This document shows positions 1-64,000 of a stretch of 64,000 nt of DNA, in pieces. The DNA is taken from contig CACHMJ010000001.1 in the NCBI GenBank assembly GCA_902580895.1, forward strand, positions 186,001 through 250,000. Direction: 5' to 3'. This DNA comes from an uncultured Pelagibacteraceae bacterium (GTDB lineage: Bacteria; Pseudomonadota; Alphaproteobacteria; Pelagibacterales; Pelagibacteraceae). Positions within the stretch are counted from its first letter, which is position 1, and the number at the start of each line of letters is the position of its first letter. Under the pieces are notes generated by a model. It made no database searches, was not told the origin of the DNA, and was given only the letters and a program-made list of their open reading frames with translations. Both the position numbers and the translations under genes were made by a program.

Positions 1-10
1 ATATTTGGTG

Positions 11-532
11 TCAATTTTTTTCTCTATAAGTATTTTTTAACTGGGTATAGGCCAAAGTAATCGATTTAAGTTTTTCTTCAAATTTTTTATTCCCAGAATT
101 CATATCAGGGTGAAATTTTTTAACAAGTATTTTAAATTTATCATAAATTTTTCCCCATTGAGACCCTACTGAAATACCTAATATTTCAAACGCTTTAATG
201 TCTTTGTGATTATATCTAAATTGTCCCATGTGATTAAAATCGCTTTTTAATTTTTCTTTATCTAGTTCATCTCTCAAAGTATTGTTCCATAAGACTTTAA
301 AAAAATTATCCGAGGAACTAAAACTTTGAGTGGGCTTATGCCAAACCATATCTGATTTCAAAAAATTAATTACTTGATCATCATTCATATCTGAAAAATA
401 ATTCCAATTTTTATTGAATTCTTTGACATGATTTAAACATAATAATCTAAATTTTTTACTATTATCTTTTTCAACCGGTGCTTTATATTCACCAATTTCA
501 TTGCAATTATTCCAATCACAGATATTTTTCAT
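11..532 (-). CDS. J-domain (DnaJ-like) protein
   Basis: C-terminal KAFEILGI...KFKILVKKFHPDMN...KSITLAYTQLK matches a J-domain with HPD motif. Confidence 0.75.
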   Translation of the reverse strand: MKNICDWNNCNEIGEYKAPVEKDNSKKFRLLCLNHVKEFNKNWNYFSDMNDDQVINFLKSDMVWHKPTQSFSSSDNFFKVLWNNTLRDELDKEKLKSDFNHMGQFRYNHKDIKAFEILGISVGSQWGKIYDKFKILVKKFHPDMNSGNKKFEEKLKSITLAYTQLKNTYREKN

Positions 533-548
533 GATATAATTATATCAT

Positions 549-809
549 ATGAATATAGATGAATTAATCACAAACGTAAAAAAAAAACTAAAAAAAAATA
601 TAAATATAGAAAATATTTTAATAGAAGATAAAACATTTCTACATAAAAATCATGTAGGACATGAAAGTAATAAATTTCACTTAAAAATAAGTATTGAGTC
701 AGATGAGCTTAAGAAATTAAATAAGATTGAAAGCAATAAAAAAATTTATAAAGTATTAGATGAAGAATTAAAAAATCACATTCATTCTTTACAAATTTCA
801 ATTAATTAA
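549..809 (+). CDS. BolA family protein
   Basis: 86 aa; HKNHVGHESNKFHLKISIESDEL...HSLQISI is BolA-like. Confidence 0.75.
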   Translation: MNIDELITNVKKKLKKNINIENILIEDKTFLHKNHVGHESNKFHLKISIESDELKKLNKIESNKKIYKVLDEELKNHIHSLQISIN

Positions 810-1904
810 TCTCTTTTTTAAAAAAAGTTTTATAGTAATGTCAGAAAATTCTTTTTCAATTATTGGACCACCAATTTTTTTAATCAGCATAAGCTTGATA
901 TTTTGAGAATTATTTTTTTTATCCCTCTTCATAAAGGATACGACTCGATCAATCTCTCTAATTGAAAAATAATTTTTAATTGAGATTGGAAAGTGAGAAT
1001 TATTAAGATGTTTTAATGCAGAGTCAAATTCTCTAAATGCAATTAACTTTTTATTATGACTAAATTCTAACGCTGACTTCATACCTAAAATCACAGCTTC
1101 TCCATGATTTAATTTTTTTGAAAAATTTAAACTTGCCTCATATGCATGAGCAAAAGTGTGACCAAAATTTAAAATTTTTCTCAAATTTTTTTCTTTTTCA
1201 TCTTTTTCAACTATTGATTTTTTGACTTTACAGCTTTCATAAATAGATTTTTCAAGAGCTGGTGAATTTAATTTTAATATTTTATTAATATTCTTATCCA
1301 AAAAATTATAGAACTTTTTATTTGCTATTAATGCATGTTTGACTATCTCTGCATAACCACAAACTATTTCCCTAAAAGGGAGACTTTTCAAAAAATCTAC
1401 ATCACTAATAACAATTTTAGGTTGATAAAAACTTCCAATTAAATTCTTGCCTTGAAATGTGTTAATACCTGTTTTGCCCCCAACCGATGAGTCAACTTGT
1501 GATAATAATGTTGTTGGAATATTTACAAACTTTAGACCTCTTTTGAATAAACTAGCTGCAAAACCTGACACATCACCAGTAATGCCTCCCCCAACAGATA
1601 TTAAACAATCATCTCTTGAAAAATTCTTTTTAAGCAAAAGATCCAAAATTTTACTAACATTTTTTTGGTTTTTATTTTTCTCATTGGCATTGTAAATAAA
1701 TTTGTAAACTTCATATCTATAGAGAGATTTTGAAATTTGTTTGATGTATTTACTTGGAATATTTTTATCTAAAACTAACAAACATTTTTTAAAGTTAAAA
1801 GAATTTTTTTTAAATATTTTTGATAGATTAGAAATTAAATTTCTACCAATTATTATAGGGTATTTTTCTGAATGAGTTTTAACTATCAGTTTAATTGGTT
1901 TCAT
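798..1904 (-). CDS. aroB: 3-dehydroquinate synthase
   Basis: GGGITGDVSGFAASLFKRGLKFVNIPTTLLSQVDSSVGGKTGIN and NFGHTFAHAYE motifs. Confidence 0.96.
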   Translation of the reverse strand: MKPIKLIVKTHSEKYPIIIGRNLISNLSKIFKKNSFNFKKCLLVLDKNIPSKYIKQISKSLYRYEVYKFIYNANEKNKNQKNVSKILDLLLKKNFSRDDCLISVGGGITGDVSGFAASLFKRGLKFVNIPTTLLSQVDSSVGGKTGINTFQGKNLIGSFYQPKIVISDVDFLKSLPFREIVCGYAEIVKHALIANKKFYNFLDKNINKILKLNSPALEKSIYESCKVKKSIVEKDEKEKNLRKILNFGHTFAHAYEASLNFSKKLNHGEAVILGMKSALEFSHNKKLIAFREFDSALKHLNNSHFPISIKNYFSIREIDRVVSFMKRDKKNNSQNIKLMLIKKIGGPIIEKEFSDITIKLFLKKRLIN

Positions 1905-2403
1905 AAATATCTATGATTTTTTTTGAAATTTGTTGTTTTGTAAAATTTTCACAATCTATTTTATATAGTGCTTTAGAGTAAATAATTGAACGTTTTTTTA
2001 TGATTTCTATCAGCTCATTTTTACTAGAATTTATTGCTAAAGGTCTTTTTTTGCTGTTTTTTATTCTATCAACTAATGTATCGATATTCCAATTTAACCA
2101 AAATGATAAATGATTTTTTAAAACTTCATTTTTAATAGCCCGAGTGATAAACGCTCCTCCACCAAGTGCAATTACACTCTTCTTATTTTTTAAAATATCA
2201 AGAGTAATTTTTTTTTCAATATCTCTAAAAAAATTTTCTCCTTTTATTTCAAAAATTTTTGATATTTTCATTTTTTGATCGTTTTCAATTAATTGATCAA
2301 TATCAAAAAAGTTGAGATTTAGTTTTTTTGATACTATAGAGCCGATCGAACTCTTTCCAGAGCCCATCATTCCGATAAAAACTAAATTTTCCTTAGATTT
2401 CAT
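1891..2403 (-). CDS. aroK: shikimate kinase
   Basis: Walker A GMMGSGKSSIG, FFDIDQLIE, FRDIEKK, IALGGGAF; overlaps aroB start. Confidence 0.95.
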   Translation of the reverse strand: MKSKENLVFIGMMGSGKSSIGSIVSKKLNLNFFDIDQLIENDQKMKISKIFEIKGENFFRDIEKKITLDILKNKKSVIALGGGAFITRAIKNEVLKNHLSFWLNWNIDTLVDRIKNSKKRPLAINSSKNELIEIIKKRSIIYSKALYKIDCENFTKQQISKKIIDIYETN

Positions 2404-2460
2404 AAGTTTCTATATTGAAAAAACACAAATATGTCTTAATTTGAAATTAATTAAATTTAT

Positions 2461-2640
2461 ATGCAATTTACAAGAAAAACAAGTTATAGCAGAAATATAA
2501 TTGGATTATTTATAAAGTTAATTTTAATCGCAGTTGTATTTATTGGAATCATTTTTCTTTTAAATAAATTAGACTTTCCATCACCAAAAAAAACGATTGA
2601 AAAAATAATCCCTAATGAAAACTTTAAAATTGTTAAATAA
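2461..2640 (+). CDS. small single-TM protein (59 aa), below the ORF-track cutoff
   Basis: Manual translation MQFTRKTSYSRNIIGLFIKLILIAVVFIGIIFLLNKLDFPSPKKTIEKIIPNENFKIVK*; overlaps start of the next CDS on the same strand. Confidence 0.6.
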   Translation: MQFTRKTSYSRNIIGLFIKLILIAVVFIGIIFLLNKLDFPSPKKTIEKIIPNENFKIVK

Positions 2641-4384
2641 AAATTATTTATCAATTCTAGTTATTCTTTTCTTTTCAATGGTGAATTCTTTTTCAGAAAA
2701 TGAGCCAGTGGATATATGGAATATTGATAAAGAACAAATAAAAAAAAATTCTGAGAATAAAGAATTAATTACAATTACTGAGAGTGATCTTAAGTCTGAA
2801 AAAATAGACGTTTTTAAGATGCAAACAAAAGATAGCTTAGATCCTATAAAAGTTGATGAAACTTTAAATTCTAAAGAAATTAAAATAATAGGTCTTTACG
2901 ACCCTGAGGATTTTGGATTAAAGATTGATATGTGGTCAAATTCTAACGGCGATCAATTAAAATATCTTTTTTCTAACTTAGATAAAATAAACTTATCAAG
3001 CGATGCTTCAGAACTTATGAACATTGTTTTATTAACTAATGCTTATTATCCAAAAAATATTAGTGAGAAGGATTTTTTAAAAATCAAATCAGATTGGTTG
3101 ATAAAACATAATAACTTAGAGCTAATAGAAGAGTATTTAATCAAGAATGATATCTTAAATTTACACCCTAAACTAAGTAAATATCTAGTTGATAAATATT
3201 TATCCGAGTCTAAACTTAATCAAGCTTGTAAAATTTTTTTAAATAATTCAGAACCAATAAAAAATAATTATTTGTCAAAATTTAATATCTATTGTTTGAT
3301 AAACAATGGAAAAAAAGATGAAGCACAATTAATTTTTGACTTAAAAAAAGAATTAGGTTTTAACGACCAATATTTTGAAAATAAACTAAATTATCTTTTT
3401 GGATATACAAATGAAATTGATAAAGCTGTATCTGAAAAAAGTATCCTAGAGTTTCATTTGGCCCATAAAACAAACCCGGAATTTTTTTTTGAGCCAAAAG
3501 AAAATACTAATCCATTAATATGGAAATATTTGGCTGCTTCAAATTTATTGTACCAAACTAATGAAATCAACTTGGATGAATTAGAAAAAATAGAATTAAT
3601 TGAATATGCCACACATAATAAGAATTATCTTGAAGATGATTTATTTCAAATTTACAAAAGGTTTCAATTTACGATTGATCAATTTTTGAATGTCAAAACT
3701 GTATTCAAATCCTTAGCTAATATTGAGAGAAGGGCCCTTTTATATCAAAGTGTATTGTTAGAGTCTGACATAAACAAAAAAATAGAATTAATGAAACTTC
3801 TTAAAGCAGCATTCATCAAGGATAAAATTGGTAATGCTTTTGAGGAGAAATTAAAAGACCTGTTACAAGATATTGAATTAGATCAAATTTCCTCAAAGCA
3901 TACTAGTTTTTATTTAGAAAATATTAATTCTGATGAAAAAAAACAAACTAAAATAAAGTATAATGATGATCTTTTACATCAATCAAAACTCATAAAATAT
4001 TTTATTGGAGAATACAATCAAACAAAAATAGAAAAAGATCTCAATAATTTTCTCAAAAAAATAAAAAAGGATAAAAAGTATTCTATCTCAAAAAAAGATA
4101 TTATTTTAATTGAGTCATTGAAATCAGATGGCATAAAAATTGATAAGAAATATGACAATTTATATAAAATTCTAGACTCTGAAATGCCAACAGATATTCA
4201 AGTTATGGTAAATAATAATGAGTCTGCTTCAACAATTCTCAGAATTATAGAGGTTATTGGCCAAGATGAGTTGAGTACCTTAGATGAGGATACCTTATTT
4301 TTTATAATAAGTGCACTTAATCAATTAAACATAGACTCTATACGCAACAAAATTCTATTAAAAGTTCTTCCTTTAAAAGTTTAA
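2615..4384 (+). CDS. putative exported protein of unknown function (589 aa)
   Basis: Long ORF with N-terminal hydrophobic signal-like segment (LSILVILFFSMVNSFS). Confidence 0.75.
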   Translation: MKTLKLLNKNYLSILVILFFSMVNSFSENEPVDIWNIDKEQIKKNSENKELITITESDLKSEKIDVFKMQTKDSLDPIKVDETLNSKEIKIIGLYDPEDFGLKIDMWSNSNGDQLKYLFSNLDKINLSSDASELMNIVLLTNAYYPKNISEKDFLKIKSDWLIKHNNLELIEEYLIKNDILNLHPKLSKYLVDKYLSESKLNQACKIFLNNSEPIKNNYLSKFNIYCLINNGKKDEAQLIFDLKKELGFNDQYFENKLNYLFGYTNEIDKAVSEKSILEFHLAHKTNPEFFFEPKENTNPLIWKYLAASNLLYQTNEINLDELEKIELIEYATHNKNYLEDDLFQIYKRFQFTIDQFLNVKTVFKSLANIERRALLYQSVLLESDINKKIELMKLLKAAFIKDKIGNAFEEKLKDLLQDIELDQISSKHTSFYLENINSDEKKQTKIKYNDDLLHQSKLIKYFIGEYNQTKIEKDLNNFLKKIKKDKKYSISKKDIILIESLKSDGIKIDKKYDNLYKILDSEMPTDIQVMVNNNESASTILRIIEVIGQDELSTLDEDTLFFIISALNQLNIDSIRNKILLKVLPLKV

Positions 4385-4407
4385 AAATTAGTTTATCTAT
4401 TTATCTA

Positions 4408-4932
4408 ATGAGCATTAAAGATATAATTACAGTTCCTGACGAAACTTTAAAAAAAATCTCTGAACCATTAGAAAAAGTTAGCACTAACGAAAAAAAACTT
4501 ATTAATGATTTATTTGATACAATGTACGCTTCGAAAGGCATCGGATTAGCTGCAGTACAAATAGGTATCCTGAAAAGAATTTTAGTAATTGATGTGTCTA
4601 CTAAAGATGAAAAAAGGGAACCTTTAAGCTTCATAAATCCTGTTATTAAAAATGTTAGTGACGAAACCTCAATTTATGAGGAGGGTTGTTTATCAATTCC
4701 AGATACATTTATAGAAATTGAAAGGCCAAAAATTTGTGAAGTGGAATATATTGATATCAATGGAAAAAAAAAAAACTTAAAGTGTGATGGTCTTTTATCA
4801 ACTTGTATACAGCACGAAATTAATCATTTAGATGGTAAATTGATAATTGACCATTTATCAAAGTTAAAAAGAGATATCATAATCAAAAAAATTTCAAAAA
4901 CAAAAAAAAATCCTGACAGAATATTAGTTTAG
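4408..4932 (+). CDS. def: peptide deformylase
   Basis: GIGLAAVQIG, EEGCLSIP, QHEINHLDG motifs. Confidence 0.97.
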   Translation: MSIKDIITVPDETLKKISEPLEKVSTNEKKLINDLFDTMYASKGIGLAAVQIGILKRILVIDVSTKDEKREPLSFINPVIKNVSDETSIYEEGCLSIPDTFIEIERPKICEVEYIDINGKKKNLKCDGLLSTCIQHEINHLDGKLIIDHLSKLKRDIIIKKISKTKKNPDRILV

Positions 4933-4934
4933 AA

Positions 4935-5867
4935 ATGTCTAAAAAAATCATTTTTATGGGTACACCCATGTTTGCAGTTCCAATATTGAAATCACTCTAT
5001 CAAAATGGTTTTCCAATAAATTTGGTTTATACACAACCACCCCAAAAATCTCACCGAGGTCAGAGAATAAACAAATCACCAGTCCAAGGTATATCGGAAA
5101 CTTTAAATATAGAATTCAGATCTCCGCAGAACTTGAAAAACAACACTGAAGAATATGAGTTTTTAAAAAAAATGGAAGCTGATCTTGCAATTGTTGTAGC
5201 CTATGGACAAATAATTCCAAAAGAATTTTTAAATTTAACAAAAAAAGGTTTTATAAATATTCATGCATCTATACTTCCAAAATGGAGAGGTGCCGCACCT
5301 ATTCAGAGAGCTATAATGAATTTAGACGCAGAAACAGGAATCAGTATAATGAAAATCAATGAGGAATTAGATAGCGGACCTGTAAGTTATACTTATAAAA
5401 TAAAACTTGATCAAAGTCTGAATGCAAAAGAAGTCTCAGAAAAACTCGCCTTAATAGCAGCGGATAAAATTTTAGATGTTGTAGATGAAATTTTTGAGGG
5501 TAAATCAAATTTTGTTGATCAGGATAATTCTAAAGCCACCTATGCAAAAAAAATTACTAAAAATGAAGGGCAAATAGACTGGAAAAGCGATGCTTTAAAA
5601 ATAATTGGAAAAATTAATGGCTTGTATCCCTCCCCGGGAGCTTTTTTCAATTTTAACGGACAAAGGTATAAAATTTTAAAAGCAGAAATTGGAAATGGGA
5701 TTGGTAAAAATGGTGAGGTTATATCGGACGATCTTGAAATAGCGTGTGGAGGTCAAAAGTCTATTAAAGTTGTTGAAATACAGAGAGAGGGGAAAAAGGC
5801 CCAAAAAATTGGAGAGTTTAAGCTTGGATCTCAAATCAGAAAAGGCTCAATTATATCTAATGTTTAG
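4935..5867 (+). CDS. fmt: methionyl-tRNA formyltransferase
   Basis: IFMGTPMFAVPIL, NIHASILPKWRGAAPIQRAI motifs; adjacent to def. Confidence 0.97.
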   Translation: MSKKIIFMGTPMFAVPILKSLYQNGFPINLVYTQPPQKSHRGQRINKSPVQGISETLNIEFRSPQNLKNNTEEYEFLKKMEADLAIVVAYGQIIPKEFLNLTKKGFINIHASILPKWRGAAPIQRAIMNLDAETGISIMKINEELDSGPVSYTYKIKLDQSLNAKEVSEKLALIAADKILDVVDEIFEGKSNFVDQDNSKATYAKKITKNEGQIDWKSDALKIIGKINGLYPSPGAFFNFNGQRYKILKAEIGNGIGKNGEVISDDLEIACGGQKSIKVVEIQREGKKAQKIGEFKLGSQIRKGSIISNV

Positions 5868-6600
5868 ATACCAAATATTGATAGAGTATGTAGGCACCAA
5901 TTTTAGAGGTTGGCAAATTCAAACAAAGGGCAAAACTATACAAGGTCTTATCCAAGAGAGAATTTCTAAATTATTAAAAGAAAAAATTATTTTGTTTGGC
6001 GCTGGTAGATTAGACAAAGGAGTGCACGCACTTGAACAATCTGCTCATTTTGAGTGTAAAAAAAAAATTGAAAAATCAAATAAATTCATCAAATCTTTAA
6101 ATCATTTTTTAAACAAGGAAATGATTTCAATAATTAAAATTAAGAAAAGGGGCAATGATTTTCACGCAAGATTTTCTGCAAGAATGAGAATATATAAGTA
6201 TATAATCATTAATCGTTCTAGTAGACCGGTAATAGATGAAAATAGAGGATGGCACATTATTAATAATCTTGATTTAAAAGTAATGAAAAAAGCTGCAAAA
6301 AAATTAGTTGGTACTAAAGATTTTTCTACCTTTAGAGCTTCAAGCTGTAGAGCCAAAAGTCCGATCAAAACTATGAGATCTGTTAAAATAAAATCTAGGA
6401 ATAATAAAATAGAAATAGAATTTCAATCTCAATCTTTTCTACAACAACAGGTTCGTTCAATGGTTGGTTGTTTAAAATATGTAGGTGAAAAAAAATGGTC
6501 TTTAAAAAAATTCAATTATATTATGAACTCTAAAAAACGGATTTTATGTGCACCGCCAGCACCACCTGAGGGACTTTATTTAGCGAGAGTTATTTATTAA
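5860..6600 (+). CDS. truA: tRNA pseudouridine synthase A
   Basis: MFRYQILIEYVGTNFRGWQIQ...GAGRLDKGVHA; start trimmed to ATG at 5860 overlapping the fmt stop. Confidence 0.93.
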   Translation: MFRYQILIEYVGTNFRGWQIQTKGKTIQGLIQERISKLLKEKIILFGAGRLDKGVHALEQSAHFECKKKIEKSNKFIKSLNHFLNKEMISIIKIKKRGNDFHARFSARMRIYKYIIINRSSRPVIDENRGWHIINNLDLKVMKKAAKKLVGTKDFSTFRASSCRAKSPIKTMRSVKIKSRNNKIEIEFQSQSFLQQQVRSMVGCLKYVGEKKWSLKKFNYIMNSKKRILCAPPAPPEGLYLARVIY

Positions 6601-7071
6601 TTTTTTTTTGTTGCTCATTGCAAACTTTTTATTAATTCTCCATCTCGACTCTTCTCTAACAATATAACCACAGCAATTTTTTGAACCACATTTACACGGA
6701 AATTGTTTATAGTCTTCATCATAACCAAACCCATAATCACACGTAAACTCCTCTCCTTTTTTAATATCACGAATTGCAGTAATCCAAACTTTTAAACCTT
6801 TACCGTTATAATCGCAGTTATTATTGCAACTATGGTTCACAAGACCTGCAATATTCCATGAAAAATCTCCATCAAGGGTATATCTTTTGTTTAATGTGAA
6901 CAAGTATATGGGTTTTTTATTATCAAACTTAATTGACTCGTCCACCTCTTTATTTGTTATAATTTTGCCAACGTAATTAATTATTTTTGTGCCTTCTTTA
7001 ATATCACGTGTAGCATAAAGACCCCTTCCTTTCTTATCAATTTTAGATCTTTTAATTCTATAAAGTTTCAT
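6580..7071 (-). CDS. SET-domain protein (putative protein lysine methyltransferase)
   Basis: GRGLYATRDIKEGTKI, GLVNHSC, GEEFTCDYGF and post-SET CKCGSKNCCGYI. Confidence 0.9.
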   Translation of the reverse strand: MKLYRIKRSKIDKKGRGLYATRDIKEGTKIINYVGKIITNKEVDESIKFDNKKPIYLFTLNKRYTLDGDFSWNIAGLVNHSCNNNCDYNGKGLKVWITAIRDIKKGEEFTCDYGFGYDEDYKQFPCKCGSKNCCGYIVREESRWRINKKFAMSNKKKLINNSR

Positions 7072-7101
7072 TTGAGTGAAGTATTATTAATTAAATTTAA
7101 A

Positions 7102-8025
7102 TTAATTGAATTCTACAAGTGCGTTTACATGTTCATTAGCACTTTCAGATAATGCATTTAAATCATAACCACCTTCAAGAATAGAGATAACTTTCCCTTT
7201 AGTGAACTCGTTGGTAGCAGCTAAAGTTCTTTTAGTAATTTCGTAGAAGTCTTTTGATTTAAGTTTAAATTGAGCTAAAGGATCATCTTTATGAGCATCG
7301 AAACCCGCCGAGAATATAAGAAAATCAGGTTTATAATTAACTAACCTATCCAAAACTCTATTGAATGCGTTAAAATATTCCTCCGAGTTCGTGCCTGCTG
7401 GTAAAGGTATATTTAAAGAGTTATTAAAATCACCCTTATCTTTATCTGTACCTCCTCCAGGATAAAAAGGATATTGGTGCGTTGAAATATATAATGAATT
7501 TTTATTATTACGCATAACATCATAATTACCATTTCCCCAATGCACATCAAAATCTACACATGCAACCCTCTTATATTTATAATTTTTAATTAAGTAATTA
7601 GTAGCTATCCCAGCGTTTGATATACAACAAAATCCCATTGCCTTATCCTTTTCCGCATGATGTCCAGGAGGTCTTGCTAAACAAAAGGCGTTCTTAAATT
7701 CTTTATTTTCTATTCCGTCGATGGCCCTAATTGTTGAGCCAGCTGCATCAAATACTGCTTTTTTACTGTCTGGTGATATTACAGTATCTCCATCTAAAAA
7801 TTTTAGACCCTTTTGTGGAAATGAACTATTTAAATTATCAATATATTCTTTTGAATGTGTCATTGCCAATATATCTTCTGGCACATTACCTGGTTTTTCC
7901 CAAATCAGATCACTTCTTTTTTTTAATTTTTCTTTTATAGCAATTACTCTTTTAGGCTGTTCAGGATGACCGTCACCAGTGTCATGTTTTTCATAAGAGT
8001 CAGAATTTATAATTGCTGTATTCAT
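7102..8025 (-). CDS. histone deacetylase family / acetylpolyamine-amidohydrolase-like protein
   Basis: ARPPGHHAEKDKAMGFCCISNAGIA, VDFDVHWGNG, SAGFDAHKDDPLA. Confidence 0.93.
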   Translation of the reverse strand: MNTAIINSDSYEKHDTGDGHPEQPKRVIAIKEKLKKRSDLIWEKPGNVPEDILAMTHSKEYIDNLNSSFPQKGLKFLDGDTVISPDSKKAVFDAAGSTIRAIDGIENKEFKNAFCLARPPGHHAEKDKAMGFCCISNAGIATNYLIKNYKYKRVACVDFDVHWGNGNYDVMRNNKNSLYISTHQYPFYPGGGTDKDKGDFNNSLNIPLPAGTNSEEYFNAFNRVLDRLVNYKPDFLIFSAGFDAHKDDPLAQFKLKSKDFYEITKRTLAATNEFTKGKVISILEGGYDLNALSESANEHVNALVEFN

Positions 8026-9179
8026 TTAAAATAATTTTTTAAAATATTTTCATAAATTTTTGTTAGATTTTTAAGATCTTTTAGAGATACTGCCTCATCA
8101 ACTTTATGCATAGTTTTTCCAACTAAACCAAATTCAAGACCAGGACATATGGTTCTTATAAATCTTAAGTCTGAAGTTCCACCCGTTGTAGATAATTTTG
8201 GTTTTAATTTAGTTATCTTTTTAATAATATTTTGTATCATAAACGTTGTTTTGTTAGGTTTTGTCAAAAAAGCTTCACCAGAAACTCTGTACTCAATTTT
8301 AAATTTTGATTTATGTTTTTTGGTTATTTTTCTAAAAATTTTGTTAAGTTTTTTTTTAAGAGAATTTGAGGAATGTTTATTATTAAATCTTATGTTGAAA
8401 GTTGCCTCAGCTGTAGCTGGAATAACATTATCCGCAGTATTATTTATATTTATCCTGGTAACCTCCAAGTTTGTAGGTTGAAAATCTCTGGTTCCTTTAT
8501 CAAACTGAATTTCCTTTAATTCTTTTAAAATATTAACAATTATTGTTGAAGGATTATTTGCTCTAGAGGGATATGCAACGTGACCCTGTAATCCGAATAT
8601 AATTAATTTACCAGTTAAACTGCCTCTACGACCAATTTTAATCATTTCACCTAAAACATTTGGGTTAGTTGGTTCACCCACTAAGCAAAAATTAATCTTT
8701 TCTCTTTTTTTTCTTAAAAACTCTACAACTTTTTTTGTGCCATTAACTGCATCACCTTCCTCATCACCTGTTATTAACAAACTAATTGATCCATTAAATT
8801 TTTTATTTTTCAGCAAAAACGTACTTACAGCAGAAACAAAAGCTGCAACAGAACTTTTCATATCATTCGCACCTCTTCCAATTAAGTGACCCTTTTTAAC
8901 AGATGGTTTGAATGGATTAGTTGTCCAATCTTTTATATTTCCTGGAGGCACAACATCCAGGTGACCTGCATAACAGAAGTTTGGACTTTTATTTCCGAAT
9001 CTTGCATATAAATTTTTGACAGGCTTAAAGCCCCTTTCTTTAAATTCGAGTGTTTTTGTTTTGAAACCAAGTCCTTTTAATTTTTTTTCTAAAAATTTCA
9101 TTATACCTGCATCTACAGGAGTAACTGAAGGAAATCTAATTAGCTCTTTAGCTAATTGTAACTGATTTAAAGTTTTCAT
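8022..9179 (-). CDS. dapE: succinyl-diaminopimelate desuccinylase
   Basis: M20 peptidase motifs YAGHLDVVPPG, GRGANDMKSSVAA, TGDEEGDAVNGT; adjacent to dapD. Confidence 0.95.
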   Translation of the reverse strand: MKTLNQLQLAKELIRFPSVTPVDAGIMKFLEKKLKGLGFKTKTLEFKERGFKPVKNLYARFGNKSPNFCYAGHLDVVPPGNIKDWTTNPFKPSVKKGHLIGRGANDMKSSVAAFVSAVSTFLLKNKKFNGSISLLITGDEEGDAVNGTKKVVEFLRKKREKINFCLVGEPTNPNVLGEMIKIGRRGSLTGKLIIFGLQGHVAYPSRANNPSTIIVNILKELKEIQFDKGTRDFQPTNLEVTRININNTADNVIPATAEATFNIRFNNKHSSNSLKKKLNKIFRKITKKHKSKFKIEYRVSGEAFLTKPNKTTFMIQNIIKKITKLKPKLSTTGGTSDLRFIRTICPGLEFGLVGKTMHKVDEAVSLKDLKNLTKIYENILKNYFK

Positions 9180-9180
9180 T

Positions 9181-10008
9181 TCAGTCTCTTAAAAGGTCGT
9201 TTATAGAAGTCTTTGATCTTGTTTTTTCATCAACTTGCTTAATTATTACTGCACAGTACAACGATGGTGCAGCCGAATTATTTTTGTCTGGCAATGAACC
9301 TGGGACAACAACTGAATACGGTGGAATTTTACCATAAGTGATATTACCGGTTTTTCGATCGACTATTTTAGTTGATTGACCTATATACATTCCCATACTT
9401 AAAACTGAACCTTCCCCAACAATCACCCCCTCAACAACTTCTGACATAGCTCCAAGGAAAACATTATCTTCGATTATCGTAGGTAAAGCTTGTGCAGGTT
9501 CTAGAACTCCACCAACTCCTGATCCTGCAGAGATATGACAATTTCTTCCGATTTGACAACAGCTACCTGCTCTTGCAAATGTATCTATCATCGTTCCCTC
9601 ATCGATATAAGCTCCGATATTTACATAACATGGCATCAAAACAGCATTTTTTCCAACAAATGATCCTTTTCTAACTGGAGAATTAGGAACCATTCTAAAG
9701 CCAGCTTTTTCATGATCTTCTTTTGACCAACCTGCAGTTTTACCTTTTAACAAGTGAGATTTATCGTACCAACTACTGTAAGGACCATTTAAGTTTTCCA
9801 TTGGATAAATTCTAAAGCTTAGCATAATCGCTTTTTTTAGGTGTTGATGAGTTACCCATTCTCCATTTATTTTTTCAGCAACTCTTGATTTACCACTATC
9901 CAAGTCATTTATTACTTGATTGATTGCATCCTTTAAAGATTGATCAGAATTTGGATTTACTTGATCTTTGTTTTCCCAAGCATCATTTATAATTTTTTCT
10001 ATAGACAT
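9181..10008 (-). CDS. dapD: 2,3,4,5-tetrahydropyridine-2,6-dicarboxylate N-succinyltransferase
   Basis: Left-handed beta-helix hexapeptides; VVPGSLPDK...[26 protein letters not shown]. Confidence 0.95.
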
Positions 10009-10011
10009 AAT

Positions 10012-10704
10012 TTATTGACTTTTTAATAACCTTATTTCCTTAAGAAATAAAGACAGATTTTCAATTTTATGAGAAATATAATCTTTATCAGAATCCATCT
10101 TACCAAAATGTTCATCATTAATTAACCAAACAGTTGCACATCCTCTTTCATAACCAATACTAAGGTTTTTTGCGATATCTTCTATATAAATGGTTTCTTT
10201 TGGATTTAATTCAAATTTTTTAACCATTAAATCAAAAGTTTTAGCCTCAGGTTTTGGCACATACCCAGCATCTTTAATATCAAAAACCCTATCCCTTCCA
10301 AAGAGATCATATACTCCTAGATGGGTTAAAATATTTTTAGCATGTTCCGCGCTCCCATTTGTAAAAATAAATTTTTCCATTTCTAATTTTTCAAGTTCAT
10401 TCCTCATAATCTTGTCTTCTTTCATAAATGAAAGATCTATTGTGTGGACATATTTTAGGAATTCTTCTGGGGGTATATCATGATGTATCATTAAACCATT
10501 TAAACTAGTATTGTATTTGTAAAAATAATCAGTCTGTAATTTTTTTGCTTCTTCCATATCTATTTTTAGTCTCTCAGATATGAACATTGTCATTCTTTGC
10601 GATACCTGGCCAAATACCTTCTCTAAAGAGTAGTTATTGTGTTTACCATAACAGACCCCATCAAGATCCAACAGCAGATATTTCATTTCTTTAAAATTTT
10701 TCAT
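10012..10704 (-). CDS. HAD-family pyrimidine 5'-nucleotidase-like hydrolase
   Basis: LLDLDGVCY; FTNGSAEHAKNIL; PKPEAKTFDLM; YIEDIAKNL. Confidence 0.8.
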   Translation of the reverse strand: MKNFKEMKYLLLDLDGVCYGKHNNYSLEKVFGQVSQRMTMFISERLKIDMEEAKKLQTDYFYKYNTSLNGLMIHHDIPPEEFLKYVHTIDLSFMKEDKIMRNELEKLEMEKFIFTNGSAEHAKNILTHLGVYDLFGRDRVFDIKDAGYVPKPEAKTFDLMVKKFELNPKETIYIEDIAKNLSIGYERGCATVWLINDEHFGKMDSDKDYISHKIENLSLFLKEIRLLKSQ

Positions 10705-11549
10705 TTTCTAATCAAAGTTCCAGAGCCCTTGTCGGAAAAAATTTCAAATAATATAGAGTGTTGTTTTCTACCATCAATTATTCCAACTGCTGTTACTCCA
10801 TTATTCACAGCATCCAAACAAGTGTTAATTTTAGGTATCATACCTTCAGTAATTGTATTATCCTCAATCATTTTCAAAATTTCTGATGAAGAGATTTCAT
10901 CAATTAGTTTTTTGTCTTTATTTAGAACTCCTTCAACATTAGTCATTAATAGCAATCTTCTAGATTTTAATGACTTTGCAATTGCACCTGCGGCTGTATC
11001 TCCGTTGATATTATATGGATGATCGTCATTTCCTAGACCTAATGGTGAAATTATTGGGACTTGTTTTTTACTAAGAATTTTCTTAATTAAATTGTTATCA
11101 ATTTCATTAGGTATCCCCACAAAACCAAGCTCTTTAGCCTCTGGAGTTACTTTAATTATATTATTTTTTTTTGTATGGATTGAGATAGCATCAGTTCCAA
11201 ATTTTCTCAAAGAGTCAACAATATCATTGTTAAAATCAATTAAAACTGACTCAACGATGTTTATAATTTTTTCATCAGTTACCCTTAAACCTCTAATAAA
11301 TTTTGATTGAATATTTGATTTGTCTAGTTCTCTTTTTATTCTAGGACCTCCTCCATGAACAACTGTAAAAGAAATACCTAGTTTATTTAGTATGTTTATA
11401 TCTGTTATAAAATTATCAAAGATTTTTCTGTCTATAAAAACATTTCCTCCATATTTTATTACGATGAAATCATTTTTATATTTTTCTATATATTTAGAAA
11501 CCTCATCTATTGGTGGCCCATCTTTGGGAAGTATTTTTTCTAAATCCAT
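10701..11549 (-). CDS. argB: acetylglutamate kinase
   Basis: VIKYGGNVF, VVHGGGPRIKRELDK, NINGDTAAGAIA, GMIPKINTCLDAV. Confidence 0.96.
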   Translation of the reverse strand: MDLEKILPKDGPPIDEVSKYIEKYKNDFIVIKYGGNVFIDRKIFDNFITDINILNKLGISFTVVHGGGPRIKRELDKSNIQSKFIRGLRVTDEKIINIVESVLIDFNNDIVDSLRKFGTDAISIHTKKNNIIKVTPEAKELGFVGIPNEIDNNLIKKILSKKQVPIISPLGLGNDDHPYNINGDTAAGAIAKSLKSRRLLLMTNVEGVLNKDKKLIDEISSSEILKMIEDNTITEGMIPKINTCLDAVNNGVTAVGIIDGRKQHSILFEIFSDKGSGTLIRK

Positions 11550-11577
11550 TTATTTATCGTCGTATGATAATCAATTT

Positions 11578-13257
11578 TTAAGTGACAGTCTTAACAGTTG
11601 TTCTTTTCATAATGAATACTTGTTGGGCCATAGTTAAAATGTTATTCACAGTCCAATAAATTACCAATCCACTTGGAAAGGGTGCTAGTATTACAGTCAA
11701 AAAAAGTGGAAAAAACATAAATATTTTTGCTTGCATAGGATCAGTTGGTGCTGGATTAAGTTTCTGCTGCACAAACATGCTGAGGCCCATTGCTACGGGC
11801 CACGCTCCAATGACAAGAAATGAAGGAACATCATATGGTAATAATCCAAACATATTGAATATTGATGTCGGATCTCTTTCAGACAAATCTTGTATCCATC
11901 CATAAAAAGGCATATGCCTCATTTCTATTGTAACGAATAAAACCTTGTACAAAGCAAAAAAAACAGGAATTTGAACAAGTATTGGAAGACAACCAGACAT
12001 TGGGTTGACTTTTTCTTTTTTATATAGAGCCATCATTTCTTGTTGTAATTTCATTTTATCATTTTTATGAAGCTCCTTTAATCTTACCATTTCTGGAGTG
12101 AGAGCTTTCATTTTTGCCATGCTTCTAAAAGAAAAATTTGCCAAAGGAAAGAAAACAAGACGAATACAAATTGTTATAGCTATGATAGCTAATCCATAGT
12201 TGCCAAGTAGTTTGAAAAAATAGTCAATACCAAAAAACAAGGGTTTTGTTATGAAATATAAGAACCCCCAATCAATAACTAAATCGAATTTATCGATATC
12301 TAAACTTTTTGCATATCCATCAATGACATCCACTCTTTTGGCAGCAACTATTATTTGTAAATTTTCCTCTATAGAACCGTTTGGACCCAATTCAAGCGGT
12401 TCGGTTGCAATAAAATTTGCTCTAAATTTATCTTTATAATCAAATGTTGTTTTGAACTCTTTATTTTGTGGAGGTATTAGTGAAGTAATCCAGTATTTGT
12501 CACTTATACCCAACCAGCCTTTTTGAGCAGTTCTTGTAAATTTTTTCTCTTGAATATCGTCATAATCTTCCTCAATTAATTCATCATCTAAAGTTGCAAT
12601 TAAACCCTCATGAAGAATTAAAAAGTCTATTATGTCTGGAATCTCATTTCTTATGATTTGACCATAAGAATAAAAATCATATTTTTCATTTGTTTTATTG
12701 ATAACTCTTTGTTTGATTGAAAATAAATATTTATCATCTAGGGAAATTTCTTTTTCAAAGGTAATTCCTTGATTATTGGTCCAAGATAATTTAATTGGGG
12801 AATTTTCAGTTAATTTTTTATTTCCTTTTATAGACCAAATAGTTTCTGATGATGGAATTTCTATATTTTTATCAGAAGTTACAAATCCACTTTCAATTAA
12901 ATAACCTTCTTTAATATTTCTAGGCCCTAACAGTATTATTTTTTCATCACCCTCAAGTTCAACATTATAATTTTTAAAAGTTAAATCATCTATTGCTGCG
13001 CCTTTCAAAGAGATTGTGCCGATCACATTAGAGTTTTCAAACTCAACTCTTTCACTTTCAATTAAAGCATCTTTTCTTGAAATCTCGATAAGAGTTTCTT
13101 TTTGATCTAAGCTTGGTGTGTCAGTGCTTTTTTCAATTTTTTCTTTTTCAACAAGATTTTGATCTGTTGATGACTTTTCAGGAACAAAAAATAATGAATA
13201 TAAAACTATTACCGCTGAAGATAATGCTATAGCTGCTATTGTATTTTTTGAGTCCAT
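11578..13257 (-). CDS. yidC: membrane protein insertase YidC
   Basis: NYGLAIIAITICIRLVFFPLANFSFRSMAKMKALTPEM...NPMSGCLPILVQIPVFFALYKVL. Confidence 0.97.
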   Translation of the reverse strand: MDSKNTIAAIALSSAVIVLYSLFFVPEKSSTDQNLVEKEKIEKSTDTPSLDQKETLIEISRKDALIESERVEFENSNVIGTISLKGAAIDDLTFKNYNVELEGDEKIILLGPRNIKEGYLIESGFVTSDKNIEIPSSETIWSIKGNKKLTENSPIKLSWTNNQGITFEKEISLDDKYLFSIKQRVINKTNEKYDFYSYGQIIRNEIPDIIDFLILHEGLIATLDDELIEEDYDDIQEKKFTRTAQKGWLGISDKYWITSLIPPQNKEFKTTFDYKDKFRANFIATEPLELGPNGSIEENLQIIVAAKRVDVIDGYAKSLDIDKFDLVIDWGFLYFITKPLFFGIDYFFKLLGNYGLAIIAITICIRLVFFPLANFSFRSMAKMKALTPEMVRLKELHKNDKMKLQQEMMALYKKEKVNPMSGCLPILVQIPVFFALYKVLFVTIEMRHMPFYGWIQDLSERDPTSIFNMFGLLPYDVPSFLVIGAWPVAMGLSMFVQQKLNPAPTDPMQAKIFMFFPLFLTVILAPFPSGLVIYWTVNNILTMAQQVFIMKRTTVKTVT

Positions 13258-13496
13258 TATTTTTTTGCTTTTATCTCTTTTTTAACTGGATCAAATCCAC
13301 TATTTCCCCATGGATGGCATGACATAATTCTTTTTAAACTTAGCGAAAGACCTTTTATAAAACCGTAAGTTTTGAGAGCCTCAATACTATATTCAGAACA
13401 AGTTGGTAAGTATCTGCATGAGGGACCAATCAAAGGACTAATTATATATTTGTAGGTTTGAATGAATTTGATCAATAACTGTGTAAAAATATTCAT
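13257..13496 (-). CDS. yidD: membrane protein insertion efficiency factor
   Basis: [27 protein letters not shown]...[12 protein letters not shown]; between yidC and rnpA. Confidence 0.95.
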
Positions 13497-13837
13497 TTGT
13501 TTATTTTAATAAATTCCTGAAACAAGGTTTCTTTTATTATTTTAAATTCATTACTTAGCATAGTTGGCTTGGCAATAACAAGATATGAATAACGTAAATT
13601 TATCGATATTTTTTTAAATGCATCATTCATTATATTTTTAAGTCGTCTTTTTATTTTATTTCTCTTTACGGCATTTCCAATTTTTTTCTTTGTCACAAAT
13701 GAAATATTAAATTTGTTTTTGTTTTTATTATTTAGATAGCCAAAATAAATTGTGACATATTTATTTGACACCTTTTTTTTTTGAAGTAACTTTTTAAATT
13801 CTTCGTTTTTTGAAAGAGCAAGAATTTTGCTTTTCAT
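13493..13837 (-). CDS. rnpA: ribonuclease P protein component
   Basis: [23 protein letters not shown]. Confidence 0.92.
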
Positions 13838-13840
13838 TGA

Positions 13841-13981
13841 TTAACCAGACACAGTTAGCGATTTTCTGCCTCTTGCTCTTCGTCTAGCTAAAAGTTTTTT
13901 GCCACCCTTAGTTTTCATTTTTGATCTAAAACCGTGTTTTCTTGCTCTTTTAATTTTAGAAGGTTGATACGTTCTTTTCAT
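13841..13981 (-). CDS. rpmH: 50S ribosomal protein L34 (46 aa; below the ORF-track cutoff)
   Basis: Manual reverse-complement translation [46 protein letters not shown]. Confidence 0.97.
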
Positions 13982-14073
13982 AAAAGTGATTTTAATTTAT
14001 TCAAATTTTCGATCTTTATAGTAATTAAATATATAAATAGCAAATATAAGATTTTATAAATACGATAGTTAAT

Positions 14074-14796
14074 ATGGAAAAAACAAAAAAAATTAAATTA
14101 ATTATTGGGATATCGTATCTAGCTTTAGTCTCAATGTTTTTATTATTGTTTTTTTCAAAATTTAGTCTCCAAGAAATAACTTCATATGATTTTATAAAAA
14201 ATAATAGATTATATTTTCTAGAATTAAAAAGCTCTAATTTATTTTTGATATCACTGATTTTTTTATTTTTCACTGTTTTATGGGTATTTCCTTTTTTAGG
14301 ATTTGGATCTCCAATTGCGCTATTAGGTGGTTTTATTTTAGGAAAATGGATTGGAACTATTATTGTAGTTTTAGGGCTAAGTATTGGTGCAACATTTTTA
14401 TATATTTTTGGAAACTACTTTTTGAAAGATATAGTTAGAGAAAAATTTTTAAACAGATTCAAAACACTTGAAATAAAATTCAAAAATTCTGAATTTATTT
14501 ATCTATTAGTCTACCGATTTATTGGAGGTGTTCCATGGCAATTGAGTTGCCTTTTACCAACACTTTTTAATGTGAAAATATATAATTTTTTCTTTGCAAC
14601 ATTGATAGGGATTATTCCTCAAATTTTTTTAGCTGTTTCTATTGGGAGCGGATTAGAAAAAATTATAGAGGAAAATACTGACGTTCCTAAATTAAGTGAT
14701 ATTATATTTTCTTCTGAAATATATATACCTATTCTTGCATTTATTTTTTTAGTTTTGATTTCAATTTTCCTTAAAAAATCATTTTATAAAAATTAG
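14074..14796 (+). CDS. TVP38/TMEM64 (VTT domain) family membrane protein
   Basis: FLGFGSPIALLGGFILGKWIGTIIVVLGLSIGATFLYIFGNYFLKD...YRFIGGVPWQL. Confidence 0.85.
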   Translation: MEKTKKIKLIIGISYLALVSMFLLLFFSKFSLQEITSYDFIKNNRLYFLELKSSNLFLISLIFLFFTVLWVFPFLGFGSPIALLGGFILGKWIGTIIVVLGLSIGATFLYIFGNYFLKDIVREKFLNRFKTLEIKFKNSEFIYLLVYRFIGGVPWQLSCLLPTLFNVKIYNFFFATLIGIIPQIFLAVSIGSGLEKIIEENTDVPKLSDIIFSSEIYIPILAFIFLVLISIFLKKSFYKN

Positions 14797-14870
14797 TGGT
14801 GCTCCCACCCTGTACTGACCAGGGAACTAGTCCTTACCAAGGACTTGTTATGCCATTTAACTACAGGAGC
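14797..14870 (-). tRNA. tRNA-Thr (GGT anticodon), CCA encoded
   Basis: Folded by hand: acceptor GCTCCTG/TGGGAGC, D-stem GTTA/TAAC, anticodon arm AGTCC-TTGGTAA-GGACT, T-stem CCCTG/CAGGG with atypical loop GTCAGTA. Confidence 0.85.
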
Positions 14871-14970
14871 ATTAATCACTAATTGTATTTTACGAATAAT
14901 AGAGCATTTTTTTCAAATTATTGCCTTAATTTTTTGTCCAATATGATTTATATCTAATAAGGAAATTTTT

Positions 14971-15171
14971 ATGGGCATTCATTACGATTATAAATCAACC
15001 AAAAGTGCTAAACTTATGGAAAAGCAAGCTAAAAGAGAGAGAAAACTTGCCGAAAAAAAAGCAAAACGTTTAGCAAAAGAAGGTACAAAAAAAGATGATA
15101 ATAAAGAAAAAATCTTAGATGCATCTAAACCTATTACTCTAGATTTTCTTACAAATCCGAATAAAGAATGA
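14971..15171 (+). CDS. small Lys/Ala-rich hypothetical protein (66 aa)
   Basis: Intact ORF, ATGA-coupled to the following microORF. Confidence 0.6.
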   Translation: MGIHYDYKSTKSAKLMEKQAKRERKLAEKKAKRLAKEGTKKDDNKEKILDASKPITLDFLTNPNKE

Positions 15172-15269
15172 TTACAAAAGATAAAAATGAGCGATTAAGC
15201 TTAGCTCTTAAAAAGAACTTAAAAAAAAGAAAGTTTTTTCAAAAAAAAAATAAGAAAAAAAATAAATAA
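15168..15269 (+). CDS. 33-aa basic microprotein, translationally coupled
   Basis: [37 protein letters not shown] overlap upstream and TAATG overlap with dcd. Confidence 0.55.
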
Positions 15270-15829
15270 TGTCTATCCAGCCTGACTCTTGGATAAAAAA
15301 AATGTGTAATGAACACAATATGATCGAACCGTTTTTAGATCATCAAGTTTCTGAGGGTAAAATATCTTACGGTCTTAGTAGTATGGGTTATGATGTAAGG
15401 ATATCAGATGAGTATAGAATATTTACTAACGTAAACAGTTCTTTAGTAGACCCTAAAAATTTTTCTGAGGATAATTTTATTGAGAGGAAAGGACCTCATT
15501 GTATAATTCCACCAAATTCGTTCGTTTTAGCTAAAACAGTTGAGTACTTTAGGATACCAAAAGATGTTTTATGTATTTGTGTTGGAAAAAGCACTTATGC
15601 TCGAACAGGCATTATTTGTAATGTGACACCAATAGAAAATGAATTTGAGGGAAATATAGTTATAGAGCTAAGCAATACTACGCCCAATCCAGCTAAAATA
15701 TATTCTAATGAAGGTATAGCTCAATTCTTATTTTTTAAATCAGATATACAACCAGAGACAACATATAAATCCAAGAATGGCAAATATCAGGGACAAACTA
15801 CAATTCAGGTAGCAAAAATTAAAAAATAA
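15269..15829 (+). CDS. dcd: dCTP deaminase
   Basis: [12 protein letters not shown]...[53 protein letters not shown]. Confidence 0.95.
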
Positions 15830-15832
15830 TCT

Positions 15833-17095
15833 ATGGATAAGTTTTCTATTGAAGGCCCAAGTAGGATAAGGGGAAATGTTGTAGTCTCAGGATCCAAAAA
15901 TTCTTCACTTCCAATTTTAGCAGCGACTTTACTATTCAATAAGCCAGTTGTGTTAAAAAATTTACCAAAAGTAAATGATATCAATACAATGATAAGTTTA
16001 TTAAAATCTTTAGGTTCAAAAATTATTTTATCTAAAGATAGAAGGGTCGCCAGAATATACAACAAAAATAATTTAAAAACATTTGCAAGTTATTCTCTTG
16101 TCAAAACAATGAGAGGTTCTATTTTGGTATTAGGTCCTTTAATTGCTAGATATTATAAATCTAAAATTTCTTTGCCTGGTGGATGTTTAATTGGAGCAAG
16201 ACCAATAAATTATCATTTAGACTCTCTAAAAAAACTTGGGATGAGCTATGTTTTAAAAGATGGCTATATATTAGCTAAATCCGATGGTAAATTAAAAGGA
16301 ACAACTATAAAGTTTCCTAGACTAACTGTGGGAGCTACAGAAAATTCTATAATTGCTGCTTGTTTAGCAAAAGGTACTACTATTTTGAAAAATTGCGCAA
16401 TTGAACCTGAAATAAAAGATTTAACAAAGTTTTTAAATTCAGCAGGAGCAAAGATTTCCTGGATTGGGAGAACATGTAAAATTATTGGAGTAAACACATT
16501 AAATCCAACAGAGTATTCAGTCATGGCTGACAGGATAGAGGCTGGTACTTTTTGTGTAGCAGCAACATTGGCAAAAGGAAACTTGAAGATATTGAATTTT
16601 GATGCAAAAATTATTAAAACCGAGTTAGAATTATTAAAAAGATTTGGTGCAAAAATAAAAGTGCATAAAGAAAAAATCTTTATTAAAGGTCCAGAAAAAA
16701 TTAGGTGCATTAAAAATATTAAAACTAAAGAATATCCAGGGGTAGCAACAGATCTACAGTCTCAACTTATGGTGTTGATGTGTAAAGCAAATGGAAAAAG
16801 CTCTATCACTGAAAACATATTTGAAAATAGATTTATGCATGTAGCAGAATTGCGCAGACTTGGTGCAAAAATAAATGTTAAAAATAATAAAGCTTATATT
16901 TATGGAAACACCAAATTTATAGGCGCTGAACTAATGTCGAGTGATTTAAGAGCATCAGTTTCATTGGTATTGGCAGCAATGGTTTCTAAAGGTAAATCAA
17001 TAATTAACAGGATTTATCATTTAGACCGAGGATATGAAAATATAGAGCATAAATTAAAAAAAATTGGGGTTAAAATAAAAAGATTAAAACAGTGA
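15833..17095 (+). CDS. murA: UDP-N-acetylglucosamine 1-carboxyvinyltransferase
   Basis: GSKNSSLPILAATLL, PGGCLIGARPINYHL, DRIEAGTF, DLRASVSLVLAAM. Confidence 0.96.
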   Translation: MDKFSIEGPSRIRGNVVVSGSKNSSLPILAATLLFNKPVVLKNLPKVNDINTMISLLKSLGSKIILSKDRRVARIYNKNNLKTFASYSLVKTMRGSILVLGPLIARYYKSKISLPGGCLIGARPINYHLDSLKKLGMSYVLKDGYILAKSDGKLKGTTIKFPRLTVGATENSIIAACLAKGTTILKNCAIEPEIKDLTKFLNSAGAKISWIGRTCKIIGVNTLNPTEYSVMADRIEAGTFCVAATLAKGNLKILNFDAKIIKTELELLKRFGAKIKVHKEKIFIKGPEKIRCIKNIKTKEYPGVATDLQSQLMVLMCKANGKSSITENIFENRFMHVAELRRLGAKINVKNNKAYIYGNTKFIGAELMSSDLRASVSLVLAAMVSKGKSIINRIYHLDRGYENIEHKLKKIGVKIKRLKQ

Positions 17096-17484
17096 GTAAA
17101 TATCTAGCTAAAATTATTGCAAATGATCAAGAAGGATTACAAATGATTTCAGCATGCGTTTCAGGCTCAAAAACAAACGTTGAAAATATTAAATATTTGG
17201 CTTCAAGCAAAGTTTTTTTAATATCCATAGAGAGAAATAAAATTGAATCTGATCAAACGAACAAGAAAATAAACAGTGTTTGCAGATTTGATTTTGTTGA
17301 AAAGGTTAAATCTAAAAACATTGATCAAACAAATAAAGAGGAAATATTAAATTTAATAGGCATCGATTATTTGAAAAACAAAGATGATTATGAAATAAAT
17401 TTAATTTTTGATAAAAATAGTCACATTGTTTTGACTACAGAAACAATTGAAGTAAGGTTAGAAGATCAAAATGAGATTAAATAA
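17092..17484 (+). CDS. DUF2948-like protein
   Basis: Position between murA and hisD; LICCDQEGL-type start (IANDQEGLQMISACVSGSKT) and FDFVEKVKSKNID. Confidence 0.65.
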   Translation: MSKYLAKIIANDQEGLQMISACVSGSKTNVENIKYLASSKVFLISIERNKIESDQTNKKINSVCRFDFVEKVKSKNIDQTNKEEILNLIGIDYLKNKDDYEINLIFDKNSHIVLTTETIEVRLEDQNEIK

Positions 17485-17486
17485 AT

Positions 17487-18770
17487 ATGAAAATATTAAA
17501 TATTAAATTAAGAAACTTCTATAAAAAATTAGATGATTTATTGTTAAAAAGGAAAACCAAAGTTCAAACAAGCTCTTTGCCTATCATAAAAATAATCAAT
17601 GATGTAAAAAAAAATGGTGATAGAGCACTATTAAAGTATGAGAAAAAATATAATCAAAACAAAATAATAAAACCTAGTTTAAGTCAAATTAAACGATCAA
17701 TTAAGTCTTTAGATCCCAAAGTAAAAAAAGCTATCGATCTTGCTTATTCAAGAATCTACAAATTTCACTCATTGCAAAAATTTAAAAATATTTCTTACAC
17801 AGATAAATTTAAAAATAAACTTGAATACAAGTATTTACCAATTGAGTCAGTTGCAATTTATGTGCCTGGATCATCCGCATCTTATCCTTCAAGTGTTTTA
17901 ATGAATGCTATCCCTGCGATAGTTGCGGGAGTAAAAAGAATAATTATGATTAATCCTGGATATAAAGGAAAACAAAACGCTGCCGTATTGTATGCAGCTA
18001 AAAAATGTAAAATTAAAGAAATATATTCTATTGGTGGTCCCTCAGCGATTGCAGCAGTCGCTTATGGGACAAAAAAAATTCTTAGAGTGAATAAAATTGT
18101 GGGTCCTGGTAATAAGTTTGTAGCAGCTGCCAAAAAAGAAGTTTTTGGAGATGTTGGTGTTGAGGGAATGATAGCTGGACCATCAGAAGTAACCGTTGTT
18201 GGTGATAGATTTTCAAATCCATGTTGGATAGCAAGCGATCTTATTGGTCAAGCAGAACATGATGAACTCGCTCAATGTATTTTAATTTCTAAAAGTAGAG
18301 ACTTAATAATTCAAACTAGACACGAAATCTCTAAACAATTAAAAAAAATTCCAAGAACAGCTATTGCAAGAAAAAGTTTAGCAAATAATGGAATTTTAAT
18401 TCAAGTAAACTCAGATAAACAAATAATTGATATTGTGAATAAAATTGCTCCAGAGCATTTAGAATTAAATATAAAAAATTACAAATCTTTTATTTCAAGA
18501 ATTAAAAATGCTGGTTCTATTTGTTTAGGAAAATATGCTGTGATGGCAATGACTGATTATAATGCTGGTTCAAACCATATATTACCAACTAATGGCTCTG
18601 CTAAATTTTCAAGCGGTATAAGTGTTAATGAATTTTGCAAAAGAATTTCATATATAAGCTTATCAAAAAAGGGTATTGAAAAGCTTGGACCATCAGTTAT
18701 AACTCTTGCAAACTATGAAGGGTTGGCTGGGCACGCTGAATCTGTAAAAAAACGAATTAGGAGAAAATAA
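17487..18770 (+). CDS. hisD: histidinol dehydrogenase
   Basis: [70 protein letters not shown]. Confidence 0.97.
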
Positions 18771-18772
18771 AT

Positions 18773-18988
18773 TTGTCAAAACAAGATTTACTTGAATTTA
18801 AAGGTAAAGTAACTGACTTGTTACCTAATGCTATGTTTAGAGTTCAACTGGAAAATGGTCATGTAGTGACAGCACATACTGCAGGTAAGTTAAGAAAAAA
18901 TAGAATTCGAGTATTACAAGGTGATAATGTGACTGTGGAAATGACACCTTATGACCTTACTAAAGGCAGAATTATCTTTAGAGGTTAA
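18773..18988 (+). CDS. infA: translation initiation factor IF-1 (TTG start)
   Basis: [62 protein letters not shown]. Confidence 0.97.
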
Positions 18989-18993
18989 TTTTT

Positions 18994-19068
18994 GCCTCGG
19001 TAGCTCAGGAGTAGAGCAGAGCCCTGAAAAGGCTTGTGTCGGAGGTGCGAATCCTTCCCGAGGCACCA
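18994..19068 (+). tRNA. tRNA-Phe (GAA anticodon), CCA encoded
   Basis: Acceptor GCCTCGG/CCGAGGC, D-stem GCTC/GAGC, anticodon loop CTGAAAA, T-arm GGAGG-TGCGAAT-CCTTC. Confidence 0.93.
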
Positions 19069-19143
19069 CCAAAACAACTTGAAATTAATATACAAAGAAA
19101 TTAACTTCTATCTTAAATAAATAACAAAAGGACTAGTAAAAAG

Positions 19144-19356
19144 ATGAGTACAATTCAAGGAAAAGTAAAATGGTTTAATGGTAAAAAAGGCTATGGTTTC
19201 ATAGAAAGAGACGATAAAGAAAAAGATGCCTTTGTTCACGCCAGTGCAGTAAAAGCTGCAGGTATGAGATTTCTTAATGAAGGGGACAAACTAGAATTTA
19301 CATTAGAGGATGGACCAAAAGGACCCTCTGCAGTTAATTTAAAAAAATTAGATTGA
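19144..19356 (+). CDS. cold shock domain protein
   Basis: [31 protein letters not shown]. Confidence 0.95.
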
Positions 19357-19373
19357 TATTTAAAAATTTAATA

Positions 19374-19403
19374 AGGGCGTTTTCATCAGACTGAGAACGT
19401 CCT
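19374..19403 (+). terminator. stem-loop downstream of cold shock gene, possible terminator
   Basis: GGGCGTTTTC-ATCAGACT-GAGAACGTCC pairs over 10 bp with two G-U; T-rich run follows only after about 15 nt. Confidence 0.4.
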
Positions 19404-19484
19404 AAAAAGGTTAAAAATTAATTTTTTTTCTGCGCACATATGATGTTAACATAAATTAATTTTAACAATGTCTAAAAAACTTAT

Positions 19485-20195
19485 ATGCATTCATCTGCCT
19501 TACTTAATTTAGATAAATTTTTCTCTATTTATTTAAAAAATTTTGATAATCCAAAAATACTTGATTTTGGCAGTCAATCTTTATCAGATCATATTGGATC
19601 AAAAGTTTTGTTAGATAAAATGAATATAAGTTATGAGTATACTGGAGTGGATATTGAAAAAGGGAATAATGTAGATATTGTTTTAGGAGATCCTTATTCA
19701 TTTAAAGAGATTCCGGACTCAGCTTATGATGTAATAATAAGTACATCAGTTTTTGAGCATGTTGAGTTTTTCTGGCTAACATATTTAGAGATACTTAGAA
19801 TTTTAAAACCTAATGGAATTTTTTATTTTAATGTGCCCTCAAACGGTGATTTTCATAGGTGGCCAAAAGATTGTTGGAGGTTTTATCCAGATAGTGGAAA
19901 TGCTTTAATCAACTGGGCTAAAAAAAATAATTTTAATCCTATTCTATTAGAATCTTATGTATCAAAACAATATCTTGAGTGTGGTTGGAATGACTATGTT
20001 TCAGTAACTTTAAAAGATAAAAAATATTTAGATAATTATAATGATAGAATTATTTATAATTATAAAAAGTTTCTTAATGGAATTGATCACAATCAAAAAC
20101 TCTATAACTTTTCAAATAAGTCAGAGGATCATAAGAATTGGGGATTTCGTATGTGGTATAGAATAAGAAAAAAAATTGATAAAATAAAGAAGTGA
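19485..20195 (+). CDS. class I SAM-dependent methyltransferase
   Basis: KILDFGSQSLSDHIGSK...YTGVDIEKGNNVDIV...DVIISTSVFEHVEFFWLTYLEILRILKPNGIFYFNVPSNGDFHRWPKDCWRF. Confidence 0.85.
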   Translation: MHSSALLNLDKFFSIYLKNFDNPKILDFGSQSLSDHIGSKVLLDKMNISYEYTGVDIEKGNNVDIVLGDPYSFKEIPDSAYDVIISTSVFEHVEFFWLTYLEILRILKPNGIFYFNVPSNGDFHRWPKDCWRFYPDSGNALINWAKKNNFNPILLESYVSKQYLECGWNDYVSVTLKDKKYLDNYNDRIIYNYKKFLNGIDHNQKLYNFSNKSEDHKNWGFRMWYRIRKKIDKIKK

Positions 20196-21001
20196 ATAAC
20201 TTAGAAATATTTTGCATTTGTATTCACGATAAACTTTTAGATAAGATCAAGAAATTAAATTATACTCCTGTAGGTCTAGGATCAGATATTTTTTCTAGTG
20301 AATGGATTAGAGATAATAGTGGAATTAATATTACCTCTAAAAATAAGTTTTATGGTGAATTAACATTTCATTATTGGCTTTGGAAAAATAAGCTAAAAAG
20401 TATTCAAAAGGACAAGTGGATTGGTTTTTGTGGATATAGAAGATTTTGGAAAAACGAATTTGATAACTCTGATACATCCCTAGATATTAGTCAAAAAATT
20501 TTAAAAAGAATTCCCTCCAGTTGGAATAAGTATGATGTAATTCTTGGTGAACATATCTACTTAAATCAAATACCTTTGATTAAAATACTTAAATATGGAA
20601 AACTTGCGTTTCTGCGAAATCCTGGAGCAATCTTAAATAAAGGCAGAAATATAAGATTTCAATTTGATATGTTTCATGGAAATGGCGTTTTAGATAAAGC
20701 TATAGAGCTATTGGGTCAAAGCGATAGAGAGGATTTTAAACTTTATGTAAAAAAAAATATTTCATTCAATTATGGCAATATGTTTATATGTAAATCTAAA
20801 GAACTAATGATTAGGTACTATGAAACTTTGTTTCCATGGTTAGAAAAATGTGAAAATTTTCTAGGTTTTGAATTAAAAGGATATGAAGCAAGAACCTACG
20901 GTTTTTTAGCAGAAAGATTTATGGCCTACTGGTTTAATAAAAATTCAAAAGTACACGAGATTCCAGTTATATTTCACGACCTAAATAAAGAAGAACCATA
21001 G
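20192..21001 (+). CDS. DUF4422-like glycosyltransferase-type protein
   Basis: YGELTFHYWLWKNKLKSIQKDKWIGFCGYRRFW...NMFICKSKELMIRYYETLFPWLEKCE...RTYGFLAERFMAYWF pattern. Confidence 0.6.
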   Translation: MNNLEIFCICIHDKLLDKIKKLNYTPVGLGSDIFSSEWIRDNSGINITSKNKFYGELTFHYWLWKNKLKSIQKDKWIGFCGYRRFWKNEFDNSDTSLDISQKILKRIPSSWNKYDVILGEHIYLNQIPLIKILKYGKLAFLRNPGAILNKGRNIRFQFDMFHGNGVLDKAIELLGQSDREDFKLYVKKNISFNYGNMFICKSKELMIRYYETLFPWLEKCENFLGFELKGYEARTYGFLAERFMAYWFNKNSKVHEIPVIFHDLNKEEP

Positions 21002-21234
21002 TTGGAAAAAAGATGTTTCTTTTAAGGGTTGAATAATTTCAATTTTTGTCTAAAAAGCTGTTCATGAATAAAAATGAGACTTATTACAAATTAAACTCAA
21101 GTACTCTTAGACTTGTTCTTAGAGGAACTAATAGAGGTGTGCACGCTCATTTCCATGCTGGCTAAAGCTAGCATTTAATCATTACATTATAATTTTAAAT
21201 CCACATAAAATAATATAAATATAATTAAGGATAG

Positions 21235-21308
21235 GCGCCCTTAGCATATGGGTAATGTTCCTGGTTGTGGTCCAGGCTAAAGTAGTTCGAGTCTACTAGG
21301 GCGTACCA
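21235..21308 (+). tRNA. tRNA-His (GTG anticodon), CCA encoded; G1:U72 and A73
   Basis: GCGCCCT/AGGGCGT acceptor, anticodon arm CCTGG-TTGTGGT-CCAGG, T-arm AGTAG-TTCGAGT-CTACT; directly upstream of hisS. Confidence 0.93.
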
Positions 21309-21313
21309 AACAA

Positions 21314-22780
21314 ATGAAAAAAGATAAAAAACTAAATCCAGAGCTTGCTTTAGGATTTACAGATAGAAAAGGTGATGAATTATTAGTTAAAGATCGTTTA
21401 ATTGAAATCATCAAAAAAAATTTTCAACTTTACGGATTCGAGCCTTTAGAGACACCAGGATTTGAGCTTTCAGAGAATATTGGTAAATTTTTACCAGATG
21501 AGGATAGACCAATGTCTGGAGTTTTTGGTTTTAAAGATAAAAGCCAATGGTTATCATTAAGATATGATTTAACAGCCCCGCTTGCACGTTATGTATCAAG
21601 GAACTACAGAGATCTTTCAAGACCTTTTAAAAGATACCAAATAGGAACTGTTTGGAGAAATGAAAAACCAGGCCCTGGAAGATATAGGGAATTTACACAA
21701 ATTGATGCAGATATTGTTGGAACAAAAAATATTTATGCAGATGCTGAGCTATGCATGTTGATGGCAGATACCTTAATTAAATGTGGTTTAGAAAAAGATA
21801 GGTTTATAATCAAGATTAATAATAGAAAAATATTTCAAGGAATTCTTGAATTTTTTGAAATAAAAGATCCAAAGCAAAGTTTAACTATACTTAGATCAAT
21901 TGATAAATTTCAAACTGTTGGAAAAAAAGGGGTATTAGAACTTTTAACAAAAGGAAGATTAGATAAATCTGGTGATTTCACTAAAGGGGCAAATTTAAAA
22001 AAAGAGATAGCCGAAGAGATTTTTGAATTATTATCTGCTGACTCAATTATAAGAGATAAAAAAACTGGCGTATGTAGACTATCAGCAGGTGACTCATTAT
22101 TTAAAATTGAGAACGATACTTATTTAGAGGGATTAAAAGAAGTTGATACTATTTTAAATTATATGGGTGAAAATAAAGAGGTAAATATAATGAGCACAGA
22201 TTTATCATTTAAGCAAGATATGATTAACTTTCAAATGGATCTGTCCGTTGTAAGAGGTCTAGAATATTATACTGGCACAGTAATGGAGGCAGAGACAACT
22301 GATACTTCATTTTGGAAATCATCAAGAGACGCAAATGCATTTAAAAAAATAAAATTGAATTCACTTTCTGGTGGGGGCAGATATGACAAACTTGTATCAA
22401 GGTTTTTAAATGATGACTATCCATCTGTGGGAATATCTATTGGTCTAGATAGAATTTTAATGCTTTTAAAAGATAAATATAAAGATCAAACATTAAAAAA
22501 TCCTATAATAATTTGTGTTTTCGACAAAAAGTATTTTTCAAAATACAATGAAATTTTACAGACACTAAGATCAGCAAATATCAATTCTGAAATTTATATT
22601 GGAGACGGAAATCTAAAATCTCAAATGAAATACGCAGATAAAAGAAATGCTCCAGCTGTAATTTTTTGTGGTGACAATGAAATTAAATCTGGAAAAATTA
22701 CGTTAAAAAACTTGAAGTCTGGAGATGAAATTTCTTTAGAATTAAAAAATCTTACTAATGAAATCAAAAAAATTATCTAA
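21314..22780 (+). CDS. hisS: histidyl-tRNA synthetase
   Basis: Class II motifs LRYDLTAPLARYVSRN, RYQIGTVWRNEKPGPGRYREFTQIDADIVG, SLSGGGRYDKLV, VGISIGLDRIL. Confidence 0.96.
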   Translation: MKKDKKLNPELALGFTDRKGDELLVKDRLIEIIKKNFQLYGFEPLETPGFELSENIGKFLPDEDRPMSGVFGFKDKSQWLSLRYDLTAPLARYVSRNYRDLSRPFKRYQIGTVWRNEKPGPGRYREFTQIDADIVGTKNIYADAELCMLMADTLIKCGLEKDRFIIKINNRKIFQGILEFFEIKDPKQSLTILRSIDKFQTVGKKGVLELLTKGRLDKSGDFTKGANLKKEIAEEIFELLSADSIIRDKKTGVCRLSAGDSLFKIENDTYLEGLKEVDTILNYMGENKEVNIMSTDLSFKQDMINFQMDLSVVRGLEYYTGTVMEAETTDTSFWKSSRDANAFKKIKLNSLSGGGRYDKLVSRFLNDDYPSVGISIGLDRILMLLKDKYKDQTLKNPIIICVFDKKYFSKYNEILQTLRSANINSEIYIGDGNLKSQMKYADKRNAPAVIFCGDNEIKSGKITLKNLKSGDEISLELKNLTNEIKKII

Positions 22781-23819
22781 TAAAATCCTTAAAACTATTA
22801 AGTCTAGAGGATTTAAGTTTGTTGAATTACCTCCCGTAATAGAGGCTAGCCATATTCTTCAAAGATCAGGCGAAAATTTTAGAAAATATTTGTTCTCTTT
22901 CAACAATTCTGAAGGTAAAGAATTTGCTTTAAATCCTGATCTAAGTCTTTCAGCTATATTGCATTTCGCAAAAAAGGATGTCAACAAAAGAGAAAAAATT
23001 TTTTACTCAGGTAACGCTTTTAGAAAATCTTATAATAATAAAAAGACAGTTATTGACCAAATAGGAATAGAGATTTTTTCATCTAAAGATGAAAACAAAG
23101 ATGACAAGGAAATAATTGATACCTCAATAAAAATGTTGAAAACTTCAGGATTTAAAAAAGCAACAATAAAAATTGGTAATTTTAAATTATTCGAACTTTT
23201 AATTAGAAAACTTCCAGTCGTACCTAGATGGCAAAATCGTTTAATTAAATTTTATTGGAATGAGAAATATTTTTCAGAACTCTTAAAAAGACTAGAAAGT
23301 AATCTAGATATTGATCCTTTTGTAGTTTCTGCAGATCATAAAATTTATCTAAAAATGAAAAAAGATAATCCGAACAAGATGATTGCAGGTAGATCGTATA
23401 AAGAAATACTTTCAAGGTACGAAAATAAACTACAAAATCCAAGAATAACAAAAACTGGAAAATATAGTGCTAAAGTTATTAAAGAATTTCTAAAGATCAA
23501 AACATCTTTAAAAGATGCTCCAGATAAACTTAATAGATTTTTCAAAAAATATAATTTGAATATATTTGTTGGTAAAGATTTTTTTCCAATCACTAATTTT
23601 GGTCAAAAAAATCTCAAGTATGAATTTTCAGCCAGCAACGGTCGCGGTAAAGAAGTTGAGTATTACGACTCATTTAATTTTTCAATTGATGTAAAATTAA
23701 AAAATAAGACAAAGACTTATATTGCAGGGGGTCGCTACAACAATATGGCACAAAAAAATCTTGGCTTAAAAAGGATTCCTGCTGTAGGTGCTGCAATTAA
23801 TCTTGGAGTATATGAATAA
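22758..23819 (+). CDS. hisZ: HisZ-like ATP phosphoribosyltransferase regulatory subunit
   Basis: HisRS-paralog architecture (FVELPPVIEASHIL...ALNPDLSLSAIL...AGGRYNNM) between hisS and hisG. Confidence 0.8.
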   Translation: MKSKKLSNKILKTIKSRGFKFVELPPVIEASHILQRSGENFRKYLFSFNNSEGKEFALNPDLSLSAILHFAKKDVNKREKIFYSGNAFRKSYNNKKTVIDQIGIEIFSSKDENKDDKEIIDTSIKMLKTSGFKKATIKIGNFKLFELLIRKLPVVPRWQNRLIKFYWNEKYFSELLKRLESNLDIDPFVVSADHKIYLKMKKDNPNKMIAGRSYKEILSRYENKLQNPRITKTGKYSAKVIKEFLKIKTSLKDAPDKLNRFFKKYNLNIFVGKDFFPITNFGQKNLKYEFSASNGRGKEVEYYDSFNFSIDVKLKNKTKTYIAGGRYNNMAQKNLGLKRIPAVGAAINLGVYE

Positions 23820-24501
23820 AGAAATAATTAATATAGGGTGTGTTTCCAAGGGAAGGCTGAAAATTCAATCCGAACAAATATTAAAAAAAAAGAAACTTAA
23901 AGTTTTTTTTGATAGAGGAGAGAGAGAACTAATCGGTAAAGTCAGAGGAAGAGATGATATTTCAGTATCATTTATGCACGCAAGAGAAATTTTAGAACAG
24001 TTATCTATTGGAAACTTAGATATTGGAATAAGTGGATTAGATCTTTTAAAAGAGTCTGAAATAAATATTCAAAAAAATATAAAATTAGAAAAAAAACTAA
24101 ATTTTGGTTTCGCAACCCTAGTTCTTGCTTGTAGGAATGAATTCATTGATTTGTTTACTACTCTAGACCTTGATGAGGTCGCAGAAGATTACAAAAAAAA
24201 GAATAAATCTTTATTAAAAATTGGAACAAAGTATCCAAATCTTACAAGAGAATTTCTTTATTCAAGAGGTGTCACCAACTTTACTATAGTTAAGTCACTC
24301 GGTAGTACAGAATTAATGTGTGCAATGAATACTGCGCAGCTTATATGTGATATCAGCAGCTCGGGGACTACAATTAAACAAAACAATCTTAGAATATTAA
24401 ATGATGGAGAAATATTAAAATCTCAAGCTTGTATATTTAGCTCAAAGAAAAGTAAGAAGAAAAAGGGGTTAAAAAGTTTAATAAGATTACTTACCAAGTA
24501 A
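23812..24501 (+). CDS. hisG: ATP phosphoribosyltransferase catalytic subunit
   Basis: GCVSKGRLKIQSEQIL, GRDDISVSFMHAREILEQLSIGNLDIGISGLDLL, TKYPNLTREF, ICDISSSGTTIKQNNL; start trimmed to ATG 23812. Confidence 0.95.
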   Translation: MNKEIINIGCVSKGRLKIQSEQILKKKKLKVFFDRGERELIGKVRGRDDISVSFMHAREILEQLSIGNLDIGISGLDLLKESEINIQKNIKLEKKLNFGFATLVLACRNEFIDLFTTLDLDEVAEDYKKKNKSLLKIGTKYPNLTREFLYSRGVTNFTIVKSLGSTELMCAMNTAQLICDISSSGTTIKQNNLRILNDGEILKSQACIFSSKKSKKKKGLKSLIRLLTK

Positions 24502-24618
24502 TTTATCTTTAAAGTAAATAAGAATAATTTTTATAATATCCAAATTTCTGATAATTGCATAAAGTCCAACTATGATTCCTATTACTACAATTATTTTAAA
24601 GATAAATATTAAATCCAT
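24487..24618 (-). CDS. 43-aa hydrophobic microprotein (tentative)
   Basis: Manual translation MDLIFIFKIIVVIGIIVGLYAIIRNLDIIKIILIYFKDKLLGK*; 3' end antisense to hisG end. Confidence 0.35.
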   Translation of the reverse strand: MDLIFIFKIIVVIGIIVGLYAIIRNLDIIKIILIYFKDKLLGK

Positions 24619-24654
24619 ATTATTTAATCTATCAAGAATTATCAAAATCAGAAC

Positions 24655-25848
24655 TCATTTGTGGCCTATTTTCTCTTTTCCTGTAAAGTACAAATCTTTT
24701 CCTTTGGCTTTTATCATCCAATCGTGATGAAAAGGAATTTTTTTTTTATTTTTTTTAAGTGCCTTTTTGACTGCTTTCATTATTTTTTCTGCTCCCAATA
24801 CAGGTACAGCCATTCCGATTTGTCTTCTAATAGACTCTTTTCCACCAACAAAATTATATTCGTCTGGAAAAGTTTGTAATCTTGCTCTTTCTCTATTTGT
24901 TAAAGCTCTATTTTCTTTATAATGATACACATGTGTTCCACCACCACCACTTCCAGTGACAGTATATGCAGGTTTTGAACTATCTAGTCTTTTATAGATG
25001 TGGCTCATTCTTGCTTTTTTAACTCCAGGGAGACCATCTTTATCATCACCTAAATCCCAAACATTTTTACCTTCAGCTGTCTTTTTCAATCTTCTTATTA
25101 CTCTTTCATCATGATTTGTTAGTTCTTGGTGTTGTGCCCATTTAGGTATTTTTTGGAGAGCTTTTTTACAAGTGGTGTAAGGTCCTTCTATTTTTTTTGG
25201 CTTTTCAAAGTTAATGTTATTTTCTTCAAAAAAATCACCTTTAAAACCAACTAGTATAATTCTATGCCTAGTTTGTGGAATTCCATATTCTTCAAACTTA
25301 TAATTGTCTGCGTAAATTCTATATCCATGTTTAGAGCATTTAGCTAAATCACTCATTATTTTTTTAAAATTTTGGTAATTTAGATTTTTTAATTTTTCCT
25401 TATCAAATTTTTTCTCTTTCTCCATTACAACTGGATCTGATGAATTATATTTCAATTTTTTACCTAGAGAGGTAACGTTTTCCGCAACAAAGAATTCTGG
25501 TTCAAAAAAATTTAACACATCACATGCATATGTATATAAACCACCAAATTCACCCTCCATTTTTTTATTTTTTCCAACTAGACTAAAATCATTGCAAGGA
25601 AATCCAAATAAAAGACCATTAATTTTTCCAAAATCTTTCCTTATTTTTTCAAGCCTTTTTGGCTTTGAAAAGTTTTCTATTTTTTCATGAAAAGTTTCAC
25701 ATTTTTGATTATTTTTAAACGTTTCACAGGAGTCTTTATCAATATCAATGCCCCAAATATGTTCAAAACCAGCTTTTTTTGCTCCTTCAGCAAAACCGCC
25801 AGCTCCACAAAATAATTCAGCAATTTTTATCTTATTCTCTCTTGACAT
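24655..25848 (-). CDS. DNA (cytosine-5-)-methyltransferase, Dcm type
   Basis: Motif I AELFCGAGGFAEG, IV GFPCNDFSLVG, VI FVAENV, VIII YGIPQTRHRIILVGF, IX/X TNRERARLQTFPDEY...RQIGMAVP; start trimmed to MSRENKIK from the ORF-track start at 25944. Confidence 0.96.
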   Translation of the reverse strand: MSRENKIKIAELFCGAGGFAEGAKKAGFEHIWGIDIDKDSCETFKNNQKCETFHEKIENFSKPKRLEKIRKDFGKINGLLFGFPCNDFSLVGKNKKMEGEFGGLYTYACDVLNFFEPEFFVAENVTSLGKKLKYNSSDPVVMEKEKKFDKEKLKNLNYQNFKKIMSDLAKCSKHGYRIYADNYKFEEYGIPQTRHRIILVGFKGDFFEENNINFEKPKKIEGPYTTCKKALQKIPKWAQHQELTNHDERVIRRLKKTAEGKNVWDLGDDKDGLPGVKKARMSHIYKRLDSSKPAYTVTGSGGGGTHVYHYKENRALTNRERARLQTFPDEYNFVGGKESIRRQIGMAVPVLGAEKIMKAVKKALKKNKKKIPFHHDWMIKAKGKDLYFTGKEKIGHK

Positions 25849-25883
25849 TTCCACAGAAGATATATATATGTTCTGTGAGAATG
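25846..25883. promoter_or_regulatory. inverted repeat in the divergent promoter region, candidate operator
   Basis: CATTTCCACAGAA-N12-TTCTGTGAGAATG: 11 of 13 positions complementary, including a perfect CACAGAA/TTCTGTG core; covers the methyltransferase start codon. Confidence 0.5.
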
Positions 25884-25911
25884 TCAAATGGATATTATAT
25901 AAGGTAAATTT

Positions 25912-26199
25912 ATGGTAAAACCTAAAAAAACAAGAACTAGTCATTTAAATCCCTCTGAAAAATTTGAGTACTATTTTAATCTTAGAATGAGTTTACTTAA
26001 AAGTGCTCTTAGAGGAGTTGGAAACCTATCTAACAGAAATGTTTACGAGATTCCCGATGGAGCAAAAAAAATTATAGAAAGTAAAATGAAGGAATGGAGT
26101 AAAGAGTATGTGTTGGATAAATGGAATAAAAGTTCAAAAAAAGTAGAAAATTTAAAGAAACCAGAAAGTCTTTACGACCAATATTTTAAAAAAAAATGA
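25912..26199 (+). CDS. hypothetical protein (95 aa), divergent from the methyltransferase
   Basis: Intact ORF; YYFNLRMSLLKSALRGVGNLSNRNVYEIPDGAKKIIESKMKEW; no family assigned. Confidence 0.6.
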   Translation: MVKPKKTRTSHLNPSEKFEYYFNLRMSLLKSALRGVGNLSNRNVYEIPDGAKKIIESKMKEWSKEYVLDKWNKSSKKVENLKKPESLYDQYFKKK

Positions 26200-26358
26200 A
26201 TTATGGAATTGATGCACGTTAAAAAGAAGAGGTTATCATACACGGTGAGCAACAACATCGATAGAGCACTTACAATACCTCTCGCCAGAGTGCATCCTGG
26301 TTTTATCCTTTGTTTGTGTTCAATAGTTGCAATTAGCAAGTTGACTATGCAAATTTTA

Positions 26359-26408
26359 ATGCGTGCAAAGCTACACCTTTCTTTCTTTCTATGTAGCTTG
26401 TACGCGTT
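26359..26408. other. long imperfect hairpin in noncoding segment (candidate structured RNA or DNA site)
   Basis: AATGCGTGCAAAGCTACA pairs with TGTAGCTTGTACGCGTT (17 pairs, one bulge, two G-U), loop cctttctttctttcta. Confidence 0.6.
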
Positions 26409-26433
26409 AAAAAATAACCACAAAGGAGTTTAA

Positions 26434-26712
26434 TTGAAAAAAAATTATTTTCATTCTTGTTTACAGGATAGATTGCAATACGCCCAAGAGTTTGCAAAGG
26501 ATTACACACTATATTTACAAAGTGTTGAATTTACCAAAAAAACTGAGAGGGAATTTTATAAAAATAATAAAATATTATTTTTACTAAATAAGATTCTTAA
26601 TTTACCAACTAATACACTAAAATTTATAAAAGTTTCAAAAAGTAAGTTTATTTTAAAAAAATGTTTAAATGAGATTGAAGTAATTAAAAAAGAATTAAAA
26701 AATTATGAATAA
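26434..26712 (+). CDS. hypothetical protein (92 aa), first gene of the GHKL ATPase operon
   Basis: TTG start with AAAGGAG ribosome-binding site at 26422-26428; overlaps next gene by 8 nt. Confidence 0.6.
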   Translation: MKKNYFHSCLQDRLQYAQEFAKDYTLYLQSVEFTKKTEREFYKNNKILFLLNKILNLPTNTLKFIKVSKSKFILKKCLNEIEVIKKELKNYE

Positions 26713-28879
26713 GTTGCTTGAAATATTGAACTGGGTAATAAGACTTAAACAAAAAGGAGAGGGTCATGATGTATCAAAATCTACAGAAAAATTTAAATGG
26801 TACAGTGTGATTCTAGAATTTATTCAAAATACAATTGATTCAAATATTAAATTTAATAAAGAATTAAGAGAAAAAAATAATAATCATCAAGATTTACCTG
26901 CACATATTAAAATTTCATTTACAAAAGTAAAATTTTCAGATTTTGTTAAAAATTTCATTACAAAAAAATTTAAATCAGTTTTAGGATTGAGTAGACTTAA
27001 GCCAGGTGCTGTAAAAGAACTTGAGGGCCAAGATCATACAGATTTATTAATTTTAGAGGATTTCAATACTCAAGGTATTTTAGGGGATCATAGAAAATAT
27101 AGTAGCGCACTAGAAAATGGTAAAGATAATCCTATCTTTAGATTTAATTTTTATGTTGGAGATGATCAAAAACTTGATGATCCTGACCTAGGTGGTAGTG
27201 AAGGTGAAGGACGACAAACTTTTTATTATGCTTCAAAAATTTCTACATTTTTTTATTATACTATAAGAGAGAATAAAATTCCTTTGTTGTATGGAATGAC
27301 ATTTGTTGGAAATGCTAAAGATGAAAATGGTAAAAGTTGGATGCCAGTGTTAAGATATGGCGAAGAAGTAGTTTTAAAAGGTGAATTGGGTGATGGAGAT
27401 GATAAAATTCCCACAGATTTAAGTTATGCCATTCCCTCAGAAAATGAGGAATGTAACAAAATTTTTAAAAATATAATTCCAATTAAAAGAGATAATGAGA
27501 CAGGAACTTCAATTGTAATTCCCTATTATGACAGAAGATATCTTAAAAAAGATAGAGTTATTTCAAAAATAATTGAGGTCTATAGAGTTTTAATCCTCAG
27601 GGGACAGCTAGTTATTGAAATTGATGATGAAATCATTAATTCATCAACAATAGATAAGCTTTGTGCTAAATATTCAACTTCAGAGGAAATTAAGCTACAG
27701 AATACACTTAAGTATTTTGGTTTTTTAAAAGAAATTGATAATAAAAATTATGAGTTCGAAACTTACTTAAATTATACAAAAGGAATAAATTTTTTTGACG
27801 AAAAAATTATTCCAGAATTTCATGAATTTACAAAACATTTTAATGCAGGCAAAATAGTTAAGTTAAGATGTAACTATAATCTTAACAAAAAAGTTGATGG
27901 AAGAGTTGGAGATAGAGAAAAAAACATTAATACTTTCTTTGACTTATATTTAAAAAAATCTGAGGACCAAATAAGGTCTTATCAGTTAAATGATTTTATT
28001 AGAGGTAGTCTATCAATATACGATGAAAAAAAAAAATTGGATTGTTTTGCATTAGTAGACGTTCAGGACGACGAAGCGAAGCTTTTCTTTAAGTGTGCAG
28101 AAGGTGCAAATCACTCAATTTGGGACCCAACTCTTTGGAAATTAGATAATTACTATACCGAAACTTATGGAGATGTAGTCAGGTTTGCAAAAAAAGCACC
28201 AGAGCAAATTTTAAGGTTAATTGAAGCAAAAGATACAAGACCTGATTATGATACCTTTAGTGATTTATTTCCAGATTTAAGCGATGAGGGCAAAAAAAAG
28301 AAAAAAAAGAAAAAGAAGCAGCAAAAAATTATCACACCTCCATTTGTTCCAAACATATATGGAAAACTTAAAAATTATGAAGTTGATGAAACTAAACAGA
28401 AAGATGGTGGATTTTATGTGAAAGGCAATTCTTTTGAAAAAAAAGAAATTGTTTCAAAAATTTCTGAAATGGGAAAGGATCAAGAAACTTTAATTGAATT
28501 CATTAATAAAGAGGAAGATGAAGACAAAAAGGAAATATTGTCTAATTATTTGGTAACAATAAAAAGAAGAATAAAAGAATATGAACAATTTGTTGAAAAT
28601 GGATGTGATAATTTTCCAATCAACATACGATTAAAAATGGCTTTTGAAGGTGAGAATTTAGGAAATCCATTTAAAAAATATGATCCAAAAAAACATTTTG
28701 ATTTAGATAAAAATAAAGAATTTAATTTTAATATTGAAGGCGATGTTACTTTAAAAAAATGTTCAGAAAACGTAATTGTTTTATCAGCCTCTTCTTCTAA
28801 TTTTAAATTTTTATTAACAGGTTTTTCAAAAATTTCAAATTATGATGTAGCTGTTCAAGACAAAGAGGAACAAATATAA
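26705..28879 (+). CDS. GHKL-fold ATPase (MutL/MORC/HSP90-like), defence-associated candidate
   Basis: N-box-like EFIQNTIDSN, G1-like ILEDFNTQGI, G2-like GGSEGEGRQTFYYASKISTFF; 724 aa. Confidence 0.75.
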   Translation: MNKLLEILNWVIRLKQKGEGHDVSKSTEKFKWYSVILEFIQNTIDSNIKFNKELREKNNNHQDLPAHIKISFTKVKFSDFVKNFITKKFKSVLGLSRLKPGAVKELEGQDHTDLLILEDFNTQGILGDHRKYSSALENGKDNPIFRFNFYVGDDQKLDDPDLGGSEGEGRQTFYYASKISTFFYYTIRENKIPLLYGMTFVGNAKDENGKSWMPVLRYGEEVVLKGELGDGDDKIPTDLSYAIPSENEECNKIFKNIIPIKRDNETGTSIVIPYYDRRYLKKDRVISKIIEVYRVLILRGQLVIEIDDEIINSSTIDKLCAKYSTSEEIKLQNTLKYFGFLKEIDNKNYEFETYLNYTKGINFFDEKIIPEFHEFTKHFNAGKIVKLRCNYNLNKKVDGRVGDREKNINTFFDLYLKKSEDQIRSYQLNDFIRGSLSIYDEKKKLDCFALVDVQDDEAKLFFKCAEGANHSIWDPTLWKLDNYYTETYGDVVRFAKKAPEQILRLIEAKDTRPDYDTFSDLFPDLSDEGKKKKKKKKKQQKIITPPFVPNIYGKLKNYEVDETKQKDGGFYVKGNSFEKKEIVSKISEMGKDQETLIEFINKEEDEDKKEILSNYLVTIKRRIKEYEQFVENGCDNFPINIRLKMAFEGENLGNPFKKYDPKKHFDLDKNKEFNFNIEGDVTLKKCSENVIVLSASSSNFKFLLTGFSKISNYDVAVQDKEEQI

Positions 28880-29748
28880 TGGGTCAAATAACTCTTCAAA
28901 AAAGAAAAAGACGTAAAATTACAACAGCATTTCCAACTCCAGAAATAATTCTAGAAGGGTTTCAAGAAAATGAGAATGTAAAATTTTTTGTAAAAATTAA
29001 TCTCGTTGATAGTGAGAAATATTTATCAAAAGATAGCAAAATTATTTTATACCCTATGACAAAACAAGGGGTTGTCTTGCTTCCAATTTATCTCGGCACT
29101 GTTGGTAAGATTGAAATCGATGAAAAAGGATATTTTGTTACTGACGAAATGATGGAAAATTTGTATTTTAATCTCAAAATTTCCACAGCCAATTCAAATG
29201 TAGAAGGTTTTGCCTATAAACTTAGATTTAAGAAGCCAGAAAGCGGCGAAGGAGAAGTTGAAGATCAAGATGGTGATCAACAATCAATATTGCCAATAGT
29301 TGAAGATCCAAATCAATCAATTCCTTTCAAAGTCTTAATGCAGCCAGTTCAAGGAGAACCACCCACTTTATTTGTAAGAACTGGACTAAAAAACAAAATA
29401 AAATCTTCAGCAATTACTCAATACATTGTGACGACTAGTGCAATAAAGACAATTATCACAAATTATATTCTAGATCGTGAAAGTGATGGCGATCTATTTA
29501 AGGAAAAGTGGGAAATATTAATAAAAGATTTAATAAATGATAAAAAATTTACATTTCCATCCAGAGAGGAAGCTCTTGATCGATCTGGAACTTTAAATTC
29601 TGAAATAGAAGATATTATCGAAGATGTAATAACTCAGTTTGGTAGAAAAAGAAAATTTAGAGGTACTCAATATTCATTAAGTGATGCATTCATTAATGAA
29701 GTGTCATTATCTCAAGAAGAGGGGGAAAATGAAAATGATAGTATGTGA
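28879..29748 (+). CDS. uncharacterised protein (289 aa) in ATPase-Vsr operon
   Basis: Intact ORF overlapping both neighbours; no recognised motif; acidic linker GEGEVEDQDGDQQ. Confidence 0.75.
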   Translation: MGQITLQKRKRRKITTAFPTPEIILEGFQENENVKFFVKINLVDSEKYLSKDSKIILYPMTKQGVVLLPIYLGTVGKIEIDEKGYFVTDEMMENLYFNLKISTANSNVEGFAYKLRFKKPESGEGEVEDQDGDQQSILPIVEDPNQSIPFKVLMQPVQGEPPTLFVRTGLKNKIKSSAITQYIVTTSAIKTIITNYILDRESDGDLFKEKWEILIKDLINDKKFTFPSREEALDRSGTLNSEIEDIIEDVITQFGRKRKFRGTQYSLSDAFINEVSLSQEEGENENDSM

Positions 29749-30514
29749 GTTTAATGATGATGGATATAAAGCTTACAAATCGTTAATAACTGATATCCAA
29801 GATGAGGTTGCAAAAAATGATGGTGATGTAATTAAAGGATACAATAAAGACTTAAAAAATAGAGTTAAAGAACTTCAAAAAAATAAAATCTTAACAAGAA
29901 ATTTTGAATATCAAATTTCCTTAGATGTAAAACAATTTCAAAATAGACATGAGCTAGGAATTTATTTGCATGAGGTCTTTCAAAAAGTACCCACTTTCAA
30001 ATTAGTAAATAATTATAAACTTTGGGATTGGATATCATTACAGTATTTTGATTTAATTTTTACTGAGAAAGGAACAGCATCGGATTGGAGATTTAGGCTA
30101 ATTGATGATCATAAATTAAAATTTAGAAATTTAATGTATGTCCCATGGTGGTTATTAAGACACTACGGAAAAGAAGATTCTCGAATTTTTTTAACAAGAC
30201 TAAATTTAGATACAGCAGGAGATTGGAATGAACAATTTATGAAAAAAAATCATGTACGAAATTACAAAAAAATAGCACATATATGTCATATACTTTTTTA
30301 TGATGAAGAAGAAAAAAGAGATATACCCGGTACAAGCAAGGGAAATATTGGAGCGTTACAAGATTTTTGTGATGAAGTTAAGTACTTAAATTTAATCTAT
30401 GATTTATTTGAAATGTCAAATAAAGAAATCTTAGAAAAACTTCCAAAGAGATTTTTTAATTATATGAAAAAAATAGGCAAGGAAGTCAAGGTTGATGGAA
30501 AGATATTTAGTTAA
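29729..30514 (+). CDS. uncharacterised protein, possibly DUF6339-like
   Basis: Start placed at ATG 29729 after an AAGAGGGGGA SD; SDWRFRLIDDHKLKFRNLMYVPWWLLRHYG...SRIFLTRLNLDTAGDWNEQF; the family label is from memory only. Confidence 0.65.
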   Translation: MKMIVCEFNDDGYKAYKSLITDIQDEVAKNDGDVIKGYNKDLKNRVKELQKNKILTRNFEYQISLDVKQFQNRHELGIYLHEVFQKVPTFKLVNNYKLWDWISLQYFDLIFTEKGTASDWRFRLIDDHKLKFRNLMYVPWWLLRHYGKEDSRIFLTRLNLDTAGDWNEQFMKKNHVRNYKKIAHICHILFYDEEEKRDIPGTSKGNIGALQDFCDEVKYLNLIYDLFEMSNKEILEKLPKRFFNYMKKIGKEVKVDGKIFS

Positions 30515-30537
30515 TTTTAATTATAATTTTTTATTTA

Positions 30538-30906
30538 ATGTCTTATTCTAAAAATACTAAGCCAGAAAAATTGATTAGATCTTTATTATATAAAAATGGT
30601 TATAGATTTAGAATTCATGTGAAAAAACTTCCTGGTAAACCAGATATTGTTCTACATAAACATAAAACAATTTTAAATGTTCATGGTTGTTATTGGCACT
30701 ATCATGGCTGCGCTCATAGTAATGTGCCAAAGACTAAAACTCAATATTGGATAGAAAGATTAGAGCTTAATAAAAAGAGAGATTTTATTAATAAAGATAA
30801 ACTTAAAAAATTAGGTTGGAAAGTCATTGATGTATGGGAGTGTACTTTAAAAGGAAAGAATATTGATAAAACTTTTAACACCCTGGAACGTCTAATCATT
30901 GCCTAA
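30538..30906 (+). CDS. vsr: very-short-patch-repair (Vsr-type) endonuclease
   Basis: MSYSKNTKPEKLIRSLLYKNGYRFRIHVKKLPGKPDIVLHKHKTILNVHGCYWHYHGC...KLGWKVIDVWECTL. Confidence 0.93.
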   Translation: MSYSKNTKPEKLIRSLLYKNGYRFRIHVKKLPGKPDIVLHKHKTILNVHGCYWHYHGCAHSNVPKTKTQYWIERLELNKKRDFINKDKLKKLGWKVIDVWECTLKGKNIDKTFNTLERLIIA

Positions 30907-31189
30907 AGATATATATCAAATTATGGATAAAAGTTACTTAATGGAGCTGAAACTATCAGAATTAAAATCAGAAAATCAAAAAGAAGTTTTCTTTAGATAT
31001 TTATCTATCGCTGAGCATTACATTTCTACTGAAAATGAAAAAGAGGCTGAGAAGATTTTAAAAAATTTGGGCTATAATAAAAAAACCATCAAGTCATTCA
31101 TAAAAACAGTTCAAAATCATGTTGCTTCAGAATTTCAAGATATGAAAGAAATTATGATGGGCAAGGTTCCAAAGAGGTTATTAAATTGA
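30899..31189 (+). CDS. hypothetical protein (up to 96 aa)
   Basis: Overlaps vsr end; start could be TTG 30899 or ATG 30923. Confidence 0.5.
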   Translation: MPKDIYQIMDKSYLMELKLSELKSENQKEVFFRYLSIAEHYISTENEKEAEKILKNLGYNKKTIKSFIKTVQNHVASEFQDMKEIMMGKVPKRLLN

Positions 31190-31398
31190 TGCTAATTTTT
31201 AATTACAAATCTAAAAAAGAGCTTAAGGAAAATATAGGAAAAACACTTAATTATACTGAAACAAGTATGTTTGGACCAGAGTATAAGGAAAGTGGAGTGT
31301 TAGTTGGCAGCAACAGGCCTTATTCAACTGAGAATAAAGGACGTGAATTTTTTGCAGAAGTAACGATAAAAAATAACATAATCGTAAAAGTAAATTGA
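31186..31398 (+). CDS. small hypothetical protein of a type seen in marine phages (from memory)
   Basis: FNYKSKKELKENIGKTLNYTETSMFGPEYKESGVLVGSNRP...REFFAEVTIKNNIIVKV; TGATG overlap with previous ORF. Confidence 0.5.
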   Translation: MMLIFNYKSKKELKENIGKTLNYTETSMFGPEYKESGVLVGSNRPYSTENKGREFFAEVTIKNNIIVKVN

Positions 31399-31440
31399 AA
31401 AAAACTTTAAATATAATCAAGGAGGTATAACATACGAATC

Positions 31441-32538
31441 ATGGACACAATTTTAATAATAATTTTAGGTTTATTGCTTATAGCAACATTAGCAATTCTA
31501 TATTTGAATATTAAGACTAAGACCAAAAAAGAGGATGAAAATAAAGAGGCTGAAGAAATAGCGAATTTGAATGCAGAAATTGTAAAACTAAAAGATAGTT
31601 TAAATGCAACAATTAATACTTCATTAAGTTCCATGTCCACATCTTTTAACGCTCTGTCAACCGGTGTTACAAAAGACATGACTGAGGCTTTAACTAAGGT
31701 TGATGAAAAGGTTGGAAATTTCAATCAACAGGTTCAATTATTAAATCAAAGCCAAGAAGGTATTACAAAAATACTAGCTGGCGTTAAGAAATATGGTGTT
31801 TTAGCAGAGAGCAGCCTCGATGCTCTTATGAGGGATTTATTACCTGCATCCCAATTTATGACTAATGTGAAGATGAAAGAGGATACTAGTGAGAATGTGG
31901 AATTTGCTATCAAACTTCAAGGAGATGTTTTGGTCCCAGTGGACTCTCATTTTCCGGTAGAAAAATTCAAAGCAATAACTGATGCGCATGAGGCAGATGA
32001 TAAAAAAGCAGTTGCTGATTCTAGAGCCAAATTAGCAAGCGCTTTTAAATTGAAAGCAAAAAGCGTTAATGAGAAATATATTGTGCCACCAAAAACAACT
32101 GATTTTGCCATAGTTTATGCTGCCTCAGAAAGTCTTTATAGAGAATTAACTGAATATCAAGATCCAAGCTCAAAAGAACTACTAACCCAGGAACTAATGA
32201 GAAAGTATAAGATAGTCATCTGCGGTCCTAATACTCTTTCAGCTTATTTACAGTCATTACACATGGGTTTTCAATCATTGAAAGTTCAAAAAGGAGCGGT
32301 CGAAATTTACAATCATTTAAAAACAATCAGCACAAGATTTGCTAAGCATTTTGATAATGTAATAGTTTTAAGAAAAAAACTAGATGAAGCGATGAGTGTT
32401 GTTGATAAGTTTGGAACGGATGCTAGATCAATTACTAGAACTTTGGAAAATATTAAAGATCCCGAGCAAGTTGAAAAAGCTGTACTAACTGAGAACGTTG
32501 AGAATTTCGTTGAGAGAAATAGACAAGTTAAAAAATAA
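31441..32538 (+). CDS. RmuC-domain protein
   Basis: N-terminal TM, coiled coil, then NVEFAIKLQGDVLVPVDSHFPVEKF...EKYIVPPKTTDFAIVYAASESLYREL. Confidence 0.85.
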   Translation: MDTILIIILGLLLIATLAILYLNIKTKTKKEDENKEAEEIANLNAEIVKLKDSLNATINTSLSSMSTSFNALSTGVTKDMTEALTKVDEKVGNFNQQVQLLNQSQEGITKILAGVKKYGVLAESSLDALMRDLLPASQFMTNVKMKEDTSENVEFAIKLQGDVLVPVDSHFPVEKFKAITDAHEADDKKAVADSRAKLASAFKLKAKSVNEKYIVPPKTTDFAIVYAASESLYRELTEYQDPSSKELLTQELMRKYKIVICGPNTLSAYLQSLHMGFQSLKVQKGAVEIYNHLKTISTRFAKHFDNVIVLRKKLDEAMSVVDKFGTDARSITRTLENIKDPEQVEKAVLTENVENFVERNRQVKK

Positions 32539-32575
32539 TTTCTTTTTTCAGAAAATACCCTCTATAAGAAATCAC

Positions 32576-33262
32576 ATGCGATGGAATAAGAAATATAACT
32601 ATCCTACATCATCAAGAGCAACTGAAGATGGAATAAGAAGATACTTATTAGGTGAAACAAAATTACCAAGCGTCACCTCAATTCTAGATGCAACAAAATC
32701 TGAAGAAGATAAGGCTGCTTTAGCCAATTGGCGAGAACGAACAGGAGAAGCTGTAGCAAATAAGATTGTTAAAGACGCTGCTTCCCGCGGGTCTCAAATG
32801 CACAGTTACTTAGAGTCTTTTCTTTTAGGAAGAGAAAACTTGAGTTTCTTCGAGGATAAAGAACAATATAAAACAATGGCTAAAGAAATTATTGAAAAGG
32901 GTTTAAAAAATAGACTTGAGGAAATATGGGGAGTTGAATGTACACTTTATTATCCTGACAGGTACGCAGGTACTGCTGACTGTGTAGGAATTTATGAGGG
33001 TCAATCTTGCATAATAGATTTCAAAAATAGCCGGAGACCAAAAAAATTCGAGTATATAGATAGTTGGCTATTACAATGTGCAGCGTATTCTTTAGCACAT
33101 AATGTTGTGTATAATTCTAATATTACATCTTGTATTATTCTTGTTTGCACAGTGGATAACTTATTTCAAGAGTTTAAGATTCAAGGGCCTGAACTAATAA
33201 CATATCAAAATTTGTTTTTAGGTAGATTAAAAAAATTTAATGAAATGAATAATTTAGTTTAA
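32576..33262 (+). CDS. PD-(D/E)XK-family nuclease, MGME1/phage-exonuclease-like
   Basis: RGSQMHSYLESFLLG...ECTLYYPDRYAGTADCVGIYEGQSCIIDFKNSRRPKKFEYIDSWLLQCAAYSLAHN; start trimmed to ATG 32576. Confidence 0.8.
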   Translation: MRWNKKYNYPTSSRATEDGIRRYLLGETKLPSVTSILDATKSEEDKAALANWRERTGEAVANKIVKDAASRGSQMHSYLESFLLGRENLSFFEDKEQYKTMAKEIIEKGLKNRLEEIWGVECTLYYPDRYAGTADCVGIYEGQSCIIDFKNSRRPKKFEYIDSWLLQCAAYSLAHNVVYNSNITSCIILVCTVDNLFQEFKIQGPELITYQNLFLGRLKKFNEMNNLV

Positions 33263-33268
33263 TAAAAA

Positions 33269-34705
33269 ATGGATAAGATTGTAATTTACGATACAGAGAC
33301 AACAAACTCAACAATATGGGGATCTATAATAGAAGTTGGAGCTGTTGTAGTTGATAAAAATTTAAGAGAAATTGGAAAATTAAATATAAGAGGGCGAATG
33401 CCAGAAGGTGAGGTGCCAAGTGCAAAGGCTTTACTTGTTAATTCAACTAGTATCGATTTATTAACTAAAGGCAATTATTCACATTATGACTTTTTAGGTG
33501 CTGTTGAAAACTTTTTCATAAAATGTGCTCCAGCAATGTTTATGGGTTGGTCTAATCTTAATTTCGATTCAAGGATGCTAAATTTCAATTTTTTCAAGGG
33601 TAATAGGTACCCTTATACAACTCATGTTTCACCCAATAGACAACATGACGGTTTACATATAGCGAGAGCAGCCCAGACTATTAATTTAGAAACTTTAAAG
33701 ACTGAGTTAACAGAGGCAGGAAACCCAAGCCTAGCATTAGAATCTTTATCAAGAATGCAAGGTTTCGACACCTCAGCAAGCCACACTGCCTATGCCGATG
33801 CAATAAACACCCTGAAAATTCTTAGAATAATTAAAAATAAACATAAAGACAATTGGGAAAACTTTTTAAAAACATCCACAAAAACAAGCGTAGAAACATC
33901 TTTAAAAAGCGAGGGCATATATTCCATTTTTGAAAATGTGAAGGGTAGAAATATGATGTATCTCACTAGCACACTACATCCAAATCATTGTTTTCATCCA
34001 TCTTACGCATCGTGGGGATATGTTTGGGATTTAAGAAGAGATCCAGAACCATTATTAAATTTATCAGTAAATCAATTAAGAGATATATTAAAAAAATATA
34101 GTCCTAAGGCTACAAGAGTTTTAAAAACCAATAAAGCTCCAGTAATTTTGGATAAAGAGTTTGCCTTAAAACAAAAACCCTATTCAGACCTAGATTTAGA
34201 AACAATAAAAAAAAGAGCACAAATGGTAAGAAATAATGAAAATTTTTGTAAAAATATACAAATTATAAATAGAGAGGCAGCAGAGGAAAAGGAGCAAACT
34301 AAAACCCAGGAAGATTTGTTACCTGAAGAAACTTTGTATGAAAAATTTATTCCTAATAAAGATACTGCTCTTTTTAAAACCTGGCATAGCTCATCTTGGG
34401 AAGATAAATTGAAATTACTAGATAAATTTCAAGACAAAAGATGTAGTTGGTTTGGTCAAAAAATAATTTATCAAGAAGCACCTCAAATTTTACCACCTGA
34501 TTTATATAAAAATATTAAAAGTGAAATTGCTAGACGTATACTAAGTAAGAATAAGGAGAAGTGGCAAACGGTAAATATGGCATATAATGAAATCGACTAT
34601 TTGAGAGATCAAGCAGATAAAAGAGATGATAAAATTGAATTGAATAAACTAGATGAAATTAACGATTTTATTATGTCTATTGAAAAGAAATATGAAATTG
34701 CGTAG
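33269..34705 (+). CDS. DEDD exonuclease, exodeoxyribonuclease I (SbcB)-like
   Basis: IVIYDTETTNSTIWGSIIEVGAVVV, MGWSNLNFDSRML, LESLSRMQGFDTSASHTAYADAINT. Confidence 0.8.
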   Translation: MDKIVIYDTETTNSTIWGSIIEVGAVVVDKNLREIGKLNIRGRMPEGEVPSAKALLVNSTSIDLLTKGNYSHYDFLGAVENFFIKCAPAMFMGWSNLNFDSRMLNFNFFKGNRYPYTTHVSPNRQHDGLHIARAAQTINLETLKTELTEAGNPSLALESLSRMQGFDTSASHTAYADAINTLKILRIIKNKHKDNWENFLKTSTKTSVETSLKSEGIYSIFENVKGRNMMYLTSTLHPNHCFHPSYASWGYVWDLRRDPEPLLNLSVNQLRDILKKYSPKATRVLKTNKAPVILDKEFALKQKPYSDLDLETIKKRAQMVRNNENFCKNIQIINREAAEEKEQTKTQEDLLPEETLYEKFIPNKDTALFKTWHSSSWEDKLKLLDKFQDKRCSWFGQKIIYQEAPQILPPDLYKNIKSEIARRILSKNKEKWQTVNMAYNEIDYLRDQADKRDDKIELNKLDEINDFIMSIEKKYEIA

Positions 34706-34739
34706 TTGACTTTAAGAGATAAGTTTATAGAAAGGATTT

Positions 34740-35060
34740 ATGCTCATAAATTTTAAAGATGAAGATTTCGAAAACAAAATAAGAAAAGAAGATGTTTCTG
34801 TAGTACAGCTAAGTGCATCTTATTGTGGACCTTGTAAAGTTTTAAAGCCATTAATGGATAAGCTTTCAGAAAATGAGTATAAGGGGAAAGCAAATTTTTA
34901 TTATGCTGACGTGGAAAATGATGGAATCAATCTCGGATCGCAAGTCGGTTGCAGAGCGGTGCCAACCGTTATAGTTTTTAAAAAGGGTGTAGAAGTTGAT
35001 AGGCTGGTTGGTGGAGTTCCAGAGAGCAACATGAAAGAATTTTTAGATAAAAATATCTAA
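34740..35060 (+). CDS. thioredoxin-like protein
   Basis: VVQLSASYCGPCKVLKPLMDKLS...GCRAVPTVIVFKKGVEVDRLVG. Confidence 0.92.
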   Translation: MLINFKDEDFENKIRKEDVSVVQLSASYCGPCKVLKPLMDKLSENEYKGKANFYYADVENDGINLGSQVGCRAVPTVIVFKKGVEVDRLVGGVPESNMKEFLDKNI

Positions 35061-36322
35061 TTTAAGTTTAATATTTCGCCAGCTAAATACAAAGATCCTG
35101 TAATTATTAACATATCATTTTCTTTAAGTGATAAGGATTTAATTGCTTTCTCAATATTTTCTTCATATTTAACATTTAAAACATCTCTAAATTTTTCTTT
35201 TAATTTTTTACCACTTATAGAGTTTTGTTGATTAGGGATATCAACAGTGGTTAGAGACGATATATCTTTAAAGTGGCTAATATATTCTTCATGATTTTTA
35301 TTACACATCATTCCTATAATAAAATGCTTATTACAGTCTAAGGTTTGAAGATATTCATTTAAAACTCTAGCGCCATCTTCATTATGACTTCCATCTAACA
35401 GTAATTTGTTATTTTTGATTAGATCTTTAATTTTTCCAGACTTTATTTCTTGTAATCTCCCAACACTCTCAATTTTGGTAATTGCATTTTTTATATCATC
35501 ATCTTTAACTTCAAGATTTAATTGTCTTATTGTAGCTATTGCAGTTGAAATATTTTCTAACTGGAACTGTCCAAGAATATTTGGCAAGGGTAGTTTCAAG
35601 CCACCAAATTTATCCTCATAATAAAAAAAACCATTTTCTCCATTAGAATAACTATAATCTTCATTAAAGAACAATTTATTAGATAAGTTTTCTGAAATTG
35701 ATTTTTTGATATATTCAGTTGTTTTAACTGAGTTTTGTTTAGACACAATTATATTGGAATTTAAAAGAGAGGATGTTTTTTCAAATACGATTTTTTCAAT
35801 AGTTTGTTGATCTTTTGGTAACCAGTCAAGATGATCTTTACTAATAGAGCATACAATACTCGCTAAATTATTTTTTAGAATATTAGTTGCATCAAACCTA
35901 TGAAACAAGCCTGCCTCTATTAAATTAATATTATCGGGATATTGAGTAGCCTTATAGAAATAACAAGCAGACAAAGCCTCAAAAAAAGTTAAGGGATTTT
36001 GATCATTTATTTTTTCAACTTCTTCAAAAAGATCAATCAATTCGTCATCATGAAGCATATTATTATTAAAAACAAACCTTTCATTGATTTTTTGAATATG
36101 AGGGCTCGTATAAACATTGCATTTTACTTTTGCTTCTTTGAGTATCGAAAAAATTGCATTAATAGTAGATTGCTTACCATTTGTTCCTACGACCGAAATT
36201 GCTTTTATTTTGTCTTGAGGATTACCTAATTTTTCACAAAGAATTTTTATACGATCTAAACTTAAATCTATTTCTTTAGGATGCAGCTTTTGTAAAAGAT
36301 AGATTGTCTTCTGAAGTTTCAT
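35057..36322 (-). CDS. folC: dihydrofolate/folylpolyglutamate synthase
   Basis: VVGTNGKQSTI, YTSPHIQKINERF, LASIVCSISKDHLDWL, LLLDGSHNEDGARVL. Confidence 0.92.
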   Translation of the reverse strand: MKLQKTIYLLQKLHPKEIDLSLDRIKILCEKLGNPQDKIKAISVVGTNGKQSTINAIFSILKEAKVKCNVYTSPHIQKINERFVFNNNMLHDDELIDLFEEVEKINDQNPLTFFEALSACYFYKATQYPDNINLIEAGLFHRFDATNILKNNLASIVCSISKDHLDWLPKDQQTIEKIVFEKTSSLLNSNIIVSKQNSVKTTEYIKKSISENLSNKLFFNEDYSYSNGENGFFYYEDKFGGLKLPLPNILGQFQLENISTAIATIRQLNLEVKDDDIKNAITKIESVGRLQEIKSGKIKDLIKNNKLLLDGSHNEDGARVLNEYLQTLDCNKHFIIGMMCNKNHEEYISHFKDISSLTTVDIPNQQNSISGKKLKEKFRDVLNVKYEENIEKAIKSLSLKENDMLIITGSLYLAGEILNLN

Positions 36323-37208
36323 TTTCTTCAGAGGTTATAACAGGTTTTTTATTTAATAGAATTGAAATTAAAATACCAATTTTTTCTTGAAGATCTTTTC
36401 TCTCAAGAATTAAGTCCACAAACCCAGTTTTCTGAACCATAGAGCTTCTTTGAAAATTTTCTGGTAAACTTTCTTTTATTGTACCTTCTATAACAGAGCG
36501 ACCTGCAAAAGCTATTAAGGCATGATCAGATTCTGCTATATGTAAGTCTCCCAACATCGCGTAAGAGGCTGTAATTCCACCAGCAGTCGGATCAGTTAAA
36601 CAAACCAGATAAGGAAGATTATTTTTTTTTAATTCGTTAATAGCCATCGTTGTCCTTGTCATTTGAGATAATGAAATCAAGCTTTCCATCATTCTCATTC
36701 CTCCTCCGGAACTAAAACAAATAAAAGGAGTTTTGTTTTCGATGGCATATTGAATACCATATAGAAATGCCTCACCCTCCGCAGCAGCCATTGAGGCACC
36801 TAAAAATTCAAAATCTGATGCAACTGCAGTTATTTTAATATTATTAATTGAACCAGAAACAACCATCATACCACAATCCAGTCCTGTTTTTTTTCTCGCA
36901 CTTTTTAATCTATCTTTGTAAGATTTAGAGTCTGTCCAATTTAGTGGGTCATCTTTTGGAATTGGTGTTTTAAAAATTTCATAATTATTCTTACCAAAAA
37001 AAATATCAAATCGCTGTTTCGGATTAATTCTGTGGTGTTTATTGCAATCAGGGCACACCCAGAGATTTTCCTCTAAATCTTTTTTCAAAATTGGTCCTTT
37101 ACAACAACTAGTCCAATCACTTTTTGCGATTTCTTCTTTTGTTGCTCTTTTATGGATAGCTGTTTTTATTTTCTCACCAGCTTTGATTATTTTTGTTATC
37201 CAGTTCGT
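36276..37208 (-). CDS. accD: acetyl-CoA carboxylase carboxyltransferase subunit beta, probable ACG start
   Basis: CPDCNKHHRINPKQRF...FSSGGGMRMMESLISLSQM...LTDPTAGGITASYAMLGD; coding continues upstream of the ORF-track TTG as NWITKIIKAGEKIKTAIHKRATKEEIAKSDWTSCCKGPI after AAAGGAG. Confidence 0.85.
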   Translation of the reverse strand, partial: TNWITKIIKAGEKIKTAIHKRATKEEIAKSDWTSCCKGPILKKDLEENLWVCPDCNKHHRINPKQRFDIFFGKNNYEIFKTPIPKDDPLNWTDSKSYKDRLKSARKKTGLDCGMMVVSGSINNIKITAVASDFEFLGASMAAAEGEAFLYGIQYAIENKTPFICFSSGGGMRMMESLISLSQMTRTTMAINELKKNNLPYLVCLTDPTAGGITASYAMLGDLHIAESDHALIAFAGRSVIEGTIKESLPENFQRSSMVQKTGFVDLILERKDLQEKIGILISILLNKKPVITSEENETSEDNLSFTKAAS

Positions 37209-38008
37209 TGTAGCTCCTTTGTAAAAGTAGAAATATACTTGCCTAAATTTGATGGCAAATTTTTGTCCTCTAGATTATCCTGAATATACTTTACAAAAGC
37301 ACTACCAACAATAACTCCTTGACACCCAGTATTAGCTATTTTTAAAGCATCTTTTGGAGATTTAATTCCAAATCCGGAGCAAATTGGTAATTTTGTTGAT
37401 TTTTGGATTCTTTTTACAAAATTTGATACATCAATTTCATTAGCAGATTTATCTCCAGTCACACCCGAAACATTCACTTGATACAAAAAACCACTTGATA
37501 TGCTAACTATATCTTTAAGTCTATTATCGTCTGTTGTTGGGGCTATAAGTTTAATTAATGATAAACTTTTTTTATTTAATTCCTCTCTTAAAATATTTTC
37601 CTCCTTTAATTCATGAGGTGCATCCACAACTAAACAAGCATCGGCACCCGCATCACTTATATCAGTAACAAATTTTGAAATAGGATATTTATATAAATTA
37701 GCAATATAACCCATTAAAACAATCCCAACTTCTTGATTATAATTTCTAATTTCGCTAACTAATTTAATTATATCTTTTAAAGTATCTCCGTTTTCTAAAA
37801 CTTTATCATGGGCTATTTTTATGACTGGTCCCTCTGCAGAAGCTTCAGAAGTTGGATAGCCACATTCAATTACTGAAACACCGTTATCTATTGCTTTTTT
37901 GATTAATTCCAAGCTTGTTTTATAATCTGGATAGCATCCAACAAAATAAGCCACCAATTTTGTCTTTGGATTATTTGACCGAAATATCTTTTTTAGTCTT
38001 TCACTCAA
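37196..38008 (-). CDS. trpA: tryptophan synthase alpha subunit
   Basis: VIECGYPTSEASAEGPVI, LVVDAPHE, APTTDDNRL, GFLYQVNVSGVTG, CSGFGIKSP. Confidence 0.96.
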   Translation of the reverse strand: MSERLKKIFRSNNPKTKLVAYFVGCYPDYKTSLELIKKAIDNGVSVIECGYPTSEASAEGPVIKIAHDKVLENGDTLKDIIKLVSEIRNYNQEVGIVLMGYIANLYKYPISKFVTDISDAGADACLVVDAPHELKEENILREELNKKSLSLIKLIAPTTDDNRLKDIVSISSGFLYQVNVSGVTGDKSANEIDVSNFVKRIQKSTKLPICSGFGIKSPKDALKIANTGCQGVIVGSAFVKYIQDNLEDKNLPSNLGKYISTFTKELQRTG

Positions 38009-39191
38009 AATCTTTACCTATGTGTTCTTGAATTGTATCTAAATCTTTTTCACCTCGACCACAAAGGCTTAAACAAATTAAGTAATCTTTTGATTTATCT
38101 TTTGCCTGTTTAATGACCTCAGCAGCTCCAGCCATTGGTTCTAAAGCTGCAGAAATGCCCTCAGTTTTCGCAACAAGCTTGTAAGCATCTAAAATTTCCT
38201 TATCAGTTGCAAAAGTATAATCAACAGCTTTCAAATTTTTAAGATATGAATGCATAGGTCCTACACTGAAATATTGTATTCCCGCACCTAAAGAAGAACC
38301 TCCTAAAGATTTAGAGCCATCATTAGATTGCAACATATATGTTTTCATACCCTGCATTATCCCTGGTGTCCCATTACTCAATGCCGCTGTTTCAGCTGCT
38401 TCTACACCAATTTTTTTTACACTTGGTTCATCTAAAAACTCATAAATACTGCCCGCGAAATTTGATCCGCCACCTAAACACCCAACTATCATATCTGGAA
38501 CTTTTCCCTCTTGAGCCATTGACTGTTCCCTGATTTCTTTACCGATTATACTTTGTGCAAATGTTACTATTTTAGGAAATGGGGCACTAGAAACACAAGA
38601 TCCAATGATATATGCATAATCAGGATTACTGGTCCAGGTTTTTATTGCAAATGTAATTGCTTCCTTTAATGATCCAGGTACTGATTTTAACTTTGCTCCA
38701 TAATGTTTAGCTTTAATTATATTTTGATTTACTCTCTTTATATCAATTTCTCCCATCACTCCAATCAGTGGCATATTAAATTTAGCAGCTACAGCTGCTG
38801 TTGCAGAATAATGTTGTCCAGCTCCAGATTCACAAATGAGATGTTTTTTACCCATTCTTCTTGCTAATAATATTTGGAAGAGACTATTATTAATCTTATG
38901 ACTTCCTGTATGATTAAGATGTTCTTGCTTGAATAATATTTTTGCACCTCCTAAATTTTTAGTAAGATTTTCGGCAAAATATAGTGGTGATGGTCTTCCA
39001 ATATAATGTTTGCAATAATAAGCGTATTCATCGAGAAAAGCTTGATCTTTGATTGCATCCTCAAAGCCTTTGTTAAGTTCATGCAATGCGGGCATTAACG
39101 TTTCTCCCACCGCCATACCACCCATAGCATTTTCTCCCTCACCATAGTATCCTAACTCATCTGGTCCTGATTTAAGTGAATTTTTAGTCAT
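38001..39191 (-). CDS. trpB: tryptophan synthase beta subunit
   Basis: GRPSPLYFAENLT, LNHTGSHKINN, CESGAGQHYSATA, VGCLGGGSNFAG. Confidence 0.97.
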   Translation of the reverse strand: MTKNSLKSGPDELGYYGEGENAMGGMAVGETLMPALHELNKGFEDAIKDQAFLDEYAYYCKHYIGRPSPLYFAENLTKNLGGAKILFKQEHLNHTGSHKINNSLFQILLARRMGKKHLICESGAGQHYSATAAVAAKFNMPLIGVMGEIDIKRVNQNIIKAKHYGAKLKSVPGSLKEAITFAIKTWTSNPDYAYIIGSCVSSAPFPKIVTFAQSIIGKEIREQSMAQEGKVPDMIVGCLGGGSNFAGSIYEFLDEPSVKKIGVEAAETAALSNGTPGIMQGMKTYMLQSNDGSKSLGGSSLGAGIQYFSVGPMHSYLKNLKAVDYTFATDKEILDAYKLVAKTEGISAALEPMAGAAEVIKQAKDKSKDYLICLSLCGRGEKDLDTIQEHIGKDFE

Positions 39192-39194
39192 ATC

Positions 39195-39818
39195 TTAAGA
39201 ATTTATATTATGCACTGTATTTAATAGATTATCAATTTTATCAATGTCTTTTTTTCCATTTTGGTCTTCTAAGGCTCCACTGAGATCAATAATGAAGTCT
39301 TTATTTTGAAGATTAGGTATATCATTTATTTGGATATTTCCTGCAATCATTTTATTTAACTCACTAGGTACGTCATCTAGTAAGCTATGATCAAAACTTT
39401 CCGATTTATGGTAACCTTTTGAATCGAAAAGAATTATATCTGAAATTTTTAGATAATCTTTATATCTGATGACATCTTTTTTAGTAGAAATTGTGAGAGC
39501 TGATATAATTTTCATCTTATATTTATCTTTTATCTCCTTAGTTCTTTTTGGATCGACATCATATAATTGATAAAAATCAAAGTTTAAATTCTTAATTTTT
39601 TCCAAAATTTCATTCGTTGGATTTACTAATACAGAAACAAATTTTACTTGTTTTTTATCAACTCTTATTAATTCTTTTAATTTTTCAAAATTAACAAATC
39701 TTTTACTTTTTACAAAATTTGTAATGAAACCAATGAATTTTGGTGGATGGTGATGATTTAGTATAAAGTCTAAAGTTTCGGGATCTGATACCCCACAAAT
39801 TTTGAGACCCTTGATCAT
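39195..39818 (-). CDS. trpF: phosphoribosylanthranilate isomerase
   Basis: KICGVSDPETLDFI...KFIGFITNFVKSKRFV; MIAGNIQ; FIIDLSGALEDQNGKKD; upstream of trpB. Confidence 0.88.
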   Translation of the reverse strand: MIKGLKICGVSDPETLDFILNHHHPPKFIGFITNFVKSKRFVNFEKLKELIRVDKKQVKFVSVLVNPTNEILEKIKNLNFDFYQLYDVDPKRTKEIKDKYKMKIISALTISTKKDVIRYKDYLKISDIILFDSKGYHKSESFDHSLLDDVPSELNKMIAGNIQINDIPNLQNKDFIIDLSGALEDQNGKKDIDKIDNLLNTVHNINS

Positions 39819-40498
39819 TGATTTAAATGATCAATCAATGTTTGAATATTATTTTTGACATTACCTTTAGTTATAGGTCTTCCAATCACTAGCCAGTTAC
39901 TACCATTATCATAGGCTTGTTTGGGTGTTAAAATTCTTTTTTGATCGTTTTTAATTTTTTTACTTATTCTTATACCTGGTGTAATAATTTCTCTTTTAAA
40001 TACTTTTTTTACCATTTTCACTTCTTTAGCACTACAAACTATAGCATCAAGCTTGGCTTTAGCTGCTAATCTTGCTTGATGTAATACCAATTTTTTTACG
40101 TTCATCTTAAAGCCTATCTTTTTTAGGGCTTTATCATCAAGAGAAGTTAGAATTGTAACACCTATTAACTTTATTCCATTTGCAACTTTTTTAGCAGCTT
40201 TTAACGCATCTAATCCAGAACTTATATGAATGGTAAGATAATTTACGTTTAAATCTTTGATTGCTTTGATAGTTGATGCGCAGGTATTAGGAATATCATG
40301 TAGTTTTAAATCAGCAAAAATAATTTCATTTTTAAGACCAGATAAAAAATTTCTTCCATTTTTTGAATTAAAAAATTCTAATCCAAATTTATAACCTACT
40401 TTTAGTTTAGATTTTTTCGTTTTTTTAATAATATCTTTTACTTTCGAAATATTGACAGTGTCACATGCAACAAAAATCTTATACTTGTTTTTATTCAT
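39815..40498 (-). CDS. pyrF: orotidine 5'-phosphate decarboxylase
   Basis: IIFADLKLHDIPNTCASTIKAI, LTIHISSG, ITPGIRI, WLVIGRPITKG. Confidence 0.95.
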   Translation of the reverse strand: MNKNKYKIFVACDTVNISKVKDIIKKTKKSKLKVGYKFGLEFFNSKNGRNFLSGLKNEIIFADLKLHDIPNTCASTIKAIKDLNVNYLTIHISSGLDALKAAKKVANGIKLIGVTILTSLDDKALKKIGFKMNVKKLVLHQARLAAKAKLDAIVCSAKEVKMVKKVFKREIITPGIRISKKIKNDQKRILTPKQAYDNGSNWLVIGRPITKGNVKNNIQTLIDHLNQ

Positions 40499-40778
40499 TA
40501 TTTATTTCTTTAAACATATCTTTTGACATTTTAAAGTGAATTGTTTTTTTTTCTGGTGTGTTAACTTTTTCTCCTGTTTTTGGATTTCTAGATATTCTAG
40601 ATTTTTGAATATTTGTTGAAAATACTCCAAACCCTCTAAGCTCAATTCTCTCACCTCTTTTGAGAGTTTTTTTAATTTCACTTAATATAATATCGGTAAA
40701 TTTTTCTAGATCTTTTTTTAAAAAGTTTGGGTAATTTTTCTGGAGTTGTTTTAAAAGCTTTGATTTTACAATAGCCAA
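40491..40778 (-). CDS. ihfB: integration host factor beta / HU-family protein
   Basis: RGERIELRGFGVFSTNIQKSRISRNPKTGEKVNTPEKKTIHFKMSKDM; next to rpsA. Confidence 0.9.
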   Translation of the reverse strand: MAIVKSKLLKQLQKNYPNFLKKDLEKFTDIILSEIKKTLKRGERIELRGFGVFSTNIQKSRISRNPKTGEKVNTPEKKTIHFKMSKDMFKEINNE

Positions 40779-40793
40779 TTTAAATTTCTATTT

Positions 40794-42515
40794 TTAATCT
40801 TTTTTCTTCTTTTCTAATTCGTCCGACAAAGATGAAAAGGGTAAATTTTTTCCTGAACCTTCGGAACCATATTTGTCTAAAGCCTCTTTTTTTTGTATTT
40901 CCTCTAACAACTTTATACTTAAATTTACTTTTCTTTTTTCAAAATCTAATTCTGAAATTGCACAGTCTATTCTCTCACCCCCGGTAAATCTTGAGGGACG
41001 AGCATCTGCAGAACTTATAGCGATCTGGTTTTTCTTTATGCTAAAATCCATTTCGCATCCTTCTGGTCTAACAATAAGACCTTTATTATCTGTTGAAATT
41101 ATTTTAACTGTAATTATTTGATTAATCTTTTTATCCTTGAACCAGTCAAATGGGTCTGGTTTTGTTTGTCTTAATCCAACTCTAATTTTTTGTTCATCTG
41201 TTTTAATCTCTAAAACTTTTACCTTAATTTTGTCGTCAATATTATATTTCTTTAACTCCTCTTCTCCGTTATTTAAATAAGTAAGATCATTACAGTGCAA
41301 GAACGCATCTATATCTAAATCTTTTACACTTACAAACAAGGAATACTCATTTTTATTTACCACTTGCGCATCTATTACTGTTCCAACAGGATATTTTTTC
41401 TCAAAAATTACAAAAGGATTTTCTTTTGTAAGTTTATACGAGATTGCAATTCTTCTTTTTTCTTTGTCTATTTCGGTTATGACACAAGAAATTTCATCTC
41501 CAACTTTAAACATTTTTTTGGCAGATGCATTTTTTTTTGTCCAGCTAAGTTCACTTGAATGAAGTAAGGTTGTTAAACCAGGCTCTAACTCACAAAATGC
41601 ACCAAAATCAATAATCTTGACAACTTTAGCTTTGTAGATTTTTTTTAATTCATAGTTTTCCACATGTTCAAATGGATCTGGAGATAATTGTTTTATCGAA
41701 CATCCAATTTGTAATTTTTCTTTATCAATACTTATAACTTTAAGATCGTGCTTTTCACCGATATTAAAAACTTCATCAGGGTGGTTTACCCTACTATAAG
41801 AAATTTCTTGTAAATGTACTAGGACATCAAGTTCATTGTTTACATTGAAAAAACAACCAAACGAACTGTATCCTTTAACCTCTGCATTTTTAATAACATC
41901 ACCAATTTTATACTTTTCAATAATTTTTGCTTTATCTTCTTTTTTAAATGATGAAATTATTTCCTTTCTTGAAACACAAGCATTACCCCTTATCTTATCT
42001 AACTTTATTAAAGCAAATTTCTGAGGTTCATTTATTAAATGACTTATATCTTTGAGTGGTTTATCACTTATTTGTGATCCAGGTAAAAACATTAATGAAC
42101 CTGTTTCTAAATGCTCAACGATACAACCACCTTTACATTTAGAAACTATTTTTCCCATGATTGGCTCTTTTTTTTCATAAGCTTCTACTAATTTATCCCA
42201 ACCTCTGATTTTTTGAGCTTTACTGGCAGAAACAACCACATCACCATTTTTATCTTCTATCTTTTCTAACAATACTGGTATCGTCTCACCAATTTTAATT
42301 TTTTCACTTAATCCCATAGTTTTTAATTCATTAATGTCTAAAACTGGTTCTGACTTTAAATTTGGTATATAAAGAAAAATATACTTTTCTGTAATTTTAT
42401 TTACTTTACCTTCAATAATCTTTCCTTCTTCAATATTTATTTTTGAAAGTTGATTATTTAATAAATTTTCAAACTCTTTTGATGCTGGGTTAGATAGATC
42501 TTTGTATACTTCCAT
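40794..42515 (-). CDS. rpsA: 30S ribosomal protein S1
   Basis: Multiple S1 repeats (VVKIIDFGAFCELEPGLTTLLHSSELSWTKK). Confidence 0.97.
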   Translation of the reverse strand: MEVYKDLSNPASKEFENLLNNQLSKINIEEGKIIEGKVNKITEKYIFLYIPNLKSEPVLDINELKTMGLSEKIKIGETIPVLLEKIEDKNGDVVVSASKAQKIRGWDKLVEAYEKKEPIMGKIVSKCKGGCIVEHLETGSLMFLPGSQISDKPLKDISHLINEPQKFALIKLDKIRGNACVSRKEIISSFKKEDKAKIIEKYKIGDVIKNAEVKGYSSFGCFFNVNNELDVLVHLQEISYSRVNHPDEVFNIGEKHDLKVISIDKEKLQIGCSIKQLSPDPFEHVENYELKKIYKAKVVKIIDFGAFCELEPGLTTLLHSSELSWTKKNASAKKMFKVGDEISCVITEIDKEKRRIAISYKLTKENPFVIFEKKYPVGTVIDAQVVNKNEYSLFVSVKDLDIDAFLHCNDLTYLNNGEEELKKYNIDDKIKVKVLEIKTDEQKIRVGLRQTKPDPFDWFKDKKINQIITVKIISTDNKGLIVRPEGCEMDFSIKKNQIAISSADARPSRFTGGERIDCAISELDFEKRKVNLSIKLLEEIQKKEALDKYGSEGSGKNLPFSSLSDELEKKKKD

Positions 42516-42593
42516 TAATTTTTAATCATTTTAATTGTACTTTTAAAAACTTCGACCTTTTAGATAAATTTAAACATAAGATCAACAGGGAAT

Positions 42594-43916
42594 TTAGTGT
42601 ATTTTTGCACCTAAATACTTAATTTTTTTTAAAAATGAGGGGAAAGATGTGTTTATAGCATCTTTATTAGCTATAGACCAGTCACCTCCAAAAATCAAGG
42701 CGGCTATAGCAGACGTCATAAAAACTCTGTGATCTTTAAGAAAATTTCTAATAATTATTTTATTTTTGATCTCTAAGTTTGGATTCCCATAAATCTTTAT
42801 ACTTTTACTTGTTAAAACATTCTTGATTCCTATCTTAGTAAGTATTTTTGATCCCCATTTAAGTCTAGGGCTTTCTTTTTCGTTTAATTCGGATAAATTT
42901 TTGAAAGAGGAAACCCCCTTTGCTTTGGCTGCTACAAGGAATATTAGTAAAAACTCATCGATTGCAGAACTATTAAGTTTTGGAGGACAATTAATTGCTT
43001 TAATCTCTCCTGCACTTTTTATAATCAGATCTGCTATTTTTTCGCCTTTGTAGTTTCTTAAATTTTTTTTTTGTATTTTAACTCCCATCATATTAAGAAT
43101 ATTTAAAATTCCGACTCTTGAGGGATTTATGTTAACATTTTTAATTCTTAATTTAGAATCTTTTGATAAAATTGTAAGTACTATGAAAAAAGCACATGAA
43201 CTTATGTCAGACGGTATTTTATAATTTAATGCAGGAATTTTCTTTTTACCTTTAATTTTTATAAGATCATAATCCTTCTTTCTTCGTATCTTTATTGGTA
43301 ATTTCAAGTATTTAAAAAGGAGCTCACTATGATTTCTTGATTTTTTTGCTTTAATTATAGTTTCTCCGCTTGTATTCAATGCAGCTAGCATCACAGAACT
43401 TTTGACCTGAGCAGATCCCTTAGTCTCATTATAAAATATTGGATTGGCATTAGCAGTACCTTTAATTGTAATTGGAAGTTTACCGTAATTACTTTTAAAG
43501 TTTGCTCCAAATTTTTCTAGTGGTTTAATAATTCTTATAAAATCTCTTTTAGATAAACTTCTGTCACCTTTTAATTTTATTTTATTTTCTGTATGAGTTA
43601 GAAGGCCTAGAATGAGCCTGCCAAGAGTACCTGAATTTCCAGCATCTAAAATTAAATTTTTTTTATATTTAAATCCATTTAAGCCCACACCACTTATTTC
43701 ACAAAAATTTTTTGATATATTAATTTTCACTCCAAGTTTTCTGAGACATTTTAAAGTGTTAATCACATCATCTGAAAGTAATAAATTTGTTGATCTAGAT
43801 TTAAACTTTGATTGTGATGCCAGTAGTGCCCATCGAATAGATAAGCTTTTATCTCCTTCAATTGATAAAACTTTATTAAATTTTTGAATTTTATTTCTAA
43901 TTCTTATGGGATGCAT
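42594..43916 (-). CDS. aroA: 3-phosphoshikimate 1-carboxyvinyltransferase
   Basis: EGDKSLSIRWALLASQ, LDAGNSGTLGRLILGLL, GSAQVKSSVMLAAL, KDHRVFMTSAIAAL; start trimmed to MHPIRIRNK. Confidence 0.95.
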   Translation of the reverse strand: MHPIRIRNKIQKFNKVLSIEGDKSLSIRWALLASQSKFKSRSTNLLLSDDVINTLKCLRKLGVKINISKNFCEISGVGLNGFKYKKNLILDAGNSGTLGRLILGLLTHTENKIKLKGDRSLSKRDFIRIIKPLEKFGANFKSNYGKLPITIKGTANANPIFYNETKGSAQVKSSVMLAALNTSGETIIKAKKSRNHSELLFKYLKLPIKIRRKKDYDLIKIKGKKKIPALNYKIPSDISSCAFFIVLTILSKDSKLRIKNVNINPSRVGILNILNMMGVKIQKKNLRNYKGEKIADLIIKSAGEIKAINCPPKLNSSAIDEFLLIFLVAAKAKGVSSFKNLSELNEKESPRLKWGSKILTKIGIKNVLTSKSIKIYGNPNLEIKNKIIIRNFLKDHRVFMTSAIAALIFGGDWSIANKDAINTSFPSFLKKIKYLGAKIH

Positions 43917-43926
43917 TTTTGATATC

Positions 43927-44703
43927 TTAATTAATTTTAAAAGAATCTCCAAAATATGCATTTTGAGCATCAATATTTCTTATTAAATTATTAGGAGTGT
44001 CTTTTGCTAAAACTTTTCCGTTTGATAATACAATTGCTAAATCTACACAAGTTAATAAGTCTCTAGCTTGATGGTCACATAAAATAATTGAAATATTGTT
44101 GTGCATCTGTAAGTCTACAATTATTTGCTGAAGGTTCTTAATTGTCATTATATCTAAAGCAGCGAAAGGTTCATCCAATAATAAAATTTTTGGATCACTC
44201 ATTAGAGCTAAAGAGATAACCAAACGTTTTTTTTGTCCACCCGATAAAAATTCAGCTTTAATATTTTGTAAAGCCTCCAGTTCAAATTTAGAAATTAATA
44301 AATTAATTTTTTCATCTCTTAATTTTTTATTCTCAATCACAATTTCACTAATTGCTTTAAGATTTTCTCTTAATGTAAGGTCATGAAAATAACCCCCATA
44401 TTGTGGCACATATCCAATTTTATATTTTTTGGTTCTATTAAAAATAGTTTCATTAATTACATTTTTGCCCTCAATAAATATAGATCCATAATTTGGCTTA
44501 AGTAGGCCAATTATGATATTGAAAATTGTTGATTTTCCTACTCCATTAGGCCCCAATAAACCTAAAATTTCACCTTGATTTAAATTAAAAGTTAAATTTT
44601 CTAAAATTTTTCTTTTACCAAAATGTAGAGATATTTTTTCTAGCCTCAAAAGTTCAGTTTTTTTTTTAAAGTTTTTAATTCTAAATTTCTTTATTACTGA
44701 CAT
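43927..44703 (-). CDS. lptB: LPS export ABC transporter ATP-binding protein
   Basis: GLLGPNGVGKSTIF, GYVPQYGGYFHDLTLRENL, LSGGQKKRL, LLLDEPFAALD, LCDHQARDLL. Confidence 0.85.
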   Translation of the reverse strand: MSVIKKFRIKNFKKKTELLRLEKISLHFGKRKILENLTFNLNQGEILGLLGPNGVGKSTIFNIIIGLLKPNYGSIFIEGKNVINETIFNRTKKYKIGYVPQYGGYFHDLTLRENLKAISEIVIENKKLRDEKINLLISKFELEALQNIKAEFLSGGQKKRLVISLALMSDPKILLLDEPFAALDIMTIKNLQQIIVDLQMHNNISIILCDHQARDLLTCVDLAIVLSNGKVLAKDTPNNLIRNIDAQNAYFGDSFKIN

Positions 44704-44705
44704 AC

Positions 44706-45314
44706 TTAATAATTAGCAAAAATTTTAACTTTATCTTCTAAATTCTTCATAGAAATTTTTAATTTTTTAGTTTCAATATCTATTTCAATTTTATCTGCAT
44801 TTACTTTAGCATTGTTATTTTCATAATAAACATTTTCCTCTATTTTTATAAGATTTTTCGAGAAATTAAGATTAATAAAGTCTGCGTCGATTGATTGATC
44901 ACCATATTTTACGTTAACATTTTCTTTAAAGATAGTATTATTGTTTACCTTATTATAATCAGCAAAATTTGAATTGATATAAATTATGTCATCATTCTTC
45001 TGAATGATCTTAGCTATTACGTCATAAAGACGAACTTGATTAACTTTGCCTTCCTCAACTTGAGCAGATTGAGCATTAATAATGTATGTATTTCCAAATA
45101 AATCATTCGAGGTATATCTCAAATTTTCAATAACATTTTTTACTTCTTTGTTTTCCTCTGAAATAATTTTTTCATCAGTTTTTGCAGGATCGATTTTTTT
45201 TTCTATAAGTTTTTCATTATTATTGTTTGAAATCATGTATTTTTGATAAAAAAAGGCACTTAAAACAAGAAGTAAAACTAACAAAATAAGTTGTAGAATA
45301 CTTTTTTTTAACAT
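44706..45314 (-). CDS. lptC: LptC-like LPS export periplasmic protein
   Basis: N-terminal TM plus repeats NLRYTSNDLFGNTYIINAQSAQVEEGK...NVYYENNNAKVNADKIEIDI; between kdsD and lptB. Confidence 0.7.
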   Translation of the reverse strand: MLKKSILQLILLVLLLVLSAFFYQKYMISNNNNEKLIEKKIDPAKTDEKIISEENKEVKNVIENLRYTSNDLFGNTYIINAQSAQVEEGKVNQVRLYDVIAKIIQKNDDIIYINSNFADYNKVNNNTIFKENVNVKYGDQSIDADFINLNFSKNLIKIEENVYYENNNAKVNADKIEIDIETKKLKISMKNLEDKVKIFANY

Positions 45315-46286
45315 TTAATAAATTTTTTTATTTAAAATATTATGAACATGTACAATACCAATTGTAGTTGATTTTTTGTTTTGATTATACACACACAAAC
45401 TTGTAATTTTTTTTTCATTCATTATTGATAATGCTTTAGTAGCTAATGTATTTTTTTCAATTTTAATAGGATTTTTTGTCATTACATCTTTTACTTTTAA
45501 TAAACTCATTACAATATTTTTAGAATTCATTCTTCTAATTTGTCCATCAGTTATAATACCTGTTGTAAATTTTTTTTTATTACGAACTATCAAGGTCCCT
45601 AACTTTTTTTCTGTCATTATTTTTAATGCCTTAGTCATTGGCATATTTTCATTTATGAATGGTATTTTATTTTTTGTTAACATTAAATCTTCAACAGTTT
45701 TTAACTTTTCACCTAAGCTTCCAGACGGATGAAATTTTTTAAAATCTAAATTATTGATTTTATTTTTTTTTAATGTTGAAATTGCCAAAGCATCACCAAT
45801 GCTTAGCTGATTAATAGTGCTAGATGTTGGGATCATGTCCAGTCCTGCTTCTTTTACCTCAGGTGTCAGGAGTCTTATGTCACTATTTTTATAAAGTTCG
45901 GAATTTATCTTTGATGTAATCCCAATTAATATGATTTTATTTCTATTAGCGTAGTTTATAATATTTTTAAGTTCAATAGATTTTCCTGAATAACTAATTA
46001 AAATTAAAACATCTTTTCTGGTTATACTCCCCATGTCACCGTGTGAACAGTCATTAGCAGATAGCGAAAAAGAGGGTGTTCCTATCGAAGATAAAGTTGC
46101 AGATATTTTGTTTGCTATTATTCCACTCTTTCCAACTCCACATAAAATAACTTTTGATTGACAATTAACTATTGCATCTACTGCTTTATTAAAATTTTGA
46201 TTAAGTGATTTTTTTAATTTTTGAAGAGCTTTAATCTCTAGATTAATCACATCTTTAGCAATGTTTTTATAATCAATTTTTTTCAC
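45315..46286 (-). CDS. kdsD: KpsF/GutQ-type arabinose-5-phosphate isomerase
   Basis: VILCGVGKSGIIANKISATLSSIGTPSFSL, HGDMGSITRKDVLILISYSGKS, two CBS domains. Confidence 0.92.
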   Translation of the reverse strand: MKKIDYKNIAKDVINLEIKALQKLKKSLNQNFNKAVDAIVNCQSKVILCGVGKSGIIANKISATLSSIGTPSFSLSANDCSHGDMGSITRKDVLILISYSGKSIELKNIINYANRNKIILIGITSKINSELYKNSDIRLLTPEVKEAGLDMIPTSSTINQLSIGDALAISTLKKNKINNLDFKKFHPSGSLGEKLKTVEDLMLTKNKIPFINENMPMTKALKIMTEKKLGTLIVRNKKKFTTGIITDGQIRRMNSKNIVMSLLKVKDVMTKNPIKIEKNTLATKALSIMNEKKITSLCVYNQNKKSTTIGIVHVHNILNKKIY

Positions 46287-46891
46287 TAATGTGCCCAGAT
46301 ATCATCTTTAAATAGCGCAAGATCTAATTCAACTCTCGTTTTTAAAAATTTTAAACATTCTTTATATAGTTCAATTCGATTTTCTCTTACAAGAATTTTA
46401 TTCAATTCTTCATGAATTTTATGTAAATATATAACATCATTAGCACAATATTTTAATTGTGCAGGTGTTAGTTCTCCTCCGAAATCAGAGTTTTGAAATT
46501 GTTTGCTTACGTCAATATTCATAAATTCTTTTATTAAAGTTTTTAAGGAGTGATTATCTGAATAAGACCTAGATAACTTCGATGCAATCTTTGTATCTAA
46601 GATATTGTTTGTTTCGGTTTTAAGATAATATTTTATGTAAGCTAAATCAGCTCTTCCATAATGAAAAATTTTTCCAATTTTTTCATTTTTTAAAATTTTT
46701 ACTAAATTTGGAGCATTGTAGCTTTTTCTATCTAATTGAACTATATGTGCATCGGAATTTCCAGAAGAAATTTGTATCAAACATAATGGATCACGTCTTA
46801 TATTAAGACCCATAAATTCACCATCTACCGCTATTAAATTGCCTAATTCTAAATCATCTGGTAAGTCATTTTTGTGAAGTTTAATATTCAT
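46286..46891 (-). CDS. ribonuclease D-like 3'-5' exonuclease
   Basis: AVDGEFMGLNIRRDPLCLIQIS, KIFHYGRADLAYI, DTKIASKLSRSYSDNHSLKTL, QLKYCANDVIYL. Confidence 0.88.
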   Translation of the reverse strand: MNIKLHKNDLPDDLELGNLIAVDGEFMGLNIRRDPLCLIQISSGNSDAHIVQLDRKSYNAPNLVKILKNEKIGKIFHYGRADLAYIKYYLKTETNNILDTKIASKLSRSYSDNHSLKTLIKEFMNIDVSKQFQNSDFGGELTPAQLKYCANDVIYLHKIHEELNKILVRENRIELYKECLKFLKTRVELDLALFKDDIWAH

Positions 46892-46914
46892 AAATATTAT
46901 GTAAATATTTATAT

Positions 46915-47889
46915 ATGAAAGCAAAAAATTGTCTAATTTTTGGCGGAAGTGGTCAAATAGGAAGTTTCTTAATTAGAAAACTTACAAAAAATAACATTAA
47001 AGTTACAGTTGTAACAAGAAATATTCATCAAAAAGGTTTGAAAATCAAAACTCAAGGCAACGCAGGTTTTATAAATATCGAGGAGGTAAAAATTTTTGAA
47101 GAAAAAAAAATTGAAAAACTATTTAGTGAAGCTGACTATTGTATAAATTTAATAGGAATTTTGTACGAAAAGAAAAATGGAAATACGTTTAAAAATATTC
47201 ACACAATTTTTCCAACGCTTTTAGCTAAACTTTGTAAAAAACACGATCTAAAACATTTTGTTCATGTTTCAGCTCTTGGAATAAACGATGCAGTTGACTC
47301 TAATTATGCAATCTCAAAACTTGATGGAGAAAATAACATATTAAGTAATTTTTCTAAGACTACAATATTACGGCCCTCTGTTGTCTTTTCAAACTCAGAT
47401 AATTTTACGACACAATTTATGACTTTATTAAGACGGCTACCATTTTTTCCCTTGTATTACTCTGGAAAGACAAAATTTATGCCGATACATGCAACTGATC
47501 TAAGTAACATAATTTATCACATATTGTCTAACAGAATTGAGACACAAGTTGTAGAATGTGTCGGACCTGAGATTTTAACTTTCAAAGAAATCCTTCAAAT
47601 TCTCTTGGATTTAATAGATAAAAAAAGACTTCTTCTTCCTATGCCATTACCCTTAGCAAAGCTTTCTGCAAAATTTTTTCAATTACTTCCAAAACCATTA
47701 TTAACTGAGGATCAATTACGGTTATTAAATTATGACAATATCAACTCTGGAAAGTATAAAACAAATTCAGAGATTGGAATACCAAGTAAATTATTTTTTA
47801 AAGATGAAGTAAAAAAATATTCTTTTATGTGGAGAGATGGAGGTGAGTTTTCAACCGAAAAATATATCTTTAAAAATTTAAAAGAATAA
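46915..47889 (+). CDS. NAD(P)-binding epimerase/NDUFA9-like protein
   Basis: CLIFGGSGQIGSFLIRKLTKNNIKVTVVTRN, HFVHVSALGIN, ILRPSVVFSNSDNFTTQF. Confidence 0.85.
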   Translation: MKAKNCLIFGGSGQIGSFLIRKLTKNNIKVTVVTRNIHQKGLKIKTQGNAGFINIEEVKIFEEKKIEKLFSEADYCINLIGILYEKKNGNTFKNIHTIFPTLLAKLCKKHDLKHFVHVSALGINDAVDSNYAISKLDGENNILSNFSKTTILRPSVVFSNSDNFTTQFMTLLRRLPFFPLYYSGKTKFMPIHATDLSNIIYHILSNRIETQVVECVGPEILTFKEILQILLDLIDKKRLLLPMPLPLAKLSAKFFQLLPKPLLTEDQLRLLNYDNINSGKYKTNSEIGIPSKLFFKDEVKKYSFMWRDGGEFSTEKYIFKNLKE

Positions 47890-47903
47890 AGTTATAATTT
47901 TTT

Positions 47904-48395
47904 CTAACTAGCTTGCACTTTTTTATTGATATATTTATGAACCTCCTCTTTATCATTATTCTCTTCTTTTTTACCTTTAGGCTGATAAGCATATAATAAA
48001 TGAAGTTTGCAGTAAGAAAAATCTTTCAATGATGTTCTTCCACAAAAATAAAAACTCTTTTCATTTGGATGACCAATTGGCCATTTACATGAATTATCAT
48101 CTAGCTCTTCAAGTTGTTTTGGATTTTCAGGTTCAAAATCTTTCTCAATAATTAAAGATTTAAATTTGTTTCTTTTACCTTTTCTAGATCTAATCTTTAA
48201 TTCATCACCAATAGGTTTAAAGTTATTATTTGATGTTGTTCTAGTTTTAATTTTAGCTGAAAGATTAAGTCTGTGAGCTTTACCAATCACAGCGTTACGG
48301 CTAATACCTCCAATTATTTCAGCAATTTGACTAGCGGTATTTCCCTTTCCCCATAGTTCTTTCAATTTTGCTACTTTTTCATCATCCCAGCTCAT
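47904..48395 (-). CDS. GcrA family cell cycle regulator
   Basis: SWDDEKVAKLKELWGKGNTASQIAEIIGGISRNAVIGKAHRLNLS...CKWPIGHPNEKSFYFCG. Confidence 0.92.
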   Translation of the reverse strand: MSWDDEKVAKLKELWGKGNTASQIAEIIGGISRNAVIGKAHRLNLSAKIKTRTTSNNNFKPIGDELKIRSRKGKRNKFKSLIIEKDFEPENPKQLEELDDNSCKWPIGHPNEKSFYFCGRTSLKDFSYCKLHLLYAYQPKGKKEENNDKEEVHKYINKKVQAS

Positions 48396-48565
48396 TTTTA
48401 ACTATATATTGTATTAATTTTTATAATTTACACAATATAGTGTTAAATTTTCTTGAATAACAAGTTATTATTTCAATTTATGCACAAGAAATTTTTTTAA
48501 AAATTTTCAATCGGAACTTGTATGAATGTACTCTTAAAATATAGAGGTATATAAATTATTTATTT

Positions 48566-49732
48566 ATGAGTTATTTGGCAAAAAATTATAATAGAAAGAA
48601 AATTTCCTTCAAAAGAGGTAAGGGAGCTTATCTTTTTACCGCAAATGGTAAAAAATATTTGGATTTTGTTCAAGGTATTGCGGTTAACTGTTTAGGTCAT
48701 TCTAATCCAAGATTAATTAAAGCAATTAAAGATCAATCTAAAAAACTCTGGCATGTTTCGAATGCTTTTCAAATTCCAGAGGGAGAAAAATTAGCCAAAA
48801 AATTATGTAAAAAAACATTTGCTGATTGTGTAATATTTCAAAATAGCGGTGCTGAAGCCACTGAGGCAGCGATTAAGATTGCTAGAAGATATTTTTATTC
48901 TATCGGTAAACCACATAAAAACAGAATTTTATGTGTTAAAAATTCATTCCATGGACGAACAATTGCAGCAATTTTTGCAAGTGGATCTAAAAAAATGACA
49001 GAGGGTTTTGGACCAAAAGTTTCTGGGTTTGATCATTTTTCATTTGGAGATCATAGATCTTTAAAAAAAAAGATCACTAAAAATACAGCAGCAATTATGG
49101 TTGAACCAATTATGGGGGAAGGTGGGATCAACGTGATTCCTGACTTTTGCTTAAGAGAGTTGAGAAAATTGTGTAACAAGAAAAAAATATTACTTATATT
49201 GGATGAAGTGCAATGTGGAATTTCACGATCAGGTGATTTTTTTGCTTTTGAGCAATCAAAAGTAAAACCTGATATAGTCCCAATTGCAAAAGGAATTGGT
49301 GGTGGATTTCCAATTGGAGCAATTCTTATGAATAAAAAAGTTGCTGCTGGTATGACACCAGGCACGCATGGCTCCACTTTTGGAGGAAACCCTTTGGCAA
49401 TGGCAGTTGGAAACACTGTAATGGATATAATTTCTACAAAGCAATTTCTAAATAATGTAAAAAAATCCTCTAAATATTTTCTCTCCAATTTAAATAAGCT
49501 TAAAGAAAAGTACCCCAAAATTATTAAAGAAATAAGAGGAAGAGGATTATTAATCGGAATTCAACTTTATAAAGATCAATCTAATTTTATCAAAAAATTG
49601 ATGGATAATAAATTATTAACTATAAGAGCAGCTGACCATGTTGTTCGTGTTTTACCTCCACTCAATGTAAAAAAAAAAGAAATAGATCAAGCACTTAAGA
49701 TTATCAACAAAGTTTGCGTAGAACTTAAATAA
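48566..49732 (+). CDS. argD: acetylornithine aminotransferase
   Basis: FQNSGAEATEAAIKIAR, FHGRTIAAI, LILDEVQCGISRSG, THGSTFGGNPLA; adjacent to argF. Confidence 0.94.
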   Translation: MSYLAKNYNRKKISFKRGKGAYLFTANGKKYLDFVQGIAVNCLGHSNPRLIKAIKDQSKKLWHVSNAFQIPEGEKLAKKLCKKTFADCVIFQNSGAEATEAAIKIARRYFYSIGKPHKNRILCVKNSFHGRTIAAIFASGSKKMTEGFGPKVSGFDHFSFGDHRSLKKKITKNTAAIMVEPIMGEGGINVIPDFCLRELRKLCNKKKILLILDEVQCGISRSGDFFAFEQSKVKPDIVPIAKGIGGGFPIGAILMNKKVAAGMTPGTHGSTFGGNPLAMAVGNTVMDIISTKQFLNNVKKSSKYFLSNLNKLKEKYPKIIKEIRGRGLLIGIQLYKDQSNFIKKLMDNKLLTIRAADHVVRVLPPLNVKKKEIDQALKIINKVCVELK

Positions 49733-49733
49733 A

Positions 49734-50666
49734 ATGAAACATTTTATTAACCTTAAAGATATTCCAGCAAAAGATCTAAGAAGAATTTTAATTGACGCAA
49801 AAAAAAGAAAAAATGTAAGAAAGAAGCTTAATAATCTTGATCCCGACAAAGGAACACCTTTAAAAGGAAAATTATTGATACAAATGTTTGAAAAATCGAG
49901 TTTAAGAACTCGCTTGTCCTTTTTTTTAGCTATCTCTCAACTCTCAGGAAGAACTTTGACATTGAGACCGGATGAACTGCATTTATCTAAAGGAGGTGAA
50001 AGCATTGAAGATACTGCTAAGATTTTGTCAAATTTTGGTGATGCTTTTATGTTAAGAACTGATAATGACGAAAAGTTGGAGGAATTTAAAAAGCATTTAA
50101 CAATTCCAATTATTAATGGATTAAGCCCGTCTTCTCATCCAACACAAATCTTGTCAGATGTATTTACAGTTGAGGAAATTAAAAAAAAACCAATATCTAA
50201 ATTAAATATTACTTGGATTGGAGACTCAAATAATGTTTTAAATTCTTTGATTGCTGCATCAATTAAGTTCTCTTTTAAATTAAAAGTTGGTTGTCCAAAA
50301 AAATATCAACCTAATAAAAGTATGATGAATTATATTAAAAAAAATAAAAATAAAAATAAAATTACGATTTATAATGATCCAAAAAAAGCAGTTGAAGGAG
50401 CTGATGTAATTTTTTCAGACAAAGTAATATCAATGAATGATAAAGTTAATAAAAAAAGAAAATTAAGAGATTTCAAAAATTTTAAGATTAGTAAAAATCT
50501 TATGAAAAAATGTCCAAGAGCTATATTTTTACACTGTCTTCCAAGAGGAAGTGAAGTTGATGAAAATGTTTTTAAGAGCAAACAATCTAAAGTTTGGCTA
50601 CAGGCTTCAAATAGAGTTCACGTACAAAAATCTATATTACTTTATTGTTTTGGAAAACTAAGGTAA
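49734..50666 (+). CDS. argF: ornithine carbamoyltransferase
   Basis: FEKSSLRTRLSF, HPTQILSDVFTVEE, FLHCLPRGSEVDENVF. Confidence 0.95.
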   Translation: MKHFINLKDIPAKDLRRILIDAKKRKNVRKKLNNLDPDKGTPLKGKLLIQMFEKSSLRTRLSFFLAISQLSGRTLTLRPDELHLSKGGESIEDTAKILSNFGDAFMLRTDNDEKLEEFKKHLTIPIINGLSPSSHPTQILSDVFTVEEIKKKPISKLNITWIGDSNNVLNSLIAASIKFSFKLKVGCPKKYQPNKSMMNYIKKNKNKNKITIYNDPKKAVEGADVIFSDKVISMNDKVNKKRKLRDFKNFKISKNLMKKCPRAIFLHCLPRGSEVDENVFKSKQSKVWLQASNRVHVQKSILLYCFGKLR

Positions 50667-51200
50667 TGGCAATGGATTATCTGAATTCTGATTTAAGTAC
50701 AATATAACAGAAGCTCTATCTTTTTCTTTTCTCAATCCCGCAAATGCCATCTTTGTTCCTTTAATCCATTTAGCTGGTTTAAGTAGATATCCATTAAGCT
50801 CTTCAAAAGTCCATGCTTTTCCATAGGCGGTAAGAGCTTTAGAATATTTATAATCATCCACTGCACCGACTTCTCTACCAACAACATTATATAATGCTGG
50901 ACCAATATTATTTTTTCCACCTTTTACAATTGAATGACAAGCAGCGCATTTTTTAAAAACTTTTTCCCCTGTAGCAATATCACCCATAGCAATTAACGCT
51001 GCTATATCAACTTTATCTTCAGTTGGTTGCGAGTTTGTTTGTGAGCTTACAATAGTAGCCTGTTCTACTTCTACTGAGTAACCAGGTGTTTTAGGCTTTT
51101 CAACATGAAAAATTACATTTGAAAGCTTTCCAATACCTATTACTAAAAGTGCTACCATTAATACTGCAGCTATTATTTTATTTAGCTCGAAAGAATCCAT
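50658..51200 (-). CDS. membrane-anchored cytochrome c family protein
   Basis: N-terminal TM; KVFKKCAACHSIVKGGKNNIGPALYNVVGREVG...KWIKGTKMAFAGL. Confidence 0.92.
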   Translation of the reverse strand: MDSFELNKIIAAVLMVALLVIGIGKLSNVIFHVEKPKTPGYSVEVEQATIVSSQTNSQPTEDKVDIAALIAMGDIATGEKVFKKCAACHSIVKGGKNNIGPALYNVVGREVGAVDDYKYSKALTAYGKAWTFEELNGYLLKPAKWIKGTKMAFAGLRKEKDRASVILYLNQNSDNPLPLP

Positions 51201-51306
51201 TTCTTTAAATTATTTTGAACATATAGCACTATAACTATAAAATTGCTTATATTTTTAATGTACATTTTTGCCTCTATTTATATTGTAATGAAAAATTAAA
51301 AGAAAA

Positions 51307-52041
51307 ATGAAGACATTAGTTATAATACCCTCCAGATTATCAGCATCAAGACTACCAGGCAAACCCTTACTGAAAATTAATGGATTATCCATCATTTCTC
51401 ATGTTTATAAAAAAGCTCAAGAAGCAAATATTGGAGAGGTATTTGTTGCTGCAGAAGATCCAGAAATTATTGAAGATGTGGAAAAAAATGGTGGAGAAGC
51501 AATTTTGACAAACAATAATCACAAAACTGGAACAGATAGAATTTACGAAGCTTTTGTAAAGCTAGGTAGAACGGATATAGATTTAATCATGAATCTACAA
51601 GGAGATGAACCACTAATGAATATTGAGGATATTCAAAACTTAAATAAGCATATGATCCGGACTAAGCGTGATTTAGGAACTTTAGCAGCAAAAATTGGTA
51701 ATAAAAAGGTTTTTGAAAATCATGATATAGTCAAGGTAATTACAGAAGAAAGTTTAGATTACACAAAATTTCCTCGAGCAATAAATTTTATGAGAAAATT
51801 AGATAAAGAAAATAATCAGACTTATCATCATTTAGGAATTTATTGTTATAATGTAGAAATATTAAAAAGATTTATTTCTTTAAAACAGTCTCAAAATGAA
51901 ATTGAAAATAGATTGGAACAGTTAAGAGCATTAGATAATAACATTAATGTAAATGTAGCTCTTGCTAAATCATCACCGATTGGAGTAGATACCAAGGAAG
52001 ATTTTATGGCTATAAAAAAAATAATGGAATATAAGTCATAA
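51307..52041 (+). CDS. kdsB: 3-deoxy-manno-octulosonate cytidylyltransferase
   Basis: VIIPSRLSASRLPGKPLL, GTDRIYEAF, NLQGDEPLM. Confidence 0.95.
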   Translation: MKTLVIIPSRLSASRLPGKPLLKINGLSIISHVYKKAQEANIGEVFVAAEDPEIIEDVEKNGGEAILTNNNHKTGTDRIYEAFVKLGRTDIDLIMNLQGDEPLMNIEDIQNLNKHMIRTKRDLGTLAAKIGNKKVFENHDIVKVITEESLDYTKFPRAINFMRKLDKENNQTYHHLGIYCYNVEILKRFISLKQSQNEIENRLEQLRALDNNINVNVALAKSSPIGVDTKEDFMAIKKIMEYKS

Positions 52042-52877
52042 TGAATAAAATTTATTTTCAAGGAACTTTTGGGGCATATTCTCACTTAGCTGCTTTATCT
52101 ATAGACTCTAATGCTGAAGTAGTGCCCTGTAAAACTTTTGATGATTGTTTTGTTCAAGCATCAAAAGATACAAATTCAAAAATTATCATTCCAGAGTCTA
52201 ATAGAATTACTGGTAACATAGGAATTGAATATTTAATTTTTGAATATAGGTTAAATATTTATGCTGAGTATTTTCAAAAAATAGAACATAATCTATTGGG
52301 TTTACCTGGAACAAAAGTTTCAGAAATTAAGGATGTTTACTCTCATGCCCAAGCACTATCACAATGTTCAAAATTTATAAAATCAAATAAACTTATTGAA
52401 CATGTAAGAGCTGACACAGCTGGATCTGCAGAGATGGTTTCAAAAAGTAAAGATAAAACCAAAGCTGCAATAGCATCATCATTAAGTGCTAAAACATATA
52501 ATTTAGAAATTATAAAAAATAATATAGAAAATGAAAAAGGAAACTTAACAAGATTTCTTGTTATGGGTAAAAATATATCACAACCAGAGTTTAGCGGAAA
52601 AAAATATATTACTTCTTTTTTATTTAAATTAAAAAGCAAACCTGCAGCTTTATATCAATCTTTAGGAGGGTTTGCTATCAATGGAGTAAATCTAACAAAG
52701 TTACAAAGTTATCCTGAAAAAAATTCTTTCGACTCTTTTTTCTTTTTATGTGATTTAGACGGTCATATTGAAGAACCAAGAGTACAAAAATCACTTGAGG
52801 ATTTAGGATTACATTGTCAAGATTTTCACGTCCTAGGTGTTTTTGAAGCCGACAAACAACGAGAAATAAATAAATAA
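52041..52877 (+). CDS. pheA: prephenate dehydratase
   Basis: IYFQGTFGAYSHLAA, ESNRITGNI, SHAQALSQCSKFI, NLTRFLVMG, ACT domain KPAALYQSLGGFAINGVNLTKLQSYP. Confidence 0.95.
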   Translation: MNKIYFQGTFGAYSHLAALSIDSNAEVVPCKTFDDCFVQASKDTNSKIIIPESNRITGNIGIEYLIFEYRLNIYAEYFQKIEHNLLGLPGTKVSEIKDVYSHAQALSQCSKFIKSNKLIEHVRADTAGSAEMVSKSKDKTKAAIASSLSAKTYNLEIIKNNIENEKGNLTRFLVMGKNISQPEFSGKKYITSFLFKLKSKPAALYQSLGGFAINGVNLTKLQSYPEKNSFDSFFFLCDLDGHIEEPRVQKSLEDLGLHCQDFHVLGVFEADKQREINK

Positions 52878-52883
52878 CTTTTC

Positions 52884-52913
52884 TTGTAGATAAGAAATTA
52901 TTACTGTTATAAT
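52884..52913 (+). promoter_or_regulatory. sigma70-like promoter of the SRP RNA
   Basis: TTGTAG, 18-nt spacer, TATAAT, 6 nt before the first base of the RNA terminal stem. Confidence 0.6.
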
Positions 52914-52919
52914 AGTTTT

Positions 52920-53003
52920 GGAGGCTAGAGGTGGATGCTGCTTGAACCCGACCAGATCTTAACGGAAGCAGTCGTAAAGACAGTTTTTCAGGTTCTAGTC
53001 TCC
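52920..53003 (+). ncRNA. ffs: small signal recognition particle (4.5S-type) RNA
   Basis: Terminal stem GGAGGCTAGA/TCTAGTCTCC, SRP core AGATCTTAACGGAAGCAG, position directly upstream of dnaX. Confidence 0.85.
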
Positions 53004-53011
53004 TCGTAAAT

Positions 53012-54658
53012 ATGAGCAATGATTCAAAAGTATTAGCACTTAAATATAGACCACAAAATTTTGATGATCTTATTGGTCAAGATGTGGTTGCAGAAACTAT
53101 AACAAATTCAATAGTGGCTAATAAAGTTCCTAATGCATATTTATTCACTGGAATAAGAGGAGTAGGGAAAACTACTATAGCAAGAATAGTTGCGAAGGCA
53201 CTTAATTGTAAAAATGGAATTCAAAAAAATTGCCAAAATAAATGTGATAACTGTCAGGGGATAACTAATTCTAGTCATATTGATGTTTTAGAAATGGATG
53301 CTGCGAGCAGAACTGGTGTTGACGATGTAAGAGAATTAATAGAATTTTCAAGATATGGACCAACTTCATCAAAGTATAAAATTTTTATAATTGACGAGGT
53401 TCATATGTTGAGTAAACAAGCATTTAATGCTTTGTTGAAAACTTTAGAAGAACCTCCAGAATATTTAAAGTTTATTTTTGCTACAACTGAAATTAAAAAA
53501 ATCCCAGTCACAGTTATATCTAGATGTCAAAGATTTGATTTATCAAGAATTAAATCCTCTGAATTATTCAGTTACATCAAAAATATTAAAGATAAAGAGG
53601 GAGGAAAAATCACTGATGATGCATTAAAATTAATAGTAAAAATTTCTGAAGGTTCAGTAAGAGATGCACTATCCTTATTAGATAGAGCATTGTTGACTTT
53701 AGACTCAAAAACTCAACTAGATTTAAAATCAGCTCAAAAAATTTTTGGTTTTTTTGATAAATCACAGTTAATCGATTTATTTGAATTTATTCTTAAAGGA
53801 GACGAGACTAAAGTTATAGAGATTTATAGAAAAATTTATGATCAAGGTGTTGAGCCAAAGATCTTCATTAATGATTTTTTAGAATTACTTTATTACTTTA
53901 AAAATATAGAGTCGCTAACTTTAGAAAGCACAAATTTTTCATTAAATGACCAAGAATTTCAAAAGATCAAAGATTTAAATAAAAATCTAAATTCAAGTGT
54001 ATTGATTTTATTCTGGCAATTTACAATTTCAACTCTTGATGAACTTGCCATAGTTTCTAATCAACATTTATCAATGGAAATGTTTTTGTTAAGGTTAATG
54101 CATTTAAGTTCGATAAAATTAGAAAAAAATACTGATAAAAATTCTGTAAGTGAAAATTTGGTTATAGATAAAAAAACTAATGATCAATCAAAACCAATAA
54201 ATCAAATTAAAAATATTTATCAAGAAGAAAAAAGTAAACCAGAAATTCACAAAGAAATTAAATCTGAAAAAAAAATATTTATTAATAGTTTTGAGAAATT
54301 AATACAGACCTGTGTTGATAAAAAAGAAATTAAACTAAAGTATGAACTGGAAAAAAATATCAATCTTGTAAAATTTGAAAAAAATATAATTGAGATATCT
54401 TTTAATGAAAATTTAGATAAAAATTTTGTTAAAGACATCTCCTCAAAACTTTTTGATTGGACAGGTGAAAGATGGATTATTTCATTTAGTAAATTAAAAG
54501 GTGACATTTCAATGAAGGAAAAAGAACAGAAAATAAAGAAATCTTTAATGGAAGACGCAAAAAATTTAAAAATTTACAAAGATGTAATAAAAAATTTTCC
54601 TGATGCAGAATTAATCGATGTTAATTTAAACAAAAAAGAGGATGATGCTGATGACTGA
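53012..54658 (+). CDS. dnaX: DNA polymerase III subunit gamma/tau
   Basis: KYRPQNFDDLIGQ, FTGIRGVGKTTIARI, IIDEVHMLSKQAFNALLKTLEEPP. Confidence 0.96.
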   Translation: MSNDSKVLALKYRPQNFDDLIGQDVVAETITNSIVANKVPNAYLFTGIRGVGKTTIARIVAKALNCKNGIQKNCQNKCDNCQGITNSSHIDVLEMDAASRTGVDDVRELIEFSRYGPTSSKYKIFIIDEVHMLSKQAFNALLKTLEEPPEYLKFIFATTEIKKIPVTVISRCQRFDLSRIKSSELFSYIKNIKDKEGGKITDDALKLIVKISEGSVRDALSLLDRALLTLDSKTQLDLKSAQKIFGFFDKSQLIDLFEFILKGDETKVIEIYRKIYDQGVEPKIFINDFLELLYYFKNIESLTLESTNFSLNDQEFQKIKDLNKNLNSSVLILFWQFTISTLDELAIVSNQHLSMEMFLLRLMHLSSIKLEKNTDKNSVSENLVIDKKTNDQSKPINQIKNIYQEEKSKPEIHKEIKSEKKIFINSFEKLIQTCVDKKEIKLKYELEKNINLVKFEKNIIEISFNENLDKNFVKDISSKLFDWTGERWIISFSKLKGDISMKEKEQKIKKSLMEDAKNLKIYKDVIKNFPDAELIDVNLNKKEDDADD

Positions 54659-54968
54659 TTTTACAAAAATTTTAGATAAAGCAAAAGAACTTGAGTCTAA
54701 AATGAAAGAAAGTCAAAAAAAAATTAAGGAAATAAGAGTTGAGGGAGTTTCAGGTTCAAACTCAGTAAAAGTAATTCTGGACGGCGAAGGAGAGATGCAA
54801 TCAATCAAATTATCAGAGGAAATTATGAAAGAAGAAAAAACTATAATAGAAGATTTAATAGTTGCAGCACATAACAGTGCTAAGTCACAACTCAAAACAA
54901 AAACAGCTGAAGAAATTTCAAAAGCGACAGGTGGACTTGGGATACCTGGATTTAAGTGGCCACTATAG
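54651..54968 (+). CDS. YbaB/EbfC nucleoid-associated protein
   Basis: VEGVSGSNSVKVILDGEGEMQSIKLSEE...GLGIPGFKWPL; between dnaX and recR. Confidence 0.92.
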   Translation: MTDFTKILDKAKELESKMKESQKKIKEIRVEGVSGSNSVKVILDGEGEMQSIKLSEEIMKEEKTIIEDLIVAAHNSAKSQLKTKTAEEISKATGGLGIPGFKWPL

Positions 54969-54971
54969 TAA

Positions 54972-55583
54972 ATGCAAAATATCTCAGAGATAGAAGAACT
55001 TATTAAGTTGATATCAAAATTACCAGGACTAGGACCTAAATCAGCAAAAAGAATTGTTTTAAAATTAGTAAATAACAGAAATGAACTTGTAAAGCCATTG
55101 GCGAATACGTTGGCTCAAGTTTATAAAAACGTTGTGAGATGTAATTTATGTGGCACCTTAAAGTCTAATTTAGCTGGATGTTCAAATTGTGGAAGTACAA
55201 AAAATAAATTTAAAAAAATTTGTGTAGTTGAAGATATTGCTGATCAGTGGTCGATTGAAAATTCAAATATTTTTCAAGGGTATTTTCATATTTTAGGTGG
55301 AACGATTTCATCTGCTGGTAATAAAAAAGAGGATTTACTAATCAATTCTTTGATTGAAAGAGTAAAGAAAGAGAAAATTGAGGAAGTTATTTTAGCAACT
55401 AGTGCAACAGTTGAAGGCCAAACGACAGCTTTTTATATTCAGGACAGTTTATCAAATATAGATGTTAAGATCACAAAATTAGCTCAAGGGCTACCTGTTG
55501 GTGGAGAAATTGAAAATCTTGATGATGGCACACTTCTTTCTGCTTTTAAAAATAGATCTAAACTAAATTCTAATTCAAGCTGA
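54972..55583 (+). CDS. recR: recombination protein RecR
   Basis: LPGLGPKSAKRIVL, CNLCG/CSNCGS zinc finger, ICVVEDIADQWSIE, LAQGLPVGGEIENLDDGTL. Confidence 0.96.
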   Translation: MQNISEIEELIKLISKLPGLGPKSAKRIVLKLVNNRNELVKPLANTLAQVYKNVVRCNLCGTLKSNLAGCSNCGSTKNKFKKICVVEDIADQWSIENSNIFQGYFHILGGTISSAGNKKEDLLINSLIERVKKEKIEEVILATSATVEGQTTAFYIQDSLSNIDVKITKLAQGLPVGGEIENLDDGTLLSAFKNRSKLNSNSS

Positions 55584-57731
55584 TTTTTTTTTTAATCGAT
55601 TTAAATGTAATAATGGTTCTGTATACCCCGAAGGCTGATCTTTCCCCTTAAAAATAAGTTCACATGCAGTTTGAAATGCTATGGACCTATCATAATCAGA
55701 GCTCATTTTAATATAATTTTGATCATTCTCATTTTGTTTATCTACAATTTTTGCCATTTCTTTCATTATTTCCATAACTTGCATTTTTGTTGTAACGCCG
55801 TGATGTATCCAGTTTGCAATATGTTGAGAAGAAATTCTTAAAGTTGCTCTATCTTCCATTAAGCCAACATTGTTTATGTCTGGCACTTTGGAGCAACCTA
55901 CACCTTGATCAATCCATCTTACAACATAACCAAGTAACGTCTGGGCAGAGTTTGAGATTTCTTTATTGATTTCATCAACTGACCAATTTGGTCTATCTGC
56001 AATAGGGATAGTGAGTAAATCATCGATCTTAGCCTTGTCTCTTTTTGACAACTTTTTTTGAACATCGAAAATATTTATATCGTGATAATGTAAAGCATGA
56101 AGAGCTGCTGCGGTTGGAGATGGAACCCATGCACAATTCGCTCCAGCTTTAAGATGACCAGTTTTTTGATCTAGCATGTCTTTCATTTTATCAGGCATAG
56201 CCCACATTCCCTTACCGATTTGAGCTTTACCTGAAAATCCACAGGCCAAACCTATATCAACATTGTTATTTTCATAGGCTTGAATCCATTTTGATGATTT
56301 CATATCACCCTTTTTAATCATGGGTCCAGCTTCCATTGATGTATGCATTTCGTCACCGGTTCGGTCGAGGAAACCAGTATTTATGAAAAAAACCCTATGT
56401 TTTAATGTTCTAATACATTCTTTAAGATTTGCCGAGGTTCTCCTCTCTTCGTCCATAATTCCGATTTTGCAAGTATATCTCTTTAATTTTAATACTTCTT
56501 CAACTTTATTAAAAATTTCATTAGTAAAATCAGTTTCATCTGGACCATGCATTTTTGGTTTAACAATATATATAGAACCCGTTCTTGAATTTCCTTTTTT
56601 TTTAATATCGTGAAGAGCTGCTGCAGTCGTTATAAAAGCATCCAACAAACCCTCGGGAATTTCACTCCCATCTTTTAGTATAATTGAAGAATTAGTCATT
56701 AAATGACCAACATTCCTTATTAATAAGAGACTTCTACCATGTAATTTTAACCCTTTTCCATCTTTCGAAATATAACTTCTATTTGGATTAAGTTTTCTCT
56801 CTAATGTTTTTCCTTCTTTTTCAAATCGTGTTACCAAGTCTCCTCTCATTAACCCAAGCCAATTTCTATAACAAATAACTTTATCTTGAGAGTCTACTGC
56901 TGCAACACTATCCTCATTATCACAAATTGTTGATACTGCAGACTCTAATATAATATCACTTATGCCCGCATGATCTTGTTGAGAGCTAAAAGCTCTGGGA
57001 TTTTTTAATATTTCAATGTGTAAATTATTATTTTTCAAAATAATTGCTGATGGATTATCTGACTCGCCTCTATGACCTATAAATTTATCTTTATCTTTTA
57101 GGGTTGTCACTTCAACACCTTTTAAGATTTTAAATTCTTTATTTTGAACTGCAAATCCAGTTATTTTTTTCCAACTAAAATCTTCTAAAGTAAAAAATTT
57201 ATCTAAAAATTCTCTACCATACTTTATTACTTGTTCTCCTCGCTCTGGATCATATCTTTCTGAAGTGCTGTCTTCAGACTCTTCAATTACATCAGTTCCA
57301 TATAAGCTATCATATAAACTCATCCATCTGGCATTAGCGGCGTTTAAGGTGTAACGAGCATTCATAATTGGAACAACTAATTGGGGGCCGGCTATTGAAG
57401 CTATCTCTTCGTCAATATTATTTGTTTCAATTTTAAAATCTGGACCTTCGTCTTTTAAATAACCGATTTCTTTCAAAAATTTTTTGTAATCATTGATTTT
57501 AATATCTTTTCCTTTATTATCAATATGCCACTTATCAATTTTTTTTTGTAGTTTTTCTCTAAAATCAATTAGCTCTTTATTTTTTGTAGCTAATTCGTGA
57601 ACTGCTTTGTCAAAATCTTTCCAGAATTTTTCAGGGGAGATATCAGTTCCGTTAAACAACTCATTATTAACAAAAAGTAATAATTCATCTGATACTTTAA
57701 GATTATTAACAGAATGATATTTTGATCCCAT
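55575..57731 (-). CDS. glcB: malate synthase G
   Basis: IMDEERRTSANLKECI, FINTGFLDRTGDEMHTSMEAGPM, GKGMWAMPDKM, GANCAWVPSPTAAALHALHYH. Confidence 0.96.
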   Translation of the reverse strand: MGSKYHSVNNLKVSDELLLFVNNELFNGTDISPEKFWKDFDKAVHELATKNKELIDFREKLQKKIDKWHIDNKGKDIKINDYKKFLKEIGYLKDEGPDFKIETNNIDEEIASIAGPQLVVPIMNARYTLNAANARWMSLYDSLYGTDVIEESEDSTSERYDPERGEQVIKYGREFLDKFFTLEDFSWKKITGFAVQNKEFKILKGVEVTTLKDKDKFIGHRGESDNPSAIILKNNNLHIEILKNPRAFSSQQDHAGISDIILESAVSTICDNEDSVAAVDSQDKVICYRNWLGLMRGDLVTRFEKEGKTLERKLNPNRSYISKDGKGLKLHGRSLLLIRNVGHLMTNSSIILKDGSEIPEGLLDAFITTAAALHDIKKKGNSRTGSIYIVKPKMHGPDETDFTNEIFNKVEEVLKLKRYTCKIGIMDEERRTSANLKECIRTLKHRVFFINTGFLDRTGDEMHTSMEAGPMIKKGDMKSSKWIQAYENNNVDIGLACGFSGKAQIGKGMWAMPDKMKDMLDQKTGHLKAGANCAWVPSPTAAALHALHYHDINIFDVQKKLSKRDKAKIDDLLTIPIADRPNWSVDEINKEISNSAQTLLGYVVRWIDQGVGCSKVPDINNVGLMEDRATLRISSQHIANWIHHGVTTKMQVMEIMKEMAKIVDKQNENDQNYIKMSSDYDRSIAFQTACELIFKGKDQPSGYTEPLLHLNRLKKKSA

Positions 57732-57829
57732 GAGAAACTATTTAAACTCTAACTTATTTAAGTCAAATACATAATAGTATCATAGACATTTTATTGTCAT
57801 TTTTCATATATAAGTATAATCATAAAAAG

Positions 57830-58927
57830 ATGAAAAATTATTTAAATTTTGAAACAGATATTAAAAATCTTGAAAATGAATTAGAAAAATTGAAAGATCC
57901 TTTTAATCAAGAAGGTCTTTCCGAGGTTGATACTAAAAAGATTGCTAAAACTCAGGAGGAATTAGATGAAAAACTTCAAAATATTTACTCTAACTTAGAT
58001 CCTTGGCAAATTACTTTAGTTGCTAGACACGAAGATAGACCTAAGTCTAAATTTTTTATAGATAATTTATTTGATGATTTTATTTTGCTTGAAGGAGACA
58101 GATATTATGGTGAAGATAAATCTGTTATTACTGGCTTTGCAAAATTCAGTGGACACTCAGTTTTAGTTATTGGTCAAGAAAAAGGCGAAAACTTAGAAAC
58201 GAGAATTGAAAGAAATTTTGGCATGATGAGACCTGAAGGATATAGAAAAACTATTAGACTTATGAAATTAGCCGACAAATTTAATATCCCTATAATATCT
58301 TTTGTAGATACGCCAGGTGCTTATCCTGGTGTAGGAGCTGAAGAGAGAGGACAAGCCGAGGCAATTGCTAAGTCAATTGAATGTTGTATGCAACTCAAGG
58401 TTCCAAGTATAGCCATAATAATTGGCGAGGGTGGATCTGGAGGAGCCATTGCCTTAGCCTCATCTAACAAAGTGTTAATGCTTGAAAATGCTATCTATTC
58501 TGTAATTTCCCCTGAAGGGTGTGCAACAATTTTATGGAGGGATCCAAAAAAAATGCTTGATGCCGCTAAAGCAATGAAGCTTTCTGCGAAAGACTTGTTA
58601 GAATTAAATATTATTGATGAAATAATTTCAGAACCGTTAGGTGGGGCCCATAGAGATAAAGAAATTATTTTAAGAAATATAAAAATTGCTATTTCTAAAA
58701 ATTTGAATTTTTTTAAAGAAATGACTGGCGAGGAAATTATAAATCATAGAAAAAATAAATTTCTTAAAATTGGAAGAAGCAAAGGTTTTGTAAATAATCC
58801 TGAGAGCTTAAGTGCTACACAGTTACCAGTTACAAAACTTCAACAAATATTTAAATCAAAAAAAAATATTTTAATTTTAGCTATTTCGATAATAGCAATA
58901 TCTTTACTCTTTATTTCAATATCATAG
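57830..58927 (+). CDS. accA: acetyl-CoA carboxylase carboxyltransferase subunit alpha with C-terminal hydrophobic extension
   Basis: FVDTPGAYPGVGAEERGQAEAIA, GEGGSGGAIALASSNKVLMLENAIYSVISPEGCATILWRD; ends LILAISIIAISLLFISIS; start placed at MKNYLNFE. Confidence 0.94.
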   Translation: MKNYLNFETDIKNLENELEKLKDPFNQEGLSEVDTKKIAKTQEELDEKLQNIYSNLDPWQITLVARHEDRPKSKFFIDNLFDDFILLEGDRYYGEDKSVITGFAKFSGHSVLVIGQEKGENLETRIERNFGMMRPEGYRKTIRLMKLADKFNIPIISFVDTPGAYPGVGAEERGQAEAIAKSIECCMQLKVPSIAIIIGEGGSGGAIALASSNKVLMLENAIYSVISPEGCATILWRDPKKMLDAAKAMKLSAKDLLELNIIDEIISEPLGGAHRDKEIILRNIKIAISKNLNFFKEMTGEEIINHRKNKFLKIGRSKGFVNNPESLSATQLPVTKLQQIFKSKKNILILAISIIAISLLFISIS

Positions 58928-61465
58928 CGCGCCACAGCATTTTTTAAATTTTTTACCTGAACCACAATGACAGGGCTCATTTCTGCTCATTTTTTTTCCG
59001 ATTGATTTAAGTTTTTCCTTAGACAGACTTTTATTTATTTTTTCTGTTGGTTCGCTAAAAACTCTTAAATTCATTAATATCTTAACATGATCTAACTTTA
59101 ATTTTTCTAGTAAATTTGAAAATAAATTGAAAGCTTCTTTTTTATACTCAATTAGAGGATCTCTATGCCCATAGGATCTTAAACCTATAACTTGTCTCAA
59201 TTGTTCCAAGTATTGAATGTGAGATTTCCAATTAAAATCGATAGATTGTAAAAGTATCCTTTTTTCTATTTCTTTTGATTGATTTATTGAAAGTGATTGC
59301 GATCTTTGATCGCGAGCCTCATTGAATTTTTCAAAAATTTTTTCTTTAAATTTGTTACCCTGTAGGGAAATGATTCCCTCATATTCGTTATTATCTAAAC
59401 TTTTTCCAAAAATAGTCTTAAGTTTATTATTAAACTCATTATTTTTAGGATTTGATAATTTCTTAGTTTTAAGATTTGTTAAATCCTCTATTATTTCATT
59501 TAAGAACTGGTTAGAGTAATCAAAAATACTATCGCTATCCATTGCATTTTTTCTTTGAGAAAATATTACTTGTCTTTGATCATTTAAAACATTATCGAAT
59601 TTGATAAGTGTTTTTCTGATATCAAAATTTCTTGCCTCAACTTTTTGCTGTGCTCTTTCAAGGGCTTTATTAATCCAAGGATGGTCAATGCTTTCACCAT
59701 CTTTAAGACCAAGCTTTTGAAGAATATTATTCATGGATTCTGATCCAAATATTCTCATTAGGTCATCCTCTAAACTTACATAAAAAATTGAACTACCCTC
59801 ATCTCCTTGTCTACCAGACCTTCCTCTAGCCTGATTATCAACTCTTCTAGACTCCATTCTTTCAGTGCCTACAACAAAAAGACCACCTAAAGATTTAATA
59901 TATTGTTTATTTTTTTTAAGAAGATCATCATCTTCTGATCCTTTTTTGCCACCCAATTGGATATCAACACCTCTTCCAGAAATACTTGTAGTGATTATTA
60001 CAGATTTAGCTTTTCCTGCATTAGCAATTATTTCAGCTTCATTTTCGTGGTTTTTAGCATTCAAAACAATATGCTTGATTTTTTCTCTATCAAGTAATTT
60101 AGAGTATACTTCAGATTTACTTACGCTAGATGTGAAAACAAGGAGAGGCTGCTCTTTTTCATGACATTCTTTTATTTTTTTTATTATAGCAGAATTTTTT
60201 TCATCCTCAGTTCGAAAAATTTGATCATTAAAATCTTCACGTATCATATTCTTATTTGTAGGAACCACTACTACTTTTAAGTTGTAAATTTCAAAAAATT
60301 CCTCTGCTTCTGTAGCAGCTGTTCCAGTACATCCAGATAGTTTTTTATAAAGTTTGAAATAATTTTGATAAGTTATAGATGCTAAAGTTTGATTTTCTGC
60401 TTGAATTTCGATTTTTTCTTTAGCCTCTATTGCTTGATGCAGACCGTCACCATATCTTCTTCCCTCTAAGATTCTACCCGTAAGTTCATCAATAATTTTT
60501 ATACTGTTATCTTTAATTAAATAATCTTTATCTTTTTTGAATAGATGATTTGCTCTCAAAGCTTGATTTACAAAATGTACCAAGTCTAAGTTTTCAGGGT
60601 CATAAAAATTATTATTTTTTAATATTCCCGCATTGTTAAATAGACTTTCAATATGATTAACACCTTCGTTTGTTAAAAGAATATTTTTGTCTTTTTCATC
60701 AATTTCATAGTCTTTTTCATTTAGTAATTTAATAATTCTATCTATAGCAAGATACTTATCGGTTTTATCCTCTGCAGCTCCAGAAATGATTAGAGGAGTT
60801 CTAGCCTCATCAATCAAACACGAGTCTATTTCATCTACGATTGCATAACTGTGCTCCCTTTGAACCATTTCATCTTTAGAGTATTTCATATTATCTCTAA
60901 GATAATCAAAACCTAGCTCACTATTAGTAGCGTAAGTAATATCACAATCATAATTTTTTTTTCTCTCAATATCGTTTTGATCATTACTTATGTAACCTGA
61001 AGTTAAACCCAAGAAACCATAGATTTTCCCCATTTCAATTGAATCTCTTTTAGCTAGATAATCATTTACTGTAACAATGTGAACACCTTCTTCCTTTAGA
61101 GCATTAAGGTATGCAGCTAAAGCAATCGTAAGTGTTTTACCTTCACCTGTTCTCATTTCAGTAATTTTATTCTCATGTAAAACTACACCACCTATAATTT
61201 GAACATCATAATGTCTCTCATTCCTTGTTCTTGCAGAAGCTTCTCTCACTAGAGCAAATGCTTCAGGCAAAATTTCATCAAGAGATCGACCCCTCTGAAT
61301 TTTTTCCTTTAACTCAATCGTTTTGACTGGAAATTCCTCATTCTTAAGTTTTTTGACACTTTTCTCAAAAAGATTGACCTGCCTTACTATTTTGCTAATT
61401 CTATCGAGCTCTTTTTGATTGCCAGATTTTATAAATTTAGAAATAAAGTTTAAAGGATTTAACAT
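58922..61465 (-). CDS. secA: preprotein translocase SecA
   Basis: EMRTGEGKTLTIALAAYLNAL, TNSELGFDYLRDNM, VDEIDSCLIDEARTPLIISG, C-terminal CHCGSGKKFKKCC. Confidence 0.97.
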   Translation of the reverse strand: MLNPLNFISKFIKSGNQKELDRISKIVRQVNLFEKSVKKLKNEEFPVKTIELKEKIQRGRSLDEILPEAFALVREASARTRNERHYDVQIIGGVVLHENKITEMRTGEGKTLTIALAAYLNALKEEGVHIVTVNDYLAKRDSIEMGKIYGFLGLTSGYISNDQNDIERKKNYDCDITYATNSELGFDYLRDNMKYSKDEMVQREHSYAIVDEIDSCLIDEARTPLIISGAAEDKTDKYLAIDRIIKLLNEKDYEIDEKDKNILLTNEGVNHIESLFNNAGILKNNNFYDPENLDLVHFVNQALRANHLFKKDKDYLIKDNSIKIIDELTGRILEGRRYGDGLHQAIEAKEKIEIQAENQTLASITYQNYFKLYKKLSGCTGTAATEAEEFFEIYNLKVVVVPTNKNMIREDFNDQIFRTEDEKNSAIIKKIKECHEKEQPLLVFTSSVSKSEVYSKLLDREKIKHIVLNAKNHENEAEIIANAGKAKSVIITTSISGRGVDIQLGGKKGSEDDDLLKKNKQYIKSLGGLFVVGTERMESRRVDNQARGRSGRQGDEGSSIFYVSLEDDLMRIFGSESMNNILQKLGLKDGESIDHPWINKALERAQQKVEARNFDIRKTLIKFDNVLNDQRQVIFSQRKNAMDSDSIFDYSNQFLNEIIEDLTNLKTKKLSNPKNNEFNNKLKTIFGKSLDNNEYEGIISLQGNKFKEKIFEKFNEARDQRSQSLSINQSKEIEKRILLQSIDFNWKSHIQYLEQLRQVIGLRSYGHRDPLIEYKKEAFNLFSNLLEKLKLDHVKILMNLRVFSEPTEKINKSLSKEKLKSIGKKMSRNEPCHCGSGKKFKKCCGAL

Positions 61466-61530
61466 CTATTTTTGATATACATTTTAATTACAATTTTTAA
61501 TATAGTCATTTAATGTAAATTTTAAATATC

Positions 61531-62832
61531 ATGGGAATTAATTTAACAAATTTTTTAGCTTCAAAATCTAATAATCGAAAAATGGGGCAATTTCAGGATC
61601 TTGATCACCTTAACGGACTATCAGTTTCTTCAATCAGTGCTGATTTATACAACTCTAAAAGAGACGATCTAGCAATGTTCTATTTTAGAGATGGAGCAAA
61701 TTTCGCATCAGTATATACCCAATCTAAAATCTTATCTGAAAATATAAAATGGAACTTAAGTCAAAAAACACAAAAAATTTTCTCTCTTATTGTAAATACT
61801 AGAAACGCCAATTGTTTAACTGGCGAACCAGGATTCAAAAGTATGCAGCATATTGCAGAAATAATATCTAAACAACTTACAGAAAAACAAAAAGAGGATG
61901 AGGATAATCCAAAAATAATAAAACCCAAAAATATCATTTTCGGATGCACAGGAACAATAGGTGAGAAGTTCCCAGAAGAAAAAATCAAACTAAAGATACC
62001 TGATCTCATTAAAAGTATTAAATATACTCAAAATAAATATATTTGGATGAAAGCAGCCTTAGCGATAATGACGACTGATACTCAGCCGAAAATAGCAATG
62101 GAGGAATGTAAGATTGGAAATACACAAGTAAAAATTTATGGCATTGCGAAGGGTTCTGGAATGATTCAACCAAATATGGCAACAACATTAAGTTATATTT
62201 TTACAGATGCGGATATTTCTAACGAGGTATTAAAAAAGTTACTTAAGAAAAACGTCGAAAACACTTTTAACGCTATTTCATGTGATGGTGATACCAGTAC
62301 AAATGACATGATTTCAATCTTTTCAACGGGAAAAGCAAAAAATTCCTTAATTAAAACAATCAACGATAAAAAAATAAAGGCTTTTGATGAATCTTTAAAT
62401 AATGTTTTATTAAATCTAGCTAAAAGAGTAGTTGCAGATGGAGAGGGAGCTACAAAATTTATAACAATTAATGTTTTAAACTCCAGAACTGAACAGGATG
62501 CTAAAAAAATTGGTTTTTCAATCGCAAATTCTTCATTGGTAAAAACAGCTATTGCTGGAGAAGATCCAAACTGGGGAAGAGTAATAATGGCAGTTGGCAA
62601 ATCTGGAATAGAAATAAATCTTAACAAACTATCTTTAAAATTTGGTGAAATTACAATTTTTAATAAAGGAAAGATTTATAATCAGTATAATGAAAATGAA
62701 GCTGCAAATTACATGAAAAATTCTGATATCAATATAAGTGTGGATATTGGTTGTGGCAAAAAAGATTTTACTGTTTACACTATGGATTTGACTAAAGAAT
62801 ATATAAAAATTAATTCTGATTACAGAAGTTAA
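61531..62832 (+). CDS. argJ: glutamate N-acetyltransferase / amino-acid acetyltransferase
   Basis: ATTLSYIFTDADIS, CDGDTSTNDM, DGEGATKF, IAGEDPNWGRVIMAVGKSG. Confidence 0.95.
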   Translation: MGINLTNFLASKSNNRKMGQFQDLDHLNGLSVSSISADLYNSKRDDLAMFYFRDGANFASVYTQSKILSENIKWNLSQKTQKIFSLIVNTRNANCLTGEPGFKSMQHIAEIISKQLTEKQKEDEDNPKIIKPKNIIFGCTGTIGEKFPEEKIKLKIPDLIKSIKYTQNKYIWMKAALAIMTTDTQPKIAMEECKIGNTQVKIYGIAKGSGMIQPNMATTLSYIFTDADISNEVLKKLLKKNVENTFNAISCDGDTSTNDMISIFSTGKAKNSLIKTINDKKIKAFDESLNNVLLNLAKRVVADGEGATKFITINVLNSRTEQDAKKIGFSIANSSLVKTAIAGEDPNWGRVIMAVGKSGIEINLNKLSLKFGEITIFNKGKIYNQYNENEAANYMKNSDINISVDIGCGKKDFTVYTMDLTKEYIKINSDYRS

Positions 62833-62871
62833 CTGGATTGAAATTTGATTATTAATAATTAAATTAGTACC

Positions 62872-63300
62872 ATGATAAAATATAATTTATGTTGCAAAAA
62901 ATGTGATTTAAACTTTGATAGTTGGTTTGCATCATCTAAAGAATATGACAAACTTAAAAAGAAAAAATTAATTAATTGTCATAATTGTGGATCGTTAAAT
63001 GTGGGAAAAAATTTAATGGCACCTAAATTAATAAATAAAACTCCAAAAGAAAAAAATGAAAAAAATATTCTTAATTCTCAAAAGATAAAGAAAACAATTA
63101 ATGAATATCAAAAATTTATTAAAAGTAATTTTGATTATGTTGGTGAGAATTTTGCTTATGAGGCAAGATCTATCCATTATAACGATAAAAAAAGAAATAA
63201 AGGAATATATGGAAAAGCATCAAAAAAAGATTTAAAAGAGCTTAAGGAAGAAGGCATTGATACTCAAATGATACCATGGGTCGATAATGAAAATCATTAA
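62872..63300 (+). CDS. DUF1178-like zinc-ribbon protein
   Basis: MIKYNLCCKKCDLNFDSWFASSKEYDKLKKKKLINCHNCGSLNVGKNLMAP. Confidence 0.85.
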   Translation: MIKYNLCCKKCDLNFDSWFASSKEYDKLKKKKLINCHNCGSLNVGKNLMAPKLINKTPKEKNEKNILNSQKIKKTINEYQKFIKSNFDYVGENFAYEARSIHYNDKKRNKGIYGKASKKDLKELKEEGIDTQMIPWVDNENH

Positions 63301-64000
63301 TTCTTTATAAATTTAGCAATATAGTTTACAGATTTATCTCTGCCAACATTCCAGTCGTTCTTAAATACATTAAAGTTCATACCGTTAATTTTATCTAATT
63401 TAAAATTATTCTTCTCTAATATAGAAATTAATTCATCAGGTTTTACAAATTTATCCCATTCATGAGTGCCAATTGGCAGCCAGCGCATAATGTATTCAGC
63501 TCCTATAATTGCAAAAACATAGGATTTTAAAGTTTTGTTTAAGGTCGCAACAAACATTATTCCATTTTTTTTTAAGAGATTAGCGCATGATTTTAAAAAA
63601 AAATTTACATCCTCAACATGTTCGACAATTTCCATATTTAAAATCACATCAAACTTATCTTTTACTTTAAATTTTTCTGGTGATGAGCAATAATAATTTA
63701 TCTTTAGATTATTTTTTTTTGAATGAAGTTTTGCAATTTTTATATTTTTGTCAGATGCATCTATTCCGGTTACCGTAGCGCCCAATCTGCACATTGGTTC
63801 TGACAGCAAACCTCCACCACATCCAACATCAAGTATTTTTATATTTTTAAGTGGTGTTTCTTTGTTAACTAGTTTAAATGTTTCTATAATATTTTCTTTT
63901 ATATATGAAATTCTTATAGGGTTAAATTTATGTAATGGTTTAAATTTTCCTTCAGGATTCCACCATTCTTCAGCTATTTTAGAAAATTTTTCTATTTCTT
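63297..64000 (-). CDS. ubiG: ubiquinone biosynthesis O-methyltransferase, partial (5' end outside window)
   Basis: Frame continues past the ORF-track start: EEWWNPEGKFKPLHKFNPIRISYI...KILDVGCGGGLLSEPMCRLGATVTGIDASDKNI...LNMEIVEHVEDVNFFL...WDKFVKPDEL. Confidence 0.92.
   Translation of the reverse strand, partial: EIEKFSKIAEEWWNPEGKFKPLHKFNPIRISYIKENIIETFKLVNKETPLKNIKILDVGCGGGLLSEPMCRLGATVTGIDASDKNIKIAKLHSKKNNLKINYYCSSPEKFKVKDKFDVILNMEIVEHVEDVNFFLKSCANLLKKNGIMFVATLNKTLKSYVFAIIGAEYIMRWLPIGTHEWDKFVKPDELISILEKNNFKLDKINGMNFNVFKNDWNVGRDKSVNYIAKFIKN

Follow-up and report, generated by a model that had tools for sequence, protein, structure and literature searches.

Positions 26205–26412 of the plus strand almost certainly specify a conserved, structured RNA that belongs to an anti-phage-type, restriction-like operon of a SAR11 ocean bacterium. 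The window in which it lies is the whole stretch of DNA that was analysed, 64,000 nt. The RNA is undescribed: the region had no match in Rfam 15 at the gathering threshold, and permissive thresholds yielded chance-level miRNA and snoRNA models. That the segment is a structured RNA of the defence locus had been proposed in an initial, sequence-only reading, and this assignment is now strongly supported by covariation and by the exclusive co-occurrence of the RNA with the system. The core of the RNA is a predicted double pseudoknot of about 120 nt, named domain I.

The segment, its operon and its relatives

The segment was initially noticed for its composition and a long hairpin. Its GC content is 36.2% (26200–26439), versus 21.2% in 26440–26679 and 27.5% in 25960–26199. 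The segment is less AT-rich than the stretches that adjoin it, as had been claimed; since other stretches of the neighbourhood reach 35–37.5% GC, it is GC-rich for its spot, not unique. The plus strand of the 234-nt segment folded with a minimum free energy of −61.9 kcal/mol (z = −3.5) and none of 200 shuffled sequences folded as well, whereas the minus strand was unremarkable against shuffles (z = −1.2). The long hairpin exists and is slightly longer than first described, with 21 pairs between 26354–26375 and 26392–26412, a single bulged A (26369) and a 16-nt loop (26376–26391).

The operon type comprises, in order, a divergent C5-methyltransferase gene, sm1, the RNA element, sm2 and the genes for the ATPase, p290, p270 and a Vsr-family endonuclease (Table 1). 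The element had been placed just upstream of the ATPase gene; in the window it directly precedes the gene encoding the 92-residue protein sm2 (TTG at 26434), and the ATPase gene starts at 26705. According to an AlphaFold2 model (pLDDT 91.5), sm2 is helical throughout. The ATPase had no match to a Pfam HATPase family or to the PDB. Its assignment as a putative GHKL-type enzyme is based on inspection of its motifs, whose residues were invariant in eight homologues (alignment A14), and on the PADLOC candidate model PDC-M33A (E = 9.7e-14). The AlphaFold2 model of p270 (29681–30514) was confident (pLDDT 85.5), and a comparison with the PDB identified no similar fold. The operon is flanked by his genes (hisS, hisZ-like and hisG) and by p96, p70 and RmuC-like genes (21314–24501 and 30899–32538); it occupies the same chromosomal place, a defence hot spot, in the window, L033 (G308) and L034 (G382). 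Loci L030 (8782–9258) and L031 (7677–8147) carry an extra conserved gene of ~157 codons between p270 and Vsr that is absent from the window.

Table 1. Features of the operon and of the RNA element in the window.
Feature	Position	Strand	Basis and remarks
C5-cytosine DNA methyltransferase	24655..25848	−	Divergent; PF00145, E = 3.8e-59
sm1, 95-aa Lys/Arg-rich small protein	25912..26199	+	Alignment A2, module comparison; swapped among relatives
Open frame, 76 codons, possibly translated leader frame	26203..26433	+	Stop TAA abuts sm2 TTG start
Domain I, universal, predicted double pseudoknot, about 120 nt	26205..26325	+	Models R1 and R2; covariation
P1	26211-26217 (GAUGCAC) with 26290-26296 (GUGCAUC), P5 loop	+	7 pairs in 13/13; pseudoknot
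P2	26228-26233 (AGAGGU) with 26277-26282 (ACCUCU)	+	Paired in 13/13; 2 pairs changed on both sides; crosses P4
P3 hairpin, CGGUG/CAUCG, 8-nt loop	26243-26247/26256-26260	+	Paired in 13/13
P4	26264-26269 + 26272-26274 with 26316-26321 + 26311-26313 (overall 26264..26321)	+	7 of 9 pairs changed on both sides, n = 13
P5 hairpin, GCCAG/CUGGU	26284-26288/26297-26301	+	Paired in 13/13; one pair G-C, U-A or U-G
P6, group A only, UUGCA/UGCAA with inner UAG/CUA	26327..26352	+	Nearly invariant; pairing predicted
P7 hairpin, 21 bp + bulged A, 16-nt loop	26354..26412	+	98% of cells paired, 8 distinct sequences
sm2, 92-aa all-helical small protein, TTG start 26434	26434..26712	+	Homologues; AlphaFold2
Putative GHKL-type ATPase, 724 aa	26705..28879	+	E..QN..D, G..G and GGSEGEG motifs; paraMORC-like by context
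p290	28879-29748	+	Swapped with ATPase and p270 (p290 + p270 block 28879..30514)
p270	29681-30514	+	Swapped with ATPase and p290
Vsr-family endonuclease	30538..30906	+	PF03852, E = 1.4e-21; TIGR00632 above cut-off

A DNA similarity search of the family and of phages returned chance matches in coding genes only, such as aldehyde-oxidase-like (L008–L010) and PilT-like (L012) genes. Relatives were therefore approached through the neighbouring proteins. The ATPase was found in 7 of 397 family genomes, at 27–100% identity. In L029, L030 and L032, an intergenic stretch of ~125 nt between sm2 and the ATPase gene aligned with positions 26196–26312 of the window. A covariance model built from these three loci and the window, R1, matched 6 of the 397 genomes with E-values of 1e-13 to 1e-32, which are rough, R1 being a home-built model; all six were among the seven that encode the ATPase. 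The sole family genome with the operon but without the RNA was G208. In this genome, a different short ORF of ~55 codons (L031:3693–3883; MSNSLKWIVIPFLG...) occupies the place where the RNA would be.

With a scan of GTDB contigs for DNA patterns and later searches, the total came to 14 distinct sequences: that of the window and 13 from further Pelagibacteraceae. All are from one bacterial family and lie within one operon type, where the RNA is always in the sense strand between sm1 and the ATPase gene. The window's own genome holds a single copy, and no other of the 385 genomes searched in the class had one. IMG/VR scans with the ATPase and sm2 found no relatives, IMG/VR loci retrieved with two DNA patterns contained nothing significant according to R1, and a tblastn search of plasmids with the ATPase and p270 gave no match. 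An R1 match in Photobacterium (L070, E = 0.057) lay inside an 884-codon gene and was rejected as chance. We refer to the window and ten other sequences, which possess domains I and II, as group A, and to L087, L100 and L077, which possess domain I alone, as group B. A model built from group A alone recovered group B with E-values, again rough, of about 1e-9 to 1e-8.

Helices and covariation

For domain I, a curated structure was tested, as RNAalifold's own group A structure for this domain lacked the pseudoknot helices. P1 and P2 cross P4, and the 5' strand of P1 pairs with the P5 loop (AGUGCAUC); domain I would thus be a double pseudoknot if all of the helices form together. P4 is the clearest case of covariation. 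Its stem is formed by AGAGCACUUACA/UGUUUGUGUUCA in the window; group B has GGAUUUGAAGUU/AACUUCAAAUCC and L115 has ...GGG/CCC.... In group B, the stem is a perfect 12-bp helix of unrelated sequence in the same place, a result matched by 0 of 20,000 shuffles. The pairing of AGAGGT with ACCTCT, which the sequence-only reading had suggested, corresponds to P2 and is present, conserved and supported by two covarying pairs. In P1, a C-G pair became A-U through changes on both sides in group B; in P3, a G-C pair became A-U in L066 and L115.

These changes were evaluated in a structure-aware alignment of 13 sequences, A16. In this alignment, whose fit to P3, P4 and P5 makes the counts for those helices lean towards the structure, 99.3% of 416 pair cells (32 pairs) were standard and 12 of the 32 pairs were changed on both sides, with all five domain I helices contributing. 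P1 and P2 are absent from the fitted model, yet they covary. The covariation score was 0.339, as compared with 0.151 ± 0.015 for shuffles (0 of 500 reached it) and at most 0.108 for slid structures. In an ungapped, ordinary MAFFT alignment of group A alone, there were four pairs with both partners altered, a number that no shuffle attained. Finally, 425 of 432 cells held standard pairs when read on the plus strand versus 381 on the minus strand, which indicates a sense RNA. The sequence-only reading had said that its proposal could fail if compensatory changes were lacking or if the segment proved to be decayed coding sequence; such changes are in fact plentiful, and the segment is no decayed gene.

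Domain II is limited to group A. The sequence changes in P7, which it carries, mostly preserve pairs through G-U, and covariation in this helix alone was not above that of shuffles. P7 is therefore supported by how conserved and stable it is, not by compensatory change. The TTGC-AATTA-GCAA mini-hairpin described earlier is present at 26327–26339, but RNAalifold prefers, across relatives, the overlapping UUGCA/UGCAA pairing of P6. The stretch is nearly invariant, so evolution cannot choose between the two pairings.

Position, module exchange and function

The neighbours of the RNA are exchanged among relatives. Conservation within group A is high for the methyltransferase, the RNA, sm2 and Vsr, whereas sm1 and the ATPase–p290–p270 block are replaced in the same operon place by versions of about 26–43% identity. 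This exchange was seen across positions 24655–30906 of the window and L029–L034, L056, L068, L086, L095, L096 and L115. In the comparison of the window with L059/L033, the RNAs were 96.7% identical and the ATPases 26% identical. In L066/L034, the RNA is kept without sm2. Because the RNA is constant while the ATPases differ, it does not follow one effector type. This speaks against an antitoxin dedicated to the ATPase block and is consistent with a regulator of whatever follows.

The spacing of the RNA from the next gene is also conserved. Counting from the end of the final conserved helix (P7 for group A, P4 for group B), the next start codon is 21–23 nt away in 12 of 13 loci and 14 nt away in the remaining one, and the 21–23-nt spacing is the same whether sm2 or the ATPase gene comes next. 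Domain I itself ends farther from the start codon in group A (about 110 nt) than in group B (22 nt). The element is thus in the sense strand, immediately upstream of the next gene and at a conserved spacing, as expected of a cis-regulatory leader. Neither of two expression platforms, occlusion of the ribosome-binding site or a terminator, was kept in all loci: L059 and L066 lack the Shine-Dalgarno pairing of the window's minimum-free-energy fold (UCCUUUGU/ACAAAGGA), and group B lacks the U-tail that would make P5 a hairpin-plus-U terminator.

Mainly because of the fixed distance to the next start codon, we favour, with moderate confidence, the hypothesis that the double-pseudoknotted RNA acts within the sense mRNA as a cis gate on translation of the genes that follow, sm2 and/or ATPase–p290–p270–Vsr. 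A ribosome coming from sm1 (in group B, from sm2) would have to unfold the pseudoknot and then re-initiate at the next gene, and this unfolding would couple upstream translation to that of the effectors. Stabilization of the fold, for example by a small basic protein of the operon such as sm1, might keep the effector block silent for as long as the host DNA still awaits protection by the methyltransferase, whose gene is transcribed divergently. R-M systems need such a delay of the nuclease until methylation (PMC3874152, PMC2997769), and pseudoknot leaders close to start codons have precedents in SAR11 (PMC2704228). Several points count against a cis gate: the two expression platforms are not conserved, the distance of domain I from the start codon differs between the groups, the tight spacing may be mere operon compactness, and a direct test in the PvuII R-M system attributed no role to gene overlap or hairpins (PMC2997769).

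Action in trans is the main alternative, though a less likely one. In this case the RNA, once processed from the mRNA, would bind a protein of the system and serve as its antitoxin, scaffold or sensor; the pairs of ToxI with ToxN and of RCd22 with AbiF are precedents. The elaborate double pseudoknot would suit such a role, as would the exclusivity of the RNA to the system, its position upstream of the effectors and its conservation beyond that of a neighbouring gene (99.2% versus 79.8% DNA identity in L029/L032); moreover, the AbiF RNA acts both in cis and in trans (PMC12373285). However, the RNA is unchanged where the ATPase, p290 and p270 are exchanged, and sm2 is missing from L066/L034, which leaves the methyltransferase, Vsr or sm1 as the potential partner in trans. 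Further, G208 has the operon without the RNA, and we saw no conserved separate promoter or terminator. We consider it unlikely that the RNA is an essential subunit working in trans as a partner, antitoxin or sensor within a methyltransferase/GHKL-ATPase/Vsr complex. Of the three roles listed in the sequence-only reading, the regulatory leader fits best and an RNA component is possible; the third, a recombination or mobile site, is unlikely given that the element is single-copy in each genome and never found outside the system.

The open frame and remaining alternatives

The two short ORFs that overlap the element had been regarded as artefacts. This holds for the minus-strand ORF (26172–26423), which gains stops in relatives and is not conserved. 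It may not hold for the plus-strand frame, which was open in all 14 distinct sequences (in group A, 0 stops versus 3.0 expected; P = 0.02). The frame starts near the upstream stop in most loci, L123 having no in-frame ATG there, and it usually ends directly against the next start codon. The frame may therefore be translated.

Nevertheless, the plus-strand frame showed no protein-level selection. It contained 28 synonymous changes as compared with 22–26 expected, versus 101 and 38 in the sm2 control from the same loci, and its changes fell 20/33/35 across the three codon positions, versus 37/30/102 in that control. Of 25 codons that differ between the two groups, only one was a synonymous change, and the between-group coding score was about zero (z = 0.1–0.6). 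The GC content at third positions was 0.43, versus 0.15–0.21 in genes, and the predicted product matched no protein family. A third small protein encoded by an mRNA that is also structured would account for the open frame and its junctions with the neighbouring genes; in light of these codon data and of L123, it is improbable. We infer that the RNA is translated through, or kept open for coupling, rather than encoding a conserved protein.

A DNA-level site, such as an attC-like site, a recombination hot spot or a MITE, that mediates the swapping of flanking modules is very improbable. Modules are indeed exchanged on both sides of the element, and GTTAAAA occurs at the base of the hairpin. However, changes consistent with G-U pairing favour a plus-strand RNA, the operon encodes no integrase, and Vsr, which has no such element beside it, likewise marks a boundary of the variable blocks. 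An integron attC site was specifically rejected: no operon protein matched an integrase, the box pattern is wrong, and P7 is a near-perfect, continuous 21-bp helix that lacks the unpaired spacer of attC. That the fold arose by chance in decayed sequence, conceivable in the simple, AT-rich intergenic DNA of SAR11, is refuted by all of the covariation results.

The operon resembles the MORC/paraMORC R-M operons surveyed by Iyer, Abhiman and Aravind in 2008 (PMC2292703), whose gene-neighbourhood figure lists Candidatus Pelagibacter, in combining a GHKL ATPase, here a putative one, with a C5-methylase and a Vsr-family nuclease. It differs in possessing p290, p270 and two small proteins and in having no match to a helicase among its proteins, an SFII helicase being present in about 70% of MORC operons; the text of the survey makes no mention of RNA. 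Type III toxin-antitoxin RNAs (ToxIN, PMC5772629) and AbiF RCd22 (PMC12373285) are likewise pseudoknotted or structured sense RNAs beside a defence gene. Unlike those, the present RNA has no tandem repeats and no related toxin, the operon having no match to the ToxN, CptN, TenpN or Abi_2 families, and its downstream effectors are exchanged while it stays constant. The rpsB leader and metY-associated pseudoknot of SAR11 (PMC2704228) share a sense-strand pseudoknot close to a start codon, but differ in sequence and topology; further, the present element lies in a defence operon and has an open frame through it. Regulation of type II R-M systems by C proteins or by the antisense RNAs of EcoRI and Eco29kI (PMC3874152), or as in PvuII (PMC2997769), answers a similar need to delay the nuclease until methylation, but a structured sense RNA is neither an antisense RNA nor a C protein. 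Two further classes were rejected: a retron or DRT ncRNA, as the operon proteins include no reverse transcriptase, and a CRISPR or OMEGA guide RNA, as the variable positions are mostly covarying stems and there is no TnpB, IscB or Cas protein.

To hold back a restriction nuclease until methylation, known systems use C proteins, antisense RNAs, or tricks that involve codons or promoters. If the cis gate is correct, a double-pseudoknot RNA in the mRNA of GHKL-ATPase/Vsr effectors would be a new way of delaying a nuclease; alternatively, the data would indicate that a restriction-like system contains an RNA subunit. The effector enzymes are potentially dangerous, and the RNA in their messenger most likely controls their amount. 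SAR11 are among the most abundant bacteria of the sea, and the RNA provides a sequence-and-structure handle for finding a poorly annotated SAR11 defence system, several of whose proteins escape Pfam, whereas searches recovered the RNA with E-values as low as 1e-31. As a separate observation, TGCA occurs five times in the element (26209–26375) in group A and is mostly conserved; these occurrences could matter if they overlap the recognition site of the methyltransferase.
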